Shown here: positions 1 to 64,000 of the stretch, piece after piece | How positions within the stretch are numbered: the stretch's first letter is position 1 | Layout of the letters: the number at the start of each line of letters is the position of its first letter | Origin: an uncultured Ruminococcus sp. | Lineage (GTDB): Bacteria; Bacillota; Clostridia; Oscillospirales; Ruminococcaceae | DNA length: 64,000 nt | Assembly: GCA_902780505.1 (NCBI GenBank) | Contig: CACZFN010000008.1 | Span: 1-64,000 of the forward strand | Reading direction: 5' to 3' | Translations under genes and position numbers: made by a program | The notes under the pieces: model-generated | The model's input: only the letters and a program-made list of their open reading frames with translations | What the model was told of the DNA's origin: nothing | The model's database searches: none

Positions 1-73
1 CTGTAGTCCCGTGTTTGTAAAAATATTTCACTACCCGTTGACGAAATCGTGCTTCTTGTGCTATACTATTCAT
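1..73 (-). CDS. IS transposase, N-terminal fragment (runs off window)
   Basis: Reading the minus strand from the ATG at 73-71 gives 24 residues beginning MNSIAQEARFRQRVVKY and then the window edge. This basic start resembles the helix-turn-helix N-terminus of IS481/IS3-type DDE transposases in gut Clostridia, recognised from memory and not searched. Only the first codons are present, so family and intactness cannot be judged. A 10-bp inverted repeat just upstream could fold over its ribosome-binding region. Confidence 0.5.
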   Translation of the reverse strand, partial: MNSIAQEARFRQRVVKYFYKHGTT

Positions 74-75
74 GG

Positions 76-140
76 AACAACTCTCTTTTCGTGATATTTG
101 TTTTGGTGGTACTTAACATTATATCATATTGAGAGTTGTT
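76..140 (-). repeat. Inverted repeat in transposase leader
   Basis: AACAACTCTC at 76-85 and GAGAGTTGTT at 131-140 are perfect reverse complements separated by 45 bases. On the minus-strand transcript the 3' arm covers the GAGAG that would be the Shine-Dalgarno of the transposase, so the hairpin could hold translation off. It could instead be part of the IS end. The outer end of the element is not resolved, probably between 140 and 180. Confidence 0.45.
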
Positions 141-208
141 TTTCTATTTTGGGTGTCTATGATCTATTGTAACATAACAGGGTAATATAAAAAATTTTCT
201 AAAACCCC

Positions 209-237
209 TTGCAATTTGTAAAATTATGTGTTATAAT
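209..237 (+). promoter_or_regulatory. Sigma-A-type promoter for secG-rnr
   Basis: TTGCAA at 209-214 and TATAAT at 232-237 are separated by 17 bases. This is a near-consensus vegetative promoter 46 bases before the secG start. Confidence 0.75.
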
Positions 238-282
238 ACTATGGTAAATGGAATAACAGCCTTTTGAATGGAGGATCTTATA

Positions 283-537
283 ATGGCAGTTTGGGAAATA
301 ATAGGCGGTGTGATACTCATTCTTTGCAGTATTATAATTGTTGCAGCAGTTATGGCACAGGAAACTAAGGAGCAGGGGCTTACTTCCGCTATCGGCGGCG
401 GTAATAATTCTTCTTTCTTTGACGGTAATATGTCAAGGACAAAAGATGCCAGACTTTCAAGGTTTACAAGGAACACTGCGATACTTATGGTAATACTTGT
501 AATTGCGATGAACATTGCCGCACAGGTAGTAAAGTAA
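283..537 (+). CDS. secG: Preprotein translocase subunit SecG
   Basis: SecG is the small membrane subunit of the SecYEG channel and helps SecA-driven protein export. The 84-residue product has the expected two hydrophobic helices (about residues 3-22 and 62-80) joined by a polar loop with a Gly-rich GGGNNSSFFDG stretch typical of the family. An ATG at 268 is in frame, but its own bases form the Shine-Dalgarno GGAGG (270-274), eight bases before the ATG at 283, so 283 is the better start. It lies upstream of rnr, a common Firmicute order (secG-rnr-smpB), although smpB is not here. A terminator separates it from rnr. Confidence 0.9.
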   Translation: MAVWEIIGGVILILCSIIIVAAVMAQETKEQGLTSAIGGGNNSSFFDGNMSRTKDARLSRFTRNTAILMVILVIAMNIAAQVVK

Positions 538-547
538 CTGATATTTC

Positions 548-576
548 CGCCCTGCTTTATGCAGGGCGTTTTGTTT
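548..576 (+). terminator. Terminator after secG
   Basis: CGCCCTGC and GCAGGGCG pair around a TTTAT loop and are followed by TTTTGTTT. It lies between secG and rnr, so rnr transcription from the secG promoter would need readthrough. Confidence 0.85.
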
Positions 577-593
577 ATTAGAAAGGAAATGCA

Positions 594-2735
594 ATGGGAA
601 AGAAAAAGAATAATAAAAAAAGCAGGAAAAGCATGGATTTAAGCGAGAAGATCCTTGCTGAGGTCAGGCGGACCGGTAAAAAGCCCATAAGCTTCAAAGC
701 CCTTTTAAAGGAATGCAGGAAGCTCAAAGGCTTTGATTTTGATGAGTTTACAAAATGTATAGACAGGCTTAAATCGAAGGGCAGGATCGAAGAAAACAAG
801 CTCGGGTTTGTTTTATGTGATTCTGCAAAGCTTACCCCTTGTAAGATAGTCAGAATAAACAAGACATTCGGTTTTGCAAGGATAGACGAAAACGGTGAGG
901 ACATTTTTATCCCCGGAAAACGTCTTATGGGAGCAATGCCGGGCGACAGCGTGCTCGTGAAGATTTCTAAGAGCAGAACGGGCGACAGCCGTGAAGGCGA
1001 AGTGGTAAGTATTACCGAAGCTTCATTCTCGCGCTTTTCGGGTGAGATAGTAAACGAATTCGGTGAGCTGAAAATAATGCCTGACGCGCTGTCAAAATTT
1101 GCGCTTAGCTTTACAAAGCCCGAGGGTATGGAATTACACGAAGGTGACAAGGTGACTGCTGTTATCACCGAACGCGGGAAAAGCCACAGAGATCATAAGT
1201 GCGAAATTTTATCTGCATTCGGCAGTTCCATGAAGGCAAGTGCCTGCGCTCTTGCTATTTTGGAGGTAAACGGGATAATCCCTGTATTTCCTGCCGAAGT
1301 TATAGCGCAGGCAAGGGAGGTCAGTGATTACAGGCAGATAGAAGCCGAAAGCGCAGGCAGACTTGATTTGCGTGATAAACCGATATTTACTATTGACGGC
1401 GCTGATACAAAGGATATTGATGATGCGATATCTGTAGAGCGTGACGGTGATGATTATATTTTAGGCGTTCATATCGCGGATGTGTCATTTTACGTAAAGC
1501 CTAAATCTGCGCTTGATGAGGAAGCTATGAAGCGCGGAACGAGCGTATACTATGCAAACAGAGTCATACCTATGCTTCCGAAAGAACTTTCAAACGGAAT
1601 ATGTTCGCTTAACCCCGGTGAAGACAGGCTTGCGTTTTCCTGCCTTTGCAGACTTGATAAGAATGCGGATATCGTTAGCTTCAAGTTTATAAAAACTGTA
1701 ATTCGCTCACGAGTAAAGGGAGTATACAGTGAGATCAACGATTATCTTGACGGCTATAAGACAAAGGAAACCGAGCTGAAATACAGCGAGGTATCTTCAC
1801 AGTTTGAGATCATCACAGAACTTGCTGAGAAGCTGAATAAAAAGAAAAAGTCAAGGGGAGTGCCCGAACTTGAAACAGCTGAGGGTAAGCTTATTATAGA
1901 TGAAAATGATATCTGCGTAGGCGCCTGTCAGCACGAAAGGGGCAGAACAGAAGAAATAATCGAGGACTTTATGCTTATAGCAAATGAATGTGCTGCAAGG
2001 TTCGGAAAAGAGCATCAATTGCCTTTTGTATACCGTATTCACGAGCCGCCAACGGAACAGAAGCTTGAAACACTGAAGGAAGGGCTTACAGCGCTTGGTA
2101 TCCCGTTTAATATCGGCGATAATGTGACACCTGCCATGCTTAGTCAAATACTTGAAAGCACAAAAGATACGCCTGCTTCACCAATAATCAATAACCTAAT
2201 ACTCAGATCAATGACCAAAGCACAGTATTCTACAGAACCGCTCGGGCATTTCGGACTTGTTCTGGAGGATTATGCGCATTTTACATCACCTATAAGGCGT
2301 TACCCCGACCTGTCTATCCACAGAATAATGTCGGATGTTTTGTCAGGGACTGATATAAACGAAGTCAGAACAAAATACAATAAATTTGCATATGCATCAG
2401 CTGATAAGTCAACAGCCGCTGAAATAACCGCTATGACTGTTGAGCGCGACTGCGAAGATTGTTATAAGGCGGAATTTATGTCTGGCAGGATAGGGGAGGA
2501 ATATGACGGGGTGATTTCTTCAGTTACGGACTTCGGCGTGTTTGTTATGCTCGAAAACACTTGTGAAGGGCTTCTTGCAGTTGAAGAACTCGGCGAAGGA
2601 ATGTATGCTGCAAACTCCTTTATATCCCTTAAAAATATGACTGACGGTAAGGAATACAGGGTTGGTCAGCCTATAAGAGTAAAGGTCAAAAATGCTAATG
2701 TAAACTCCGGTAAAATAGATTTCTCACTTGCTTAG
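594..2735 (+). CDS. rnr: Ribonuclease R
   Basis: This is a 3'-5' exoribonuclease of the RNB family that degrades structured RNA. The 713-residue chain has a lysine-rich N-terminus and winged-helix region (about 1-75), cold-shock-like OB domains, an RNB catalytic domain with the metal-binding signature DGADTKDIDDAI near residues 268-279, and a C-terminal S1 domain (about 630-712). The length is normal. The start follows GAAAGGAAATGCA. Its position after secG matches conserved synteny. The ATP-independent hydrolytic activity is family knowledge. Confidence 0.95.
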   Translation: MGKKKNNKKSRKSMDLSEKILAEVRRTGKKPISFKALLKECRKLKGFDFDEFTKCIDRLKSKGRIEENKLGFVLCDSAKLTPCKIVRINKTFGFARIDENGEDIFIPGKRLMGAMPGDSVLVKISKSRTGDSREGEVVSITEASFSRFSGEIVNEFGELKIMPDALSKFALSFTKPEGMELHEGDKVTAVITERGKSHRDHKCEILSAFGSSMKASACALAILEVNGIIPVFPAEVIAQAREVSDYRQIEAESAGRLDLRDKPIFTIDGADTKDIDDAISVERDGDDYILGVHIADVSFYVKPKSALDEEAMKRGTSVYYANRVIPMLPKELSNGICSLNPGEDRLAFSCLCRLDKNADIVSFKFIKTVIRSRVKGVYSEINDYLDGYKTKETELKYSEVSSQFEIITELAEKLNKKKKSRGVPELETAEGKLIIDENDICVGACQHERGRTEEIIEDFMLIANECAARFGKEHQLPFVYRIHEPPTEQKLETLKEGLTALGIPFNIGDNVTPAMLSQILESTKDTPASPIINNLILRSMTKAQYSTEPLGHFGLVLEDYAHFTSPIRRYPDLSIHRIMSDVLSGTDINEVRTKYNKFAYASADKSTAAEITAMTVERDCEDCYKAEFMSGRIGEEYDGVISSVTDFGVFVMLENTCEGLLAVEELGEGMYAANSFISLKNMTDGKEYRVGQPIRVKVKNANVNSGKIDFSLA

Positions 2736-2851
2736 CTAAGGCAGTGCCGCTGTGCCGCCGTTTTGATCCTTTGTATGCCGTATAATTGCTGCACACTGCC
2801 GCCTTAAAAAAATGATAACAGATTTTTAATATATCTATTCTTGTGTACTTA

Positions 2852-2880
2852 TTGACAAAAGTGAGTAAATGGAGTATAAT
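2852..2880 (+). promoter_or_regulatory. Strong sigma-A promoter for eno
   Basis: TTGACA at 2852-2857 and TATAAT at 2875-2880 have a 17-base spacer, a full consensus match. The leader to the eno start is about 90 bases and includes a G+C-rich hairpin (2922-2943, GCGGGGAA against TTCCCGC). No U-tract follows that hairpin, so it looks like a leader stem and not a terminator. Confidence 0.85.
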
Positions 2881-2960
2881 AATTTATATAGATAGGTTTG
2901 GATATTACTGCCAATCTATTAGCGGGGAACAAGCATTTCCCGCGAAAAAAATCTACATAA

Positions 2961-4274
<1,314 letters not shown>

Positions 4275-4295
4275 TTTTATTTCAAGATAATATAT

Positions 4296-4327
4296 ATCCC
4301 GATAGGCGATAGCTTATCGGGATTTTT
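4296..4327 (+). terminator. Terminator after eno
   Basis: ATCCCGATA (4296-4304) pairs with TATCGGGAT (4315-4323) and is followed by a T run. Confidence 0.9.
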
Positions 4328-4444
4328 GTGATCTGCTCCATAATTTCATAATAGATGAAAAAAGAACGAAGACTACCACTATATTGCTGGTTTAGGACAT
4401 CAAAGATATGTGCCCGGCAAAACCGGACGTGGGTTCTGAGAACT

Positions 4445-4478
4445 AAAAAAACGCAAGCCCTCAAAATGAGAACCTGCG
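4445..4478 (-). terminator. Terminator of tRNA-Leu
   Basis: On the minus strand CGCAGG pairs with CTTGCG, one G-U included, with an inner CTC/GAG pairing, followed by seven T residues. It lies just downstream of the tRNA-Leu CCA end. The 117 bases between here and the eno terminator show nothing recognisable. Confidence 0.8.
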
Positions 4479-4489
4479 ATTAGTCGTGG

Positions 4490-4576
4490 TGGTGCCGCTG
4501 ACCGGACTTGAACCGGTACGCTGTTGCCAGCGAGGGATTTTAAGTCCCTTGCGTCTGCCTATTCCGCCACAGCGGC
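4490..4576 (-). tRNA. tRNA-Leu (UAA anticodon)
   Basis: The 7-bp acceptor stem GCCGCTG/CAGCGGC closes a class II tRNA with a long variable arm. The anticodon loop is CTTAAAA within stem AGGGA/TCCCT, giving anticodon UAA. The T arm has GGTTCAAGTCC, and CCA is encoded. It has its own promoter upstream on the minus strand. Confidence 0.97.
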
Positions 4577-4592
4577 AAAAATCAGTATATTT

Positions 4593-4621
4593 ATTATACA
4601 ACTTTTATTCCCGATTGTCAA
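4593..4621 (-). promoter_or_regulatory. Sigma-A promoter for tRNA-Leu
   Basis: On the minus strand TTGACA (4616-4621) and TATAAT (4593-4598) are spaced by 17 bases, a full consensus match about 17 bases before the mature tRNA 5' end. Confidence 0.85.
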
Positions 4622-4684
4622 GGGCTTGATGACGATTTTTTTCTGTTCAATAATGTTTACAAAATGTAAAATTTCAAAAAACTA

Positions 4685-4713
4685 TTTACTTGACTGAAAA
4701 ATTGTGATATACT
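4685..4713 (+). promoter_or_regulatory. Probable promoter for purA
   Basis: TTTACT at 4685-4690 and TATACT at 4708-4713 have a 17-base spacer, upstream of purA. An overlapping alternative pairs TTGACT (4690-4695) with TTAATA. I see no purine riboswitch fold in the short leader. Confidence 0.55.
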
Positions 4714-4770
4714 TAATAAGTGATATTGCCTTTATATCATAATTTTTAATTGATCGAACGGAGGATAAAC

Positions 4771-6063
4771 ATGGTAAGAGCAATTGTCGGTGCTAACTGG
4801 GGCGACGAGGGCAAGGGTAAAATTACCGATATGATGGCACAGGAATCTGATATCATCATAAGATTTCAGGGCGGTGCCAATGCAGGACATACTATAGTAA
4901 ACAACTACGGAAAGTTTGCGCTTCATACACTTCCGTCAGGTGTTTTTTACGACCACACGACAAGCATTATCGGAAACGGTGTTGCTCTTAATGTTCCTGT
5001 TCTGTTTAAAGAGATAAAAGATATCACAGGCAAGGGCGTTCCCATGCCTAAGATCCTTATTTCTGACAGGGCACAGATGGTAATGCCTTATCATGTGCTC
5101 TTTGACCAGTATGAAGAAGAAAGGCTCGGTAAGGCAAGCTTTGGCTCGACCAAGTCGGGTATTGCGCCTTTCTATTCTGATAAATATGCAAAGATCGGCT
5201 TCCAGGTGCAGGAGCTTTTTGATGAAGACTCCCTCAAAGCCCATATTTCAAGGGTGGTCGTTCAGAAAAATGTTTTGCTTGAACATCTTTATAAAAAGCC
5301 CAGGCTTGATGAGCAGGAGATATTTGATACACTTATGGAGTATAAAGAGATGATAAAGCCGTATGTGTGTGACGTTTCTGCATATCTGTGGCAGGCAATA
5401 AAGGATGGTAAGAATATCCTGCTTGAAGGCCAGCTCGGAACTCTGAAAGATCCTGATCACGGTATATATCCTATGGTAACATCATCATCTACACTTGCAG
5501 CATACGGTGCTATCGGTGCAGGTATACCGCCTTATGAAATAAAACAGATCGTAACTGTTGTCAAGGCATATTCTTCGGCAGTTGGTGCCGGTGCTTTTGT
5601 ATCCGAGATCTTCGGCGATGAAGCTGATGAATTAAGAAGAAGAGGCGGAGACGGCGGCGAGTACGGCGCAACTACAGGCAGACCAAGGCGTATGGGCTGG
5701 TTTGACTGTGTTGCATCAAAATACGGGTGCAGACTTCAGGGAACTACTGATATTGCATTTACTGTTCTTGACGTTCTGGGTTATCTTGATAAGATACCAG
5801 TTTGCGTCGGTTACGAGATAGAAGGCGAGGTAACTACTGATTTCCCGACAACCACAAAGCTTGAAAAGGCAAAGCCTGTTTTAAAGGTGCTTGACGGTTG
5901 GAAGTGCGATATCAGAGGGATCAGGAAATATGATGACCTTCCTGAGAATTGCAGAAAGTATATAGAATTTGTTGAAGAACAGCTCGGCTTCCCGATCACA
6001 ATGGTCTCAAACGGCCCTAAGAGGGAAGACATAATCTACAGAACAAGCAAGTTAAGTAAATGA
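4771..6063 (+). CDS. purA: Adenylosuccinate synthetase
   Basis: It joins aspartate to IMP using GTP, the first committed step to AMP. The N-terminal GTP-binding signature GANWGDEGKGKITD sits at residues 5-18, and GGANAGHTI and the conserved DCVASKYGCRLQGTTDIAFT region follow. The product is 430 residues, normal for the family. An upstream in-frame start would add MIERRIN, but GGAGG at 4760-4764 fits the ATG at 4771. A stand-alone gene with its own promoter and terminator. Confidence 0.96.
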   Translation: MVRAIVGANWGDEGKGKITDMMAQESDIIIRFQGGANAGHTIVNNYGKFALHTLPSGVFYDHTTSIIGNGVALNVPVLFKEIKDITGKGVPMPKILISDRAQMVMPYHVLFDQYEEERLGKASFGSTKSGIAPFYSDKYAKIGFQVQELFDEDSLKAHISRVVVQKNVLLEHLYKKPRLDEQEIFDTLMEYKEMIKPYVCDVSAYLWQAIKDGKNILLEGQLGTLKDPDHGIYPMVTSSSTLAAYGAIGAGIPPYEIKQIVTVVKAYSSAVGAGAFVSEIFGDEADELRRRGGDGGEYGATTGRPRRMGWFDCVASKYGCRLQGTTDIAFTVLDVLGYLDKIPVCVGYEIEGEVTTDFPTTTKLEKAKPVLKVLDGWKCDIRGIRKYDDLPENCRKYIEFVEEQLGFPITMVSNGPKREDIIYRTSKLSK

Positions 6064-6070
6064 TCACTTT

Positions 6071-6098
6071 GGCCGGCGGATAATTATCCGTCGGCCTT
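6071..6098 (+). terminator. Terminator after purA
   Basis: GGCCGGCGGAT and ATCCGTCGGCC form a long stem around AATT with one G-U pair, followed by TTATATATT. The U tract is interrupted. Confidence 0.75.
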
Positions 6099-6134
6099 AT
6101 ATATTAATAAAATGTAAACTTAGGACGATAACTA

Positions 6135-6163
6135 TTGACACGGCGGCTAAAATTTGGTATAAT
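6135..6163 (+). promoter_or_regulatory. Sigma-A promoter for the tRNA-Gln pair
   Basis: TTGACA at 6135-6140 and TATAAT at 6158-6163 are spaced 17 bases apart, full consensus, 49 bases before the first tRNA. Confidence 0.85.
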
Positions 6164-6212
6164 ATAAAAGCTGTGAGAAACAGTGATTGTGGATGGTGAG
6201 AACCCAATATAA

Positions 6213-6288
6213 TGGGGTATAGCCAAGCGGTAAGGCAACGGACTTTGACTCCGTCATTTCGATGGTTCGAATCCATCTATCCCAACCA
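6213..6288 (+). tRNA. tRNA-Gln (UUG anticodon)
   Basis: Acceptor TGGGGTA pairs with TATCCCA. The anticodon loop CTTTGAC in stem ACGGA/TCCGT gives UUG. The T arm GATGGTTCGAATCCATC and an encoded CCA are present. Its body is close in sequence to the next tRNA, pointing to tandem duplication followed by anticodon change. Confidence 0.97.
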
Positions 6289-6300
6289 TTTTATATTTAT

Positions 6301-6376
6301 TGGGGTGTCGCCAAGTGGTAAGGCAACGGACTCTGACTCCGTCATTCCGAAGGTTCGAATCCTTCTACCCCAGCCA
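6301..6376 (+). tRNA. tRNA-Gln (CUG anticodon)
   Basis: Acceptor TGGGGTG pairs with TACCCCA. The anticodon loop CTCTGAC gives CUG, and CCA is encoded. It is separated by 12 bases from tRNA-Gln(UUG) and shares the anticodon stem, so the two cover both glutamine codons from one transcript. Confidence 0.97.
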
Positions 6377-6406
6377 AAAGCTCTCGGTCGATCCGGGGGC
6401 TTTTTG
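6377..6406 (+). terminator. Terminator of the tRNA-Gln operon
   Basis: AAAGC-CTCGG pairs with CCGGGGGCTTT around TCGAT, followed by a T run. Confidence 0.8.
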
Positions 6407-6468
6407 TTTTTAAATATAACTGCTCAAAGCTGTGCTGCCCATTGCTGCGATGCATGGCGGTATTTATT

Positions 6469-6512
6469 AAAAATCCATAGTAACCTTTTATCGGTTTACT
6501 ATGGATTTTTTT
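6469..6512. terminator. Bidirectional terminator downstream of the phospholipase C gene
   Basis: AATCCATAGTAA (6472-6483) pairs with TTACTATGGATT (6496-6507). T runs lie on both sides (TTTTTTT to the right, AAAAA to the left). It ends the minus-strand operon and backs up the tRNA terminator. The stop codon of the phospholipase gene lies in its edge. Confidence 0.85.
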
Positions 6513-7659
6513 AGCTTACTAACCATATGCTGCCCATATCGTCGGGAGAGAAACGTCTTAGTTTTATCTTGCCTGATGTATCAGTGCAAACTACTTTTTT
6601 ATAATTGCACGCACCGGCCGATATCCTGTATCTTCTGTTGCCGAGTGCTGAAAATCTGAAAACAGCCGGTGAGCAGTCTTTCTTTTGGCGTAAAGCGCAC
6701 TTGAAATTCTTGCTTATAAAGCTTCCGTCACAGCATTTTATCGAAAAACTGCCGTCATCATTTAGAACTGCATAAAAATGCTGCCCTTTGTTATTTCCCG
6801 CGCTGTCTAAAAAAACACTCCTGCCGTTATAGGTGAGATAACCGCCTGTAAGTTCGTTTTTTATTGTGTATCTTTTGCCGTCAAGCAGGAAATTGCCGTT
6901 GTTTTTGTTAGCATCTTCATAAAACCTTATTAACAGTCCTGCCGTGTATTGCTGTGCAGGGGGTATGGTGGCAAGACATATTCTGTCATATGTTTTTTCA
7001 TCAAGTGTAAGAACATCTGATGCGTATCCTGAACTGAATTTTGAAAGCCTGTTTGCCGCAGCACCGAGATTGTTTTCATACGCTTTCAGAACACGCCTGT
7101 CAAGACTTTTGGGTGAATCTATCGCTTTGCATTTATTCTGTGCATAGCTTTCAAATGCACAGTGCGGGTTTTTAGGTCTGTCCATATACCTTATACCTGA
7201 GGAATGTACAACACAACCTATATCCTGAATAAAATGCGCCGCCCTGCCAAGACAGTACATCGCCTGTTCTGTTCTGCCGCTTTTATATAAAGAGAGCGCA
7301 CAGGTGTAGTTTTCTTCAAGCAAAGTCCTTGCACTTTTGCTGAATTTACCGAGCCTGTTTTTGTAGTAGCCGTTTTTGTCAGATAACGCTTTCCCTTTTG
7401 CGTTGGCAGCGCAGTAGTAGTGCACGCCGCTTCCTTTGTCAATATCGCCTTTTTTGTCAGGGGCAACTGCGCCTTTTTCAAGTATTGACGTATATCGCGC
7501 GTAAAAATCATAAAATTTGTTCCTGTCGGTTTTATATAAAAGTGTCAGCGCTTTTGCAAGGATATCCTTATGAGTGCTGCCAAACCACGCATATGCTTTT
7601 TTTGCGTGAAGCATGGCATATACACCGGTTACTGCTGAAATTGCGACAAGCTTTTTCAT
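6511..7659 (-). CDS. Secreted zinc-dependent phospholipase C family protein with a beta-trefoil-like C-terminus
   Basis: The 382-residue protein starts with a signal peptide (about 1-24) ending AYA, so maturation would expose Trp25, matching the N-terminal Trp zinc ligand of clostridial alpha-toxin. Further candidate zinc ligands occur in family order: His30, Asp68, His80, His142, Asp146, His152, His166 and Glu170. The spacings D-x11-H, H-x3-D, H-x9-H and H-x3-E match the family. The C-terminal part (about 255-382) is not an obvious PLAT domain. It has repeated short beta motifs resembling a ricin- or fascin-type trefoil (inference). It is the last gene of its operon, overlapping the preceding gene by ATGA. 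The substrate, phospholipid or another phosphoester, is not shown by the sequence. Confidence 0.75.
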   Translation of the reverse strand: MKKLVAISAVTGVYAMLHAKKAYAWFGSTHKDILAKALTLLYKTDRNKFYDFYARYTSILEKGAVAPDKKGDIDKGSGVHYYCAANAKGKALSDKNGYYKNRLGKFSKSARTLLEENYTCALSLYKSGRTEQAMYCLGRAAHFIQDIGCVVHSSGIRYMDRPKNPHCAFESYAQNKCKAIDSPKSLDRRVLKAYENNLGAAANRLSKFSSGYASDVLTLDEKTYDRICLATIPPAQQYTAGLLIRFYEDANKNNGNFLLDGKRYTIKNELTGGYLTYNGRSVFLDSAGNNKGQHFYAVLNDDGSFSIKCCDGSFISKNFKCALRQKKDCSPAVFRFSALGNRRYRISAGACNYKKVVCTDTSGKIKLRRFSPDDMGSIWLVS

Positions 7660-8264
7660 CTGTTTTTTCTCCTGATCCTTGTATTCTTTTTCTTCTTCCT
7701 TACTGAAAAGCCAAAGCAGCCGAGCTTTCTGCCAAGAGCAAAATATTCCCCGTGTGCATATGCTGTCAGCCCCGCATTTTCAAGGCAAAGCCTTCCGTTT
7801 TCGTCTATAAGTTCCTCTGATACATCAAGCGAAACTATCTCTGTAAGAAACATATCATGCGTGCCGAGCGGTATTATCTGTCTGACTTCACATTCTATGT
7901 TTATGGGCGACTGTGCAATTATTGGCGCATCGATCTTTGAAGCTTCCGTTTTTACAAGCTTTGTCTTTTCAAACTTGTCCTCTTTTCTGCCGCTTCTTAC
8001 GCCGCAGTAATCACAGGCTTTTGTGAGTTCTTCTGTTGTAAGGTTGATAACAAATACTCCACTATTCTTTATAAGCTCGTAAGAATATCTTTCAGGTCTT
8101 ATTGATATATAAGTCATTGGCGGGTGAGTATTCACAGTGCCCGTCCACGCAACGGTAAAAACATTGTCAGTACCGTCGTATCTGCTTGTTACCATTACAG
8201 GCGGAACAGGAGATGTCATCACGCTCGGCTTCCATACCTGCTTTTTATATTTGTCTTCAGTCAT
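7656..8264 (-). CDS. Flavin reductase family protein (FMN-binding)
   Basis: The product (202 residues) matches the DIM6/NTAB flavin reductase-like family. It has the MTSPVPPVMVTSRYDGTDNVFTVAW opening strand region, THPPMTYISIRP, and the INLTTEELTKACDYCGVRSGR helix region. Members bind FMN and reduce flavins or other small acceptors; the partner is unknown here. The C-terminus is strikingly basic (RKKKKNTRIRRKNR). It overlaps the downstream phospholipase gene by four bases, implying translational coupling, although no functional link is evident. Confidence 0.8.
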   Translation of the reverse strand: MTEDKYKKQVWKPSVMTSPVPPVMVTSRYDGTDNVFTVAWTGTVNTHPPMTYISIRPERYSYELIKNSGVFVINLTTEELTKACDYCGVRSGRKEDKFEKTKLVKTEASKIDAPIIAQSPINIECEVRQIIPLGTHDMFLTEIVSLDVSEELIDENGRLCLENAGLTAYAHGEYFALGRKLGCFGFSVRKKKKNTRIRRKNR

Positions 8265-8274
8265 ATTATTTCCT

Positions 8275-8625
8275 TTAGTTTATTTTGTCAAACGATGATA
8301 TCTTTTCTACTATCCTGTCATAATCCTTGTAAAGCTCCTGTGTCTGGTTTTCAAGGAAGTAGTAATGCTTGATATATGGTACAAGCAGCACAAGCAAAAG
8401 CACTGCAAGCGGGATAAGTGTCAGCTTTTCAGTAACAGCTATCACAAGAATTGTCCCCACTGCCGCAACGGCAAATAAGCACATAACTATCAGGTGGATA
8501 AAACGCTCGTGCTGAAAAAAAGTGATCTTTGTTTTGTGTATTTTTAAGAGTTCCAAAAGGTCTGTATCTTCTTTTTCAAGGGCAGCCGCCACAAAAGCCC
8601 TATATCGTTTAAAGTATTCGGTCAT
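8275..8625 (-). CDS. Small membrane protein of unknown function
   Basis: I do not recognise a family. The 116-residue product has a charged N-terminal half (about 1-42), two adjacent hydrophobic segments (about 44-66 and 68-86) that probably form a hairpin in the membrane, and a charged C-terminal tail. This is typical of small cytoplasm-facing two-helix proteins. It lies 10 bases from the flavin reductase-like gene and 9 bases after the next upstream gene, so it is co-transcribed. Confidence 0.65.
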   Translation of the reverse strand: MTEYFKRYRAFVAAALEKEDTDLLELLKIHKTKITFFQHERFIHLIVMCLFAVAAVGTILVIAVTEKLTLIPLAVLLLVLLVPYIKHYYFLENQTQELYKDYDRIVEKISSFDKIN

Positions 8626-8634
8626 AATATCACC

Positions 8635-8913
8635 TTACAGTTCAATGTCGATCGGTTCAGCCTTTTCGATCTTAATGCCGTTTATTTCATCACTTACCTG
8701 CTTTTTCTTTCTGTAAGAAGAATATGAATTGACAGCACTGTTTGCAAATCTGTAATTCTTAGATACCCTTTGAACAAAATTTCTGCGTTTCTTTGGCTTT
8801 TTATTCTTTCCGTCAAGGAAAATCGCGATTATTGCCGATACGCAGGCAAGTATGATCGTTTTCTGTGCAGCAGTATTACTGCCGCTTGTTTCTGTGTATA
8901 TTTTTACCGCCAT
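8635..8913 (-). CDS. Small membrane-anchored protein of unknown function
   Basis: This 92-residue product has one N-terminal hydrophobic segment (about 14-33) followed by a strongly basic stretch (DGKNKKPKKRRNFVQRVSK) and a mixed-charge tail. No family is recognised. It is the first gene of the four-gene minus-strand operon and follows a near-consensus promoter. Start is the ATG just after AAGGGAAG. Confidence 0.6.
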   Translation of the reverse strand: MAVKIYTETSGSNTAAQKTIILACVSAIIAIFLDGKNKKPKKRRNFVQRVSKNYRFANSAVNSYSSYRKKKQVSDEINGIKIEKAEPIDIEL

Positions 8914-8946
8914 TATAACACTTCCCTTTGAATACTTGATAAATAA

Positions 8947-8975
8947 ATTATATCATATAAGAGTCCCTTTTGCAA
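8947..8975 (-). promoter_or_regulatory. Promoter of the membrane protein-phospholipase C operon
   Basis: On the minus strand TTGCAA (8970-8975) and TATAAT (8947-8952) are spaced 17 bases apart. It is divergent from, and only 18 bases from, the rtcB-side promoter, so the two may share regulation. Confidence 0.75.
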
Positions 8976-8993
8976 GTAATTATAAAAAAACTC

Positions 8994-9022
8994 TTGACAA
9001 AAATAAAAAAATGTAGTATAAT
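8994..9022 (+). promoter_or_regulatory. Sigma-A promoter for the rtcB leader
   Basis: TTGACA at 8994-8999 and TATAAT at 9017-9022 with a 17-base spacer, full consensus. The transcript would have a leader of about 220 bases before rtcB holding a short ORF and a terminator. Confidence 0.85.
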
Positions 9023-9077
9023 CCATAAACAGTATATACTATTTACTTTGATCTTTATGAAAGGACGGTTGTTCAAA

Positions 9078-9161
9078 ATGACAAATACAATACAGATAAG
9101 CAATATAAAAACCAAATACTTTATCAGCTGCAATTACATGATCTGCCGCAAAGATCGGTAA
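9078..9161 (+). CDS. Short leader ORF upstream of rtcB
   Basis: A 27-codon ORF starting MTNTIQISNIKTKYF and ending CRKDR follows AAAGGACGG. An in-frame ATG at 9057 would add seven residues. It is too short for a function call. It ends 26 bases before an intrinsic terminator, itself upstream of rtcB, the geometry of a leader-peptide attenuator (inference). No run of a single amino acid codon is visible; two Cys codons occur near the end. Confidence 0.45.
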   Translation: MTNTIQISNIKTKYFISCNYMICRKDR

Positions 9162-9186
9162 GTCTATATTCTTTATGAATTATCGG

Positions 9187-9219
9187 GCGCACTCTGTTAT
9201 TTGCAGGGCGCGCTTTTTT
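9187..9219 (+). terminator. Terminator/attenuator in the rtcB leader
   Basis: GCGCACTCTG pairs with CAGGGCGCGC (one A-C mismatch, one G-U) and is followed by TTTTTT. It sits after the short ORF and before rtcB, so most transcripts from the strong promoter would stop here unless antitermination occurs. Confidence 0.7.
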
Positions 9220-9250
9220 GCGTGCAAAAACATAAAAAAGGAGAAATAAT

Positions 9251-10456
9251 ATGATAGAATTAAAAGGAAAATACAACACCGCCAAGGTCTTTACAGATAT
9301 AATTGACCAGACAGCGGTATCACAGATCATTGGTCTTTTAAATCAGCCTATGTCGGAAGGTGAAACTATCAGGATAATGCCTGATGTCCACGCAGGTGCA
9401 GGCTGCACTATCGGTACAACTATGACTATACATGACAAGTGTGTTCCTAACCTTGTCGGCGTGGATATAGGCTGCGGAATGGAAACTGTCAGGTTAAAAG
9501 AACGTCATATCGAGCTTCAGAAGCTTGATAAGCTTATCTATGCAAAGATACCCTCAGGCTTTAACATAAGGGATAAGGCACACAGGTACTTTGACGAGAT
9601 AGATCTTACCTCGCTGTATTGCTATGACCATATTGATCCCATACGAGCAGAGAAAAGCCTTGGTACACTCGGCGGAGGCAATCACTTTATCGAAGCTGAC
9701 AAGGGTGAGGACGGCAGTATTTATATTGTTATTCATTCAGGCTCAAGGCATCTTGGGGTGGAAACAGCAGGCTACTATCAGCTTGAAAGCTATAAAAGGC
9801 TCAACGGCAGCTCAAAGGAGGATGCAGACAGGCTTATCAAAGCGCTTAAAAGCGAAGGGAAGGAAAAGCTTATCCAGTCAGAACTCAAAAAGCTTTATAA
9901 TACCAAAAGGACTGATGTCCCAAAAGAACTTGCCTATGCTGACGGTGAGCTGTTTGAGCAGTATATCCATGATATGAAGATAGTTCAGCATTTTGCGCTT
10001 TTAAACAGAAAAGCAATGATGAAGGAGATCATCAAGGGTATGGGGCTTCATGTTTCAGATCAGTTCACAACTATCCATAATTATATTGACACCGATGCTA
10101 TGATACTGAGAAAGGGTGCGGTTTCCGCTAAGGAGGGCGAGATCCTGCTAATCCCTATCAATATGCGTGACGGCAGCCTTATATGTCGCGGTAAGGGCAA
10201 CCCCGACTGGAACTGTTCGGCACCACACGGTGCAGGACGTCTGCTCTCCCGCGGGGAAGCAAGAAGAACGCTTACAGTTTCAAGATTTAAAAAGGAAATG
10301 GAGGGCATCTATACTACCTCAGTAAGCTCTGCTACACTTGATGAAAGCCCTATGGCTTATAAGAGTATGGAGGATATAACCGCAAATATAGGTGAAACCG
10401 CCGAAATCATCGAAGTGATCAGACCTGTCTATAATTTTAAGGCAGGGGAGGAATAA
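9251..10456 (+). CDS. rtcB: RtcB family RNA ligase
   Basis: RtcB joins RNA 2',3'-cyclic phosphate (or 3'-phosphate) ends to 5'-OH ends using GTP and Mn2+. In the 401-residue product I see DVHAGAGCTIGTT (about 44-56), GVDIGCGME (about 73-81) with metal-binding Asp and Cys, GTLGGGNHFIE (about 138-148), HSGSRHLG, and APHGAGRLLSR with the guanylylated His at residue 326. The length is that of the short clostridial class. Start follows AAGGAG. The leader is unusual, with a short ORF and a terminator. A small conserved-looking basic ORF follows. Confidence 0.93.
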   Translation: MIELKGKYNTAKVFTDIIDQTAVSQIIGLLNQPMSEGETIRIMPDVHAGAGCTIGTTMTIHDKCVPNLVGVDIGCGMETVRLKERHIELQKLDKLIYAKIPSGFNIRDKAHRYFDEIDLTSLYCYDHIDPIRAEKSLGTLGGGNHFIEADKGEDGSIYIVIHSGSRHLGVETAGYYQLESYKRLNGSSKEDADRLIKALKSEGKEKLIQSELKKLYNTKRTDVPKELAYADGELFEQYIHDMKIVQHFALLNRKAMMKEIIKGMGLHVSDQFTTIHNYIDTDAMILRKGAVSAKEGEILLIPINMRDGSLICRGKGNPDWNCSAPHGAGRLLSRGEARRTLTVSRFKKEMEGIYTTSVSSATLDESPMAYKSMEDITANIGETAEIIEVIRPVYNFKAGEE

Positions 10457-10508
10457 GGCTTTATAATCAGTTGAAAGGAGAATGCACGATTAATGTGCAG
10501 GTGAAAAC

Positions 10509-10667
10509 ATGAAATTCATACCATATGAGAAGCTTGGCAAAAAACAAAAACGCCTTGTCGATTTAAGTCAGCGCGGCAGCTGGAACGGCATCAAGCCTGT
10601 AACACAAAAGCATAAAAGTAAAAAAGTATATACAAGAAAACTAAAACATAAAAACATTGCACCCTGA
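10509..10667 (+). CDS. Small basic conserved-type protein (52 aa)
   Basis: The ORF encodes 52 residues beginning MKFIPYEKLGKKQKR, with a central RGSWNGIKPVT and a Lys/Arg-rich tail. From memory, similar short proteins (KKxQR..RGSWNG..PVT) occur widely in Clostridia without an assigned function; the basic character suggests RNA or ribosome contact (inference). It follows rtcB by 52 bases, and AGGTG precedes the ATG. Its stop codon lies inside the 5' arm of the terminator stem. Confidence 0.7.
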   Translation: MKFIPYEKLGKKQKRLVDLSQRGSWNGIKPVTQKHKSKKVYTRKLKHKNIAP

Positions 10668-10694
10668 AGTAAATGCTTCGGGGTGAAGCTTTTT
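10660..10694 (+). terminator. Terminator after the small basic gene
   Basis: CACCCTGAAG (10660 onward) pairs with CTTCGGGGTG, followed by AAGCTTTTTG. The UGA stop of the 52-aa ORF is part of the stem. Confidence 0.8.
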
Positions 10695-10811
10695 GTAAAA
10701 AAATTGTTAATTTTCAAAAGAAGTATCTGTGTCGGCCATGGTCATAAGGTATAACCGCGCCCTTTCAAACACAGTATATTGTGTCAGATGCTTACTTCTA
10801 TATCCTATAAG

Positions 10812-10840
10812 TTGACAAAATGATAAAAAAAATGTATAAT
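10812..10840 (+). promoter_or_regulatory. Sigma-A promoter for miaB-ylbF-mutS
   Basis: TTGACA at 10812-10817 and TATAAT at 10835-10840 with a 17-base spacer. Transcription would begin near 10847, which rules out the in-frame ATG at 10844 as the miaB start. Confidence 0.85.
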
Positions 10841-10891
10841 TAAATGTATATTGGGTATTTAGTGCCTGATGCAATTGACGGGGGTGTTTTG

Positions 10892-12256
10892 GTGGGGGAC
10901 AGTGTTTCTGAAAAGCTTGTGCGCTATACTGATTTGTTTTTTGAAAAACACGGCCACAGGCCGCTTGCATATGTTTACAGCTACGGATGCCAGCAGAATG
11001 TTTCCGACGGTGAAAAGCTCAAAGGACAGCTTTCGCTTATAGGCTATGAATTTACTGATGATACAGAACAGGCGGACCTTATCATACTAAACACCTGTGC
11101 TGTAAGGGAAAATGCCGAAAACACAGTCTATGGTGCAGTCGGCGGTCTGAAGCATCTGAAAGAACGAAAGCCTGAACTTATAATAGGAATATGCGGCTGT
11201 ATGGCACAGCTTGAGCACGTTGCCCAAAAGATAAGGGCTTCCTACAGGCAGGTCGACCTTGTTTTCGGTACATTTGCTTATGGTGACCTTTATAAGATGC
11301 TTTATGATATTATATATAATAAAAAGCGAATTTTTAACCTAAGTGAAAACAATACCGATATAAATGAAAGCTTCTATCAGGTACGCGACAGTAAGATAAA
11401 GGCTTTCGTGCCGATAATGTACGGATGTAATAATTTCTGTACATATTGTATCGTCCCTTATGTGAGGGGCAGGGAGAGGAGCCGTGAGCCGCAGTCGGTC
11501 ATTGAAGAAGTAAGAAAGCTTGTTGAAGACGGTTATAAGGAAATAATGCTGCTTGGACAGAATGTGAATTCATATAGTTACGGATTTCCTGAACTCCTAA
11601 AAAGCATTGACAGTATTGACGGCGATTTCCGCATAAGATTTATGAGTTCACACCCGAAAGACGCTTCAAAAGAACTAATTGATACAATAATTGAGAGCAG
11701 GCATATCTGCAAGCACCTTCATCTGCCGTTTCAGGCTGGTTCTGACAGGGTGCTCAAAGCTATGAACAGACGGTATACCATTGATGATTATTTAAAGATA
11801 GTTGACTATGCAAGAAGTAAAAGACAGGGCTTTTCTTTTACTACCGATATAATCGTAGGCTTCCCCGGGGAAAGTTATGAGGAGTTTTGTCAGACCAAAT
11901 CTGTTATAAAAAGGGTAGGGTTTGATAATATATATTCCTTCGTCTATTCAAAACGAAGCGGCACACCCGCAGCTGAATTGGAGGATAATACAGACGATAA
12001 GACAAAGGGCAGGTGGCTTCGTGAGCTTTTGCTCGAACAGCGTGAGAATATAATGACACTTTTTTCACGCTTTATAGGAAAAGATGTAAGGGTGCTTGTA
12101 GAGGGCAGGGGCAGACAGATGCAGCTTACAGGTAAGAATGATGAAAATATAATCGTTGAGTTTGACGGTGACGAAAGCATTATAGGTGAATTTGTAAATG
12201 TCAGGATAGAAAAGACCGCCAATTGGGCGCTTTTTGGAACTATAACAAAAGAGTGA
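10892..12256 (+). CDS. miaB: tRNA-2-methylthio-N6-dimethylallyladenosine synthase MiaB
   Basis: A radical-SAM methylthiotransferase that converts i6A37 to ms2i6A37 in tRNAs. The N-terminal MTTase domain carries YSYGCQQN and two more cluster cysteines (NTCAVRE, GICGCMA). The radical SAM motif CNNFCTYC is near residue 178, and a TRAM domain closes the C-terminus. I place the start at GTG 10892, seven bases after GGGGGTG and downstream of the promoter; this gives 454 residues. It is the first gene of a run containing miaA, which makes its substrate modification. Confidence 0.94.
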   Translation: MGDSVSEKLVRYTDLFFEKHGHRPLAYVYSYGCQQNVSDGEKLKGQLSLIGYEFTDDTEQADLIILNTCAVRENAENTVYGAVGGLKHLKERKPELIIGICGCMAQLEHVAQKIRASYRQVDLVFGTFAYGDLYKMLYDIIYNKKRIFNLSENNTDINESFYQVRDSKIKAFVPIMYGCNNFCTYCIVPYVRGRERSREPQSVIEEVRKLVEDGYKEIMLLGQNVNSYSYGFPELLKSIDSIDGDFRIRFMSSHPKDASKELIDTIIESRHICKHLHLPFQAGSDRVLKAMNRRYTIDDYLKIVDYARSKRQGFSFTTDIIVGFPGESYEEFCQTKSVIKRVGFDNIYSFVYSKRSGTPAAELEDNTDDKTKGRWLRELLLEQRENIMTLFSRFIGKDVRVLVEGRGRQMQLTGKNDENIIVEFDGDESIIGEFVNVRIEKTANWALFGTITKE

Positions 12257-12272
12257 AAGGAAATATACTGAT

Positions 12273-12686
12273 ATGACAGTAATAGAATGTGCAAGGGAAT
12301 TAGGCAGGCTGATACAGGCAGATGAAAGATACACAGGCTATATCGCAGCTGCCAATGCAAACGATAGGGATAAAGACCTGCAAAGGCTTATGGGTGAGTT
12401 TAATGCCAAAAGATTTGAGCTTAACCAGGAAATGCAGAAACAGGATAAGGACGGAGAGAAAATGACCGCCCTTGATGACGAGATAAGAGAACTTTATCAG
12501 CAGATAATGACAAATAAGAGTATGGAGCATTTCAACGACAGCAAGGAGGCATTTGACAGCCTGCTGTCGTCAGTGAGCTATATCATCACAAGAAGCGCCA
12601 ACGGAGAAGATCCCGATACCATACCCGAAAACCCGCCTGTATCATCATGCAGCGGCAGCTGCGCGAGCTGCGGCGGGTGCGGCTGA
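12273..12686 (+). CDS. YlbF/YmcA family regulator with Cys-rich tail
   Basis: The 137-residue product is a helical YlbF/YmcA-type protein (residues about 1-105), with charged heptad-like helices. It ends in CSGSCASCGGCG, a C-x3-C-x2-C-x2-C arrangement at Cys126, 130, 133 and 136. In Bacillus, YlbF, YmcA and YaaT form an Fe-S complex that supports RNase Y and competence/sporulation phosphorelay. In that genus ymcA also neighbours the miaB homologue, so the context agrees. That the tail binds an Fe-S cluster is inference. Confidence 0.85.
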   Translation: MTVIECARELGRLIQADERYTGYIAAANANDRDKDLQRLMGEFNAKRFELNQEMQKQDKDGEKMTALDDEIRELYQQIMTNKSMEHFNDSKEAFDSLLSSVSYIITRSANGEDPDTIPENPPVSSCSGSCASCGGCG

Positions 12687-12724
12687 TAAAAAAATTATCT
12701 TTTATGATAGAAAGTGTGATCTGA

Positions 12725-15343
12725 GTGAATATCAGCGTTGAGGACAGAGCAAAGCTTTCGCCAATGATGCGGCAGTACCTTGATATCAAGGAAAAGTATA
12801 ATGAATACATTCTGTTTTTCAGAGTCGGCGATTTTTATGAGATGTTCTTTGATGATGCTGTCAGGGTTTCCAAAGCTATAGGTCTTACCCTTACGGGCAA
12901 GGATTGCGGGCTTTCCGAACGTGCACCCATGTGCGGTGTGCCGTTCCACGCAAGTGACGAGTATTCAAAAAAGCTTATTGACCACGGCTTTATGGTGGCG
13001 ATATGTGAACAGCTTGAAGATCCTGCAACAACCAAAACACTTGTAAAGCGCGATGTTATAAGGGTGATCACCCCCGGTACTGTAATAGAGGATTCTCTGC
13101 TTGATGAAAGCTCAAATAACTATCTTTGTGCGTTTTATGCCAGGCAAAAGCAGGCGGCACTTTGTTTTGCCGATATATCCACAGGCGAAGTTCACCTGTT
13201 TGAGATCGAAGGCAGGGAAATACAGAATCAGGCTGTCAATGAACTGTCAAGGTTTTCTCCTGTTGAAGTGCTTATAAATGACGGCGTTCTGTCACTTAAA
13301 GATGCTGTGGCTTTTATAAAGCAGAAGCTCAAAGCGACAGTGACGCTTATAGAAGAAGGCCAGTTTTCGGCAGAGCGCCATTATGAAGATATCTGTGCAC
13401 AGTTTTCTGCTCAAACCCTTGAACAGATAGGCATTGATAAGGAACGTATCGGTTCGTGTGCTGTAAGCGGGTTGTTTACATATATAAAAGATACACAGAA
13501 AGCGCTTGTGGGAAGGTTTTCAAAGATACAGAAGCATGAAAGCGATCCTGTAATGACGATCGGCTTTACAGCAAGAAGGAACCTTGAACTTGTTGAAACG
13601 CTCAGAAACAAAGAACGCAAAGGCTCACTTATATGGGTGCTTGATAAGACCAGGACATCAATGGGCAAGAGGATGCTCAAAACTTTTATCGAACAGCCGC
13701 TTGTAAACCCTGTAAAGATAATCGAGCGCCATAATGCGGTCGAAATGCTTATAAAAAACCCCGTTGAACTTGGTGAACTCGGCGAGCTTTTATCGGGCGT
13801 GTATGATATCGAGCGTCTTATGACAAGGGTAATGTATAAGACGGCAAATCCGCGTGACCTTAAATCGCTTTCACTCACGGCACTGAAGCTTCCTGCGATA
13901 AAGAGCATAATGTCAGGCTTTGACTGCAAGCTTATAAAAGAACTTAATTCAAAGATATCTACCCTTGAAGCGATATCAAACCTTGTTGAAAATGCTGTTG
14001 TTGATGAACCGCCTGTAAATATCAAAGACGGCGGTATAATCAAGGATGGTTTCAATGAACAGCTTGACGGGCTTAGAAATATAATAACGGGCGGAGAGGA
14101 TATAATCAGGGATATCGAGGCCCGTGAACGTGAACGTACAGGCATCAAAAACCTGAAAGTGGGTTATTCAAGGCCGTATGGGTATTATATCGAGGTTACA
14201 AAATCATATTATGACCTTATCCCCGATAACTATACCCGCAGGCAGACGCTTACCAACTGTGAGCGCTTTATTACCGAAGAACTTAAAGTCGCAGAAAACA
14301 CTATCCTCGGCGCAAGTGATAAGGTCAAGACGCTTGAAGCGGATATTTTTGCAGAGATAAGGGATTTTGTTGCAACACAGCTAAGACTTGTACAGGATAC
14401 CGCTAATGCAGTAGCATATATGGACGTTATGTGCTCGTTTGCAAAGGTGGCAGTGAATAATAACTATTCAAAGCCTGAAATAGCGATGGACGGCTCTATT
14501 ACCATAAAGGGCGGCAGACACCCTGTTGTTGAACTTATGCAGCAGGAGGAGGTCTTTGTACCTAATGATACTTATCTTAACCTATCAACTAACCGTATGG
14601 CTGTGATAACAGGACCTAATATGTCAGGTAAATCCACCTATATGCGCCAGGTGGCACTTATTACATTAATGGCGCAGATCGGGAGCTTTGTGCCTGCTGA
14701 TTATGCAAAGATATCTGTGGTTGACCAGATATTTACTCGTATAGGTGCTTCTGATGACCTTACAGCAGGTCAGTCGACATTTATGGTCGAGATGAGTGAA
14801 GTTGCCGATATCGTCAAGCACGCCACTAAGAACAGCCTTGTTATTCTTGACGAAGTCGGCAGGGGTACTTCAACTTTTGACGGTATATCGATCGCCAAAA
14901 GTGTCTGCGAGTTTATTTCGTCCTCCAAAGGTCTTGGCTGTAAGACGCTGTTCGCAACACATTACCACGAGCTTATCGAACTTGAGGACGAGCTTGACGG
15001 CGTTAAGAATTATTCTGTTGCTGTAAAGCGCAATGGCGACGATATAAAGTTTTTAAGAAAGATAGTTGAGGGCGGCGCTGATGAAAGCTATGGTATAGAA
15101 GTGGCAAAGCTTGCAGGACTGCCGAATAAGATAATAAAACGTTCAAAAGAGCTTCTTTCACAGATGCAGGAGGAGAACCTGCGGCTTCGTGAAAATGCGC
15201 TGAAGCCTAAAGACCAGAACCAGATGTCTTTTGAAAATATCGGCCATGATGTTATCATAGACAGGATAAGAAAAACAAATATAGATGAAATGACAGATGA
15301 TGAATTAAGACAATTCCATAAGGAACTGTTAAGATATCTGTGA
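12725..15343 (+). CDS. mutS: DNA mismatch repair protein MutS
   Basis: It recognises base mismatches and recruits MutL. The 872-residue chain shows the N-terminal mismatch-binding FFRVGDFYEMF motif (Phe-x-Glu) near residue 35-45, the connector and lever domains, and the ATPase with Walker A GPNMSGKST at about 630-638, then DEVGRGTSTFDG and ATHYHEL. Start is GTG 12725 with a weak Shine-Dalgarno, consistent with translation coupled to ylbF 38 bases upstream. It is followed by mutL after 22 bases. Confidence 0.97.
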   Translation: MNISVEDRAKLSPMMRQYLDIKEKYNEYILFFRVGDFYEMFFDDAVRVSKAIGLTLTGKDCGLSERAPMCGVPFHASDEYSKKLIDHGFMVAICEQLEDPATTKTLVKRDVIRVITPGTVIEDSLLDESSNNYLCAFYARQKQAALCFADISTGEVHLFEIEGREIQNQAVNELSRFSPVEVLINDGVLSLKDAVAFIKQKLKATVTLIEEGQFSAERHYEDICAQFSAQTLEQIGIDKERIGSCAVSGLFTYIKDTQKALVGRFSKIQKHESDPVMTIGFTARRNLELVETLRNKERKGSLIWVLDKTRTSMGKRMLKTFIEQPLVNPVKIIERHNAVEMLIKNPVELGELGELLSGVYDIERLMTRVMYKTANPRDLKSLSLTALKLPAIKSIMSGFDCKLIKELNSKISTLEAISNLVENAVVDEPPVNIKDGGIIKDGFNEQLDGLRNIITGGEDIIRDIEARERERTGIKNLKVGYSRPYGYYIEVTKSYYDLIPDNYTRRQTLTNCERFITEELKVAENTILGASDKVKTLEADIFAEIRDFVATQLRLVQDTANAVAYMDVMCSFAKVAVNNNYSKPEIAMDGSITIKGGRHPVVELMQQEEVFVPNDTYLNLSTNRMAVITGPNMSGKSTYMRQVALITLMAQIGSFVPADYAKISVVDQIFTRIGASDDLTAGQSTFMVEMSEVADIVKHATKNSLVILDEVGRGTSTFDGISIAKSVCEFISSSKGLGCKTLFATHYHELIELEDELDGVKNYSVAVKRNGDDIKFLRKIVEGGADESYGIEVAKLAGLPNKIIKRSKELLSQMQEENLRLRENALKPKDQNQMSFENIGHDVIIDRIRKTNIDEMTDDELRQFHKELLRYL

Positions 15344-15365
15344 TAGAAATAGAAAAGAGTTTTTT

Positions 15366-17405
15366 ATGCCAAAGATTAATGTACTTGACAGAGAAGTCTC
15401 AGAACTTATAGCGGCAGGCGAGGTCATAGACAGGCCTGCGTCTATAGTAAAGGAATTGCTTGAAAACGCTATTGATGCACACGCAAATGTCATAACCGTT
15501 GAGATAAAAAACGGCGGCAGGACTTATATACGCATAACCGATAACGGCTGCGGTATCGCTTATGATGATGTTCCTGTGGCTTTTCTGCGTCATGCAACAA
15601 GTAAGATACATCACAAGGACGATCTTTCTGCGATAGGTACTCTCGGATTCAGGGGCGAAGCGCTTGCGTCTGTATGCGCTGTTGCAAAGGTTGAGATACT
15701 TACAAAACGCCCCGAGGATACACTCGGTACGAAATATGTGATACATGGTTCGGAAGAAAAAGAATACGAAAGCACAGGCTGTCCCGACGGCACGACTTTT
15801 ATAGTAAGGGATATTTTCTATAATGTCCCCGCAAGGCTAAAATTCTTAAAAAAGGATATATCCGAAGCGGCTAAGGTATCAGAGATCGTGACAAAGCTTG
15901 CACTTTCTCACCCTGAGATATCCTTCAAGTATATCAGGGATAATAAATCCGAGCTTGTAACAGCGGGCGACGGAAGATCGTTTTCGTCTGTGTATTCCGT
16001 GTTCGGAAGGGAATTTGCAGGTTCGCTTCTGCCTGTCGATTATTCACATAACGGCATAAAGGTCGAAGGTTATATCTGTAAGCCTTTAAGCGGTAAACCA
16101 AACAGGAAATTCCAGCGTTTTTTTGTAAATAACAGGTATGTTCAGTCTGATATATGCGTAAGAGCGCTCGAGGAAGCGTATACAAATACTATTATGGTCG
16201 GGAAGTTCCCTGCTTGTGTACTGTATCTGACTATACCGCCGCAGATCGTTGACGTGAATGTTCACCCGACAAAGATCGAGGTGCGCTTTTCCGATAACGC
16301 AACAGTGCGTGAGGCTGTGTATTTTGCGGTAAAGAATACACTTTTAAAAAAGGACACGCCCAAAAAGCTTGACCTTGATCCCAAACGTAATTTTTCAGAC
16401 AGAGATCTTTATGTAGACCACGATATTATAAAAAGCGAACAGCTTAAATTTGCTTTTAATGAAAGTGACAAAAGGGTTTCTTCGCCGATAGCTTCAGCCC
16501 AGCAGAGGGTTAGCGTTCAGTCGGCCCGGGTTCAGCCTGTGAAAAATGTCAGAACCGAAGTTGTTGCCGATTATTATGAAGAAGAAAAGAAAACGGCGGC
16601 ATCAGCTAATGATGATGACCTTTTCCTTAAAGCACTTGAAGATGAAAAGAGTGTGGAATATAAAGATCCGCCCGTTAAAATGACTCCTGCACAGGATCAG
16701 AAGCCTTTGTATGAAGCACCTGTGTTTGAGGACGAGATAGCACCGATTATTGAAGAAAATGATTTTCAGTTTATAAATAATGATTCTTTTGTTAAACACG
16801 AGGTCGAAATAGTTCCCGAGGATACACCTGAGCCTGTAAAGCCTGTCGTTGTCGGCGAGCTTTTCAAGACCTATATAGTTTTTCAGGCGGGCGACGAGAT
16901 GGGGCTTATTGATAAACACGCCGCCCATGAAAGGGTTTTGTTTGAAAAAATACGTCATAACGCTGACGAACTTGAACCACAGCTGCTTTTAGAACCTGTT
17001 ATGGTCATGCTTTCTTATGATGAATATGATGCCCTTGCACAAAATATAGAAAAGGTAAACGATCTTGGCTTTGCGATAGAGTGTGATGTTGCCCCTACAG
17101 TGGCGGTAAAGGGTATGCCGATAGTTCTCGGGGATATGAACCCTGCTGATATCGTGCCCGAACTTGCAAGGAACTTCCTTGAATGCAAGCATAACCCGCA
17201 GCTTGAAATATTTGACGAGATGTTCCATACAATGGCTTGTAAGGCGGCCATAAAAGGAAATGATGACAATGATATCCTTGAACTTCAATCGCTGCTCAAT
17301 ACGATCTATAATAACGAAAACATCCGCTACTGCCCGCATGGCAGGCCTGTTATGATAACCCTTACCAAGCGTGATATTGAAAAACAGTTCAAAAGGATAG
17401 TCTGA
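15366..17405 (+). CDS. mutL: DNA mismatch repair protein MutL
   Basis: A GHKL ATPase: IAAGEVIDRPASIVKELLENAIDA, DNGCGI and GFRGEALASV lie in the N-terminal third. The C-terminal half has the endonuclease signature as DKHAAHERVLFE (about 515-527) plus ACKAAIKGND and CPHGRP, so this is the nicking type found in organisms without MutH. The 679-residue length includes a long acidic, low-complexity linker (about 360-480). It lies between mutS and miaA; the stop is one base from the miaA start. Confidence 0.97.
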   Translation: MPKINVLDREVSELIAAGEVIDRPASIVKELLENAIDAHANVITVEIKNGGRTYIRITDNGCGIAYDDVPVAFLRHATSKIHHKDDLSAIGTLGFRGEALASVCAVAKVEILTKRPEDTLGTKYVIHGSEEKEYESTGCPDGTTFIVRDIFYNVPARLKFLKKDISEAAKVSEIVTKLALSHPEISFKYIRDNKSELVTAGDGRSFSSVYSVFGREFAGSLLPVDYSHNGIKVEGYICKPLSGKPNRKFQRFFVNNRYVQSDICVRALEEAYTNTIMVGKFPACVLYLTIPPQIVDVNVHPTKIEVRFSDNATVREAVYFAVKNTLLKKDTPKKLDLDPKRNFSDRDLYVDHDIIKSEQLKFAFNESDKRVSSPIASAQQRVSVQSARVQPVKNVRTEVVADYYEEEKKTAASANDDDLFLKALEDEKSVEYKDPPVKMTPAQDQKPLYEAPVFEDEIAPIIEENDFQFINNDSFVKHEVEIVPEDTPEPVKPVVVGELFKTYIVFQAGDEMGLIDKHAAHERVLFEKIRHNADELEPQLLLEPVMVMLSYDEYDALAQNIEKVNDLGFAIECDVAPTVAVKGMPIVLGDMNPADIVPELARNFLECKHNPQLEIFDEMFHTMACKAAIKGNDDNDILELQSLLNTIYNNENIRYCPHGRPVMITLTKRDIEKQFKRIV

Positions 17406-17406
17406 T

Positions 17407-18354
17407 ATGGATAATAAGAAGATACCGATAATAGTTGTCTGCGGTCCTACCGCTTCGGGAAAGACAAGGCTTGCGGTAGAGCTTGCCAAGCACTTCGGAG
17501 GCGAAGTCGTATCGGCGGATTCTATGCAGATCTATAAGGGCTTGAACATTGCAACTGCCAAACCAACAGCTGATGAAATGCAGGGTGTGCCGCATCACCT
17601 TATTGACTTTTTGCCGAATGACAAGAAATTCAGCGTTGCCGATTATCTGCCGCTTGCAAGGGCGTGCATAAAGGATATCCATTCAAGGGGGAAGCTTGCT
17701 GTTGTCTGCGGTGGAACGGGGCTTTATATATCTTCACTGCTTGATAATGTCAGGTTTGAGGAGATAAAGTCTGATGCTGCCCTTAGGGCTGAGCTTGAAA
17801 GCCGATATAAGACCGAAGGTGCACACGCTATGTGGCAAAAGCTTTTTGAAATTGATCCCGAAACGGCGAATAATGTTCATGAAAACAATGCTCCGCGTGT
17901 TATAAGGGGAATTGAAGCTTATATGCTAACGGGTAAAACGCTTTCTCAGCTAAGAAGGGAAAGCATTACCGAAGAAAGTGATTACGCCCCATGCGTGATT
18001 TTTCTTGATTATGCTGACAGAGCAGTGCTTTACGACAGGATAAACAGGAGAGTCGATATGATGCTTGAAGACGGACTTGTTGAGGAGTGCAGGGCGGTAT
18101 ACGAACAAGGTGGGCTTGAAACAGCTTTTCAGGCGATAGGGTATAAAGAGCTTATTCCGTTTTTTGAGGGTGCGAAGCCGCTTGAGGATTGTGTTTGCCT
18201 TATCAAGCAGGAAACGCGCCATTATGCCAAAAGGCAGCTTACATGGTTTCGCAGAATGAACGGAACTTACAGGGCAGATCCCTCAGAATTTGGTGATTTT
18301 AAAAATTTTTTTGAAAATGTTCTGAAAATTGTAGCCAAATCCAAAATTATGTGA
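17407..18354 (+). CDS. miaA: tRNA dimethylallyltransferase MiaA
   Basis: It adds the dimethylallyl group to A37 of tRNAs, the step before MiaB. The P-loop GPTASGKT sits at residues 11-18. Further conserved blocks are SADSMQIYKGLNIATAKP, VPHHLIDF and GGTGLYI, and the C-terminal RHYAKRQLTWFRR. The 315-residue length is normal. It starts one base after mutL, so it is translationally coupled. Its partner miaB opens the same gene run. Confidence 0.96.
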   Translation: MDNKKIPIIVVCGPTASGKTRLAVELAKHFGGEVVSADSMQIYKGLNIATAKPTADEMQGVPHHLIDFLPNDKKFSVADYLPLARACIKDIHSRGKLAVVCGGTGLYISSLLDNVRFEEIKSDAALRAELESRYKTEGAHAMWQKLFEIDPETANNVHENNAPRVIRGIEAYMLTGKTLSQLRRESITEESDYAPCVIFLDYADRAVLYDRINRRVDMMLEDGLVEECRAVYEQGGLETAFQAIGYKELIPFFEGAKPLEDCVCLIKQETRHYAKRQLTWFRRMNGTYRADPSEFGDFKNFFENVLKIVAKSKIM

Positions 18355-18430
18355 TATAATATAATTTGGTATTGAATATGATGACAAATGTGTAAAAATT
18401 TGGTAAAAAGATAGTGAAAGGATGTATCTA

Positions 18431-18676
18431 ATGAATAAGAATATCAATCTGCAGGACGTATTTTTAAATCAGGCAAGAAAGGAAAAAATAGCGGTAACTA
18501 TCTTCCTGACTAACGGCTATCAGTTCAAGGGCAGCGTAAAGGGCTTTGATAACTACGTTGTGATACTTGATGTCGAGGGCAAGCAGCAGCTTGTTTATAA
18601 ACACGCGATATCCACTATCGTTCCGGCGGCGTATATCAATCTCCTTGATTCGTCAAACACTAATCAGGATCAGTAA
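18431..18676 (+). CDS. hfq: RNA chaperone Hfq
   Basis: Hfq forms a hexameric Sm-like ring that binds small RNAs and mRNAs. The 81-residue product has the N-terminal helix [15 protein letters not shown], Sm1 ([22 protein letters not shown]) and Sm2 ending [11 protein letters not shown]. An in-frame ATG at 18422 exists, but the Shine-Dalgarno GAAAGGA (18415-18421) fits the ATG at 18431. The miaA-hfq order is widely conserved. The tail is short, as in Gram-positive Hfq. Confidence 0.96.
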
Positions 18677-18690
18677 AAGAAGGTATATAA

Positions 18691-19893
18691 ATGAGATCAT
18701 CAACGACAATAAAGGTGATGACTATTCTTCTGTCACTTTTTTCTGTCATTATGGTTGCTTACCAGGTGTATTTTCATTTTAATGAAAAGCGCGATACCGT
18801 AGAAGCCGAGATCTATACCTATAACGACAATATCACCGCACAGGCGGTTTTTGTCAGGGACGAAACTGTAATCACTTACAGCGGCGACGGTGTCCTTGAT
18901 TATAATTACAGTGATTCAAACAAGGTCTCTGTCGGGAATGTGATAGCAAGTGTTTACGGTGATGAAGCAGATATTGCGAATGTAAAGAAAGCTCAGGCGC
19001 TTTCTGCACGCATCAGTGAGCTTGAAAGGGCACAACAGCTGAGTTCTACCGATCATATCCAGCCTGAATCTCTCAAGGCACAGATCGATGAAAAGTATAA
19101 GCTTATGATGAGCGCTTGTGTTGACGGTGATTATGAACAAGTCGAAAAGTACAGGTCTGATATATCGCAGATATTAAGTATATACGGAATTGTTACAAAA
19201 TCTGTAAATAACTATGATTCGGAGATAGCAAAGCTGAAAAGTGAACTTGAAACCGTAAGGAAGTCAACGCATAGCCCCATAAAGGAGATAACAGCTCCCG
19301 AAACGGGATATTTTGTCAGCTATGCCGACGGCTATGAGGCGCTGCTTAGCAAAGACAAATGCGTGAATATGACAAAGGAAGATATAGAGAATGTTATAAA
19401 CGGCACAGACAGCGTACCCAAACCGTCTGATGCGGCAGGGAAGCTTCTTAAAGATTATTCGTGCAAGATACTTATGGTGATCAGGAGTGATGAACGGATC
19501 TCTGAGGGTATGGAGCTTGATGCTATGCTTTCGGCGGCTAAGGAAACTTATAAGGTCACAGTAAGCTCAGTTAAGGATCTTGGTGACGGGACAAGTATAG
19601 TTATACTTGACTGTGACAGTCTTGATGAATACTTAGTCAGTGAAAGAGTTCAGAGAATAGAGCTTGTATTTGAAGAATACACTGGCCTTAAAGTCCCGCG
19701 TGAGGCGATACGCTTTAATGATCAAAAAGAAAAGGGCGTATATGTTATACTCGGTCAGGACGTGCAGTTTAAAAAGATAGATATAATTTATGAAGGTGAT
19801 GATTATGTTCTTTCAAAGAATACCTCGGACGAGGATCATCTTCTGTTATACGATCAAATTCTTCTGGAGGCGGTAAAGGGTGGCACAGAATAA
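18691..19893 (+). CDS. HlyD-like membrane fusion family protein in division cluster
   Basis: The 400-residue product has one N-terminal transmembrane segment (about 8-28), a lipoyl/biotinyl-like hairpin region with coiled-coil stretches (about 90-200), and beta-rich C-terminal domains, matching HlyD-type adaptor architecture. It stands alone without an ABC transporter. Its 3' end overlaps yggS by 14 bases and sepF follows, a linkage I recall as common in Clostridia. A role at the division site is inferred from neighbours only. Confidence 0.7.
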   Translation: MRSSTTIKVMTILLSLFSVIMVAYQVYFHFNEKRDTVEAEIYTYNDNITAQAVFVRDETVITYSGDGVLDYNYSDSNKVSVGNVIASVYGDEADIANVKKAQALSARISELERAQQLSSTDHIQPESLKAQIDEKYKLMMSACVDGDYEQVEKYRSDISQILSIYGIVTKSVNNYDSEIAKLKSELETVRKSTHSPIKEITAPETGYFVSYADGYEALLSKDKCVNMTKEDIENVINGTDSVPKPSDAAGKLLKDYSCKILMVIRSDERISEGMELDAMLSAAKETYKVTVSSVKDLGDGTSIVILDCDSLDEYLVSERVQRIELVFEEYTGLKVPREAIRFNDQKEKGVYVILGQDVQFKKIDIIYEGDDYVLSKNTSDEDHLLLYDQILLEAVKGGTE

Positions 19894-20578
19894 TGAATCG
19901 GAATTTGGCTATATCCTTGATAATATTAAGGAAATAACCGAAAACGTAAATGAAGCCCGTGTTAAATACGGTTCGGGTGAAGTGCAGATAATGGCTGTTA
20001 CCAAAACTGTTCCCTTTGAAAAGGTGAACTTTGCTGTTGAACACGGCCTGACACTCCTCGGTGAAAACAGGGTGCAGGAGTATCTTTCCAAGAAGGACAG
20101 CTATGATAAACGTGCCGAGGTTCAGTTTATCGGCCATTTGCAGACAAATAAAGTTAAATATATCGCAGACAGTGTAACTGTGATACAAAGCGTTGACAGC
20201 CTGAAGCTTGCCCAGGAAATAGATAAACAGGCTAAAAAGGCAGGAAGGTCAATGGATATATTTATAGAAATCAATATCGGCAACGAGCTTTCTAAAAGCG
20301 GAGTGTCAGCCGATTCGCTGACAGAGCTTGCCTGCGGGATAGCAGAACTTGAAAATGTCAGGATAAAGGGGCTTATGGCTATACCGCCTGTCGGCGCTGA
20401 TGAAAAAGTGTTTGAAAAGATGCATATGCTTTTTGAAGACCTTAAAGGCAAAAATATAGATAAAGCTGATCTGAGGACTCTTTCAATGGGTATGTCGGGT
20501 GACTATGTAACAGCTATCAAACACGGCTCTAATCTTATAAGGATAGGAACTAAGCTTTTTGGAGCAAGAAATTATTGA
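19880..20578 (+). CDS. yggS: PLP homeostasis protein YggS/YlmE
   Basis: A pyridoxal-phosphate-binding fold III barrel without catalysis of its own, involved in PLP homeostasis. The PLP lysine lies in IMAVTKTVPFEKV (about residue 37). GENRVQEYLSK, FIGHLQTNK, VQSVD and LSMGMSGDY are family blocks. Length is 232. The start is GTG 19880, nine bases after GGAGG (19866-19870), inside the end of the HlyD-like gene. The yggS-sepF-ylmH-divIVA order matches the Bacillus ylmD-H/divIVA region. Confidence 0.93.
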   Translation: MAQNNESEFGYILDNIKEITENVNEARVKYGSGEVQIMAVTKTVPFEKVNFAVEHGLTLLGENRVQEYLSKKDSYDKRAEVQFIGHLQTNKVKYIADSVTVIQSVDSLKLAQEIDKQAKKAGRSMDIFIEINIGNELSKSGVSADSLTELACGIAELENVRIKGLMAIPPVGADEKVFEKMHMLFEDLKGKNIDKADLRTLSMGMSGDYVTAIKHGSNLIRIGTKLFGARNY

Positions 20579-20586
20579 AAGGTTGA

Positions 20587-21078
20587 ATGAAAATGGGTTT
20601 TGGAGATACTATAAGGAGTATATTTCTGGGGACAGATATAATCCCCGACGAAGACAACGATACTGAAAACGAATCTTTGAATAATGATTACGAGGAGGAA
20701 ACAACTATGGCACAGGAAAGAAGCATCAGCACATCATACGGTGAATCGGGCGCTGTGAAGGCAAGAGAAACAAGGATAACTTCCAAGGGCGCAAGTAATT
20801 CGTCCCTTTCACTTGTTCTGGCAAGGCCTAATGATTTTTCTGAGGTCACAAATATCGGTAATGATGTAAATGCAGGTAAAACAGTTCTTTTGAACCTTGA
20901 AACAGTCAAAAGTGAGGACGCAAGAAGAATACTTGATTTTCTTTCCGGCGTTGCATATGCAAATGATGCTACTATCAAAATGATGGCGCAGAAGACCTTT
21001 GCTATTTACCCTGATAATGTTACATTTGAGGGGAAAGACCTTCTTAATGAAATAGAAAACAACGGCTATAGCTTTTAA
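20587..21078 (+). CDS. sepF: Cell division protein SepF
   Basis: It polymerises into rings that align FtsZ bundles and bind membrane. The 163-residue product has a short amphipathic N-terminus (MGFGDTIRSIFLG), an acidic linker, and the SepF core (about 75-163) with VLLNLETVKSEDARRILDFLSGVAYA. An alternative ATG at 20593 would remove two residues. The stop TAA shares its last base with the ATG of ylmH (TAATG). Confidence 0.94.
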   Translation: MKMGFGDTIRSIFLGTDIIPDEDNDTENESLNNDYEEETTMAQERSISTSYGESGAVKARETRITSKGASNSSLSLVLARPNDFSEVTNIGNDVNAGKTVLLNLETVKSEDARRILDFLSGVAYANDATIKMMAQKTFAIYPDNVTFEGKDLLNEIENNGYSF

Positions 21079-21863
21079 TGAAAAAAACAGACAGGGAAAA
21101 CTTTTCCTATATTCCTGACCTTGATGATGAAGAACGGATCCTTCTTCGCAGTATTCTTGATAAGGCAAGGCGTACAAATGATATTTTCAAGCCGCTTTTC
21201 AGCTTTTTCCTTGATGAAAGAAAGCTTAGGTTATCTAAGACTGTGCTTGCTTCCGAGCATTTTGATAACTACAGGGCATATGGCGGAAGTGATGCTTCAA
21301 AGCGCTGTGTGCTTGCACTTTTGCCGGAATACTATGATGAAAGTGAACTTTGTTTTCCAATAACAGCTGTGACATTCAGTTACAGAGCTGTGGACAAGCT
21401 TTCACACAGGGATATTCTCGGTACGCTTATGGGGCTTAATATCAGGCGTGAGTGTATCGGTGATATCTATGTGGGTGAGGGCAGGAGCTGTGTTTTTGTA
21501 TATAATACAGTTCTTGATGATACACTGCTTGTTTCTAAGATCGGCAGGGTAGGCGTCAAGACCGAGATCGGCTTTGATGAAACGCTTGTGAAGGAAGAAA
21601 AGTTTAAGCTTATCGAGGGGACGGTTTCATCACTGCGAGTCGATAGTATAGTGAGTACAGCAACAGGTCTTTCACGGGATAAGTCAGCTTCTCTTGTCAG
21701 ATCGGGGCTTGTCACTTGTGATTACAAAACTGCGGCTTCAGTGTCGGACAGGCTTGAAACAGGGGTGGTATTCTCTGTCAGGGGGTACGGCAAGTTTGAA
21801 CTATTATCTCAAAGCCCGACTAAAAAAGACAGGATACATATTACAGTAAAAAAATATCTTTAG
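21078..21863 (+). CDS. ylmH: S4-domain RNA-binding protein YlmH
   Basis: The 261-residue product matches the YlmH family: an N-terminal conserved domain (FLDERKLRLSKTVL, VTFSYRAVDKLSHRDILGTLMGL, GDIYVGEGR) and a C-terminal S4 domain (about 180-245, LRVDSIVSTATGLSRDKSASLVRSGLV). In Bacillus, YlmH is linked to rescue of stalled large subunits. It is coupled to sepF by start-stop overlap. Confidence 0.9.
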   Translation: MKKTDRENFSYIPDLDDEERILLRSILDKARRTNDIFKPLFSFFLDERKLRLSKTVLASEHFDNYRAYGGSDASKRCVLALLPEYYDESELCFPITAVTFSYRAVDKLSHRDILGTLMGLNIRRECIGDIYVGEGRSCVFVYNTVLDDTLLVSKIGRVGVKTEIGFDETLVKEEKFKLIEGTVSSLRVDSIVSTATGLSRDKSASLVRSGLVTCDYKTAASVSDRLETGVVFSVRGYGKFELLSQSPTKKDRIHITVKKYL

Positions 21864-21874
21864 GAGGATAAAAA

Positions 21875-22630
21875 ATGCTAAGTGCAGAACAGATAAGGGC
21901 AAAGTCCTTTGAAACAACAAAATACGGATATGATACCGACCAGGTTTTCGCTTTCCTTAAAGAAGCTGCTGAAACTATAGAACAGCTTGAAGCTAAAAAT
22001 GCCGAAAGTGAAGAAAAGATAGTTAAACTCGTAGAAAAGATCAATGAATACAGGGATGACGAGGAAGCTATCAAGGACGCTCTCCTTTCAGCGCAGAAAG
22101 AGGCTAATAAGATACTTACAAACGCAAAAACAGAAGCAAGGGATATGATAGAATCCGCAAAGTCGGAACAGACAAGGATATCAGAAGAATCGGCTTCTGA
22201 ATGTGAAAGGATAGTTAGGGAACATAAGGAAAAATGTGCAGCCCTTATCAAGGAAAACACAGAAGCTACCGAAAAGAAGATAATCGAAGTAAGAGATAAC
22301 TATAACGAGGAAAAGGAAAAGTATGAAAACCTCAAGGCTGAGGTGACTGCATTCAAAGCTGACCTTACTAACCTCTATACAAGACAGCTTCAGCTTATAA
22401 TGGAGATACCTGAAGTAGAATATGATGAAGACGAAGAAGAATTTGAGGAAGAACAGCCGCAGGAGGAATCTATAGCTGCTTTTGAGCAGGCTGAGGAGGA
22501 TTATCAGGAGGCTATCATAGCTGAAGAAGAAAAGCAGGAAAAGCTTGATACTATTCTCAATACAGGTTCAATTGATCCGGTTATTCCCAAGAATGATATA
22601 AGCGAACTCAGGTTCGGAAAGAATAACTGA
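21875..22630 (+). CDS. divIVA: DivIVA domain protein
   Basis: The N-terminal lipid-binding DivIVA signature is present (IRAKSFETTKYGYDTDQVFAFLKEAA), followed by a long coiled coil (about 35-165) and a strongly acidic Glu-rich C-terminal tail (about 185-225). Length 251. DivIVA senses negative membrane curvature and organises pole and septum growth. It follows AGGAGG. It is part of the yggS-sepF-ylmH-divIVA cluster. Confidence 0.93.
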   Translation: MLSAEQIRAKSFETTKYGYDTDQVFAFLKEAAETIEQLEAKNAESEEKIVKLVEKINEYRDDEEAIKDALLSAQKEANKILTNAKTEARDMIESAKSEQTRISEESASECERIVREHKEKCAALIKENTEATEKKIIEVRDNYNEEKEKYENLKAEVTAFKADLTNLYTRQLQLIMEIPEVEYDEDEEEFEEEQPQEESIAAFEQAEEDYQEAIIAEEEKQEKLDTILNTGSIDPVIPKNDISELRFGKNN

Positions 22631-22632
22631 AA

Positions 22633-23157
22633 ATGATAGCTGCTGCATTCATTCTTATTGCTTTGCTGACTGCGACAGATCAGGTGATAAAATACGCTGT
22701 TGTAAAGAATATCGCACTCGGAGAGGTCATAAACCTTATCAAAATCGGTGATACTCAGGTGCTGAATCTCACCCATATCAGAAATACTGGTGCCGCATGG
22801 AGTATAATGCAGGGAAAAAGCTGGTTCCTTATCGGGCTCCCTATAGTTGTGCTTCTGGTTGGATCGGCATTTTTGGTGTATAAGCGTAAAAGTCTTAAAA
22901 AGTTTGAAGTGATCACTATAGCAATGATCATATCAGGCGGTATAGGTAATCTTATCGACAGGATAAGGCTAAAAGAAGTCGTTGACTTTATCAGCTTTAA
23001 GCTGATAAATTTTCCTGTGTTTAATTTTGCGGATATCTGCGTTGTGGCGGGGGAGATACTTTTAGTAGTCTATATCTTCTTTTTTGATAAGGATACGCCC
23101 GAAAAATCAGCTCAGCCGGCTGTAAAGAATGATAATGATACAGATAAAAATGAATGA
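22633..23157 (+). CDS. lspA: Lipoprotein signal peptidase (signal peptidase II)
   Basis: An aspartyl protease with four transmembrane helices that removes signal peptides from prolipoproteins. The catalytic pair is Asp109 (GGIGNLIDR) and Asp134 (FNFADICV); the NTGAAWS motif is at 51-57. The 174-residue length is normal, with a charged C-terminal tail. Its stop overlaps the rluD start region. Confidence 0.95.
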   Translation: MIAAAFILIALLTATDQVIKYAVVKNIALGEVINLIKIGDTQVLNLTHIRNTGAAWSIMQGKSWFLIGLPIVVLLVGSAFLVYKRKSLKKFEVITIAMIISGGIGNLIDRIRLKEVVDFISFKLINFPVFNFADICVVAGEILLVVYIFFFDKDTPEKSAQPAVKNDNDTDKNE

Positions 23158-24058
23158 TTATACTTTTACCTGTGAAACGGAAAATGTCGGCAAAAGAATA
23201 GATAAAGTGCTTTCAGAGCAGGAACTTCCCCTTACAAGGTCAGCATTACAGAAGCTTATCGAAAGCGGTGATGTGCTTGTAAACGGAAAGGCACAAAGCA
23301 AAAACTATAAGCTCAGGGCAGGGGACGAGGTCACGCTTACTATCCCTGAGCCTAAAGAGCTTGAAGCTGTACCGCAGGATATCCCTGTTGAAATCGTCTA
23401 TGAAGATAATTCACTGCTTGTTGTAAATAAGCCTAAAGGTATGGTAGTTCACCCTGCGGCAGGTAACGCTGACGGTACACTTGTAAATGCACTTCTTTAT
23501 CACTGCAAGGGCAGGCTGTCGTCGATAAATGGTGTGATAAGGCCGGGGATAGTTCACAGGATAGATAAAAACACAAGCGGTTTGCTTATGGTCGCAAAAA
23601 CTGATGATGCACATAATTTTCTTGCAAGTCAGATAAAGGCGCATACCTTTACCCGTGAGTACCGAGCAGTGGTGTGCGGAAGTATCAGACAGGTGCAGGG
23701 AACAATTAACGCCCCTATCGGCAGGGATAAGCGTGACAGAAAGAAAATGTGCGTTACATATGAAAACAGTAAAGAAGCCATAACCCATTATGAACTTTTA
23801 GAGCAGTATAAAAACTATGCCTATATGAAATTCATACTTGAAACGGGCAGAACACACCAGATAAGGGTACATTGTGCCTATAAAGGGCACCCTGTGCTTG
23901 GTGATGATGTTTATGGCAGACCGTTCAAGGGAATCGATGGCCAGTGCCTGCACGCAAAAAAAATCGGCTTTATCCACCCTGATACGGGTGAGTATATGGA
24001 ATTTGACAGCGAACTTCCCGAATACTTTAAAAATGTACTGAAAAGGATAGAGGTTTAA
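23150..24058 (+). CDS. rluD: RluA/RluD family 23S rRNA pseudouridine synthase
   Basis: An N-terminal S4 domain (about 10-75) precedes the catalytic domain, with HRIDKNTSG (catalytic Asp near residue 137) and the LETGRTHQIRVH region. Length 302 from the ATG at 23150; an upstream in-frame ATG at 23129 would add seven residues inside lspA. The exact target uridines cannot be told from sequence. lspA followed by an RluD-type gene is common in Firmicutes. Confidence 0.9.
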   Translation: MNDYTFTCETENVGKRIDKVLSEQELPLTRSALQKLIESGDVLVNGKAQSKNYKLRAGDEVTLTIPEPKELEAVPQDIPVEIVYEDNSLLVVNKPKGMVVHPAAGNADGTLVNALLYHCKGRLSSINGVIRPGIVHRIDKNTSGLLMVAKTDDAHNFLASQIKAHTFTREYRAVVCGSIRQVQGTINAPIGRDKRDRKKMCVTYENSKEAITHYELLEQYKNYAYMKFILETGRTHQIRVHCAYKGHPVLGDDVYGRPFKGIDGQCLHAKKIGFIHPDTGEYMEFDSELPEYFKNVLKRIEV

Positions 24059-24060
24059 GA

Positions 24061-24891
24061 ATGTTTGAGGACATAAAGAAGGTTTTGCTGATAACGGATA
24101 TGGACGGAACATTTCTGCCTTCATCTAAAATTCCCGGGAAGCGTTCTCTTGAAGCTATAAGAGAGTTTCAGAGCAGAGGCGGGCGGTTTTCGATCGCTAC
24201 CGGCAGGGCGCTTCAGGCGGCAAAGCAGTATTTTGATACATTTGAAGTAAATGCACCTATCATAATGTGCAATGGCGGAATGGTATACGATATAAACAGC
24301 CGCAGGCAGATAAGTGATGTTTATGTCCCGCCTTTTACAAGGGAAATAACCGAACAAGTGCTTAAAGATAACCCTGATGTCGGCTGTGAAGTGCTGACAC
24401 TTGACGCTGTTTATGTCCCGCAGATGACTGAAATGGAAGCCGCACATAATGTGATATGTAAGGTAAAGCCTGTTATCTGTGATATAAGTGAGATAAAGGG
24501 CGACTGGTATAAAGTTCTTTTTGCGATCGAACCCGAGAAAATGGAAAGGCTTATATCCTACGTTGAAAGCAAGGGCTGGCAGGGCGTTGATTTTGTCAGG
24601 TCAAGTAAAGAGTATTATGAGATCCTGCCGCAGAATATTTCAAAAGGCGCCGGCCTTGAAGCTATGCGTAAACTTTGCGGACTTGAAGATGAAACGATCG
24701 TCGCAGTCGGGGATTACAATAATGATATTGAAATGCTAAAAGCCGCAGATGTGGGTATTTGCCCTTCAAATGCGGTAAGTGATGTGAAGAAGATAGCTGA
24801 TATCGTACTTGACGTTTCCTGCGAAGAAGATGCTATTGCGGAAGTGATTGATATCATATATAAAAAACTGGCGGAAAAGTCTAACCGCTAA
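24061..24891 (+). CDS. Cof-type HAD-IIB family phosphatase
   Basis: HAD motifs: DMDGTFLP (motif I, about 15-22), SIATGRALQAAKQYF (motif II region), and VGDYNNDIEMLKAADVGICPSNA (motif IV). The C2B cap lies between, as in Cof-type sugar-phosphate or flavin-precursor phosphatases. Length 276. Substrate unknown. It starts two bases after rluD. Confidence 0.88.
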   Translation: MFEDIKKVLLITDMDGTFLPSSKIPGKRSLEAIREFQSRGGRFSIATGRALQAAKQYFDTFEVNAPIIMCNGGMVYDINSRRQISDVYVPPFTREITEQVLKDNPDVGCEVLTLDAVYVPQMTEMEAAHNVICKVKPVICDISEIKGDWYKVLFAIEPEKMERLISYVESKGWQGVDFVRSSKEYYEILPQNISKGAGLEAMRKLCGLEDETIVAVGDYNNDIEMLKAADVGICPSNAVSDVKKIADIVLDVSCEEDAIAEVIDIIYKKLAEKSNR

Positions 24892-24914
24892 AACAATAAT
24901 TTGGAGGTCATCGT

Positions 24915-25754
24915 ATGGATGCAAAATTAAAAAAACAGCTTGAGATCACTGCGTGTAAGGTTCGCCTTGGTATAATCGAAGGCGTGTATAACGCAAAATC
25001 GGGACACCCGGGCGGTTCGCTCTCAATTGCAGATACACTTACATACCTGTACTTTGCAAAAATGAACGTATACCCCGATAAGCCCGACGAAAAGGACAGG
25101 GACAGATTTGTTCTTTCAAAAGGCCATACTGCACCGGCACTGTATTCGGTACTTGCAAACAGGGGCTTTTTCTCTGTCGAAGAACTAAAATCGCTTCGCC
25201 ATATCGGTGCAATGCTTCAGGGGCACCCCTGTATCACTATTCCGGGTGTTGATATGTCCTCGGGTTCACTCGGTCAGGGTATATCTGTTGCCTGCGGCAT
25301 GGCATTGTCTGCAAAGATCTCAAACGATACATATAAAGTATACACTATTCTCGGTGATGGTGAGATTCAGGAAGGACAGGTGTGGGAGGCTGCAATGTTT
25401 GCTGCCCACTATAAGCTTGATAACCTTGTTGCAGTTGTTGATAATAACGGTCTTCAGATAGACGGTAATATCAAGGACGTTATGTCACCATATCCGATAG
25501 TTGATAAATTCAGGGCTTTCGGCTGGCACGTTATAGAAATGGACGCTCACGATTTTGATTCTATCGAAGCTGCTTTCAATGAAGCGGAGAGTATCTGCGG
25601 GCAGCCCGTGGCTATAATTCAAAAGAGCGTTAAAGGCAAGGGCGTATCCTTTATGGAAAATAATGTTTCATGGCATGGTACTGCCCCCAATACAGAGCAG
25701 TACGAGCAGGCTAAGGCTGAGCTTGAAGCCGCACTTAAAGCACTTGAAGCATAA
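24915..25754 (+). CDS. Transketolase, N-terminal subunit
   Basis: The first half of a split transketolase (279 residues). It carries the ThDP-binding domain, with GHPGGSLS, DRFVLSKGHTAPALY and GDGEIQEGQVWEAA...DNNGLQIDG. Transketolase transfers two-carbon units in the non-oxidative pentose phosphate pathway. The second half follows 23 bases later. The split form is common in Clostridia. Confidence 0.94.
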   Translation: MDAKLKKQLEITACKVRLGIIEGVYNAKSGHPGGSLSIADTLTYLYFAKMNVYPDKPDEKDRDRFVLSKGHTAPALYSVLANRGFFSVEELKSLRHIGAMLQGHPCITIPGVDMSSGSLGQGISVACGMALSAKISNDTYKVYTILGDGEIQEGQVWEAAMFAAHYKLDNLVAVVDNNGLQIDGNIKDVMSPYPIVDKFRAFGWHVIEMDAHDFDSIEAAFNEAESICGQPVAIIQKSVKGKGVSFMENNVSWHGTAPNTEQYEQAKAELEAALKALEA

Positions 25755-25777
25755 TTGAAAGGATAGGTGGATTTATA

Positions 25778-26725
25778 ATGGCTGATGTTAAAAAGATAGC
25801 AACAAGAGAAAGCTATGGCAACGCACTTGCTGAACTTGGTGATAAATACGATAACCTCTATGTTCTTGATGCAGACCTTGCAGCTGCTACAAAGACGGGT
25901 ATTTTTAAAAAGAAATTTCCTGACAGACATTTTGACTGCGGTATCGCAGAAGCCAATATGATGGGTGTTGCCGCAGGACTTGCAGCAACAGGAAAGATAC
26001 CGTTTGCATCAACTTTTGCAATGTTTGCGGCAGGCAGAGCGTTTGAACAGGTAAGAAACTCTATAGGTTATCCTCACCTTAATGTAAAGATCGGTGCTAC
26101 GCACGCAGGTATTTCAGTCGGTGAGGACGGCGCAACACACCAGTGCAACGAGGATATAGCACTTATGCGTACTATTCCCGGAATGGTAATAATCAACCCT
26201 GCTGATGATGTTGAAGCAAGGGCAGCAGTTGAAGCAGCTGTAAAATATGTCGGGCCTGTTTATATGCGCTTCGGCAGACTTGCTGTTCCTGTTTTCAACG
26301 ATCCTGCAACATATAAGTTTGAACTTGGCAAGGGTATAAAGCTTGCAGACGGTGAAGATATTGCGATTATTGCTACAGGACTTATGGTAAATGAAGCTAT
26401 TGAGGCTGAAAAGGAATTAAGAGCAAATGGTATAAATGCAACTGTTATCAATATACATACGATAAAGCCTATTGATGAAGATATAATTGTTGAAGCCGCA
26501 AAGAAAACAGGTCTTGTGCTTACTGTTGAGGAACATTCGGTTATCGGCGGACTTGGCTCTGCGGTTGCTGATGTACTTTGTACAAAGTGCCCGACAAAGC
26601 TTATAAAGATAGGTGTCAATGATGAATTTGGACATTCAGGTCCTGCTGCCATGCTTCTCAAGGAGTTTGGTCTGAGCGCTGAAAATATCGTAAAGACAGC
26701 AACACAGGCTGTGAAGAACAAGTAA
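25778..26725 (+). CDS. Transketolase, C-terminal subunit
   Basis: The 315-residue second half holds the pyrimidine-binding domain (FDCGIAEANMMGVAAGLA with the activating Glu, and THAGISVGEDGATHQ) and the C-terminal regulatory domain. It functions with the preceding subunit as a heteromer. A terminator follows. Confidence 0.94.
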   Translation: MADVKKIATRESYGNALAELGDKYDNLYVLDADLAAATKTGIFKKKFPDRHFDCGIAEANMMGVAAGLAATGKIPFASTFAMFAAGRAFEQVRNSIGYPHLNVKIGATHAGISVGEDGATHQCNEDIALMRTIPGMVIINPADDVEARAAVEAAVKYVGPVYMRFGRLAVPVFNDPATYKFELGKGIKLADGEDIAIIATGLMVNEAIEAEKELRANGINATVINIHTIKPIDEDIIVEAAKKTGLVLTVEEHSVIGGLGSAVADVLCTKCPTKLIKIGVNDEFGHSGPAAMLLKEFGLSAENIVKTATQAVKNK

Positions 26726-26735
26726 TATAAGTCTA

Positions 26736-26763
26736 CGGACGAGTCAGTCGGCTCGTCCGTTTT
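26736..26763 (+). terminator. Terminator after split transketolase
   Basis: ACGGACGAG (26736-26744) pairs with CTCGTCCGT (26752-26760), then TTTT. Confidence 0.85.
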
Positions 26764-26808
26764 CACTTATTCCGTCCTTTTGAATAATATATCTAAGGGG
26801 TGGTATAT

Positions 26809-27426
26809 GTGAGAAAACAAGTGTCACGGTCATATAAAATATCGTATTTGGTTATACTTATGGCAGCAGTGGCGTTATTTATCGTAATAGTATTTGCTGT
26901 AAGGATCAATTCAAGGCTTGATTCAATTATTGAACTTACTGTAAGCAGGGGTACATCGGAAATAATCACGGACTGTATAGGCAAAACACTTGACAGCAAC
27001 GAACGTGATTGGATAAATATATCAAAAGACAGCAATGGAAATATCATTAGCATTGACACCGACAGCTTTGCCGTTAATAAACTTTGTAATCAGCTTGAAA
27101 AGACGATCGGTGATGCCTTAAAAAATGACAGTAACACCGCAGGCTTTCCTGTGGGGGCTATTACGGGGATAGACATTTTAAGCGGAAGCGGTTTTACCGT
27201 TAATGTTGAATACTTTTCTATCGGTGATGTACATACCGAGATCAAGACTGAATTTGAAGCTGTCGGTATAAATCAGACAAGGCACTGTATGAAACTTGTT
27301 GTCAGCGCTGAAGTCAGTGCAGTAATGCCTGTAAAAAACCTCACAATTGATATCAGCCAGGAATACCTGCTGTCGGAAACTGTTATCTACGGGCAAATAC
27401 CCGAAGTTTATCTTGCCTCAGATTAA
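26809..27426 (+). CDS. yunB: Sporulation protein YunB
   Basis: The 205-residue product has one N-terminal transmembrane helix (about 12-32) and a YunB-type extracytoplasmic domain with RINSRLDSIIEL, GFPVGAITGIDILSGSG and the ending EYLLSETVIYGQIPEVYL. In Bacillus yunB is sigma-E dependent and needed for efficient sporulation. The start is GTG 26809, eight bases after AAGGGG. I could not find a convincing sigma-E promoter here. The 264 bases downstream hold only promoter-like sites for ligA. Confidence 0.85.
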   Translation: MRKQVSRSYKISYLVILMAAVALFIVIVFAVRINSRLDSIIELTVSRGTSEIITDCIGKTLDSNERDWINISKDSNGNIISIDTDSFAVNKLCNQLEKTIGDALKNDSNTAGFPVGAITGIDILSGSGFTVNVEYFSIGDVHTEIKTEFEAVGINQTRHCMKLVVSAEVSAVMPVKNLTIDISQEYLLSETVIYGQIPEVYLASD

Positions 27427-27620
27427 AGATGTTCCATACAAAGACCGCTCGAGGACATCACTTGTAATCTGAATGCAGGCTCTCCGTCATCTTGCACATA
27501 AATTTTCTGAAAAGCATTTGAATTATTTCGCGATTTCTGTATAATTTAACGAAAATCCCGAATGTGCATTTTACGCATAATCTTTGTGCAGCATTGCCTT
27601 AAAATTTTACTAAAATGCCC

Positions 27621-27649
27621 TTGAAATTATAGCTGATATGTAGTATAAT
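27621..27649 (+). promoter_or_regulatory. Promoter for ligA
   Basis: TTGAAA at 27621-27626 and TATAAT at 27644-27649 with a 17-base spacer. A second candidate lies upstream (TTGAAT 27518-27523, TATAAT 27540-27545, 16-base spacer), so ligA may have two start sites. Confidence 0.7.
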
Positions 27650-27666
27650 AATATATTATGATTTGA

Positions 27667-29670
<2,004 letters not shown>

Positions 29671-29697
29671 TTCATTCACTAAAGGAGTTTTATACAA

Positions 29698-30540
29698 ATG
29701 TTTAAGATAGTACAAAAACGTGTGCTTAATGAATTTGTTACGCTTATGAAGATCAAAGCACCGTTTATTGCAAATAAAGTTGAAGCAGGTCAGTTTATTA
29801 TCTACCGCGTTGATGAATACGGCGAGCGTGTCCCGCTTACCGTTGCTGACAGAGATAAGGAAAACGGAACTATCACAATAATATTTCAGACTGTCGGCGG
29901 TTCGACTTCTAAGCTTGCAGCTTTGAATGAAGGTGACAGTATACAAGATGTTGTCGGCCCTCTCGGTACCGCTACAGAATATGATGAAGGCATAAAACGC
30001 GTTGCAGTTGTCGGCGGCGGCGTCGGTTGTGCTATTGCTTACCCGCAGGCTAAAAAACTCCATAATATGGGTGTATATGTTGACCTTATCGCCGGCTTTC
30101 GTAACAGGGATATTGTGATAATAGAAGATGAAATGCGTGCGGCTTCCGATGAACTTCATATCTGTACTGATGACGGCTCATATGGCTATCATGGTTTTGT
30201 TACCAATAAACTAAAAGAGCTTATTGACAGTGGTGTTAAATATGATATGGTGATAGCCATTGGCCCTGTAGCTATGATGAAACTCGTCTGTCAGGTCACA
30301 AAGCCTTATGAAATAAAGACACTCGTTTCTTTAAACCCTATTATGGTTGATGGTACAGGTATGTGCGGCGGATGTCGTGTCAGAGTTGATGGCAAGATAC
30401 GCTATGCCTGCGTGGATGGCCCCGATTTTGACGGCCATAAGGTGGACTTTGACGAACTTATCAGGAGAAATAATACGTATAAAAATCAAGAATCTGCCCA
30501 TAAGTGCAGAATAACGGGGGAGGTGCGCAGCAATGCCTAA
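29698..30540 (+). CDS. nfnA: NADH-dependent ferredoxin:NADP+ oxidoreductase, small subunit NfnA
   Basis: A PyrK-like FAD/NAD-binding reductase of 280 residues. The FAD region includes VPLTVADRD, the NAD motif is VAVVGGGVGCAIAYP, and a C-terminal [2Fe-2S] site is seen as MCGGCR...RYACVDGP. With the next gene it forms the electron-bifurcating NfnAB enzyme that makes NADPH from NADH and reduced ferredoxin (family knowledge). Its end overlaps nfnB by eight bases. Confidence 0.87.
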   Translation: MFKIVQKRVLNEFVTLMKIKAPFIANKVEAGQFIIYRVDEYGERVPLTVADRDKENGTITIIFQTVGGSTSKLAALNEGDSIQDVVGPLGTATEYDEGIKRVAVVGGGVGCAIAYPQAKKLHNMGVYVDLIAGFRNRDIVIIEDEMRAASDELHICTDDGSYGYHGFVTNKLKELIDSGVKYDMVIAIGPVAMMKLVCQVTKPYEIKTLVSLNPIMVDGTGMCGGCRVRVDGKIRYACVDGPDFDGHKVDFDELIRRNNTYKNQESAHKCRITGEVRSNA

Positions 30541-31930
30541 TATGCAGCAAAACAAAACCCCTGTAAAAGAGCAGGAGCCTGAAGTCAGGGCTCGCAATTT
30601 CAAGGAAGTAACACTTGGTTACACTGAGGAGGAAGCTGTAAATGAAGCACAGCGCTGCCTTAACTGTAAAAATCGCCCTTGCACTGAGGGTTGCCCTGTA
30701 GGTGTTAAGATACCCGATTTTATAAAGCTTCTGGCTGAACGCAGATTTGAAGAAGCATATCAGGTGATACGTTCTACAAACAGCCTCCCTGCTGTTACAG
30801 GAAGAGTCTGTCCACAGGAAAGGCAGTGTGAAAGCCGTTGTATCAGGGGCAAAAAGGGTGAACCCGTCGCAATAGGCAGGCTCGAACGCTTCTGCGCTGA
30901 TTATGTAAGGAAACACGGAATCAGCAGCATTAAGCCTCAAAGCCCTAAAAATGGCCATAAAGTAGCAATAATAGGTGCAGGTCCTTCAGGTCTTACCTGT
31001 GCAGGGGATCTTAGTATGATGGGCTATGATGTTACTGTGTTTGAAGCATTCCATACTGCGGGCGGCGTTCTGATGTATGGTATTCCTGAGTTCCGTTTGC
31101 CCAAAGCAATAGTGCAAAATGAAATAGACGGCCTGAAAGCACAAGGTGTTGATATTGAAACAAATATGGTGATAGGTAAGGTATTGTCAATAGACGAAAT
31201 ACTTGAAATGGGCTATGAAGCAATATTTGTAGGTTCAGGTGCGGGATTGCCGAGGTTCATGAATATCGAAGGCGAGGGGCTTGTGGGAGTGTATTCTGCA
31301 AACGAATACCTTACACGCATAAACCTTATGAAGGCTTACAGGGAGGAATATGATACCCCGATAATGCACTCGAAGAATGTTGCCGTTGTAGGCGGCGGTA
31401 ATGTTGCTATGGATGCTGCAAGGTCTGCTATGCGGCTTGGTGCACAAAAGGTATATATAGTATATAGACGATCTGTTGACGAAATGCCGGCAAGAAAAGA
31501 AGAAGTTCATCATGCTGCGGAGGAAGGGATAGAGTTTCTCAATCTTAATAACCCGGTAAAGATTGATGGTGATGAAAATGGATATGTAAAGGGTATGACT
31601 GTAATAAAAATGGAACTTGGTGAGCCTGACGCTTCCGGCAGAAGAAGCCCTGTGGAGATCAAGGGATCAGAATTCGAGCTTGATGTCGATACTGTCATAA
31701 TGGCTATAGGTACTTCTCCAAATCCCTTGCTCAGAAAGACTACCGCAGGTCTTGAAGCAAATAAAAAAGGCTGCCTGATAGTCAATGAAGAAACAATGCA
31801 GACGACTAAAGAGGCTGTTTATGCGGGCGGTGACGCCGTTACAGGCGCAGCTACGGTTATTCTTGCTATGGGTGCCGGTAAAAAAGCGGCTTCCCATATT
31901 GATGAATATATAAGATCAAGGACAAATTAA
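30533..31930 (+). CDS. nfnB: NADH-dependent ferredoxin:NADP+ oxidoreductase, large subunit NfnB (GltD-like)
   Basis: A 465-residue GltD-like flavoprotein: two N-terminal [4Fe-4S] motifs (RCLNCKNRPCTEGCPVGV and GRVCPQERQCESRC), FAD motif VAIIGAGPSGLTCAGDL, NADPH motif VAVVGGGNVAMDAARSA, and a C-terminal YAGGDAVTGAATVILAMGAGKKAA. It could be annotated as the glutamate synthase small subunit, but pairing with a PyrK-like gene and no gltB nearby favours NfnB. Confidence 0.87.
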   Translation: MPNMQQNKTPVKEQEPEVRARNFKEVTLGYTEEEAVNEAQRCLNCKNRPCTEGCPVGVKIPDFIKLLAERRFEEAYQVIRSTNSLPAVTGRVCPQERQCESRCIRGKKGEPVAIGRLERFCADYVRKHGISSIKPQSPKNGHKVAIIGAGPSGLTCAGDLSMMGYDVTVFEAFHTAGGVLMYGIPEFRLPKAIVQNEIDGLKAQGVDIETNMVIGKVLSIDEILEMGYEAIFVGSGAGLPRFMNIEGEGLVGVYSANEYLTRINLMKAYREEYDTPIMHSKNVAVVGGGNVAMDAARSAMRLGAQKVYIVYRRSVDEMPARKEEVHHAAEEGIEFLNLNNPVKIDGDENGYVKGMTVIKMELGEPDASGRRSPVEIKGSEFELDVDTVIMAIGTSPNPLLRKTTAGLEANKKGCLIVNEETMQTTKEAVYAGGDAVTGAATVILAMGAGKKAASHIDEYIRSRTN

Positions 31931-31943
31931 GGAGGAAATCAAA

Positions 31944-32270
31944 ATGATAAAAGTATTACCTTTAGCTGAAGCAGCAAACGCTTCGACAGGCCAGATGCTT
32001 CTGACATTTCTGCCGCTGGCACTTGTAATAGTGTTTTTCTATTTCTTTATCATCAGGCCGCAGAGAAATCAGGAGAAAAAAGACAAGGCTATGCGTGAAT
32101 CACTTGAAATAGGTGATGAAGTTGTAACAAACGGCGGTATTGTCGGCATAGTTTTTCAGGTCAAGGAGGATACCGTTGTTATTGAAACAGGCGGTGACAG
32201 AAGCAAGATCAGGGTTAAAAAATGGGCAATAGCCCAGAACCTGACCGCACACGAAGAATCAAATAAGTGA
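31944..32270 (+). CDS. yajC: Preprotein translocase subunit YajC
   Basis: A small single-span membrane protein of the SecDF-YajC complex. The hydrophobic helix (about 20-42, including PLALVIVFFYFFIIRPQRNQ) carries the family signature; the cytoplasmic domain has GDEVVTNGGIVGIV. Length 108. It has AGGAGG before the ATG. secDF are not adjacent here. Confidence 0.93.
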   Translation: MIKVLPLAEAANASTGQMLLTFLPLALVIVFFYFFIIRPQRNQEKKDKAMRESLEIGDEVVTNGGIVGIVFQVKEDTVVIETGGDRSKIRVKKWAIAQNLTAHEESNK

Positions 32271-32276
32271 TTTGTA

Positions 32277-32309
32277 GCCCCCTGAGAATATCGGGGGGGT
32301 ATATTTTTA
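32277..32309 (+). terminator. Terminator after yajC
   Basis: CCCCCTGA pairs with TCGGGGGG (one G-U) around GAATA, followed by TATATTTTTAT. Confidence 0.7.
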
Positions 32310-32348
32310 TCTTTTTGCACATATACATAGATACAGGCGGTGATATCT

Positions 32349-32768
32349 ATGCAAAGAAATAATCTAAGAACGCATCTTCGGCGCAGAAAGCCTTTAAAAC
32401 CAGGGCTTTTGTCATTGATAGCTCTTGCTGCTGTCGGTGGTTATGCGGTGGTTTTGCTGCTTGTTTCATTGCTTTCTTTTATTACTTCCAAAGCAGCCCC
32501 CGATAATACAGTAATATCTGTTTTCACATCACTTGCGCTGTTTGTCGGCGCATATACAGGCGGCTATATCAGTGCTAAGCACAGACATAAAAACGGGCTT
32601 TTAATGGGGCTATGCTGTGGACTGTTTATGTTTTTGGTGATCCTGGTGATAGGGCTTTTCATCTCAGGAAAGTCGGAAGGCTTCGGTGCACCGGCTAAGT
32701 TCTTTATAACGATAATAGCAAGCGGGATCGGCGGCGTTGCAGGAGTCAATTCTACTACTTTCAGATAA
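32349..32768 (+). CDS. TIGR04086-type membrane protein
   Basis: The 139-residue product has a basic N-terminus (RNNLRTHLRRRK) and four hydrophobic segments (about 18-42, 52-75, 84-104, 116-134), matching the TIGR04086 family of unknown function. In Clostridia this family often sits between yajC and the SCIFF gene, as it does here. Start is ATG 32349, preceded by GGCGGTG. Confidence 0.75.
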   Translation: MQRNNLRTHLRRRKPLKPGLLSLIALAAVGGYAVVLLLVSLLSFITSKAAPDNTVISVFTSLALFVGAYTGGYISAKHRHKNGLLMGLCCGLFMFLVILVIGLFISGKSEGFGAPAKFFITIIASGIGGVAGVNSTTFR

Positions 32769-32816
32769 ATATTTAACAGGCGTTCATAATAAATTAATAG
32801 ATTTCGACATAATGTA

Positions 32817-32825
32817 TGGTATAAT
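32817..32825 (+). promoter_or_regulatory. Extended -10 promoter for scfA
   Basis: TGG-TATAAT at 32817-32825 is an extended -10 (TGnTATAAT); no good -35 lies 17 bases upstream. It is 32 bases before the SCIFF start. Confidence 0.55.
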
Positions 32826-32856
32826 AATATAAATTGATATATGGAGGAGTAGTATT

Positions 32857-33000
32857 ATGAAACATATCAAGACGATCAATAAAGCAAACCTTAAAGCTTC
32901 TGCTGCAAAGGGCGGCTGCGGAAAGTGTCAGGCATCCTGCCAGAGTGCTTGCAAGACTTCCTGTACAGTTGCTAACCAGAAGTGTGAGAGAGAGGCTTGA
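32857..33000 (+). CDS. scfA: SCIFF ranthipeptide precursor
   Basis: A 47-residue precursor with six cysteines at 21, 24, 28, 32, 36 and 43 in the C-terminal part, the six-Cys-in-forty-five-residues family. The leader is MKHIKTINKANLKASAAKGG. The partner radical SAM enzyme introduces thioether links between Cys sulfur and residue gamma or beta carbons (known family chemistry). The gene follows GGAGG. A terminator lies between it and scfB, allowing peptide mRNA in excess over maturase mRNA. Confidence 0.95.
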   Translation: MKHIKTINKANLKASAAKGGCGKCQASCQSACKTSCTVANQKCEREA

Positions 33001-33021
33001 TTTTACAAAAGCTTTCTGTTT

Positions 33022-33052
33022 AAAGGGGATAGTGTATCCCCTTTAATTTTTT
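33022..33052 (+). terminator. Intercistronic terminator between scfA and scfB
   Basis: AAAGGGGATA (33022-33031) and TATCCCCTTT (33035-33044) form a perfect stem, followed by AATTTTTT. It probably sets the precursor-to-maturase ratio by partial readthrough. Confidence 0.85.
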
Positions 33053-33078
33053 ATTATACGTTTTAAGGGGAATAAAAA

Positions 33079-34449
33079 ATGATCCATAAGTTTAAAATAA
33101 ACGGATATAATATTGTTTTAGATGTAAACAGCGGCGGTGTGCATATTGTTGATAACCTTACATATGACCTGCTTGAAAATGTTGAGCCGCCTTTTTCTGA
33201 AAAATGTCCCGAGACTGTTCTTAAAAAGCTTTCAAAGCTTTATAACACTGATGATATAAAAGAGTGTTATGATGAGATCGTAAGCCTTTATAATGATAAG
33301 ATACTGTTTTCGGAGGACGATTACGAAAAATTTGCAAAGTCGTCTGTTTCATCTCCTGTTAAGGCCATGTGCCTTATCATATCACAGGATTGTAATATGC
33401 GATGTAAGTATTGCTTTGCTTCCACAGGCGATTACGGTCAGGGCAGAAAGCTTATGTCTGTAGAAACGGGTAAGAAAGCACTTGATTTCCTTATTGAAAA
33501 ATCAGAGGACAGAAAGTTCCTTGAAGTCGATTTCTTCGGTGGTGAGCCTATGCTTAATTTTGAAGCAGTAAAGGCTATTGTTGAATACGGAAGAAAGCGT
33601 GAAAAGGAAGCAAATAAGGTCTTTCGTTTTACTATCACCACAAACGGTCTGATGATGAATGATGAACAGCTTGAATTTATCAACCGTGAAATGAAAAATG
33701 TTGTGCTGTCTATCGACGGCAGAAAGGAAGTACACGACTATATGCGTCCGCTTCCAAACGGTAAGGGAACATATGACAGGATAGTTGAAAACTTCAAGCG
33801 TTTTGCCAAGGCAAGAGGGGATAAGGAATACTATGTAAGGGGTACTTATACAAAGAATAACCTTGATTTTTCAAATGATATCATGCACCTTTACGAGCTC
33901 GGTTTTGATCAGATATCGGTTGAACCCGTTATGGCTGATCCTAAAGAACCTTATGCGATAACAGAAGGTGACCTTGCAAAGATTTTCAGGGAATATGAAA
34001 TACTTGCTGCAAAGATCACAGATATTCTTGACAGCGGTAAGTTTATAAACTTCTTCCATTTTATGATCGATCTTGACCAGGGGCCTTGTGCTATAAAACG
34101 TCTGCGTGGGTGCGGCAGCGGCAACGAGTATATCTGTATTGCTCCTGATGGAGATATCTACCCCTGCCACCAGTTTGTAGGTATTGAAAAATACCATATG
34201 GGTAATATCTTTGATGGAACGTTTGATCTTGATATCAAAAACGAATTTGCATCAGCACACGTCTATTCAAAGCCGGAATGTAGAAAATGCTGGGCTAAGT
34301 TCTATTGCAGCGGCGGGTGTAATGCAAATAACTACATCTATGCAGGCGATATCCATAACGCACATAAGCTTTCCTGCCAGATACAGAAAAAGCGCCTTGA
34401 ATGTGCAATAATGATGCGTGCATTAAGAATGCTTGAAAAAGCCGAATAA
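33079..34449 (+). CDS. scfB: SCIFF radical SAM maturase
   Basis: A 456-residue radical SAM/SPASM enzyme. The N-terminal 90 residues look like the peptide-recognition (RRE) region. The SAM cluster motif is C105-x3-C109-x2-C112 (CNMRCKYC), followed by FFGGEPMLNF. C-terminal SPASM cysteines include CAIKRLRGCGSGNEY, YPCHQFVG and CRKCWAKFYCSGGC. It forms thioether crosslinks in the ScfA peptide. No exporter or protease is adjacent, as usual for SCIFF loci. Confidence 0.95.
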   Translation: MIHKFKINGYNIVLDVNSGGVHIVDNLTYDLLENVEPPFSEKCPETVLKKLSKLYNTDDIKECYDEIVSLYNDKILFSEDDYEKFAKSSVSSPVKAMCLIISQDCNMRCKYCFASTGDYGQGRKLMSVETGKKALDFLIEKSEDRKFLEVDFFGGEPMLNFEAVKAIVEYGRKREKEANKVFRFTITTNGLMMNDEQLEFINREMKNVVLSIDGRKEVHDYMRPLPNGKGTYDRIVENFKRFAKARGDKEYYVRGTYTKNNLDFSNDIMHLYELGFDQISVEPVMADPKEPYAITEGDLAKIFREYEILAAKITDILDSGKFINFFHFMIDLDQGPCAIKRLRGCGSGNEYICIAPDGDIYPCHQFVGIEKYHMGNIFDGTFDLDIKNEFASAHVYSKPECRKCWAKFYCSGGCNANNYIYAGDIHNAHKLSCQIQKKRLECAIMMRALRMLEKAE

Positions 34450-34457
34450 CACTAATA

Positions 34458-34489
34458 AACACCGCAGGTCTGATGCCTGCGGTGTTTTT
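34458..34489 (+). terminator. Terminator after scfB
   Basis: AACACCGCAGG (34458-34468) pairs with CCTGCGGTGTT (34476-34486), followed by TTTTT. It lies between convergent genes. Confidence 0.9.
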
Positions 34490-34490
34490 A

Positions 34491-37226
34491 TCAATATAGG
34501 TTTTTAATAAAACTTGCGCCAAGCTTTTCAAATGGGGATAGCTTTTCGCTTGTTTCTTTTTTTATGTTCTGAAGTGCAAGCCTGCACCGTGAAAGAATAG
34601 TTTTGTCAGGTTCGTTGTCGCTGAAATGTGCACTTATCGCCTGTTCGGAAAGGTATTCAAAACCATTCCTGCATTCATCACTGAATTCAAGAGAGGCCAT
34701 TTTTTTCGATACCTTCTGTGAACTTATGTTGTCTGTCTGGTTTTCGTTTTCGCCTATACCTTTAAGCCGCAGATACTTTAGTGATGCTTTATAGCAATTC
34801 TGAACAGCCTCGGCAGTGTCACTGTCCGTCAGCTTTAAGGCCATCTTTTTGAGATTATACTGCCTTCTGAGGACTATAACAAGTATTGCCGCAGCTATCA
34901 TTACGCCGTAGATCAATACAATGCTGATACTTTTGCCGCTGCCGCCGCTCCCGTTTCCGCCGCCGATAATACCCGCACCATTGCTTTCATCTTGCGAGCT
35001 GTCGTTATCATTTACAGATTTCTTTGTAGTCTTTTTAGTTACAGCAGTTGTTTTATCGCCTTCTGAATCTGTGCTTTTGGTTGTAGTTGTTGTAGGTGTA
35101 TTTTCATTCGTTGTGGCTGATGTTGTAGTGGTTGTTTCTGCTGTTGTAGTGGTGGTGGTAGTGGTTTCCTTGTTTTCATCCTTTTTTTCGTCTTTGATAT
35201 TAGGGTTACTTGAATCATACCCTGGTGTAAATTCAACAGGTATCCACCCAAGTTCTCTTGTATAAATCTCTGCCCAAGCGTGTGCACTTTTGTCTTTTAC
35301 GCTTATTTCATTCATCCCGTTTTCGTTGTGCCCGCCAAGTTGGTTCGGGTAAACCACATACCCCTCTACATACCTTGCCGGTATATCAAAATGCCTTAAT
35401 AGCATTACCCCCGCAGTAGCGAAATATGAACAGTATCCCTCCCTCTGTTCTGAAAGGAAGTAATCAATAAAATCCTCACCGTCAGGCGTTTTGCCGGGAC
35501 TTAACGTATACTCAAAGTTTTCTTCAAAGTATCTCTGTATTGCAGTTATTACTGTCATATAGCTTGAGTAATCTGCAAAGCCTGAATAATACTGTGCCTG
35601 ATAATTACTTCTTTGAATGTAATTGCTCTCAATATCCATAACTGCCTTGTCGAGTCCTACCGATTCAGCTTCTTCAAGATATTTGTCAATTACGAAGTCA
35701 TAATACAGATCCTGCGCTTCAGAATCAATTGTAACGTTGCTTTTTATAGTATTTGCATAGTTGATCAATGCGGCACTAAGGTCTGAATACCTTGTATCAA
35801 GCGTCGGGCAGGCTGATATGTTGTAATAATTCATCAGGTATTTTCTCGCCCTTAATGAAACATGGCTTTCATCTGAAGGCTTGCATTTTTCGCCGCCCTC
35901 ATTCCTGTCTGATGCATAGGAAGTAAAGTAGGGTGCGTATGCATACTTTTTGCTTGCGCCCTTGATCTTTACAGAAAATTCAGATACTCCATATGTAACA
36001 TCAAGCAGTTGATTGTAGCTTTCAATGTTATTGAAGCCTATATCCTGAATGTAGTTTTCCTTGCCGTCGTTGTAATCGTCAAGTTCATCATCAACTTCGA
36101 TCGTATCCCAGGTGTTATTATCGTATTTTCCCGCAACAAAACCTTTTAAGTACACAGGGTACTTGAAATCCTCTATTACAAGCTTCAGCGCTTCGGTATT
36201 GTTATAGTCTATCTTATCGACTTTACCGAGCTGGCCGCCGTTTGTGCCGCCGATATTGCTGTTCCCGAGGAATGTATCATTCAGATCCGAAAGTGTGTTT
36301 GTCAGTGACCTGTAGGAAAGATCCTCAATATAATTTGAAAGATCCCGCCTTGCCTGCAATAGTGAATCAGGTCTGTCCTTGCCTATAGCTGATGTTATTA
36401 TTGAAAGAAGAAGCATTATACATACACTCAGTGCTACCACAGACTTTATAAATGAGGTAAAGAACCCCTTTTTGAATACCCCTGATGTGAAAAAAAAGGT
36501 TCTTTTCCTCGGGTGTATGGCAAAGGTATTTTTAAGCCCGGCTTTATTTGTCGAATAGTTTACAAGCTGAAGCGCAAATACAGCAGTCCAGCAAATGACA
36601 AGGATTATAAAATAGATCGTGGCAGGCTTCCACCCCCAGTACGCGCCAAGTTCAAAAACAGGGAAGGAGTAAATGATCATTGCAGGTACATTCAGCCGGA
36701 ACAGGCAGGAAAAGACCATGCCGAAAGCAATTATCGTAACCAGCAGTATCATAAACAAGTTGATGCTTGACTGTCTTTCGTCTGATGGGATATCCTTAGC
36801 TATACCCGTTATTACAGCATTAGCCCTGTCTGCTTTAGTAAGATATTTTGAATAAACGAGTATGAACCCGTTTGCGATCTTTCGGTAAAACAGACCGAAT
36901 GTCAAAAGATGCCCCGCTATGATAAACAATCCTAAGTATCTTATAAATGCTTCTTCACTTTTTATTATTGCAAATGCCGTGCAGAGAATGACTGTCGACA
37001 TTCCTATCAGAAAAGCGTCTGCCCCTGTATCAAAATATGACATTCCGAGAAATATCGTTGAAAAGCAGGCTGCAAGTGCTATCAGATACCGGAATAGTGT
37101 GGAATGGTCAGCAAGCGGCTTGTCAACGTGCAGCAGAATGTCGCCGTCGATCTTCATACCCTCAATACTGATATAGTCTTTTTCTTTTTTTCGTTTAGTA
37201 TTTCTGTTCTTTTTGTTGTCTTTCAT
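34491..37226 (-). CDS. Membrane transglutaminase-like protein (TgpA type)
   Basis: The 911-residue product has multiple N-terminal transmembrane helices (about 45-285), an extracytoplasmic stretch, a transglutaminase-like core with Cys599 (GYCSYFATAGVMLLRHF) and His649 (SAHAWAEIY), then a Thr-rich low-complexity linker (about 685-735), one more transmembrane helix near 780, and a cytoplasmic helical tail. With MoxR and DUF58 genes upstream it forms the widespread moxR-DUF58-transglutaminase unit. The substrate is unknown. Confidence 0.88.
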   Translation of the reverse strand: MKDNKKNRNTKRKKEKDYISIEGMKIDGDILLHVDKPLADHSTLFRYLIALAACFSTIFLGMSYFDTGADAFLIGMSTVILCTAFAIIKSEEAFIRYLGLFIIAGHLLTFGLFYRKIANGFILVYSKYLTKADRANAVITGIAKDIPSDERQSSINLFMILLVTIIAFGMVFSCLFRLNVPAMIIYSFPVFELGAYWGWKPATIYFIILVICWTAVFALQLVNYSTNKAGLKNTFAIHPRKRTFFFTSGVFKKGFFTSFIKSVVALSVCIMLLLSIITSAIGKDRPDSLLQARRDLSNYIEDLSYRSLTNTLSDLNDTFLGNSNIGGTNGGQLGKVDKIDYNNTEALKLVIEDFKYPVYLKGFVAGKYDNNTWDTIEVDDELDDYNDGKENYIQDIGFNNIESYNQLLDVTYGVSEFSVKIKGASKKYAYAPYFTSYASDRNEGGEKCKPSDESHVSLRARKYLMNYYNISACPTLDTRYSDLSAALINYANTIKSNVTIDSEAQDLYYDFVIDKYLEEAESVGLDKAVMDIESNYIQRSNYQAQYYSGFADYSSYMTVITAIQRYFEENFEYTLSPGKTPDGEDFIDYFLSEQREGYCSYFATAGVMLLRHFDIPARYVEGYVVYPNQLGGHNENGMNEISVKDKSAHAWAEIYTRELGWIPVEFTPGYDSSNPNIKDEKKDENKETTTTTTTTAETTTTTSATTNENTPTTTTTKSTDSEGDKTTAVTKKTTKKSVNDNDSSQDESNGAGIIGGGNGSGGSGKSISIVLIYGVMIAAAILVIVLRRQYNLKKMALKLTDSDTAEAVQNCYKASLKYLRLKGIGENENQTDNISSQKVSKKMASLEFSDECRNGFEYLSEQAISAHFSDNEPDKTILSRCRLALQNIKKETSEKLSPFEKLGASFIKNLY

Positions 37227-37235
37227 TTTGTCACC

Positions 37236-38438
37236 TTACAATAACAGTTCGCTTATCGACTGTTCTATCCTGGAACTTTGTATGTTTATTATATCTATGT
37301 TGTCATAAGCCCCGTTTGTCATGCTTTCGCCGTTTTTGCCGGCATACAGCACAGTATATCTTATTGATATCCCGCTTGATGTTAAAAGCTCTGCCGCTTT
37401 ATCATCAAAGGAATTTGTTATGTAAATGAAGTGTCCGAATCTTATGTTTTCTGCTGCATTTAACAGGTAATCATATAAAACAGCGTGGTTATCACGGCTT
37501 ACTGCATTTGAAAGGAAACTCCTTATAACAGTCGTATCCTCCTCGACTTCGTCAGATGCTACGCTGTGAGCTTTTTTATCCTTCTGATCAAACCATACCA
37601 TGCTGTGCGGTATACTGTTGTCGGAAAGGTACGAACTAATTGCAAAAAACGCTTCTACAACTGCATCATAACGTTCAAGCTCGTCTTTTATCCCACTGCT
37701 GCTGAAAACATTTGCCGCCAAGCATATAGAATTAGATATCGGCAGCGAAAAATCCTTGACATATGTCTTTTCTGATTTTGCAGTAAGCTTCCAGTGTATC
37801 CTGCTTATTCTGTCACCTTCGATATACTCGTGTATGTCAAATATCTCTGATGGATCATCACCTGAACGGTGCTTGGAGTATTCGCTTGATTCAAGCCCTA
37901 AATCGGAATAATTCATCACATTGTTTTCAAGCGGTATGTAGTCGGGAATGAATGTGACCGATACAGGCTCTTTCTGAATATTATTCTTCCATAGCTTCAT
38001 TCTGGAAAGCCTTAGCATATCGTATATTTTTACTTTTTCTATCCTTGCGCCGATACTTCCGTAATGGTCACTTGTAACGCTCAGCCTTAAAAGCTGAACG
38101 TTATTTGCATATATCGGCGTAACTATTTTTATAACTGTCCCTTTTCCTGTAAGCGAGTTTATATATCTTACAAATACGACCGCACTCGGTATGATAAAAG
38201 GCGATCTGTTTTCAAGCCTCAGCATAAAAGGGCTGTCATGCCCCTTTGGGTAAACACGGCTGTCTGATTTAAAGGTTATCCTTGTTCTTTTAGATGCTAT
38301 CAATAGCCCCGCAAACGTAAACACGGGCAGCACAAGAAAGAAGAAAAACAGATAAAACGATATAGGCCCGTTATAAAGGATATAAAACAGCAGTGTTACA
38401 ATCATCAGCACTATGTATAAAAATATCATCAGCGCCAC
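37236..38438 (-). CDS. DUF58 domain membrane protein
   Basis: Two N-terminal transmembrane segments (about 2-20 and 25-47) are followed by a beta-rich part and a DUF58/VWA-like domain with RSGDDPSEIFDIHEYIEGDRISRIHWKLTAKSEKTYVKDF. Length 400. It lies between moxR (3-base gap) and the transglutaminase gene (9-base gap). DUF58 proteins are presumed partners of MoxR ATPases. Confidence 0.88.
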   Translation of the reverse strand: MALMIFLYIVLMIVTLLFYILYNGPISFYLFFFFLVLPVFTFAGLLIASKRTRITFKSDSRVYPKGHDSPFMLRLENRSPFIIPSAVVFVRYINSLTGKGTVIKIVTPIYANNVQLLRLSVTSDHYGSIGARIEKVKIYDMLRLSRMKLWKNNIQKEPVSVTFIPDYIPLENNVMNYSDLGLESSEYSKHRSGDDPSEIFDIHEYIEGDRISRIHWKLTAKSEKTYVKDFSLPISNSICLAANVFSSSGIKDELERYDAVVEAFFAISSYLSDNSIPHSMVWFDQKDKKAHSVASDEVEEDTTVIRSFLSNAVSRDNHAVLYDYLLNAAENIRFGHFIYITNSFDDKAAELLTSSGISIRYTVLYAGKNGESMTNGAYDNIDIINIQSSRIEQSISELLL

Positions 38439-38441
38439 CGT

Positions 38442-39410
38442 TTAGTTTGCAAGCTTGGGAATCGGGACTGTTGAGAGAATATCTTTCAGCACCTGTTCAC
38501 CGCTTAGCCCGTTTATTTTGGCTTTTGAGCTTAGTATTATCCTGTGAAGCACAACATCGGTGAAAGCGTAGTGTATATCGTCGGGTATAACATAATCCCT
38601 GCCCTTTAACAGCGCTGTTGCCTTTGTCATTTTAAGCAAAGCTATAGTGCCCCTCGGTGAAAGCCCCATTTTGATGTACTGGTTGTTTCTTGTGGCATCA
38701 GCAAGCCTTACTATGTATTCAAGAACGGTATCGTTTATGTAGATAGCGTCAACTATTTCTTTAGCCCTTATAAGGTCTGAGGAATTTATAACCGGGTTCA
38801 CTGATTCAACAGATACATAGTTCTGTTTTGTTTTGAGCATTTCCACTTCACTTGCAATGTTCGGGTAGCCCATTGTAAGCCGAACTATAAATCTGTCCAT
38901 CTGTGATTCGGGCAGCATCTGTGTACCTATAGAGCCTACGGGGTTTTGCGTTGCTATTACAATATACGGTTCCGGCATTTTGTATGTTTTGCCGTCAACC
39001 GTCACTTTGCCCTCTTCCATTATTTCAAGCAGTGCAGACTGTGTCTTTGATGACGTTCTGTTAATTTCATCGGCTAAAAAGAGGTTTGTCATAGCCGCAC
39101 CTTTTTTGTACTCAAACTGGTTCGTTTCACGGTTGAGCATAGTAAAGCCGGTTACGTCAGAAGGCAGTACATCGGGCGTAAACTGCATTCTCTTGTATTC
39201 AAGGCTCAATGCCTTTGACATTGCAAGCGCAAGTGTCGTCTTGCCGACACCGGGAATATCCTCAATAAGAATATGTCCGCCCGCAAGTATAGACAATAGA
39301 ACTTTTATAATTATCTCGTCTTTGCCTATGACAACTTTTCTCACCTCAGAAATAACACTCTGCGATAAGTTCAGTACCTTTGCCTGTTCACCTGTTAAAT
39401 TGCTTTGCAT
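38442..39410 (-). CDS. MoxR family AAA+ ATPase
   Basis: The 322-residue ATPase has Walker A GVGKTT at 54-59, Walker B LFLADEINR and the sensor region ATQNPVGSIGTQMLPESQMDRF. MoxR proteins act as chaperone-like ATPases for VWA-domain clients; the adjacent DUF58 protein is the probable client. First gene of the operon. Confidence 0.92.
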   Translation of the reverse strand: MQSNLTGEQAKVLNLSQSVISEVRKVVIGKDEIIIKVLLSILAGGHILIEDIPGVGKTTLALAMSKALSLEYKRMQFTPDVLPSDVTGFTMLNRETNQFEYKKGAAMTNLFLADEINRTSSKTQSALLEIMEEGKVTVDGKTYKMPEPYIVIATQNPVGSIGTQMLPESQMDRFIVRLTMGYPNIASEVEMLKTKQNYVSVESVNPVINSSDLIRAKEIVDAIYINDTVLEYIVRLADATRNNQYIKMGLSPRGTIALLKMTKATALLKGRDYVIPDDIHYAFTDVVLHRIILSSKAKINGLSGEQVLKDILSTVPIPKLAN

Positions 39411-39443
39411 TTTCGTTACTCCTTATTCTTTTTATATATAAAT

Positions 39444-39472
39444 ATGATAACATATTATAAAAGTTTTTGCAA
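39444..39472 (-). promoter_or_regulatory. Promoter of the moxR operon
   Basis: On the minus strand TTGCAA (39467-39472) and TATCAT (39444-39449) are spaced 17 bases apart, about 34 bases before the moxR ATG. Confidence 0.6.
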
Positions 39473-39550
39473 GACCTTTTTAAATATTTACACAGAAATC
39501 TATTTTTGATTCCCATGATGCAAGATGTCCGGAGGTAAGAGGCAAAACAT

Positions 39551-39586
39551 TGTGTTGCCTTGATACTATGTGTTGTCTTGATACTA
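39551..39586. repeat. 18-bp tandem repeat between moxR and spoIIIAA
   Basis: TGTGTTGCCTTGATACTA at 39551-39568 is followed directly by TGTGTTGTCTTGATACTA at 39569-39586, one mismatch. The 333-base gap between moxR and spoIIIAA otherwise holds only the two promoters and a short TTCTTGC-type repeat (about 39607-39635). Confidence 0.8.
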
Positions 39587-39677
39587 TTATCAGTTTTAGA
39601 CAGGTTTCTTGCTTCTTGCTTCTATATTCTTGCTTTACAGAAATTAATTAAAAAATATTTTTAGTGAGGGCTTTAAT

Positions 39678-39707
39678 GTCATATGTTTGAATTAGCCCGC
39701 ATATTAT
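39678..39707 (+). promoter_or_regulatory. Putative sigma-E promoter for spoIIIA operon
   Basis: GTCATATG (39678-39685) and CATATTAT (39700-39707) are separated by 14 bases, close to the Bacillus sigma-E consensus GTCATATT-N14-CATACAAT. It lies 36 bases before spoIIIAA, whose operon is sigma-E controlled in Bacillus. Confidence 0.6.
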
Positions 39708-39743
39708 TCTAACAGGACAAACCCTTAAACGAGGTGATAATAA

Positions 39744-40673
39744 ATGTCTGATGAATCATCGAAGCTCAGCTATGCACTATTAATACTTAGTGACAGGCTT
39801 TGTGCGGCTGTAAACAATATCCCGAAAACAGAGAGAGCGTTTATAAACGAGCTTCGCCTGCGCCTTGGCAGAGGTTTTAGCTGCACCGTATCGTCAAAGG
39901 AATATTACATAACAGCAAGCGGCAGGCTGACTTACAACTATTGTGATGCTCTGACTGTAACTGATGCAGATATAAAAGAAACGATAGATAAAGCCTTTGA
40001 AGGTTCTTTTTACAGTTTTCATAAGGAACTCACGCAGGGATATATTACGGCACCCGGCGGCAACAGAGTGGGGTTCTGCGGGACAGCTGTGCTTACCCCT
40101 GACAGGGCGGCAAGGGTTGAAAACGTCAAGCATATTTCCTCTGTCAATATCAGGATAGCCCGTGAGGTCATAGGCTGCGGCGAAGAAGTATATATGAAAA
40201 CACTTCAAAGCGGCACAGGAGGGCTAATTATCGGCGGACCGCCATCAAGCGGAAAGACAACTGTCCTGCGTGACCTTTGCAGGCTGTGCGGTGACAGAGA
40301 AAGGGTAAGTGTTATCGACGAGCGCGGTGAGCTTTCCAATTCAAGAAACGGTATAGCTATGAACGATATAGGGAAGAAAAGTGACGTTTTTTTATCCTAT
40401 GGCAGATATGATGCCATCATGACAGCCGTGAGGGTAATGTCACCGCAGATAATTATTATTGACGAGATAGGTGCAGAAGATGACCTTACTGCGTTAAGAT
40501 ATGCTCTTTGTTCGGGGGTGAAGATAATCGCCGCTACCCACTGCAATGATATTGATGATCTGAAAAAGCGGCCTGTAGTATCAAAGCTTATAAAACAAGG
40601 CGCTTTTGGTCATGCAGTTATATTGTCTTCGGGCGTCACACCCGGGAGAATAAACGGGATATACAGCCTGTAG
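39744..40673 (+). CDS. spoIIIAA: Stage III sporulation ATPase SpoIIIAA
   Basis: The secretion-type ATPase of the SpoIIIA-SpoIIQ channel linking mother cell and forespore. Walker A GPPSSGKT is at residues 165-172 and Walker B is IIIIDEIGAEDD. A conserved GGNRVGFCGTAV block precedes them. Length 309. It starts after GAGGTGATAATAA and opens an eight-gene operon. Confidence 0.95.
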   Translation: MSDESSKLSYALLILSDRLCAAVNNIPKTERAFINELRLRLGRGFSCTVSSKEYYITASGRLTYNYCDALTVTDADIKETIDKAFEGSFYSFHKELTQGYITAPGGNRVGFCGTAVLTPDRAARVENVKHISSVNIRIAREVIGCGEEVYMKTLQSGTGGLIIGGPPSSGKTTVLRDLCRLCGDRERVSVIDERGELSNSRNGIAMNDIGKKSDVFLSYGRYDAIMTAVRVMSPQIIIIDEIGAEDDLTALRYALCSGVKIIAATHCNDIDDLKKRPVVSKLIKQGAFGHAVILSSGVTPGRINGIYSL

Positions 40674-40710
40674 AAATATGAACCCTATAACAGAGTGAAA
40701 GGAAAACAAA

Positions 40711-41202
40711 ATGATAAAAACCACAGGAATGATCATGATGATCATATTTGCTTCCCTTACCGGGGAAAGTTTTGCTCAAAAGCATATGACTTTATACAAA
40801 AAGCTTTGCGATACCTGTACTATGCTGACAACAGTAAAATCGCTTATAAATTCGGAAAACATGACAGTTGCCGATATACTTTCTTTCCTGCACGGCAAAC
40901 AGGAATACTCGTATATTCCCTTCCTTTGCGATCAGGGAACTGTGCCTGACAGATCCTATATATGTAAAGAACTTGAAGCTCACCCGTTTTTTTATGAACC
41001 TGAGCTTGATTCAAGGCTTCAAAGAACATTCTCGTTTCTTGGAACAACAGACAAGCCCTCACAGCTTGAAATGCTTTGTGATGCCATAAGCTTTTTTGAA
41101 GAAAAGCGCCGTGAGAAAGCTCTTGAGCTTCCTAAGAAAAAACGTCTATGCCGCTCGCTTGGTGTGATAAGCGGTGCATTTGCAGCGGTATTATTAATGT
41201 AA
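40711..41202 (+). CDS. spoIIIAB: Stage III sporulation protein SpoIIIAB
   Basis: The 163-residue product fits SpoIIIAB: an N-terminal hydrophobic segment, a GspF-like helical domain, and a C-terminal hydrophobic stretch (LGVISGAFAAVLLM). Family identity rests mainly on position between SpoIIIAA and SpoIIIAC and on length. Start follows GAAAGGAAAAC. Confidence 0.88.
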   Translation: MIKTTGMIMMIIFASLTGESFAQKHMTLYKKLCDTCTMLTTVKSLINSENMTVADILSFLHGKQEYSYIPFLCDQGTVPDRSYICKELEAHPFFYEPELDSRLQRTFSFLGTTDKPSQLEMLCDAISFFEEKRREKALELPKKKRLCRSLGVISGAFAAVLLM

Positions 41203-41217
41203 AGGAGTAATAAACTT

Positions 41218-41469
41218 ATGGAAGTTGATCTTATATTCAAAATAGCAGCCATAGGTATAATAGTATCTGTTCTTAACCAATTGCTCAAACGTGCTGAACG
41301 TGACGAACAGGCAATGATGACTACACTTGCAGGCCTTATTGTCGTGCTGCTAATGATAATCAATGAAATAGCTAACCTTTTTGAAACTATAAAAACCGTT
41401 TTCGGGCTGTACTGTTATGGATATTATCTCTGTCTGTGTCATATGTGTTGTAACATCATTAATATGTAA
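41218..41469 (+). CDS. spoIIIAC: Stage III sporulation protein SpoIIIAC with extended C-terminus
   Basis: Residues 1-66 match the small two-helix SpoIIIAC family closely (MEVDLIFKIAAIGIIVSVLNQ, DEQAMMTTLAGLIVVLLMI). Usual members end near residue 65-68. Here the frame continues for about 17 residues (CYGYYLCLCHMCCNIINM), reading out of frame through the first 53 bases of spoIIIAD. Loss of the normal stop is the simplest reading; a sequencing frameshift is possible. Confidence 0.9.
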   Translation: MEVDLIFKIAAIGIIVSVLNQLLKRAERDEQAMMTTLAGLIVVLLMIINEIANLFETIKTVFGLYCYGYYLCLCHMCCNIINM

Positions 41470-41803
41470 ACTACTTGAAAGCGACAGCGGAAGTATAAGC
41501 CATGCGCTGTCGCTGTGTGCTGTGGCAGTCACGGCATCAGCGCTTATATACGGAATAAATGAAATACTAACGCTTGCACGCAGGCTTTATTCATATGCTG
41601 ACCTTGACCTTTATTATTTTGATGTTTTGGTCAAAGGGGCGGGGATATGTATTCTGGCCAAAACAGCTGCCGACTGCTGCCGTGACTGTAATGAATCAGC
41701 ACTTGCATCTGCTGCCGAAACAGCTGGGAGAGTAGCCCTGGTCGTTATCGCTTTCCCTCTTTTCAGCGGTGTAATGTCTATAGTCGAGGAACTTATAGTA
41801 TGA
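41417..41803 (+). CDS. spoIIIAD: Stage III sporulation protein SpoIIIAD
   Basis: A 128-residue membrane protein with about four hydrophobic segments, matching SpoIIIAD (VKGAGICILAKTAADCCRDCNESALASAAETAGRVALVV). It starts inside the 3' end of spoIIIAC and its end overlaps spoIIIAE by four bases (ATGA). Confidence 0.92.
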   Translation: MDIISVCVICVVTSLICKLLESDSGSISHALSLCAVAVTASALIYGINEILTLARRLYSYADLDLYYFDVLVKGAGICILAKTAADCCRDCNESALASAAETAGRVALVVIAFPLFSGVMSIVEELIV

Positions 41804-42936
41804 TAAGACGTGTTATTGCGGTAATGCTTTTTCTTTTTCTTCTTTTCCAGCCTGTCAGGGTATATGCTTCAGACAGTGCAGATACTTCAGATCAGATTAC
41901 CCGATTAAAGCAGCAAACGTCATCTTCACTTGATGATATTATTGACGACGACACAAAGCAGACGCTTGAGCAAATGGATATCACCCCCGATAACACTTCG
42001 GGGGTAAACAGAATAAGTGTATCAAAAATCTTATCTTCTATTTATGAAAGCTTTTTGTCAGCTCTTGTATCTCCGTTTAAAATGCTTGGCAGACTGACAG
42101 CAATTTGTCTGTTCTGTACAGTGATAAGCTCTGTAACACAGGATTCTTCACTTTCATCACTCTATCAGCGTATCTCGCTGCTTGTAACTGTCACTGTGCT
42201 GTATGACAGCCTCAGCCTTGCTGTACAATCGCTTTCTTCTTCGCTTAATGACATAACGCTGTTTATGTCGGGATATATCCCGTTGTTTTCGGGTGTTTTG
42301 GCATCAAGTGCCAATATCGGCGGTGCAGCGGGTTATTACAGCTCAATGTTTGTATTGTGCGAGGTCATAACTTTTGTATCAACTTCGCTTCTGCTGCCGC
42401 TGTTGAGTGTAGTTATTGCATTTAATATTATAGGAAGCATCGGACTTGATATCAACGTAAGCGGTATATGCTCGCAGATAAACAGTGTGGTCAAGTGGGT
42501 ACTTTCAGCTCTTATGATGATATTTACGGGCGTTGTTTCATTAAAAGGGATAAACTCGGCCGCCGCCGACACACTTGCCTCAAAAACTGCAAGATTTGCA
42601 GCTTCAAGTTTTATCCCCCTTGTCGGCGGTGCAGTGTCGGAAGCTTATTCTGCTATATATGGCAGTCTTGGCGTGATAAGGTCAGGTGTCGGCGTGATAG
42701 GAATTGCAGCTGTATCTGTAATAGCGTTAAGACCGATCATAGCAGTATGTGCGCTTAAACTTGTCCTGTCACTCGCTGCGATTATCAACCGCCTGTTCGG
42801 GCAGGAACGCTGTGCGGGTTTTATTTCCGGGCTTAACAGTGTATTGTCTATCGGACTTGGTATAATCATAGCTATGTCCATGATATTTGTAATATCTACA
42901 GCGGTCATTCTGCTCACATCAATGCATTTGATCTGA
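41800..42936 (+). CDS. spoIIIAE: Stage III sporulation protein SpoIIIAE
   Basis: A 378-residue polytopic membrane protein with a signal-like N-terminus (VIAVMLFLFLLFQPVRVYA) and repeated hydrophobic helices, including PLFSGVLASSANIGGAAGYYSSM and the long C-terminal RLFGQERCAGFISGLNSVLS region typical of SpoIIIAE. Coupled to spoIIIAD. Confidence 0.93.
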   Translation: MIRRVIAVMLFLFLLFQPVRVYASDSADTSDQITRLKQQTSSSLDDIIDDDTKQTLEQMDITPDNTSGVNRISVSKILSSIYESFLSALVSPFKMLGRLTAICLFCTVISSVTQDSSLSSLYQRISLLVTVTVLYDSLSLAVQSLSSSLNDITLFMSGYIPLFSGVLASSANIGGAAGYYSSMFVLCEVITFVSTSLLLPLLSVVIAFNIIGSIGLDINVSGICSQINSVVKWVLSALMMIFTGVVSLKGINSAAADTLASKTARFAASSFIPLVGGAVSEAYSAIYGSLGVIRSGVGVIGIAAVSVIALRPIIAVCALKLVLSLAAIINRLFGQERCAGFISGLNSVLSIGLGIIIAMSMIFVISTAVILLTSMHLI

Positions 42937-42956
42937 ATAATAGGGGAGGTCATGCT

Positions 42957-43421
42957 TTGGAAAGCTTTAAACTGTCGCTCGTCGCCGCCTGTACAGTCGG
43001 GCTTGTATCGGCGGTTATCAATTATATCTGCGGTGATAAATACGCCCCGCAGCTGAAGCTTATAACTTCACTGATACTTATACTTACGGTAAGTTCGCCG
43101 CTTGTAAACGGAAAACTCCCGGAAGATATGGGTATTTACGAGCCGGATCTTGAATACCTTGAACAGCAGACAGATAAAAAGGTATTTGATATCAGTGTTC
43201 AGAATATAGTGTCAAGGCTTAAAGCTTTATACACCTCAAACGGAATAAGAATAACAGATGTCAGCATAGATGCGCATAATGATGAATATAATTATATCAG
43301 CGTATCAGCTGTCAGAGTTTATTCAGATGATGAAAATATCGATAAAGATAAGCTTTCGGATTTAACAGCGGGTGTATTGCCTGACGCCGGGCTTACCGTG
43401 ATTATTAATGGAGAACAGTAA
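42957..43421 (+). CDS. spoIIIAF: Stage III sporulation protein SpoIIIAF
   Basis: A 154-residue protein with two N-terminal transmembrane helices (about 5-23 and 33-49) and a soluble C-terminal alpha/beta domain. The start appears to be TTG 42957, seven bases after GGGGAGG; an out-of-frame ATG lies five bases earlier. The end overlaps spoIIIAG by 14 bases. Confidence 0.87.
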   Translation: MESFKLSLVAACTVGLVSAVINYICGDKYAPQLKLITSLILILTVSSPLVNGKLPEDMGIYEPDLEYLEQQTDKKVFDISVQNIVSRLKALYTSNGIRITDVSIDAHNDEYNYISVSAVRVYSDDENIDKDKLSDLTAGVLPDAGLTVIINGEQ

Positions 43422-43971
43422 ATTGGAATTAAGTTTGATCAAAAACAAGTTTTGTGCACTATTGTCTGATGATAGCAAAAAACGCAGGCTGATAGTGTTT
43501 ATAGGCGTAATAGGTATGGCGCTTATTCTTGTTTCGGAGCTGCTGCCAAAGGATAAGACATCCGCCCCTGAAAAAGCCGGTATCGAAGCAGACCTTTCAA
43601 ATGAAAGCTATAAGACCGGGCTTGAAAAGGAACTTACAGATATCCTTGGCAGTATAAATGGGGTGGGGGATACCAAAATAATGCTCACGCTTGACGGTAC
43701 TACCGAATATGTCTATGCCGAGGAACTTGATACTGTAAATGATAATTCTGATACGCAGAAAAGAGAAAGCTATAAAAGCAAGCTTGTTATAACTGAAAGA
43801 TCAGGGGAGAAGCAAGCCCTTATAAAAAAGATAATAAGGCCGCAGGTGACAGGTGTAATAGTTGCCTGTACAGGAGGTGATGATATTATGATAAAGGAGC
43901 AGGTTATCAGTGCAGTAAGCGCTGTGCTTGATATCCCTGCGGGCAGGGTTTGTGTGTTAAAACTTGAATAA
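43408..43971 (+). CDS. spoIIIAG: Stage III sporulation protein SpoIIIAG
   Basis: A 187-residue bitopic protein: N-terminal cytoplasmic part, one transmembrane helix (about 28-45), and a ring-building domain with KELTDILGSINGVGDTKIMLTLDGTTEYVYA and the insertion KRESYKSKLVITE typical of SpoIIIAG, which forms a large ring in the forespore channel. Confidence 0.93.
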   Translation: MENSKLELSLIKNKFCALLSDDSKKRRLIVFIGVIGMALILVSELLPKDKTSAPEKAGIEADLSNESYKTGLEKELTDILGSINGVGDTKIMLTLDGTTEYVYAEELDTVNDNSDTQKRESYKSKLVITERSGEKQALIKKIIRPQVTGVIVACTGGDDIMIKEQVISAVSAVLDIPAGRVCVLKLE

Positions 43972-43990
43972 AATAAGAAAGAGGTAACAG

Positions 43991-44530
43991 ATGATGAAAA
44001 AACCAACACTAATCATTGGTAAAAAACAACTTGTTCTTGCGGGAATGACTTTGCTGCTCGGGGCAGCTGTGTACCTGAATTATGCCACAGCATCAGGCGG
44101 CGGAATAAAGACCACAAAAGTCATTGACAGTAAAACCGTGAATTACGGTGAAGCTGAACTTGTAAACTCACAGAATACAGGCAATGACTATTTTGCACAG
44201 GCAAGAATAGACAGAATGAAATCCCGCGGAGAAGCAGTAGAAACGCTCAAGGCTATTATGAACGGCGGAGATGCCACCGAAGAAGAAAAGAGCGTAGCTT
44301 CCGAAACAGCAGCAAGTGTCACGAGCCTTATCGAAACCGAAAGCAAGGTCGAGGATCTTATCAAGGCACAGGGATTTGATGACTGTGTCGTATACCTTGA
44401 CGGTAAGACGGCAAATATTGTTGTCAAATCTGCGGGCTTAGATGCTTCGCAAGCAGCGCAGATCAAAGATATCCTGCTTAGTGAAGTAAATGTCGCAAAC
44501 GAAAATATCAGGATAGTTGAAGCGAATTGA
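43991..44530 (+). CDS. spoIIIAH: Stage III sporulation protein SpoIIIAH
   Basis: A 179-residue bitopic protein with one N-terminal helix (about 12-32) and a ring-building motif domain; it pairs with SpoIIQ across the intermembrane space. Visible are YFAQARIDRMKSRGEAVETLKAIM and a C-terminal GFDDCVVYLDGKTANIVVKS. A second ATG (43994) is equally possible. A strong terminator closes the operon. Confidence 0.94.
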   Translation: MMKKPTLIIGKKQLVLAGMTLLLGAAVYLNYATASGGGIKTTKVIDSKTVNYGEAELVNSQNTGNDYFAQARIDRMKSRGEAVETLKAIMNGGDATEEEKSVASETAASVTSLIETESKVEDLIKAQGFDDCVVYLDGKTANIVVKSAGLDASQAAQIKDILLSEVNVANENIRIVEAN

Positions 44531-44536
44531 ATACAT

Positions 44537-44571
44537 AAAACAGCTGTATTTTGACCTACAGCTGTTTTTTT
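44537..44571 (+). terminator. Terminator of the spoIIIA operon
   Basis: AAAACAGCTGTA (44537-44548) pairs with TACAGCTGTTTT (from 44557), followed by further T. Confidence 0.92.
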
Positions 44572-44603
44572 ATGAAAATATTCAAAAAAATTGTATAAAA
44601 CAG

Positions 44604-44632
44604 TTGTATCTTCAAAAAAAATGTGCTATAAT
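44604..44632 (+). promoter_or_regulatory. Promoter of the yqhY-nusB operon
   Basis: TTGTAT (44604-44609) and TATAAT (44627-44632) with a 17-base spacer. It starts the vegetative operon immediately after the sporulation operon terminator. Confidence 0.65.
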
Positions 44633-44679
44633 AATCTATATATGTAAATAACAATTCTTTCGTACAGGAGGTTTTATTT

Positions 44680-45027
44680 ATGAATGATGTTGAGATCAGT
44701 GCAGGCGGCAGCCTGAAGGTCAGCAAAAAGGTTATAGCGGATATCATCTCGAGCTGCATCAAGGAAACCGAGGGTGTAGCGTACGTTGCCTCAAAAGGCG
44801 GGATCGCCGACAGACTTGCAGGCAACACAAATGAGGATAATATAAAGATCACTACGATCGGTGATGTGTTGAGCGTTTCGTTCGGTATAGTGCTGAAAAG
44901 CGGTTATAATGCTGTAAAGACTGCCGAAACGGTTCAGGAAAGTGTTAAAAACGCCGTGGCATCAATGCTCGGGCTGACTATTGCCAAAATAAACGTGAAT
45001 ATCGTCAATGTAGTGTTTGATGATTGA
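44680..45027 (+). CDS. Asp23/Gls24 family protein (YqhY-like)
   Basis: A 115-residue Asp23/Gls24 domain protein: GSLKVSKKVIADIISSCIKETEGVAYVA and NIVNVVF at the C-terminus. In Bacillus yqhY lies before nusB and is linked to fatty acid synthesis control through acetyl-CoA carboxylase. Here accBC are absent between spoIIIAH and this gene. AGGAGG precedes the ATG. Confidence 0.9.
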   Translation: MNDVEISAGGSLKVSKKVIADIISSCIKETEGVAYVASKGGIADRLAGNTNEDNIKITTIGDVLSVSFGIVLKSGYNAVKTAETVQESVKNAVASMLGLTIAKINVNIVNVVFDD

Positions 45028-45045
45028 TTTAAGGAGTGTTTTTAT

Positions 45046-45453
45046 TTGTCACTTAACAGAAGAGAAGTAAGAGAAGCAGTTTTTATCCTTTCCTTTGAAA
45101 AACTTTTCAGGGACGACAGCGAAGATGATATTATCGCTGTTGCAAAGGAAATAGGCGACTTCAGAATAAATGGCGAGGTAGAACGTAATTTCAAGGGCAT
45201 CTTTGAAAAATCGGCTGAACTTGACAGCATCATTTCACGCTACAGTGATAAGCGTTCTATCGACAGGATACCTAAGATAAACCTTGCAATACTGCGCCTT
45301 GCACTGTATGAAGCTAAATATGATGACAAGGTGCCTGTAAATGTCGCTATAAGTGAAGCTGTTGCACTTGCAGGCAAGTATGCACAGGAACCTGATGTTG
45401 CGTTTGTAAACGGCGTTCTCGGGGCATATTCAAGAAGCGGAGATGAAAAGTAA
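45046..45453 (+). CDS. nusB: Transcription antitermination factor NusB
   Basis: An all-helical protein of 135 residues (RREVREAVFILSFEKLF, IPKINLAILRLALYEAKY, VPVNVAISEAVALAGKYA) that binds boxA RNA with NusE and supports rRNA transcription. Start is TTG 45046 after AAGGAG. The next gene starts at the base following its stop codon. Confidence 0.94.
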   Translation: MSLNRREVREAVFILSFEKLFRDDSEDDIIAVAKEIGDFRINGEVERNFKGIFEKSAELDSIISRYSDKRSIDRIPKINLAILRLALYEAKYDDKVPVNVAISEAVALAGKYAQEPDVAFVNGVLGAYSRSGDEK

Positions 45454-46413
45454 GTGTGTAAGGTCTTAGGGCTTGACACAAGCAATTATACTACATCAGC
45501 TGCACTTCTTGATACATCAGATATGACTGTATTGCAGCAAAAGCTTATGCTCCCTGTGAAAGAGGGTGAACGTGGGCTAAGACAGTCTGACGCTCTTTTT
45601 CATCACACAAAACAGCTGCCTGCAGTTATGGAAAAGTTGTTTTCGGGTGATGCTGTAACGCCTGATGCTATCGGGGTTTCTGTAAAACCACGCTGGGCTT
45701 CGGATTCTTATATGCCTTGCTTTCTTGCAGGTGAAGGTCTTGCCGACAGTCTTGGTTCGGTGCTTGGTATCGTCCCAGATAAAACTTCCCACCAGATAGG
45801 TCATGTGCTTGCGGCACTTTACAGTGCAGGTAAGCTGTCCCTTGCCTGCGGAAGTAATGATTTTGCAGCTTTTCACGTTAGCGGCGGCACTACGGAACTG
45901 CTTTTGTGCAGGCCTGATAAGGAAACTGTCCTTGATATCACACGCATAGGCGGATCAAATGACCTTAAAGCCGGTCAGGCGATCGACAGGTGCGGCGTGA
46001 TGCTGGGGCTTAGATTCCCATGCGGCGGTGAACTTGAAGCACTTGCTGAAAAAAGCAGCAGGGATTTCAATGTGAAGGTGCCTTTAAAGGATATGGAATG
46101 TTCACTTTCGGGTGTCGAAAACAAATGCAGGCAAATGCTCGAAAAAGGTGAACCATATGAAGATATTGCACGTTTCTGTCTTACATATGTTTGTGCTGCT
46201 GTAAAGGGGCTCACTCAGGCTTTTTATGAAAAATACGGAAGTATGAAAATTATCTATGCGGGCGGCGTTATGTCAAATAAGTTTATAAGGGGCGAACTTG
46301 AAAACAAAGACAGGTTCTTTTGTGCCCCCGAATTTTCAAAGGATAATGCCTGCGGTGTGGCTGTCTGCTCTGCTATAAAGAAAGGATATATTGATCTATG
46401 GGCTCAGTCCTGA
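45454..46413 (+). CDS. TsaD/Kae1-family paralogue (ASKHA fold)
   Basis: A 319-residue ASKHA-fold protein similar to TsaD: LGLDTSNYTTSAALLD, metal-binding HQIGH (HxxxH), HVSGGTTELLLC, and YAGGVMSNKFIR near the end. It is smaller and more divergent than TsaD, and typical TsaD sequences such as GLMVGVS are altered to VKPRWASDSYMP. Clostridia commonly carry this second copy between nusB and xseA. Whether it acts in t6A synthesis is unknown. Start is GTG 45454, directly after nusB. Confidence 0.8.
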   Translation: MCKVLGLDTSNYTTSAALLDTSDMTVLQQKLMLPVKEGERGLRQSDALFHHTKQLPAVMEKLFSGDAVTPDAIGVSVKPRWASDSYMPCFLAGEGLADSLGSVLGIVPDKTSHQIGHVLAALYSAGKLSLACGSNDFAAFHVSGGTTELLLCRPDKETVLDITRIGGSNDLKAGQAIDRCGVMLGLRFPCGGELEALAEKSSRDFNVKVPLKDMECSLSGVENKCRQMLEKGEPYEDIARFCLTYVCAAVKGLTQAFYEKYGSMKIIYAGGVMSNKFIRGELENKDRFFCAPEFSKDNACGVAVCSAIKKGYIDLWAQS

Positions 46414-47603
46414 CGGTATCTCAGCTTAATAAATATGTAGGTTTTAAGCTTTCACAGGATATAAAGCTTAAAGGCGTTGCGGTAAAGGGCGAAATATCTA
46501 ATTTTACCTGCCACTATAAAACAGGGCATCTGTATTTTACCCTGAATGATGCTTGTGCTCAGGTAAAGGCGGTCATGTTTGCGTCTGCCGCATCAAAGCT
46601 AAGATTTGAGCCTGATGACGGGCTCAGTGTCCTTGCTGTCGGGAATGTCGAACTATATGAAAAAGGCGGACAGTACCAGATAATAGTAAACGAGCTTGTT
46701 CCTATGGGACAGGGCAAAGCGGCTGTTTCACTTGAAGAACTAAAAAGAAAGCTTGTTGAAAGCGGCGTTATAAACGAAAACAATAAAAAACCTATACCGC
46801 TTGTACCTAAGATGATAGCAGTTGTTACCTCAGCCGGGGCGGCGGCGCTCAGGGATATTCTTAATATTACCGGGCGAAGATACCCGCTGTGCAAAATAGA
46901 GGTCTATACTGCGCTTGTGCAGGGTGAAAAGTCACCTTTGTCGATAAGCAGGGCGCTTGAAGCGGCTGATAAAAGCGGTGCCGATACGATAATACTTGCC
47001 CGAGGCGGCGGCTCGGCAGAGGATCTTTCCTCTTTCAATACCGAGGAAGTTGCTTTTGCTATCCATAAGTGTAAAACGCCTGTTGTGTCTGCTGTTGGTC
47101 ACGAAACTGATACGACTATTGCCGATTTGACAGCCGATATGCGTGCCCCCACGCCGTCTGCCGCGGCAGAGCTGTGTACGCCCGACAGGCAGGAGATCAT
47201 CTCATCACTTTCACTTTTTGACAACAGACTTCGGGAAAAGCTTGAAATACTTATTGCCGATAAACAGTCACGTCTTGATGAATACTCGGCAAGACTCAGG
47301 GCTTCTTCTCCCGTTAAGCGGCTTGAAGCGGCTTCTGATAAGCTTTCATATAACACCGAAAAACTTACGCTTCTGATCAATTCAAGGCTTGTGAAAAGCC
47401 GGGGCGATTTTGAACTTGTGTTTTCAAAACTTCAGGCGCTGAGTCCGTTTGGCGTGCTTGAAAGGGGCTATTCGATAGTTTCTAAGGACGGCAGGACAAT
47501 TGATGATGCATCAGAGCTTACTAAGGGCGATACTGTGATGATAAGGTTTAAAGACACCTGCGCAAAAGCACAGATACAAAGCACAGACAAGGTAAAGGAA
47601 TGA
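46398..47603 (+). CDS. xseA: Exodeoxyribonuclease VII large subunit
   Basis: A 401-residue protein with an N-terminal OB fold (GEISNFTCHYKTGHLYFTLND) and catalytic domain (VTSAGAAALRDILNI, LARGGGSAEDLSSFN, AVGHETDTTIADLTAD). It degrades single-stranded DNA to short oligonucleotides. It overlaps the TsaD paralogue by 16 bases and is followed by xseB. Confidence 0.95.
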   Translation: MGSVLTVSQLNKYVGFKLSQDIKLKGVAVKGEISNFTCHYKTGHLYFTLNDACAQVKAVMFASAASKLRFEPDDGLSVLAVGNVELYEKGGQYQIIVNELVPMGQGKAAVSLEELKRKLVESGVINENNKKPIPLVPKMIAVVTSAGAAALRDILNITGRRYPLCKIEVYTALVQGEKSPLSISRALEAADKSGADTIILARGGGSAEDLSSFNTEEVAFAIHKCKTPVVSAVGHETDTTIADLTADMRAPTPSAAAELCTPDRQEIISSLSLFDNRLREKLEILIADKQSRLDEYSARLRASSPVKRLEAASDKLSYNTEKLTLLINSRLVKSRGDFELVFSKLQALSPFGVLERGYSIVSKDGRTIDDASELTKGDTVMIRFKDTCAKAQIQSTDKVKE

Positions 47604-47607
47604 TAAT

Positions 47608-47796
47608 ATGACATATGAACAAAAACTTGAAAGATTAAGCGAGATAGTATCATCACTTGATAATCAGAAACTCCCGCTTGATGATGCACTTGAATTATAT
47701 AAAGAGGGTATTACCCTTAGTGCGGAATGTAAAAAAGAACTTGAGAATGCTAAACAGCAGGTAAAAATACTTGACAGCTCGGAGGCTTCTGAATAA
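47608..47796 (+). CDS. xseB: Exodeoxyribonuclease VII small subunit
   Basis: A 62-residue helical protein (YEQKLERLSEIVSSLDNQKLPLDDALELYKEG) that forms a complex with XseA. It begins four bases after xseA and its stop TAA shares one base with the ispA ATG. Confidence 0.94.
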   Translation: MTYEQKLERLSEIVSSLDNQKLPLDDALELYKEGITLSAECKKELENAKQQVKILDSSEASE

Positions 47797-48698
47797 TGCG
47801 TGATGTGTATAAAAAAAGATTACAGCAGTATGTAAATATGATAAATGTCAGGTTAGAACAGATAAGCACATACAGACCGTCAGGAAGTGAGAGTGTATGC
47901 GAAGCTATGGCATATTCTCTTAATGCGGGCGGTAAGCGCATAAGACCTGTGCTTGCGCTTGAATTTTGCAGATTATGCGGCGGAGATATTGAAAAAGCCT
48001 TACAGAGCGCGTGTGCTATTGAGCTTGTGCATACGTATTCGCTTATACATGACGATCTTCCTTGTATGGATGATGATGATTACAGGCGCGGACGCGAATC
48101 CTGCCATAAGAAGTTTGGCGAGGATATTGCCCTTTTAGCGGGTGATGCTCTTAACAGCGCTGCATTTGAACTTATTTCTTCAGAAGCAGAGTGCGGTAAT
48201 ATTTCCTGTGAAACAGGTATAAGACTTATACATATGCTTTCTTCAAATATCGGCGTAAACGGTATGATAGGCGGTCAGGTCATTGACCTTGAAAGTGAGG
48301 GAAGGGAGATAACCCTTGAAACTCTCAATGACCTTCAGGAAAAGAAAACAGGCGCACTTATAAAAGCGGCCTGCCTTATGGGGTGTGTCCTCGGCGGCTG
48401 CGGTACCGGCGATAATGAAAAACTATCTGCCGCGGGCAGTTATGCTGAATGTCTTGGCAAAGCTTTCCAGATAGTTGACGATATCCTTGATGTAACGGGA
48501 ACCTTTGAAGAACTCGGCAAGCCTATCGGAAGCGATAAGCAGCAGGGTAAATCCACTTTTGTAACTGCATTGGGGCTTGAAAAGGCTCAGCAGGAAGCCG
48601 AAAGGCTGACAAATGAAGCGCTTTCCTTCCTGTCATGCTTTGATGACACCGGCTTCCTTGCAGAACTTACAATGGAAATGCTCACAAGAAAAAATTAA
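47796..48698 (+). CDS. ispA: Polyprenyl synthetase (farnesyl diphosphate synthase type)
   Basis: It condenses isopentenyl diphosphate with allylic diphosphates. The first Asp-rich motif is DDLPCMDDDDYRRG and the second is DDILDVTG; GGKRIRP is near residue 45. Length 300, normal for short-chain E-type enzymes. Adjacent dxs makes the precursor. Confidence 0.92.
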   Translation: MRDVYKKRLQQYVNMINVRLEQISTYRPSGSESVCEAMAYSLNAGGKRIRPVLALEFCRLCGGDIEKALQSACAIELVHTYSLIHDDLPCMDDDDYRRGRESCHKKFGEDIALLAGDALNSAAFELISSEAECGNISCETGIRLIHMLSSNIGVNGMIGGQVIDLESEGREITLETLNDLQEKKTGALIKAACLMGCVLGGCGTGDNEKLSAAGSYAECLGKAFQIVDDILDVTGTFEELGKPIGSDKQQGKSTFVTALGLEKAQQEAERLTNEALSFLSCFDDTGFLAELTMEMLTRKN

Positions 48699-48720
48699 CC
48701 TTATGAAAGGGCAGGATAAT

Positions 48721-50565
48721 ATGTCCGAAACAAGTAAATATAAGCTTTCTTCTCTCTCGCTCCCGCGGGATCTGAAAAAGCTTTCCATAAATGAAGCAAA
48801 TGAACTTTGCGGTGAGATACGTGAAATACTTATCTCAACTGTATCAAAAACAGGCGGTCATCTTGCTTCAAACCTTGGTACAGTTGAACTTACTATGGCT
48901 ATACACAGGGTGTTCGATTCACCAAAAGACAGAATAGTCTGGGATGTAGGTCATCAGGCGTATACACATAAGATCCTTACAGGCAGACTTGGTGATTTTC
49001 AGACACTTAGACAGGACGGCGGACTGAGTGGCTTTTGCAGACCTGATGAATCTGTTCATGATGCTTTTATAAGCGGCCATAGTTCGATAGCTGTTTCGGC
49101 GGCACTTGGTATAGCCTGCGCTATGAAGGCAAGCGGCGATAACCACCACGCAATCGCAGTGGTCGGCGACGGTGCCGCTACGGGCGGTGAGTTCTTTGAA
49201 GGACTTAACAATGCGGGCAAAAGCGATACCAATATAATTGTTATTATGAACTATAACGAGATGTCCATTTCTAAAAACGTCGGCGCTTTTGCTAAGTATC
49301 TTTCACAGATGCGTACCAAGGATTCTTACCATAAGACCAAATCTGTCGTAGAACGTGCCCTTGACAGAACACCTGTTGTGGGAAAGCCTCTTAAAAAAAC
49401 TATAAGAAGTTCAAAAAATGCATTTAAGGATATTCTTTTGCACAGTACAATGTTTGAGGATTTCGGATTTGAATTTATAGGCCCGATCGACGGACATAAC
49501 CTTTCCGAACTTGAACGAGGACTTTTGGCGGCAAAGAATATAAACGGGCCTGTTTTTGTTCAGGTAAGCACAGTTAAAGGCAAGGGCTACCCGCCCGCAG
49601 AAAAAAATCCGGGAGAATATCACGGAATTGGTTCCTTTGAGATAAAGACCGGCAACCCTGACGTTGTAACTTCTGACAGCTTTTCTTCAGTTTTTGGTAT
49701 GGAGCTTTGCTCACTTGCCAAGTCCAATAAAAAGGTATTTGCGGTTACTGCTGCAATGAAATACGCCACAGGCCTTCATACCTTTGCAAAAAGCTTTCCT
49801 GACAGGTTTTATGATGTCGGTATTGCTGAACAGCACGCCGTAACTTTCTGCGGCGGACTTGCGTCTATGGGGTATACACCTGTGTTCGCTGTTTATTCAA
49901 CGTTCCTGCAAAGAAGCTATGACCAGCTTATCCATGACCTTTCTATAGAGCACAGCCATGTTGTACTTGGTGTTGACAGGGCCGGGCTTGTTGGTGAAGA
50001 CGGTGAAACACATCAGGGTATTTTTGATGTCGGGCTGCTGACTTCAATCCCTAATACGATTATTTATTCACCGTCATGTTATGCCGAACTTAAACTTTGC
50101 CTTGACAGGGCAGTAAATGAAGATGGTGGTATATGCGCTGTTCGCTATCCGCGCGGAAGTCAGGGCTATATCTTCGGCAAACCCACAACTGATTATTATT
50201 ACGAAAATAACAGCGCCGATATCCTTGTCTGTACCTATGGCAGAATTGCAGGCAATGCTTCAAGGGCTTGTGCTGTCTTAAAGAATAAGGATATCAAGGC
50301 TGATATACTCAAGCTTGTCAGGATATTCCCGATAAGTGATGAAATAATAGATATTTTCAAGCACTATAAAGCTGTGGTTTTCTTTGAAGAAAGCTATATC
50401 TGCGGCAGTATCGGCGAAAAATACTCTGCTGTCTGTCCAAATGTGATACCTGTCGCTTTAAGTGGTTTTATCAGGCACGCACCTGTAAGCACACTGCTTG
50501 ATGAAAACGGGTTAAGTGCTGAGAAAATGGCTGAAAAAATCGAGGATATCTACAATGCGACTTGA
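48721..50565 (+). CDS. dxs: 1-deoxy-D-xylulose-5-phosphate synthase
   Basis: A ThDP enzyme of the MEP isoprenoid pathway. The 614-residue product has HLASNLGTVELTMAIHRVFDSPKDRIVWDVGHQAY, GDGAATGGEFFEGLNN (ThDP motif), and C-terminal RFYDVGIAEQHAVTFCGGLA. The frame is open back to 48613, but that part overlaps ispA; AAAGGGCAGG before the ATG at 48721 decides the start. The stop overlaps the tlyA start. Confidence 0.95.
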   Translation: MSETSKYKLSSLSLPRDLKKLSINEANELCGEIREILISTVSKTGGHLASNLGTVELTMAIHRVFDSPKDRIVWDVGHQAYTHKILTGRLGDFQTLRQDGGLSGFCRPDESVHDAFISGHSSIAVSAALGIACAMKASGDNHHAIAVVGDGAATGGEFFEGLNNAGKSDTNIIVIMNYNEMSISKNVGAFAKYLSQMRTKDSYHKTKSVVERALDRTPVVGKPLKKTIRSSKNAFKDILLHSTMFEDFGFEFIGPIDGHNLSELERGLLAAKNINGPVFVQVSTVKGKGYPPAEKNPGEYHGIGSFEIKTGNPDVVTSDSFSSVFGMELCSLAKSNKKVFAVTAAMKYATGLHTFAKSFPDRFYDVGIAEQHAVTFCGGLASMGYTPVFAVYSTFLQRSYDQLIHDLSIEHSHVVLGVDRAGLVGEDGETHQGIFDVGLLTSIPNTIIYSPSCYAELKLCLDRAVNEDGGICAVRYPRGSQGYIFGKPTTDYYYENNSADILVCTYGRIAGNASRACAVLKNKDIKADILKLVRIFPISDEIIDIFKHYKAVVFFEESYICGSIGEKYSAVCPNVIPVALSGFIRHAPVSTLLDENGLSAEKMAEKIEDIYNAT

Positions 50566-51349
50566 TAAAACGGTATCGGAACAGTTTGTTAACATCAGCC
50601 GAGAGCAGGCTAAATCTCTTATCCTATCAGGCGGTGTAACTGTAAACGGCAATGCTGTTACAAAACCAGCTTATGATGTCAGCGAAGCCGACAGTATAAG
50701 TATTATCGGCGATATATGCCCGTTTGTAAGCCGCGGCGGTCTTAAACTTGAAGGCGCTATAAACGAATTCGGGATAGATATAAAAGGTAAGCTTTGTGCC
50801 GATATCGGTGCATCTGCCGGTGGTTTTACCGATTGTTTGCTCAGGCATGGTGCAAAACAGGTATATGCTGTGGATGTCGGCCACGGTCAGCTTGATAAAA
50901 GCCTTGTAAACGACAGCCGTGTCATTAACCGTGAGGGTGTCAATGTAAGGTATTTAAGTGATGATTTCTTTGCAGATCCGCCGCAGTTTGTCAGTGTTGA
51001 CCTCTCGTTTATATCGCTTAAACTGATCCTCGGTGTGCTATACCCGCTTATTGACGCCGATGCTGAGCTTGCAGTGCTTATAAAACCGCAGTTTGAAGTC
51101 GGTAAGGCAAGTATAGGAAAAAACGGTATCGTAAAGGATAAAAAGGCACACATCAGACTTCTTGATGATATGCTCGTATACTTTTTAAGTGTCGGGCTTG
51201 AAGTCAAAGGGGTTTCAGTTTCAAGTATAACAGGCGGCGACGGCAATATAGAATACCTTGCGTATTTAAAAAAATCGCTCTGTGCAAAACCGTTTGTGCT
51301 TGATGCCGTATCACTCGTAGATAAAGCATTTTCGCTTCATAAAAAGTAA
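50555..51349 (+). CDS. tlyA: TlyA family rRNA (cytidine-2'-O)-methyltransferase
   Basis: An N-terminal S4 domain (RLDKTVSEQFVNISREQAKSLILSGGVTVNG) is joined to an FtsJ-like methyltransferase (FVSRGGLKLEGAI, ADIGASAGGFTDCLL, VDVGHGQLD). From the ATG at 50555 it is 264 residues; GAGG lies nine bases upstream, and it overlaps the dxs end by 11 bases. The haemolysin name in some databases is historical. Confidence 0.93.
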   Translation: MRLDKTVSEQFVNISREQAKSLILSGGVTVNGNAVTKPAYDVSEADSISIIGDICPFVSRGGLKLEGAINEFGIDIKGKLCADIGASAGGFTDCLLRHGAKQVYAVDVGHGQLDKSLVNDSRVINREGVNVRYLSDDFFADPPQFVSVDLSFISLKLILGVLYPLIDADAELAVLIKPQFEVGKASIGKNGIVKDKKAHIRLLDDMLVYFLSVGLEVKGVSVSSITGGDGNIEYLAYLKKSLCAKPFVLDAVSLVDKAFSLHKK

Positions 51350-51365
51350 AACTAAGGTGGATATT

Positions 51366-52247
51366 ATGAAAGCATATATTTTCCCAAATCTTGATAAAAA
51401 GAACAGCCTTGATATTACAGTTGAAACCTGTGAGATACTTCATAGAAACGGGATCGATGTCAGTATCGACAATGATTACAGCGGAAAGTTTGACCTCTCG
51501 TTTACTGCGGAATACGGCGAAGAAAGTGAGCTTATCGCAGGCTGTGATATGGTATTGGCTATAGGCGGCGACGGTACGATAATCAGATGTGCAGGGCTTT
51601 GCACGGCATTTGATAAGCCTATTCTCGGTATCAACTGCGGGAGGCTCGGCTTTATGGCAGCACTTGAACATACCGAGCTTGAAAAGCTTTCGCTTTTAAA
51701 AGAGGGCAGGTATACAAAAAGCAAGCGTATGATGCTTACAGCGCTTGTGTATAAAAACGGCAAGCTCAAAGGGACATTCAACGCATTGAACGATATAGTC
51801 CTTTCAAAGTGCAGCGGCAGTAAGATAGCTGATTTTGAGGTTTCAAAAGAAAAACGGCTGATATCTTCTTTAAGGGCGGACGGTATTATTTTTTCTACTC
51901 CTACGGGTGCAACGGCATATTCAATGTCGGCGGGCGGGCCTATCATCGAGCCTGAACTTGAATGTATCGAGTTCACACAGATTTGTCCGCATTCACTGTT
52001 TGCAAGAAGTATGGTATTCTCTCCTGACAGCCTGCTCAATATCAGGTGCCACGCAAACAGTGATGCAAAGGCTGATCTTACTATTGACGGCAATCATGTT
52101 TTTGATATCGGTGTAAACGACAGGGTAACGGTAAAAAAATCGGAAAATTCTGTCGAACTTATAGATATTATCGGCGGCAGCTTCTTTAATTCTATAAATA
52201 TGAAGCTTATGCAGCCGCTTAAAGGCAGTAACGAAACTATTATTTAA
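51366..52247 (+). CDS. nadK: NAD kinase
   Basis: It makes NADP from NAD with ATP. The diagnostic GGDGT is in VLAIGGDGTIIRCA (about residue 65), followed by GINCGRLGFMA and TPTGATAYSMSAGGPI. The product is 293 residues. Start ATG 51366 follows AAGGTGG; a GTG at 51357 is in frame but inside the Shine-Dalgarno. Confidence 0.95.
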   Translation: MKAYIFPNLDKKNSLDITVETCEILHRNGIDVSIDNDYSGKFDLSFTAEYGEESELIAGCDMVLAIGGDGTIIRCAGLCTAFDKPILGINCGRLGFMAALEHTELEKLSLLKEGRYTKSKRMMLTALVYKNGKLKGTFNALNDIVLSKCSGSKIADFEVSKEKRLISSLRADGIIFSTPTGATAYSMSAGGPIIEPELECIEFTQICPHSLFARSMVFSPDSLLNIRCHANSDAKADLTIDGNHVFDIGVNDRVTVKKSENSVELIDIIGGSFFNSINMKLMQPLKGSNETII

Positions 52248-52261
52248 CGAAGTGAGAAGTA

Positions 52262-52741
52262 ATGAAGAACAAAAGACTTGATGCAATTATTGATATAATC
52301 ACGACTAATAAAGTTGATACTCAGGAGAATATGATCGTCTTTCTCAAAGAACGAGGCTTTAATGTAACACAGGCTACCGTTTCGAGGGATATCAATACCC
52401 TTGAACTTGTAAAAGTACCGACTGAAAACGGCTTTCGGTATTCTCTGCCTAAAAAAGAGGGCAAGCTTCTGAAGAATACCGACAAGCTTTTTGATGACCT
52501 GTTTGTGTCATCGGTTGTCAAAATAGATTATGCTGTCAATACAGTGTGTATTAAATGCAGAAGCGGTATGGCACAGGCCTTCTGTGCAAGGATAGACGAT
52601 ATATCGCCTATAAACTGCGTAGGTACACTTGCGGGGGAAGATACAATATTTATACTTATGAAAACCGAAAATGACGCATCTCAGCTTTGCGCTGAACTTA
52701 ATTCACTATATATGAACAAAGCGGGGAATAGCAATGCTTAG
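52262..52741 (+). CDS. argR: Arginine repressor ArgR/AhrC
   Basis: A 159-residue regulator with an N-terminal winged helix (QENMIVFLKERGFNVTQATVSRDINTLELVKV) and a C-terminal arginine-binding, oligomerising domain (INCVGTLAGEDTIFILMK). It controls arginine genes elsewhere. The argR-recN pairing is conserved in Firmicutes; the genes overlap by eight bases. Confidence 0.95.
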   Translation: MKNKRLDAIIDIITTNKVDTQENMIVFLKERGFNVTQATVSRDINTLELVKVPTENGFRYSLPKKEGKLLKNTDKLFDDLFVSSVVKIDYAVNTVCIKCRSGMAQAFCARIDDISPINCVGTLAGEDTIFILMKTENDASQLCAELNSLYMNKAGNSNA

Positions 52742-54404
52742 AGAGCTTTATATAGAAAACCTTGCCGTTATCGAAAAAGCAAGCATCAGCTTTGGAGAAA
52801 ACATGAATGTCTTTACAGGCGAAACAGGTGCGGGTAAATCTATTCTTATCGGCGGCATAAACGCAATACTTGGGCAAAGAGTCGGTAAGGATATAGTCAG
52901 AACAGGGGCATCAAAGGCGACTGTAACAGCCTGCTTTTATGATATTGGTGAGCAGACACTTGCAAAGCTTGCCGAGGGCGGCCTTGATGCCGATGAAGAT
53001 GAGCTTATTATAACCCGTGAGATACGTGCTGACGGCGGCAGCTCTGCAAGGATAAACTCACGGCCTGTAAGTATAACACTTCTGCGTGAAATAGGGCAGA
53101 CGCTTGTTAATATCCACGGTCAGCACGATAACCAGATACTTATGTCACCTGAAAAGCATATTGCTATTCTTGATGATTATGCAGACCTCGGCGGTGAGCT
53201 TGAAGTTTACAGACTATCCTTCCACGAGCTGCAGGCAATGGCCAAGAGGATCAGTGCACTTAAAATAGACGCAAATAAAAAAGCGTTCCGCATAAACGAA
53301 CTTCAGGATATCATAGCTGAGATCGATGCACTCGATATTAAAGAAAATGAAGATGCAGAAATAGAGCGTGAACTTGATATATCAAAAAATTCCGTGATCC
53401 TGTCCGAAGCTATATATAAAGCAAACCTTTTGCTTAAAGGCAACGACGATATAACCGGCGTTACCGCTATGGTGGGGGAGGCATCTGATGAAATAAGCGG
53501 ATATACGGATATCCTCGAAGCACTTGAACCGCTTAACGACAGGCTTGCATCAGCAGCGATCGAGCTTGACGATATAGCTATGGAGCTTTCATCAGTAGCG
53601 GATAAACTTGATGTAGATCCTAAAAGATATGATTACCTGAACGAAAGATTTGCAGCTTTAAGACGTATAAAGAAAAAATACGGACCTGAACTGTCAGATG
53701 TGCTTGCACTTCTTGATAATTCAAGGAAAGAGCTTGACATATTGCTTTCTGCCGACGAGGATCTGAGCCGTCTTGAAGCACAGATGAAAGAAATGCTGTC
53801 CATTGTAACAGGTAAGGCAAAGGAACTATCTGCAAAAAGAAAATCGGCAGGAGAAAGGTTTGTAAGCGAAGTTACATCAGAACTTGAATTTCTTAATATG
53901 CCGAATGTCAGGCTCGTAGTAAGCCAGAGCACTGGCAAACTAACAGTAAACGGTCTTGATACGATAGAATTCCTTATATCGGCAAACCTCGGTGAGGATC
54001 CTCGCCCCATTGCTAAAATAGCTTCGGGCGGTGAGCTTTCAAGAATAATGCTTGCTTTAAAAAACGTGATAGCTGAAAAGGATAGCATCGACACCCTGAT
54101 ATTCGACGAAATAGATACAGGTGTCAGCGGACGCGCGGCCCAGAAGATCGGTCTTAAACTTAAAGAGATAAGCAGACTAAGACAGGTAATATGTGTAACA
54201 CACCTTTCACAGATAGCTGTAATGGCTGATGACCACCTGCTTATCGAAAAGAATATCGTGGGCGGCAGAACTGTTACATCAGTTAATAAGCTTGACCTTG
54301 AAGGCAGAAAGCTTGAAATAGCCAGAATAATGGGCGGCGAGAATATCGACGAACTTATGCTTGAAAATGCCGGCAACCTGCTTAAAACTTATAGCGGAAG
54401 TTAA
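52734..54404 (+). CDS. recN: DNA repair protein RecN
   Basis: An SMC-like ATPase acting in double-strand break repair. Walker A GETGAGKS at 29-36, long coiled-coil arms (about 160-370), and the C-terminal ASGGELSRIMLALK signature with IFDEIDTGVSGRAA. Length 556. Confidence 0.96.
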   Translation: MLRELYIENLAVIEKASISFGENMNVFTGETGAGKSILIGGINAILGQRVGKDIVRTGASKATVTACFYDIGEQTLAKLAEGGLDADEDELIITREIRADGGSSARINSRPVSITLLREIGQTLVNIHGQHDNQILMSPEKHIAILDDYADLGGELEVYRLSFHELQAMAKRISALKIDANKKAFRINELQDIIAEIDALDIKENEDAEIERELDISKNSVILSEAIYKANLLLKGNDDITGVTAMVGEASDEISGYTDILEALEPLNDRLASAAIELDDIAMELSSVADKLDVDPKRYDYLNERFAALRRIKKKYGPELSDVLALLDNSRKELDILLSADEDLSRLEAQMKEMLSIVTGKAKELSAKRKSAGERFVSEVTSELEFLNMPNVRLVVSQSTGKLTVNGLDTIEFLISANLGEDPRPIAKIASGGELSRIMLALKNVIAEKDSIDTLIFDEIDTGVSGRAAQKIGLKLKEISRLRQVICVTHLSQIAVMADDHLLIEKNIVGGRTVTSVNKLDLEGRKLEIARIMGGENIDELMLENAGNLLKTYSGS

Positions 54405-54423
54405 AAATTGTAAATAATTTGTA

Positions 54424-54452
54424 TTGACTAAAGCCGAAAAAAATGTTATAAT
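54424..54452 (+). promoter_or_regulatory. Promoter of thyX
   Basis: TTGACT (54424-54429) and TATAAT (54447-54452), spacer 17 bases. No clear terminator separates recN from it. Confidence 0.8.
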
Positions 54453-54487
54453 AATATGATAGTTTTTGTTAGAAAGGATCTTTGAAT

Positions 54488-55258
54488 ATGAAGGTAACGC
54501 TTATCACACATACACCCGAGCCTGAAAAGACGATAGCAACAGCCGCAAAGCTTTGCTACGCAAGTGCTGATATTGATACACTTATGGAAGGGCTTACACC
54601 TGAAAAAGTTGACGGGTTTTTGAAAATGCTTACCGATATAGGCCACGAAAGCCCTGTCGAGCACGTTACCTTTACATTTGGTATAGAAGGAGTTTCACGC
54701 TCACTGCTCGCACAGATCACAAGGCACAGGATAGCTTCCTTTTCTGTTCAGAGCCAGAGATATGTGGAAGAAAGCCATTTTGAATTTGTTACCCCGCCGG
54801 AAATTGCTGACAATAAAGAGGCTGTAAAGATATATAACGAGCAGATGCAGTCATCGATTGATACATATAATAAACTTGCAGATATACTTAAAGAAAAACA
54901 TTTTAAAACTTTTACAGAACTTGGCGATGATGAAAAAACTGCCAAAAGAAAAGCACAGAAAAAAGCGATAGAGGATGCAAGATTTGTTCTTCCGAATGCT
55001 TGTGCAACTAAAATGCTTGTGACTATGAACGCAAGAAGCCTTATGAATTTCTTTTCGCTTCGCTGCTGCAACAGGGCGCAGTGGGAGATCCACGAGCTTG
55101 CTGATAAGATGCTCAGGCTTTGTGTTGAAGCTGCACCAACACTTTTTGCCAATGCAGGTCCGTCGTGCGTCAGAGAGGGCAGATGTCCCGAAGGTAAAAT
55201 GGCCTGCGGCAAATATAAAGATGTCATATCAAAGTATAAAAAGCTAAAGGAAGTATAA
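54488..55258 (+). CDS. thyX: Flavin-dependent thymidylate synthase ThyX
   Basis: It methylates dUMP to dTMP using FAD, NADPH and methylene-THF. The signature RHRIASFSVQSQRY (RHRx7S) lies near residues 79-92. From ATG 54488 the product is 256 residues; an in-frame TTG at 54482 is less likely given AAGGATC at 54474-54480. It lies two bases before tmk, making a dTMP unit. Confidence 0.95.
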   Translation: MKVTLITHTPEPEKTIATAAKLCYASADIDTLMEGLTPEKVDGFLKMLTDIGHESPVEHVTFTFGIEGVSRSLLAQITRHRIASFSVQSQRYVEESHFEFVTPPEIADNKEAVKIYNEQMQSSIDTYNKLADILKEKHFKTFTELGDDEKTAKRKAQKKAIEDARFVLPNACATKMLVTMNARSLMNFFSLRCCNRAQWEIHELADKMLRLCVEAAPTLFANAGPSCVREGRCPEGKMACGKYKDVISKYKKLKEV

Positions 55259-55260
55259 TA

Positions 55261-55929
55261 ATGGAAAAAGGTAAACTTGCAGTTATTGAGGGGCTTGACG
55301 GCTGTGGCAAATCAACACAGTTTGAGCTTTGCGCAAAAAGACTTGAAGAAAAAGGTGCAGCTGTAAAGGCTATAACATTTCCTGATTATGATCAGCCTTC
55401 ATCGGCACTTGTTAAGCTTTACCTTGATGGAAAGCTTTCAGAGTCGGCAGATGATATAAACGCTTACGCTGCGGCAAGTTTCTATGCTGTTGACAGGTAT
55501 GCCAGCTATAAGCAGTTCTGGGAGGATAATTACAAAAAAGGCGGATTTATACTTGCCGCAAGATATGTTACATCCAATCTTATTTACCAGATGTCCAAGC
55601 TTGATAAATCAATGTGGGACGGGTATATCGACTGGCTGTTTGATTACGAGTATAATAAGCTGGGGCTGCCAAAGCCTGATATGGTTATATTCCTTGATAT
55701 GCCGCTTGAAGTTTCTCAAAGGCTTCTTAGTTCAAGATATAAAGGCGATGAAAGCAAAAAGGATATCCACGAAGCAAATCTGAAGTATATGGCAAGGTGC
55801 AGAGAGGCTGCGTATTTCAGCGCACAAAAACTTGGCTTTGATATAATAGAATGTTCTGACGGTCATAGTCCGCTGCCGATAGAAGATATCAATAAAAAAC
55901 TAATGGATAAATTAAGCAGTATTCTTTAA
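55261..55929 (+). CDS. tmk: Thymidylate kinase
   Basis: It phosphorylates dTMP to dTDP. P-loop EGLDGCGKST lies at about 9-18, DRY-like residues are in AVDRYASYKQF, and RYVTSNLIYQ follows. At 222 residues it is slightly longer than usual and fairly divergent. Coupling to thyX supports the assignment. Confidence 0.88.
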   Translation: MEKGKLAVIEGLDGCGKSTQFELCAKRLEEKGAAVKAITFPDYDQPSSALVKLYLDGKLSESADDINAYAAASFYAVDRYASYKQFWEDNYKKGGFILAARYVTSNLIYQMSKLDKSMWDGYIDWLFDYEYNKLGLPKPDMVIFLDMPLEVSQRLLSSRYKGDESKKDIHEANLKYMARCREAAYFSAQKLGFDIIECSDGHSPLPIEDINKKLMDKLSSIL

Positions 55930-55953
55930 GCTTTTAGAAAGGATCGTTTTGTT

Positions 55954-56499
55954 ATGGTATATGTTTTTCTTGCTGATGGATTTGAAGATGTTGAAGCTGT
56001 TGCGCCTATAGATATTCTCAGACGTGCAGGCGTTAAGGTCATTACCGTTGGTGTTACGGGTAAGATCGTGAATACCTCACATAACATTCCGATAACTGCT
56101 GACATCACCGTTGATGAGATCAGGCTTGGGGACGAGCTTGATATGATAGTTCTCCCGGGTGGTATGCCGGGTACGACAAATCTTGAAAACAGCAGCGAGG
56201 TGCAGGCGGCTATTGATTACTGCTATGAAAACAAGCGCTATATAGCTGCCATCTGTGCAGCGCCGACTATTCTCGGACATAAGGGGCTTCTTAAAGGCAT
56301 TAAAGCCACCTGTTTTCCGGGGTGTGAAAACGCCCTTGAGGGTTCAGCTTATATGCCAAAGCTTGTTATAAAGGACGGTATTTTTATAACAGGTAAGGGC
56401 CCGGGTGCTGCGTTCAAGTTCGGCTTTAAGCTCGCTGAACTTTTATGCGGTAAGGAAAAGTCCCTCGCGGTCGAATCAAATATGCAGTGCAGAGAATGA
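55954..56499 (+). CDS. DJ-1/PfpI family protein
   Basis: A 181-residue DJ-1 superfamily member with the nucleophile Cys101 in AAICAAPTIL and Glu11 in DGFEDVEAVAP. It is close to the YajL/DJ-1 branch. Reported activities (deglycase, chaperone, oxidative sensing) vary, so none is assigned. It overlaps the next gene by ATGA. Confidence 0.9.
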   Translation: MVYVFLADGFEDVEAVAPIDILRRAGVKVITVGVTGKIVNTSHNIPITADITVDEIRLGDELDMIVLPGGMPGTTNLENSSEVQAAIDYCYENKRYIAAICAAPTILGHKGLLKGIKATCFPGCENALEGSAYMPKLVIKDGIFITGKGPGAAFKFGFKLAELLCGKEKSLAVESNMQCRE

Positions 56500-57056
56500 A
56501 CAAGCAGCTGATCAGAAATAAAATGAAAGCCCTGCGTCTATCCCTTGAAAAAGAGCAGCGCGCTGATATGGATAAGGATATTTTTAATAAACTTGTCAAG
56601 CAGACTGAATGCTTTGATACAGTGCTTTGCTATGTGTCTTCTCAAATAGAAGTCGATACAAGACGGTTTTTAAGCTTTTTGCTTAATAATACCGATAAAC
56701 GTGTGCTTGTTCCGAGGTGTGAAAAGGGTAATAATGTGATGAATTTTTATCACATTGAAAGCTTATCTGATATTGAGCAGGGCAGTTTCGGGATCGATGA
56801 GCCAAAGATAAACTGTAAAAGGATCACAGACTTTGGCGGTAATGCCTGTTGTATCATTCCCGCACTGAGTTATGATAATCGCGGCTATCGCACAGGCTTT
56901 GGCAAGGGTTTCTATGACAGGTTTCTGTCGGGGTTTAATGGTGAGAAGATCGGCATTTGCTATGAGTGTTGTATCACCGAGAAAATAGATAATGATGAAT
57001 ATGATGTAAGAGCACAAAAGGTTATAACTGATAAGAGGATCATGACCTTTGATTAG
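56496..57056 (+). CDS. 5-formyltetrahydrofolate cyclo-ligase
   Basis: It converts 5-formyl-THF to 5,10-methenyl-THF with ATP. Family signs are RNKMKALRLSLEKEQRADMD at the start, RVLVPRCEKG, and GYRTGFGKGFYDRFL. The product is about 186 residues. An ATG nine bases upstream is also in frame; the ATGA overlap favours 56496. It fits with thyX, which consumes folate. Confidence 0.92.
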   Translation: MNKQLIRNKMKALRLSLEKEQRADMDKDIFNKLVKQTECFDTVLCYVSSQIEVDTRRFLSFLLNNTDKRVLVPRCEKGNNVMNFYHIESLSDIEQGSFGIDEPKINCKRITDFGGNACCIIPALSYDNRGYRTGFGKGFYDRFLSGFNGEKIGICYECCITEKIDNDEYDVRAQKVITDKRIMTFD

Positions 57057-57075
57057 GAAAGGAAGTTTCACAAGA

Positions 57076-58572
57076 ATGGAAGAAAAAGACTTTAAGCTTG
57101 ATGATATTATTAATAAAGCTAAAGATGCCGACAGTGAAAAGAAAGAAGCTGATCAGGAAAGCGCAATAGAAAAGCTAAGTGAGGATATAGCAAGTGCTGT
57201 TTCTGAAAATAAGCTTAATAATGAAGACGGGCATCCGGTCGATGATTTTTCTCTTGAGCCCGAAAAGGAGGAGGAAAAAGCCCCTGCACCTGCTATCCCG
57301 CTTGAAAAACCTGAGCCCGAAAGCGACAGTGATATTATTATACCTGAAAGCGAAAATGTCGAAAAGACACAGACGGCCAAAAATCTTAAAGCAGTAAGGC
57401 GTGCAAGTGTTGCGCAAAGCAGAGAAACGGAGGATGATATTCATATCATCAGATCTGACAGGCCTGCATCAGCAAAGAAAAAGAAGAAGAAAAAGAAGGC
57501 TAAAGGCACCAAAGTCAACAATTCTGTATTCGGCGGGCTTATAATTATATCGCTTATTCTGACTGTATCTATCGTACTTGCTTACGGTGGTATAAAGCTT
57601 GGCATGGAATATCTTGGCATTGGCAAAAATCAGAATGAGATCACCTTTAATATCCCGGAAGGGGCGACTTCAGAGCAGGTAGTCGAGCTTCTTGAAAAAA
57701 ACGGAATAATAACCGAACCAAAACTTTTCAGCATAATCATGAAAATGCAGGATAAACCCTTCTATCCGGGCGATATAACCTTAAAGCCTGCTACGAGTTA
57801 TACAGGTATTATTTCTGCACTTGCCGAAAACAGGGGTGTCAGGGAAACAGTTACAATAACTTTCCCTGAAGGAATAACTCTGCTTGAAGCCGCTAAAATG
57901 ATCGAGGCTAATAAAGTCTGCGATAAGAAGGATTTCCTTTTCCAGTTCAATAAAAAGCAGGACTTCCCCTTTGAAAGTCTTATAGAAGAAACAGACCAGA
58001 CCTTTTATAAAATGGAGGGTTATTTCTACCCAGATACATATGAATTCTATGTTAATGATGATGCTTATAATGTAACAAAGATAATAAGACAGCATTTTCA
58101 GGATAAGTTTACATCACAGATGCAGTCGAAAATGCAGCAGAACGGTCTGACGCTTAACGAGCTTATCACACTTGCTTCAATGGTTCAGCGTGAAGCGGGT
58201 ACTGTAAAGGATATGCCTATCGTTGCAAGTGTTTTCCTGAACAGACTTGATAACCAGGATCTTTTCCCTTCGCTTGAATCTGATGCGACATCAAATTATA
58301 TTGATCAGGTCATTAAGGTTGCTGCTGATACAAATGTGTCTATCAAGCACTTTACAGAAAGCTATGATACATATAAGTGTAAGGGACTTCCCGCAGGACC
58401 TATATGCAACCCTGGGTTAGATGCCATAAATGCTGTGCTTAACCCTGAAAAGACAGAGTATTTCTTCTTCTGTAATAACCTTGATACAGGTAAGGCATAC
58501 TATGCTAAGACTAATGAAGAACACGAGAAGAACCTTGTAAAGGCAGGACTTGTGGACATAACCGAAGATTAA
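57076..58572 (+). CDS. mltG: Endolytic murein transglycosylase MltG
   Basis: It cleaves nascent glycan strands. The 498-residue product has a long acidic and lysine-rich cytoplasmic part (about 1-145, with a KKKKKKKKAK run), one transmembrane helix (about 155-178), a LysM-like subdomain, and the YceG domain with ASMVQREAG (catalytic Glu) and LPAGPICNPGLDAI. The start is ATG 57076 after GGAAAGGAAG; the upstream TTG at 57049 overlaps the previous gene. Confidence 0.93.
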   Translation: MEEKDFKLDDIINKAKDADSEKKEADQESAIEKLSEDIASAVSENKLNNEDGHPVDDFSLEPEKEEEKAPAPAIPLEKPEPESDSDIIIPESENVEKTQTAKNLKAVRRASVAQSRETEDDIHIIRSDRPASAKKKKKKKKAKGTKVNNSVFGGLIIISLILTVSIVLAYGGIKLGMEYLGIGKNQNEITFNIPEGATSEQVVELLEKNGIITEPKLFSIIMKMQDKPFYPGDITLKPATSYTGIISALAENRGVRETVTITFPEGITLLEAAKMIEANKVCDKKDFLFQFNKKQDFPFESLIEETDQTFYKMEGYFYPDTYEFYVNDDAYNVTKIIRQHFQDKFTSQMQSKMQQNGLTLNELITLASMVQREAGTVKDMPIVASVFLNRLDNQDLFPSLESDATSNYIDQVIKVAADTNVSIKHFTESYDTYKCKGLPAGPICNPGLDAINAVLNPEKTEYFFFCNNLDTGKAYYAKTNEEHEKNLVKAGLVDITED

Positions 58573-58583
58573 TGCTTATTTGT

Positions 58584-58614
58584 GTCCCCCGTAAATGCGG
58601 GGGGCATATATTTT
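58584..58614 (+). terminator. Terminator after mltG
   Basis: TGTCCCCCG and GCGGGGGGCA pair around TAAAT, followed by TATATTTT. The U tract is imperfect. Confidence 0.65.
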
Positions 58615-58679
58615 AAGATGTTTTGCTGCTTGAAGAAAATATACGCATTTTGCGATAGTATTTATTAAAAGGAGTATTT

Positions 58680-59897
58680 ATGGGATTACTTGAAATTCTT
58701 TCACCGGTCGGTGATATGGAAAGATTATATGCAGCACTCGATTTTGGGGCTGATGCCGTTTATCTTGGCGGTACTGCTTTTGGTATGCGTGCAGCATCTG
58801 CCAAATTTGATGCACAAAGCCTTAAAACCGCCTGTGAAGAAGCACATTCACGCGGAAAAAGGGTATACCTTACCTGCAATACGCTTCCGCATAATAACGA
58901 AATGCCGCTGCTTGAAGGCTTTATAAAGGACGCTCAGGCGGCAGGCGTTGATGCACTTATTGCAAATGATATAGGTGTTTTCTCGCTTATAAAAAAATAT
59001 GCGCCCGATATGGAAATACATATTTCAACTCAGGCTGGTATAGTAAACTATGTAACAGCAAATGAATTCTATAATATGGGGGCCAAGCGTGTTGTGCTCG
59101 CAAGAGAGCTTTCACTTGATGAAATAGCCGAAATACGAGCTAAAACTCCGAAAGAACTTGAAATAGAATGCTTTGTTCACGGTGCTATGTGCGTAAGCTT
59201 TTCGGGAAGATGCCTACTTTCACAATACCTTATAAATCGTGATGCCAACAGGGGTGAATGTGCTCAGCCTTGCAGGTGGGGCTATCACCTTATGGAAGAA
59301 AAAAGGGCAGGGGAGTATTACCCTATATTTGAGGACGAAAAGGGGAGTTACATATTAAATGCTAAAGATATGTGCCTCATTGACCATATTGATAAGCTTG
59401 CTAAAGCAGGTATAGACAGCTTCAAGATAGAGGGCAGGGCAAAATCGTCTTACTATGTTTCAGTAGTTACAAATGCATATAGAATGGCTATGGATATCTA
59501 TAAAAAAGAACCTGATAATTATAAGCTTCCGCAGTGGATTCATGATGAAGTTTTCAAGGTAAGTCACCGCGCTTACTGCACAGGTTTTTTCTTCGGGCAC
59601 CCAAAAGACAGTCAGTATTACGAAAACAGCGGATATATAAGAAGCTATGATGTTGTGGCAATTGTCGATAAATGTGAAAATGGGCGTATATATGCAACAC
59701 AGCGCAATAAATTCAATAAAGGCGACGAACTTGAAATACTTGCACCGTATAAAGAACCTGTAAAAATCAAGGCAGATACGCTTTTTGATGAATATGATAA
59801 TGAAATTGATACAGCAAATCATGCTATGATGAAATTATCTATAAAAAGTGATGTTACAGTACCCGGGAATTCTATTATAAGAATGCAGGCACAGTAA
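58680..59897 (+). CDS. Peptidase U32 family protein
   Basis: A 405-residue U32 protein: LSPVGDMERLYAALDFGADAVYLGG, AREL SLDEIAEIR region, the signature EIECFVHGAMCVSFSGRCLLSQYL, NRGECAQPCRW and SFKIEGRAKSSYYV. The cysteines suggest an Fe-S site. Members (TrhP/YegQ type) act in prephenate-dependent tRNA U34 hydroxylation; protease activity is doubtful. mltG followed by U32 genes matches the Bacillus yrrL-yrrO order. Confidence 0.9.
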   Translation: MGLLEILSPVGDMERLYAALDFGADAVYLGGTAFGMRAASAKFDAQSLKTACEEAHSRGKRVYLTCNTLPHNNEMPLLEGFIKDAQAAGVDALIANDIGVFSLIKKYAPDMEIHISTQAGIVNYVTANEFYNMGAKRVVLARELSLDEIAEIRAKTPKELEIECFVHGAMCVSFSGRCLLSQYLINRDANRGECAQPCRWGYHLMEEKRAGEYYPIFEDEKGSYILNAKDMCLIDHIDKLAKAGIDSFKIEGRAKSSYYVSVVTNAYRMAMDIYKKEPDNYKLPQWIHDEVFKVSHRAYCTGFFFGHPKDSQYYENSGYIRSYDVVAIVDKCENGRIYATQRNKFNKGDELEILAPYKEPVKIKADTLFDEYDNEIDTANHAMMKLSIKSDVTVPGNSIIRMQAQ

Positions 59898-59941
59898 AAA
59901 CAGCACCCGTTGTAATATAAGTTTACAACGGGTGCTGTTTT
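59897..59941. terminator. Bidirectional terminator between U32 gene and recombinase
   Basis: AAAACAGCACCCGTTGTAA pairs with TTACAACGGGTGCTGTTTT nearly perfectly around ATATAAGT, with T runs on both strands, between convergent genes. Confidence 0.95.
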
Positions 59942-60977
59942 ATTCTTCATCATCTTCATTATCAGAAGGCTTTTTTTGCTTGTTTGTTATTTTTTTAACA
60001 TTTGCCAGAGGGTTAGCATCAGCGGCATCTTTAAGGTTTTGATTTGATAGATGCGTGTAGATCTCGGTAGTTGCTATGCTCTTGTGGCCTAAAATATCCT
60101 TTAGCACGAGAGTGTCAACATTCCCGTGCTGATACATAAGAGTAGCGGCTGTATGGCGCAGCTTATGTGTGGTTATACCTTTGTTTCCAAGCCCGGCAAG
60201 ATTTATGTTTTCTTCAACGATCTGCTGAACACGCCGCCTTGCGATCCTTGTTCGGTTTGCAGAAAAAAACATAGCGTTCTTGTGCTCTGCCGAACGCGGA
60301 ACTATCTGCCGACGCACCTGCAAATAATCATTCAGCGAATTAATACAGGCATTGTTCAAATAGACGATACGTTCTTTATTGCCTTTGCCCAAAAGTCTTA
60401 ATGTTCCGTTTTCTTCGCTGTAATCATTCAGATTAAGCCCCACAAGTTCACTTAATCGCATACCGCAGTTTAAAAAAAGTACAAGAATACAGTAATCTCT
60501 TGTGTAGTTCTTAGAATCCTTGTTCATATTTTGCAGAAGTTCCAAGCTTTCATCAAGTGTAAGATATTTTGGTAACGACTGATTAATATGCGGAAGTTCA
60601 AGATCGTTGAGCGGATCTTCCTCTATAACGCCTGATTTTTTACACAAAAAATGGAAAAGCTGTTTAATGGCAGTTGCTTTCCGAGCTCTTGTCTTTACCG
60701 AATTCTTACGTTCGTCTTTAAGATATTTTAGGTACGAATATGCATCCGTGAGCGTGAAAGTTTTGAGCCAGTCGATCGGAACATCTTTTATTTCCAAGCT
60801 TTCAAATTCAGCATCTTCTGGCACATCGTCATGAATCAGGCGCAGATATCTCAAAAAAGTCCGGATATCTATATAATATGCTTCTTCTGTTCTGTCCGAT
60901 CTGTCCTTAATAACTTTCAAATTAACTAAAAAAGCATCAAGATAATCAGGACAATCTTTTTTGTATTTTTGTTTCAT
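59940..60977 (-). CDS. XerC/XerD-type tyrosine recombinase
   Basis: A 345-residue tyrosine recombinase. SAM-like N-terminal domain (about 8-125), then catalytic residues Arg174 (GMRLSEL), Lys198 (GKGNKER), His271 and Arg274 (THKLRHTA), His298 (LGHKS) and Tyr307 (TEIYTH). All six are present, so it should be active. The C-terminal tail is charged (KKITNKQKKPSDNEDDEE). Its start is 205 bases from the left 39-bp repeat of the rep element. It may be the housekeeping Xer protein or the recombinase the element uses; the sequence cannot decide. Confidence 0.9.
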   Translation of the reverse strand: MKQKYKKDCPDYLDAFLVNLKVIKDRSDRTEEAYYIDIRTFLRYLRLIHDDVPEDAEFESLEIKDVPIDWLKTFTLTDAYSYLKYLKDERKNSVKTRARKATAIKQLFHFLCKKSGVIEEDPLNDLELPHINQSLPKYLTLDESLELLQNMNKDSKNYTRDYCILVLFLNCGMRLSELVGLNLNDYSEENGTLRLLGKGNKERIVYLNNACINSLNDYLQVRRQIVPRSAEHKNAMFFSANRTRIARRRVQQIVEENINLAGLGNKGITTHKLRHTAATLMYQHGNVDTLVLKDILGHKSIATTEIYTHLSNQNLKDAADANPLANVKKITNKQKKPSDNEDDEE

Positions 60978-61181
60978 TTTAATTCCTTTCAGATAATTGT
61001 TTGACAGATAATTTATAAAATGCCTAAAGCGATTGTATAAAAATAAATAATAAGCGAAGTCCCCAAGTGAGTAGGAAAACAGAGCAGACAGAGGAAAAAC
61101 ACAAGTGTCAAACGAAGGGAGAAAGCAGTTGGGCGGCGAGCGTGCACGCCGAACAACGGGCTAAGACAACCCCAAAAAAGT

Positions 61182-61220
61182 AAGGTCTGATATAAATAGT
61201 ATAATGAGTAAAACGCAGAT
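61182..61220. repeat. 39-bp direct repeat, left copy (candidate attachment site)
   Basis: Begins AAGGTCTGATATAAATAGTA and matches 63663-63701 in the same orientation with one mismatch (C at 61214, T at 63695). Homology stops sharply at both edges. On the minus strand it would encode ICVLLIILFISDL, a fragment of the CmpB-family gene at the right end. To its left, 60978-61181 holds no gene; it has a palindromic GCGTGCACGC. Confidence 0.85.
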
Positions 61221-61261
61221 GTCCAAAAGGCTCTGTAAAGGTTGAAATATAATCCCCCGAG

Positions 61262-61287
61262 TTGCACTAAATTTTGATTTAGTGCAA
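61262..61287. repeat. Perfect hairpin at left end of element
   Basis: TTGCACTAAAT (61262-61272), loop TTTG, ATTTAGTGCAA (61277-61287). The right arm recurs at 63498-63508 near the other end, with similarity continuing to 18 bases (16 of 18). Confidence 0.9.
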
Positions 61288-61382
61288 GTTTGTGTCTATC
61301 TCTGGCAGCCGTTGCGGGAGGGACTTCCCTGTTTGTTTTAAGGGGTGTTTGTAACTATCCCGAGGGTATCGTCAAGGCAGGG

Positions 61383-61568
61383 GTTACTCTTGTTAACACT
61401 GCACTAACGTGCAGTGAGGCCGCAAGCGACCACCTCCGCTTCGCTTCGGCGTTCCATTGCTAAAAAGTGAGCCAGTCGCTTCGCTCGTTGTCTCCCTTTT
61501 TGCCTACAAGAGTAACTGGCGTTGCCCTCTGCGCGCTAACGCTTGCTCTCCGTGAGCCTTCGGCTCAC
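61383..61568. repeat. Hairpin cluster downstream of rep
   Basis: CACTGCAC-TAAC-GTGCAGTG (61397-61416) and GTGAGCC-TTC-GGCTCAC (61552-61568) are perfect stem-loops. GTTACTCTTG (61383-61392) and CAAGAGTAAC (61507-61516) are a perfect 10-bp inverted repeat enclosing the first of them. The stretch between 61221 and 61641 shows no credible gene. Confidence 0.85.
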
Positions 61569-61641
61569 TGCGCGTCGCTTCGCTCCTTGCCTTCGCTTCG
61601 GGACAGGCTTTGCTATGTCTACGGTTTTCCGTACTTGCCTT

Positions 61642-62841
61642 TTAGATATATTCAAGTACGAGCTTTATAGCACGGATAATATTTGACTTTTCAAGATTAT
61701 TTGAAAACATACTATCAGAGCGCATAGCATTTGCGAACTCCACTCTCTTGTCGGCGCAGTCGAGGTAGTCCTCTGTGTGACCATATATGTTTATATAGCT
61801 GTCAGTGTATATGTATTCGTTCAGTGACTGGTCATATATCCTGCAAGTGATGTCTTCGCTGTCCATATCGTACCACGTCTTTATCCTGCGGTAGAGCTGT
61901 TTGATGTCCTCGCCCTCTTTGGAGTAGAAGTTCTTGTACCATTCGTTCAGCGGCTTGACCGACGTTATGATGAAATACTGACAGTTGAGCACCTGGTCAA
62001 CAAAGCGTGCTTTCTGTGTGCTTGCCCAGTGATTGTCAAGCATGGTGTGTATCTGTGCAGGCTTGAACACGTCATCTCTTGCATCTGACCAGATTATGAC
62101 GTCCTGGCCCATGTAGTCATCAAAGGGTGATTTGTCGTTGTTGCCAGTTGTAAAGTACGACAGTCCTTTGTCTTCGCACCACGAGCGTGCAAAGCTGTCC
62201 TTTCCTACTCCGCTTTCGCCTGATATGAAGATTACTTCCATTCGGCGCTCGGATTCAAGCTTAAGCTCTCTTGTGCGCCTTGCAAATGCAGTTTTGACAG
62301 CAGATGCGTACTGTGTTTCTTCGTAGGGCGTGAGCTTTTCACTCAGATTGTACTGCCTTATCTCTCCGCTTGCTATGGCGTCTACTATTTCTTTCTCACG
62401 GGCTTTGTTTTTTGTCAGGAGCTTTGCCTGATGTGCGCTTTCGGATTCGAGCTCCCAGTCGAAGTTGCTTTGTACTTCGCTGTTTTCGTAGACGTGTTTC
62501 CACGGCTTGTGCTCGTCCCTGTGCGTGAGGTAGTTCAGTGCGCCTGACCATGACTTCATCTTCTGTATGCGGTTGTCTGTTATGCAGTCCTCTGATAGTC
62601 CTACGCGCTTTGCTCTTGCAAGTATCGCAGAGGTGTGTACTGCGCAGTTAAACCTGAGCATAAGGTGTATGTGCGGTTCTCTCGGAGTTACATTATCGTC
62701 CTTTTTGTCTTTGTCATGCACTATGTACGCATAGTCTTTGACTGATGACCAGCCGTCAAGGAATTCTTTTACTTTATCCTCTGTCCAGCCGTAAGAGCAG
62801 TCTTGTGTTATCTCGCAGGTTTTCCATGATTTGTCCGCCAT
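61642..62841 (-). CDS. rep: Rep protein: HUH endonuclease fused to superfamily 3 helicase (CRESS-like)
   Basis: The 399-residue product starts replication by nicking (family knowledge). HUH domain: motif I AYIVHDKD (38-45), motif II PHIHLML with His57 and His59, motif III ALNYLTHRD with candidate catalytic Tyr104. Helicase domain: Walker A GESGVGKD (208-215), Walker B VIIWSDARDD (248-257), motif C FIITSVKPLNEWY (290-302), and a candidate arginine finger in YRRIK (317-321). This order is that of CRESS-DNA virus Reps and bacterial pCRESS plasmid Reps; the N-terminus resembles Rep_2 plasmid proteins. RBS AAGGAG precedes the ATG. A consensus promoter and iterons lie upstream. Confidence 0.88.
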   Translation of the reverse strand: MADKSWKTCEITQDCSYGWTEDKVKEFLDGWSSVKDYAYIVHDKDKKDDNVTPREPHIHLMLRFNCAVHTSAILARAKRVGLSEDCITDNRIQKMKSWSGALNYLTHRDEHKPWKHVYENSEVQSNFDWELESESAHQAKLLTKNKAREKEIVDAIASGEIRQYNLSEKLTPYEETQYASAVKTAFARRTRELKLESERRMEVIFISGESGVGKDSFARSWCEDKGLSYFTTGNNDKSPFDDYMGQDVIIWSDARDDVFKPAQIHTMLDNHWASTQKARFVDQVLNCQYFIITSVKPLNEWYKNFYSKEGEDIKQLYRRIKTWYDMDSEDITCRIYDQSLNEYIYTDSYINIYGHTEDYLDCADKRVEFANAMRSDSMFSNNLEKSNIIRAIKLVLEYI

Positions 62842-62861
62842 CGGGCTCTCTCCTTTCTGTA

Positions 62862-63020
62862 TTTACTACTTTTTTGAGCTTATTACCGCCTTTTTTACTA
62901 CTTTTACTACCTTTTACTACGTTCCTTAGACAAGCCCAAGGAACGTAGCGTTTATGCCTTATTTACGTTGTTTTATGATATTTTTGTATTTTGATTTACT
63001 ACTTTTACTACCTTTACTAC
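62862..63020. repeat. Seven TTTACTAC iterons upstream of rep
   Basis: Exact copies of TTTACTAC start at 62862, 62894, 62903, 62913, 62995, 63004 and 63013. Two groups of three are spaced 9-10 bases apart. They lie in the rep leader, between its promoter and start codon, like Rep-binding iterons of replication origins. Confidence 0.85.
62917..62948. other. Candidate nicking-origin hairpin between iteron groups
   Basis: CTACGTTCCTT (62917-62927) and AAGGAACGTAG (62938-62948) form a perfect 11-bp inverted repeat with a 10-base loop AGACAAGCCC. It sits directly beside the iterons, as a double-strand origin would. The nick position is not known. Confidence 0.65.
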
Positions 63021-63024
63021 CTTA

Positions 63025-63053
63025 ATTATATAGCTTTAATGTTGTTTTGTCAA
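63025..63053 (-). promoter_or_regulatory. Consensus promoter of rep
   Basis: On the minus strand TTGACA (63048-63053) and TATAAT (63025-63030) with a 17-base spacer. Three iterons lie just downstream of the start site, suggesting Rep could repress its own promoter. Confidence 0.85.
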
Positions 63054-63159
63054 CACTTTTACTTTAAGTTTGTATGTTTGCACAACTTTGCTATATATTA
63101 TACACAATTTGTGCAACTTGCACAAATGTTGCCGCAAACAATGGTCATCAGACAGCGAG

Positions 63160-63303
63160 CCCGCGGTGGCAAAGCCACTCGCGCTGCTCTCGTCTGCTGA
63201 CGGTTACAGTCTGTGGTGTTTGCAGCGAGTGCGTGTGTTTTACCACCCGATGTGGTTTTGTTTTGTTTGGTCTGCAATGGCTATTCGCTTTATTCAAGCG
63301 AAT
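63160..63303. repeat. Hairpins in upstream part of the element
   Basis: CGCGGTGGC-AAA-GCCAC-T-CGCG (within 63160-63197) and ATTCGCTT-TATTC-AAGCGAAT (63283-63303) are stem-loops. The stretch from 63054 to 63336 also carries TTTGCACAAC/TTTGTGCAAC-type short repeats near 63077-63128. Short ORFs in all plus frames here look like chance. Confidence 0.7.
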
Positions 63304-63336
63304 GTGCGTTTACTGCTATAGTTAGCCGCAAACTGT

Positions 63337-63505
63337 CACTAAATCACTGTTTAGCAAAACTTACGTCTTCGTTGCTGTTCGCAACTCCGTGTATTGCGAG
63401 TATTTGGGTAGTAAGTACCTTTTTATGCGCCACAGGCGCATCAAGAGGTGGGTACTTACTACTCTGGTTCTCGCAAAAGTTTCGCTAAACCTGTCATATT
63501 TAGTG
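63337..63505. other. Nested palindromic region, single-strand-origin-like
   Basis: Five nested arms: CACTAAAT/ATTTAGTG (63337, 63498), GTTTAGCAAAACTT/AAGTTTCGCTAAAC with one mismatch (63349, 63477), TTGCGAG/CTCGCAA (63394, 63470), GTAGTAAGTACC/GGTACTTACTAC (63408, 63451) and ATGCGCC/GGCGCAT with loop ACA (63425, 63435). Such long imperfect palindromes are typical of lagging-strand origins of rolling-circle plasmids; a structured RNA is the alternative. Confidence 0.75.
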
Positions 63506-63605
63506 CAACTTTTTGGATATATGTCTGCTTATGTATTATAGGTATGATAACCTCTGCTCGCCTTCTTTGTCTGGCAATTGTATAAAGCTGTTTACAGTAT
63601 TCCTT

Positions 63606-64000
63606 TTAAATCAGTCCTTCAGTTACACCATCACCGGTATTTGGATTTATTGCCGAATATCCAAGGTCTGATATAAATAGTATAATGAGTAAAATGCAGA
63701 TACGTTTTCTTATTTTTGGATCGATGTTCAGCAGCAGATTTTCTGCAAGCGGTGCAATAAAGTATGTCATTGCAACGCCTGCAAGGCCAAATACGAGTAA
63801 TCCCTCAAGACATATCCTGCCATTTAAGTTCATAAAGTAACCTGTATAATCCCACCACTTTTGGTTAAAAAGTTTTTCTAAAAGCCAAGATGTAAAATAC
63901 TCAACTCCGCCGCACACTATAATTGTTCCTAAAAACATTAATGCGGGTTTCTTTCTCAAGGGTTTTAAACCATAGATGATTATCCAGCCGCCTACACCGT
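63606..64000 (-). CDS. CmpB-family putative ABC transporter permease, 3' part (runs off window)
   Basis: The reading frame is open from the right edge to the stop at 63606-63608. It encodes a multi-span membrane protein with VGGWIIIYGLKPL, VEYFTSWLLEKLFNQKWWDYTG and NLNGRICLEGLLVFGLAGVAMTYF, the pattern of the CmpB-type (PF06541) putative ABC permease family of unknown role. A TTG at 63959 is not the true start. The 39-bp repeat (right copy) lies in codons near the 3' end (RICILLIILFISDL). Confidence 0.75.
   Translation of the reverse strand, partial: GVGGWIIIYGLKPLRKKPALMFLGTIIVCGGVEYFTSWLLEKLFNQKWWDYTGYFMNLNGRICLEGLLVFGLAGVAMTYFIAPLAENLLLNIDPKIRKRICILLIILFISDLGYSAINPNTGDGVTEGLI
63663..63701. 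repeat. 39-bp direct repeat, right copy
   Basis: Matches 61182-61220 with one mismatch. It lies within the coding end of the CmpB-family gene, 57 bases before its stop codon, the kind of place where site-specific integrases often insert. Confidence 0.85.

Follow-up and report, generated by a model that had tools for sequence, protein, structure and literature searches.

A pCRESS-type Rep element at a predicted dif site beside a host Xer recombinase gene in a Ruminococcus-related genome

We analysed a 64,000-nt stretch of DNA (the window; positions 1 to 64,000 of contig CACZFN010000008.1, assembly GCA_902780505.1) from an uncultured Ruminococcus sp. Near its right end lies rep (61642..62841, minus strand), a single open frame with an ATG start that encodes a 399-aa protein combining an HUH endonuclease with an SF3 helicase. 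Across a gap of 664 bp to the left is a gene for a 345-aa Xer-type tyrosine recombinase, here named xerX (59940..60977, minus strand; PF00589, E = 2.6e-36), and beyond it a host gene for a U32-family peptidase (58680..59897, plus strand; PF01136, E = 4.3e-92) that marks the conserved, xerX-bearing side of the locus. Between xerX and rep is a 30-bp near-palindrome, AGTTGCACTAAA-N6-TTTAGTGCAAGT (61260..61289), the predicted dif site and attL. On the other side of rep lie a predicted origin stem-loop and two degenerate dif-like sites, R2 and R, and the window ends within a minus-strand gene for a CmpB-like ABC-transporter-type protein (63606..63998, open at the window end; PF06541, E = 2.1e-32). 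In the whole 65.7-kb contig the 12-mer TTTAGTGCAACT has just two exact copies, one at each end of the Rep region. Measured from the near-palindrome to the end of R (61260-63510), the element is 2.25 kb long, and Rep is its sole ORF of at least 100 aa.

The original prediction of HUH and SF3 modules in one 399-residue protein is borne out by Pfam, AlphaFold2 and Foldseek alike. The nuclease part covers approximately residues 1-128 and the SF3 helicase part approximately residues 196-345. Two Pfam profiles match above their cut-offs, Rep_OBD (PF01719) on residues 32-128 (E = 9.7e-10) and RNA_helicase (PF00910) on residues 204-265 (E = 7.6e-5); NCBIfam models gave zero matches. The AlphaFold2 model is confident (mean pLDDT 90.6, pTM 0.69), and Foldseek matched it to the origin-binding domain of pMV158 RepB (8amt, TM 0.73 by target), the ATPase of PCV2 Rep (8xms, TM at most 0.78 by target), the Vientovirus Rep (9pqq, E = 2.8e-11) and AAV structures. 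Searched by sequence, the solved structures gave no good match (best E = 0.26).

Conservation was assessed in an alignment of 35 rows, made up of the window Rep and 34 others, drawn from the 110 proteins that a search returned at E ≤ 1e-3. Every row has the same residue at H42, H57, H59, Y104, H107, K214 and D253, and conservation at D45 is 90% or higher. The earlier call of YLTH (residues 104-107) as motif III stands, with Y and H in 35/35 rows and L in 29/35. The call of VHDKD as motif I does not: its H42 and D45 presumably match the extra metal ligands of RepB-type Reps, and motif I is most likely CEITQ (residues 9-13), judged by its position in the first strand of the model. The usual form of motif I is UUTU (PMC6668415). 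Walker A ends in GKD where GKS/T is usual. The window Rep has Asp after the lysine, as do 23 of the 35 rows; the remaining 12 have Thr there. Walker B (IIWSD) is a variant, as had been noticed at the outset.

YLxH in motif III is described as the signature of pCRESS4-8 (PMC6668415), and Asp, Gly or Asn following the Walker A lysine is reported for pCRESS4 (PMC8780604). The window Rep has HUH and SF3 in one protein, YLxH in motif III and, in keeping with pCRESS4, Asp after the Walker A lysine. Among the best 20 of 30 matching records, the top named relatives are phytoplasma plasmids (33-38% identity over 76-84% of Rep); ten phage records also match, each covering 20-34% of the query at its nuclease end. 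The YLxH and GKD motifs, the plasmid relatives and the confinement of the phage matches to the nuclease end argue for a Rep of plasmid type, and by motif the protein fits with the pCRESS YLxH Reps, not with a virus. In the viral_contigs collection the Rep sequence found zero relatives and the Rep alignment two distant ones, and 61260-63510 offers no candidate for a capsid gene of the kind expected in Cressdnaviricota, there being no second ORF of at least 100 aa. What survives of the original prediction is a Rep of CRESS/pCRESS architecture on a small integrated replicon in a bacterial chromosome. A CRESS-virus-like nature, taken to mean a virus, finds no support, given the sole ORF of at least 100 aa in 61260-63510 and the plasmids that lead the listed named relatives. 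Nor is an undescribed branch indicated, as YLxH and GKD fit the described pCRESS4-8 supergroup, with pCRESS4 the most similar. Integrated pCRESS elements as such are known already (PMC6668415). The main finding here concerns xerX, the dif-like sites and a skew switch, none of which figured in the earlier account.

PF00589 matches 11 places in the window's genome, xerX and ten others. In bits against the NCBIfam cut-offs, xerX scores 206.7 of 329.6 for XerD, 202.3 of 335.15 for XerC, 148.9 of 267 for XerS and 180.4 of 220 for XerA. Eight of the other recombinases were scanned in the same way (those at G000:C9:35236, which has an in-frame stop, and G000:C15:58785 lay outside the scan); their highest Xer score was 103.5 bits, against XerA, with XerC and XerD giving no more than 90.6. 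Neither xerX nor any of these eight reached the XerC, XerD, XerS or XerA cut-off, in an NCBIfam set without an XerH model. xerX was found in 160 of 197 family genomes at E 1e-70, including 136 of the 147 good ones, and the gene order RecN-MltG-U32-xerX recurs in a second genome of the genus (G001) and in other genera. On the strength of this distribution and of the U32/MltG/RecN synteny in several genera, we conclude that xerX is a host gene.

Of 297 family genomes, 18 contain the pattern AGTTGCACTAAA-N6-TTTAGTGCAACT (up to 3 mismatches), each at a single place, compared with 1/297 for a reversed control; the pattern is limited to these genomes although xerX is present in most. An xerX orthologue lies within 1.5 kb of the site in 12 of the 18 and within 2.7 kb in two more. 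At L078, mutS2 adjoins the site and the contig ends 1.8 kb away, and at three sites (L081, L082 and L083) there is no xerX nearby. Ten of the 18 loci have mutS2 on the far side of the site, separated from it by the Rep element at two of them and by 8.8 kb of DNA at one. Four genomes of two other genera (L084-L087) have a clean empty site, where xerX, site and mutS2 fall within about 200 bp; one of these genomes (G233) and another of the same genus (G077) carry a distant Rep match away from the site.

Of 14 oriented loci, 12 have positive GC skew on the xerX side and negative skew across the site. At the two exceptions, the skew only drops from 0.087 to 0.004 (L088) or is reversed (L092). In the window, cumulative skew peaks at approximately 60 kb. 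The G001 assembly, a near-complete chromosome, comprises a main contig of 3,555,444 bp and one of 5,680 bp, with dnaA at 3,098,729 and the site at 1,389,749, which is 48.1% of the circle away. When dnaA is taken as the origin, skew in 38 sampled 20-kb stretches is best fitted by a breakpoint at 1,390-1,400 kb, an alternative at 860-910 kb scores nearly as well, and the expected skew sign was found in 13/20 samples on one arm and 15/18 on the other. A single-copy site at a skew switch opposite the origin, beside a conserved Xer gene, is what a dif would look like (with exceptions at 3/18 sites and 2/14 loci), and we read the 30-bp site as the putative dif of an undescribed single-Xer system. 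We also compared the window contig, the G001 region and the G006 locus (L002) with a classical Firmicutes dif. The best match, 21/28, falls a short way outside R in G001 (minus strand, 1,392,362); the next best is 19, and the best in the window is 19, at 42,411. The 21/28 match overlaps a promoter-like match and was for that reason not adopted as dif, though it may be one.

Close relatives of Rep are present in 3 of 396 family genomes (100, 82 and 82% identity), those of the window, G001 and G006, all of one genus. All three Reps adjoin the site on the side opposite xerX and in one orientation, and the elements measure 2,251 bp (window), 2,603 bp and 2,572 bp from site to site. The same 3 of the 7 genus genomes hold both xerX and a close Rep; the other four, each less than 82% complete, gave neither. 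The element sits at a predicted dif, has dif-like sites on its flanks and is without an integrase of its own, as expected of an IMEX (integrative mobile element exploiting Xer). Integration at a tRNA gene was considered and rejected, the nearest tRNA being 55 kb to the left of rep; on the right, 1.2 kb of the window lies past rep.

Between window and G001, rep shows dN 0.149 and dS 1.45 (a ratio of approximately 0.10). At the DNA level the elements of G001 and G006 agree at 92-93.5% of positions, and they represent a recent copy shared by two of the three genomes; their dS is 0.24 for rep, against 2.3 for xerX (295 codons) and 1.4 for mutS2. Because the element DNA is this similar while the flanking genes are near silent-site saturation, the comparison indicates that the element has recently reached at least one of these two species, at the same site. 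In G006, the DNA past the far site repeats 49 bp of the near end of the element exactly (L002:4314-4362 and 6856-6904), as expected of a tandem or circle junction. The same locus carries an extra dif-like site (site at 7426), and the repeat and the extra site together suggest remnants of tandem copies beside xerX. Among the 15 closest of the 110 Rep proteins, the longest contig is 2,160-2,610 bp in nine, the window's own among them, which hints at free circles.

Distant Rep matches (at most 36% identity) were found in 19 more of the 396 family genomes, and wider flanks were studied for three of these (L093-L095). No such site was found at L093, L094, L095, L003, L120, L121 or L130-L134. Against 394 genomes of the order, the Rep alignment matched six at E 1e-25, the window's own included, and the five others had no such site in 2.8-4.2 kb per locus. 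L093 contains integrase-like and FtsK-like ORFs (by eye), so distant relatives may use other routes. No convincing direct repeats were found in L093 and L003.

Upstream of rep are iteron-like repeats, TTTACTACTTTTACTACC (62894-62914, 62995-63015 and 63004-63024 in the window), and a predicted origin stem-loop (62917..62948) with the stem CTACGTTCCTT/AAGGAACGTAG and the loop AGACAAGCCC (62928-62937). The loop is the same in 3/3 elements, and the stem has two two-sided compensatory changes between window and G001. The window stem also contains a pMV158-like TACTACG; it was dropped as a candidate nick site because G001 does not keep it. Farther from rep lie R2, a degenerate dif-like site within the element (63332..63361), a long stem-loop (63394..63476; arms 63394-63419 and 63451-63476) and R, or attR (63477..63510), which consists of a degenerate left arm, a 9-nt centre (9-10 nt across the elements, by eye) and the perfect right arm TTTAGTGCAACT (63499-63510).

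Folded as a single strand (one strand was computed), the R2-stem-R segment forms one extended hairpin of approximately 190 nt in which R2 pairs with R. The fold z-scores are -7.0 in the window, -9.9 in G001 and -9.1 in G006, and 0/200 shuffles were as stable in each case. Over the 26 positions of the long stem (arms set by hand), window and G001 show 18 unchanged pairs, six two-sided compensatory changes, zero one-sided changes and two unpaired positions; when the 3' changes were placed at random, equal pairing was kept in 3/20,000 trials. Since G001 and G006 are identical in this stem, the covariation amounts in effect to one comparison. The inner arm of R2/R adds two more compensatory changes and one mismatch (window versus G001). 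Two opposed dif-like sites with a predicted one-strand fold, the arrangement of the CTXphi type, are present in 3/3 elements. A match of a 17-base piece of the stem in the viral_contigs collection was put down to chance, since neither Rep nor the sites were found in the three contigs concerned.

The flanks of the window element have features of their own. A 39-bp direct repeat has one copy to the left of the dif-like site (61182..61220, plus strand) and another inside the 3' part of the cmpB-like gene (63663..63701, plus strand). The copies differ by one mismatch, are spaced 2,481 bp apart and sit 39 bp and 152 bp outside the dif-like sites; a genome search for their 29-bp core, allowing up to 3 mismatches, gave these two copies alone. 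The right site of the window element is degenerate and its right flank differs from that of its relatives: the cmpB-like gene adjoins the element in the window species, versus mutS2 in two relatives. In the window genome mutS2 is away from dif, on contig C11 (G000:C11:37794-40175), which points to an insertion or rearrangement right of the element.

Promoter-like sequences, called as consensus matches only, face xerX from beyond the predicted dif at L086:10051-10079 (12/12), L084:3107-3135 (10/12) and L020:3434-3462; L086 and L084 are empty loci, and their matches are the best ones toward xerX. These positions would place dif in the xerX leader, so that an insertion at dif would cut xerX from its promoter. 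In G001, an 11/12 match lies beyond R, on the opposite side of the element from xerX. A 10/12 match toward xerX in the window draws its second hexamer from copy 1 of the 39-bp repeat (minus strand), and the repeat may have supplied a substitute xerX promoter. Genes have also been added between xerX and the site in other genera: the interval holds a GMP-synthase C-terminal-type gene and an unknown gene at L080:7371-9838, and an unknown gene and a flavodoxin/ferredoxin-type gene at L079:7792-9803.

A second kind of element occupies the site in another genus. At L090 (G238:C100, 1190-9996), approximately 8.8 kb lie between mutS2 and the predicted dif. The ORFs include a Rep_trans initiator (E = 1.7e-34), a Zot/pI-like ATPase (7.4e-8) and an SprT-like protein (2.6e-7) by Pfam, PHROGs having been searched as well, along with a 540-aa ORF without a Pfam match; no integrase was found among the four larger ORFs scanned. 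The locus contains a diverged 123-nt repeat (72%) at a spacing of 8,359 bp, and its far end carries a left dif arm and centre. A sister locus, L089, holds a 97%-identical remnant of the phage end. The L090 element is a filamentous-phage-like prophage, unrelated to the Rep element, at the same site beside xerX, which supports an Xer hot spot.

We consider it quite probable that the Rep-only CRESS/pCRESS-type element is a rolling-circle plasmid predicted to integrate through the single-recombinase Xer/dif system of its host, that is, as an IMEX. With more reserve, we lean towards the fuller proposal that this CRESS-type plasmid inserts as folded single-stranded DNA into the dif of an undescribed single-Xer system common in the family, at a hot spot shared with filamentous phages. 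Rep would nick the stem-loop upstream of its own gene and give rise to single-stranded circles; the R2-stem-R segment of one strand would fold into a dif-like duplex; XerX would join the folded att to the chromosomal dif; and host replication would complete the insertion. Integration in this manner would leave a near-perfect dif at 61260-61289, so that chromosome-dimer resolution is maintained, and a degenerate site at 63477-63510, which would make excision rare.

The form in which the DNA enters is where an alternative deserves most attention. The element could hijack Xer/dif as double-stranded DNA, in the manner of VGJphi or the GGI, with the folded segment acting as a replication signal (a single- or double-strand origin). 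Of the two arms of R one is perfect and the other degenerate, which is also the case in double-stranded IMEX (PMC5357621); rolling-circle plasmids require origin hairpins, and near-palindromic sites readily pair with each other. We nevertheless regard this route as possible but rather unlikely: a separate origin-like stem-loop with an invariant loop already lies upstream of rep, R2 is an extra dif-like site that would otherwise be unneeded and whose inner arm with R has two compensatory changes in the window copy, and the 9-10 nt R centres are reminiscent of CTXphi attP1, whose centre is likewise long (12 bp).

Other explanations carry much less weight. That another integrase acted at the 39-bp repeats, the dif-like sites being coincidental cargo, would suit the position of these repeats around the Rep region and of one copy within the 3' part of a gene, where att sites are often found. 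This seems improbable given that no such repeat was found around the G001 and G006 elements (the 49-bp repeat of G006 is different and belongs to the element end), that the site adjoins xerX in genomes without Rep there, and that 39 bp on one side and 152 bp on the other separate the repeats from the dif-like sites. Equally hard to favour is a dead or domesticated relic, an old Rep retained for a host function; the odd right flank and degenerate right site of the window copy would agree with decay, but the frame is open, the catalytic residues and stem-loops are conserved, dN/dS is about 0.10, and G001 and G006 shared the element recently. Least credible of all is that xerX serves the element as its own integrase, with the palindrome as att rather than dif. 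xerX and the close Rep do co-occur in the same 3/7 genus genomes, yet xerX is found in 160/197 family genomes against 22/396 with any Rep match, and it keeps a recurring synteny with U32/MltG/RecN and mutS2 at a skew switch. We therefore retain host-Xer integration of a plasmid-type element as the preferred reading.

If this reading is correct, it provides a candidate dif/Xer system for a family in which the literature surveyed names none, and it connects CRESS-type replicons with the way filamentous phages are known to integrate, by Xer on a single strand. The element would be the plasmid counterpart of CTXphi integration and, with one gene plus cis sites, a minimal integrating replicon, and its small parts, one recombinase, a 30-bp site and an att segment of approximately 200 nt, are directly testable. 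Several lineages of eukaryotic ssDNA viruses have been proposed to derive from the plasmid relatives of such replicons (PMC6668415). We found no literature joining pCRESS with Xer/dif, or describing a dif/Xer system of this family, among open-access titles and abstract openings, and 'pCRESS' and 'Xer' appear together in 0 of the open-access papers searched.

Most YLxH Reps, pCRESS7 apart, are described as residing in elements that are integrated site-specifically and have no known genes for viral structural proteins (PMC6668415); the terms 'dif site', 'Xer', 'integrase' and 'recombinase' are absent from the main text of that paper, and its supplement may still mention them. The window element resembles pCRESS4-8 in its HUH and SF3 modules and its YLxH motif III, and pCRESS4 in its GKD Walker A. 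It differs from pCRESS4-8 in having no integrase and using a predicted dif, and from pCRESS4 in the length of Rep, which averages 584 aa there (PMC8780604) and is 399 aa here. The phytoplasma plasmids (NC_019246 and others) are similar in Rep, but theirs are free plasmid records.

CTXphi is described as having two opposed attP sites approximately 90 bp apart, one of them (attP1) with a 12-bp centre (PMC4246890); its attP folds as a single strand for the host Xer recombinases, and integration is irreversible (PMC4246890, PMC5357621). Phage dif-like sites are reported to have longer centres and a degenerate arm (Kono 2011, PMC3025954), a description that R shares. Like CTXphi, the window element has no integrase, a predicted host-Xer route at dif, opposed sites (115 nt apart here) and a long centre. 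Unlike CTXphi, it consists of Rep and cis sites only, without phage genes, its Rep is of CRESS type, and it would depend on one recombinase in a Ruminococcus-related host. The counterpart of Rep in the CTXphi phage is RstA.

The single Xer gene is a feature shared with XerS/difSL and XerH/difH (PMC5357621). xerX remains under the XerS cut-off (148.9 of 267 bits), and its own site is a near-perfect palindrome. The closest parallel in the manner of discovery is LME-1/XerL of Legionella (PMC9765430), where the att site of a mobile element revealed an unrecognised single-recombinase dif/Xer system, as att sites would have done here. LME-1 belongs to a different phylum with a different recombinase, is phage-like and was bench-tested, whereas the present case is a prediction. 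The pieces are of known kinds, a pCRESS plasmid, an IMEX and a single-Xer system, and it is their combination that looks new.
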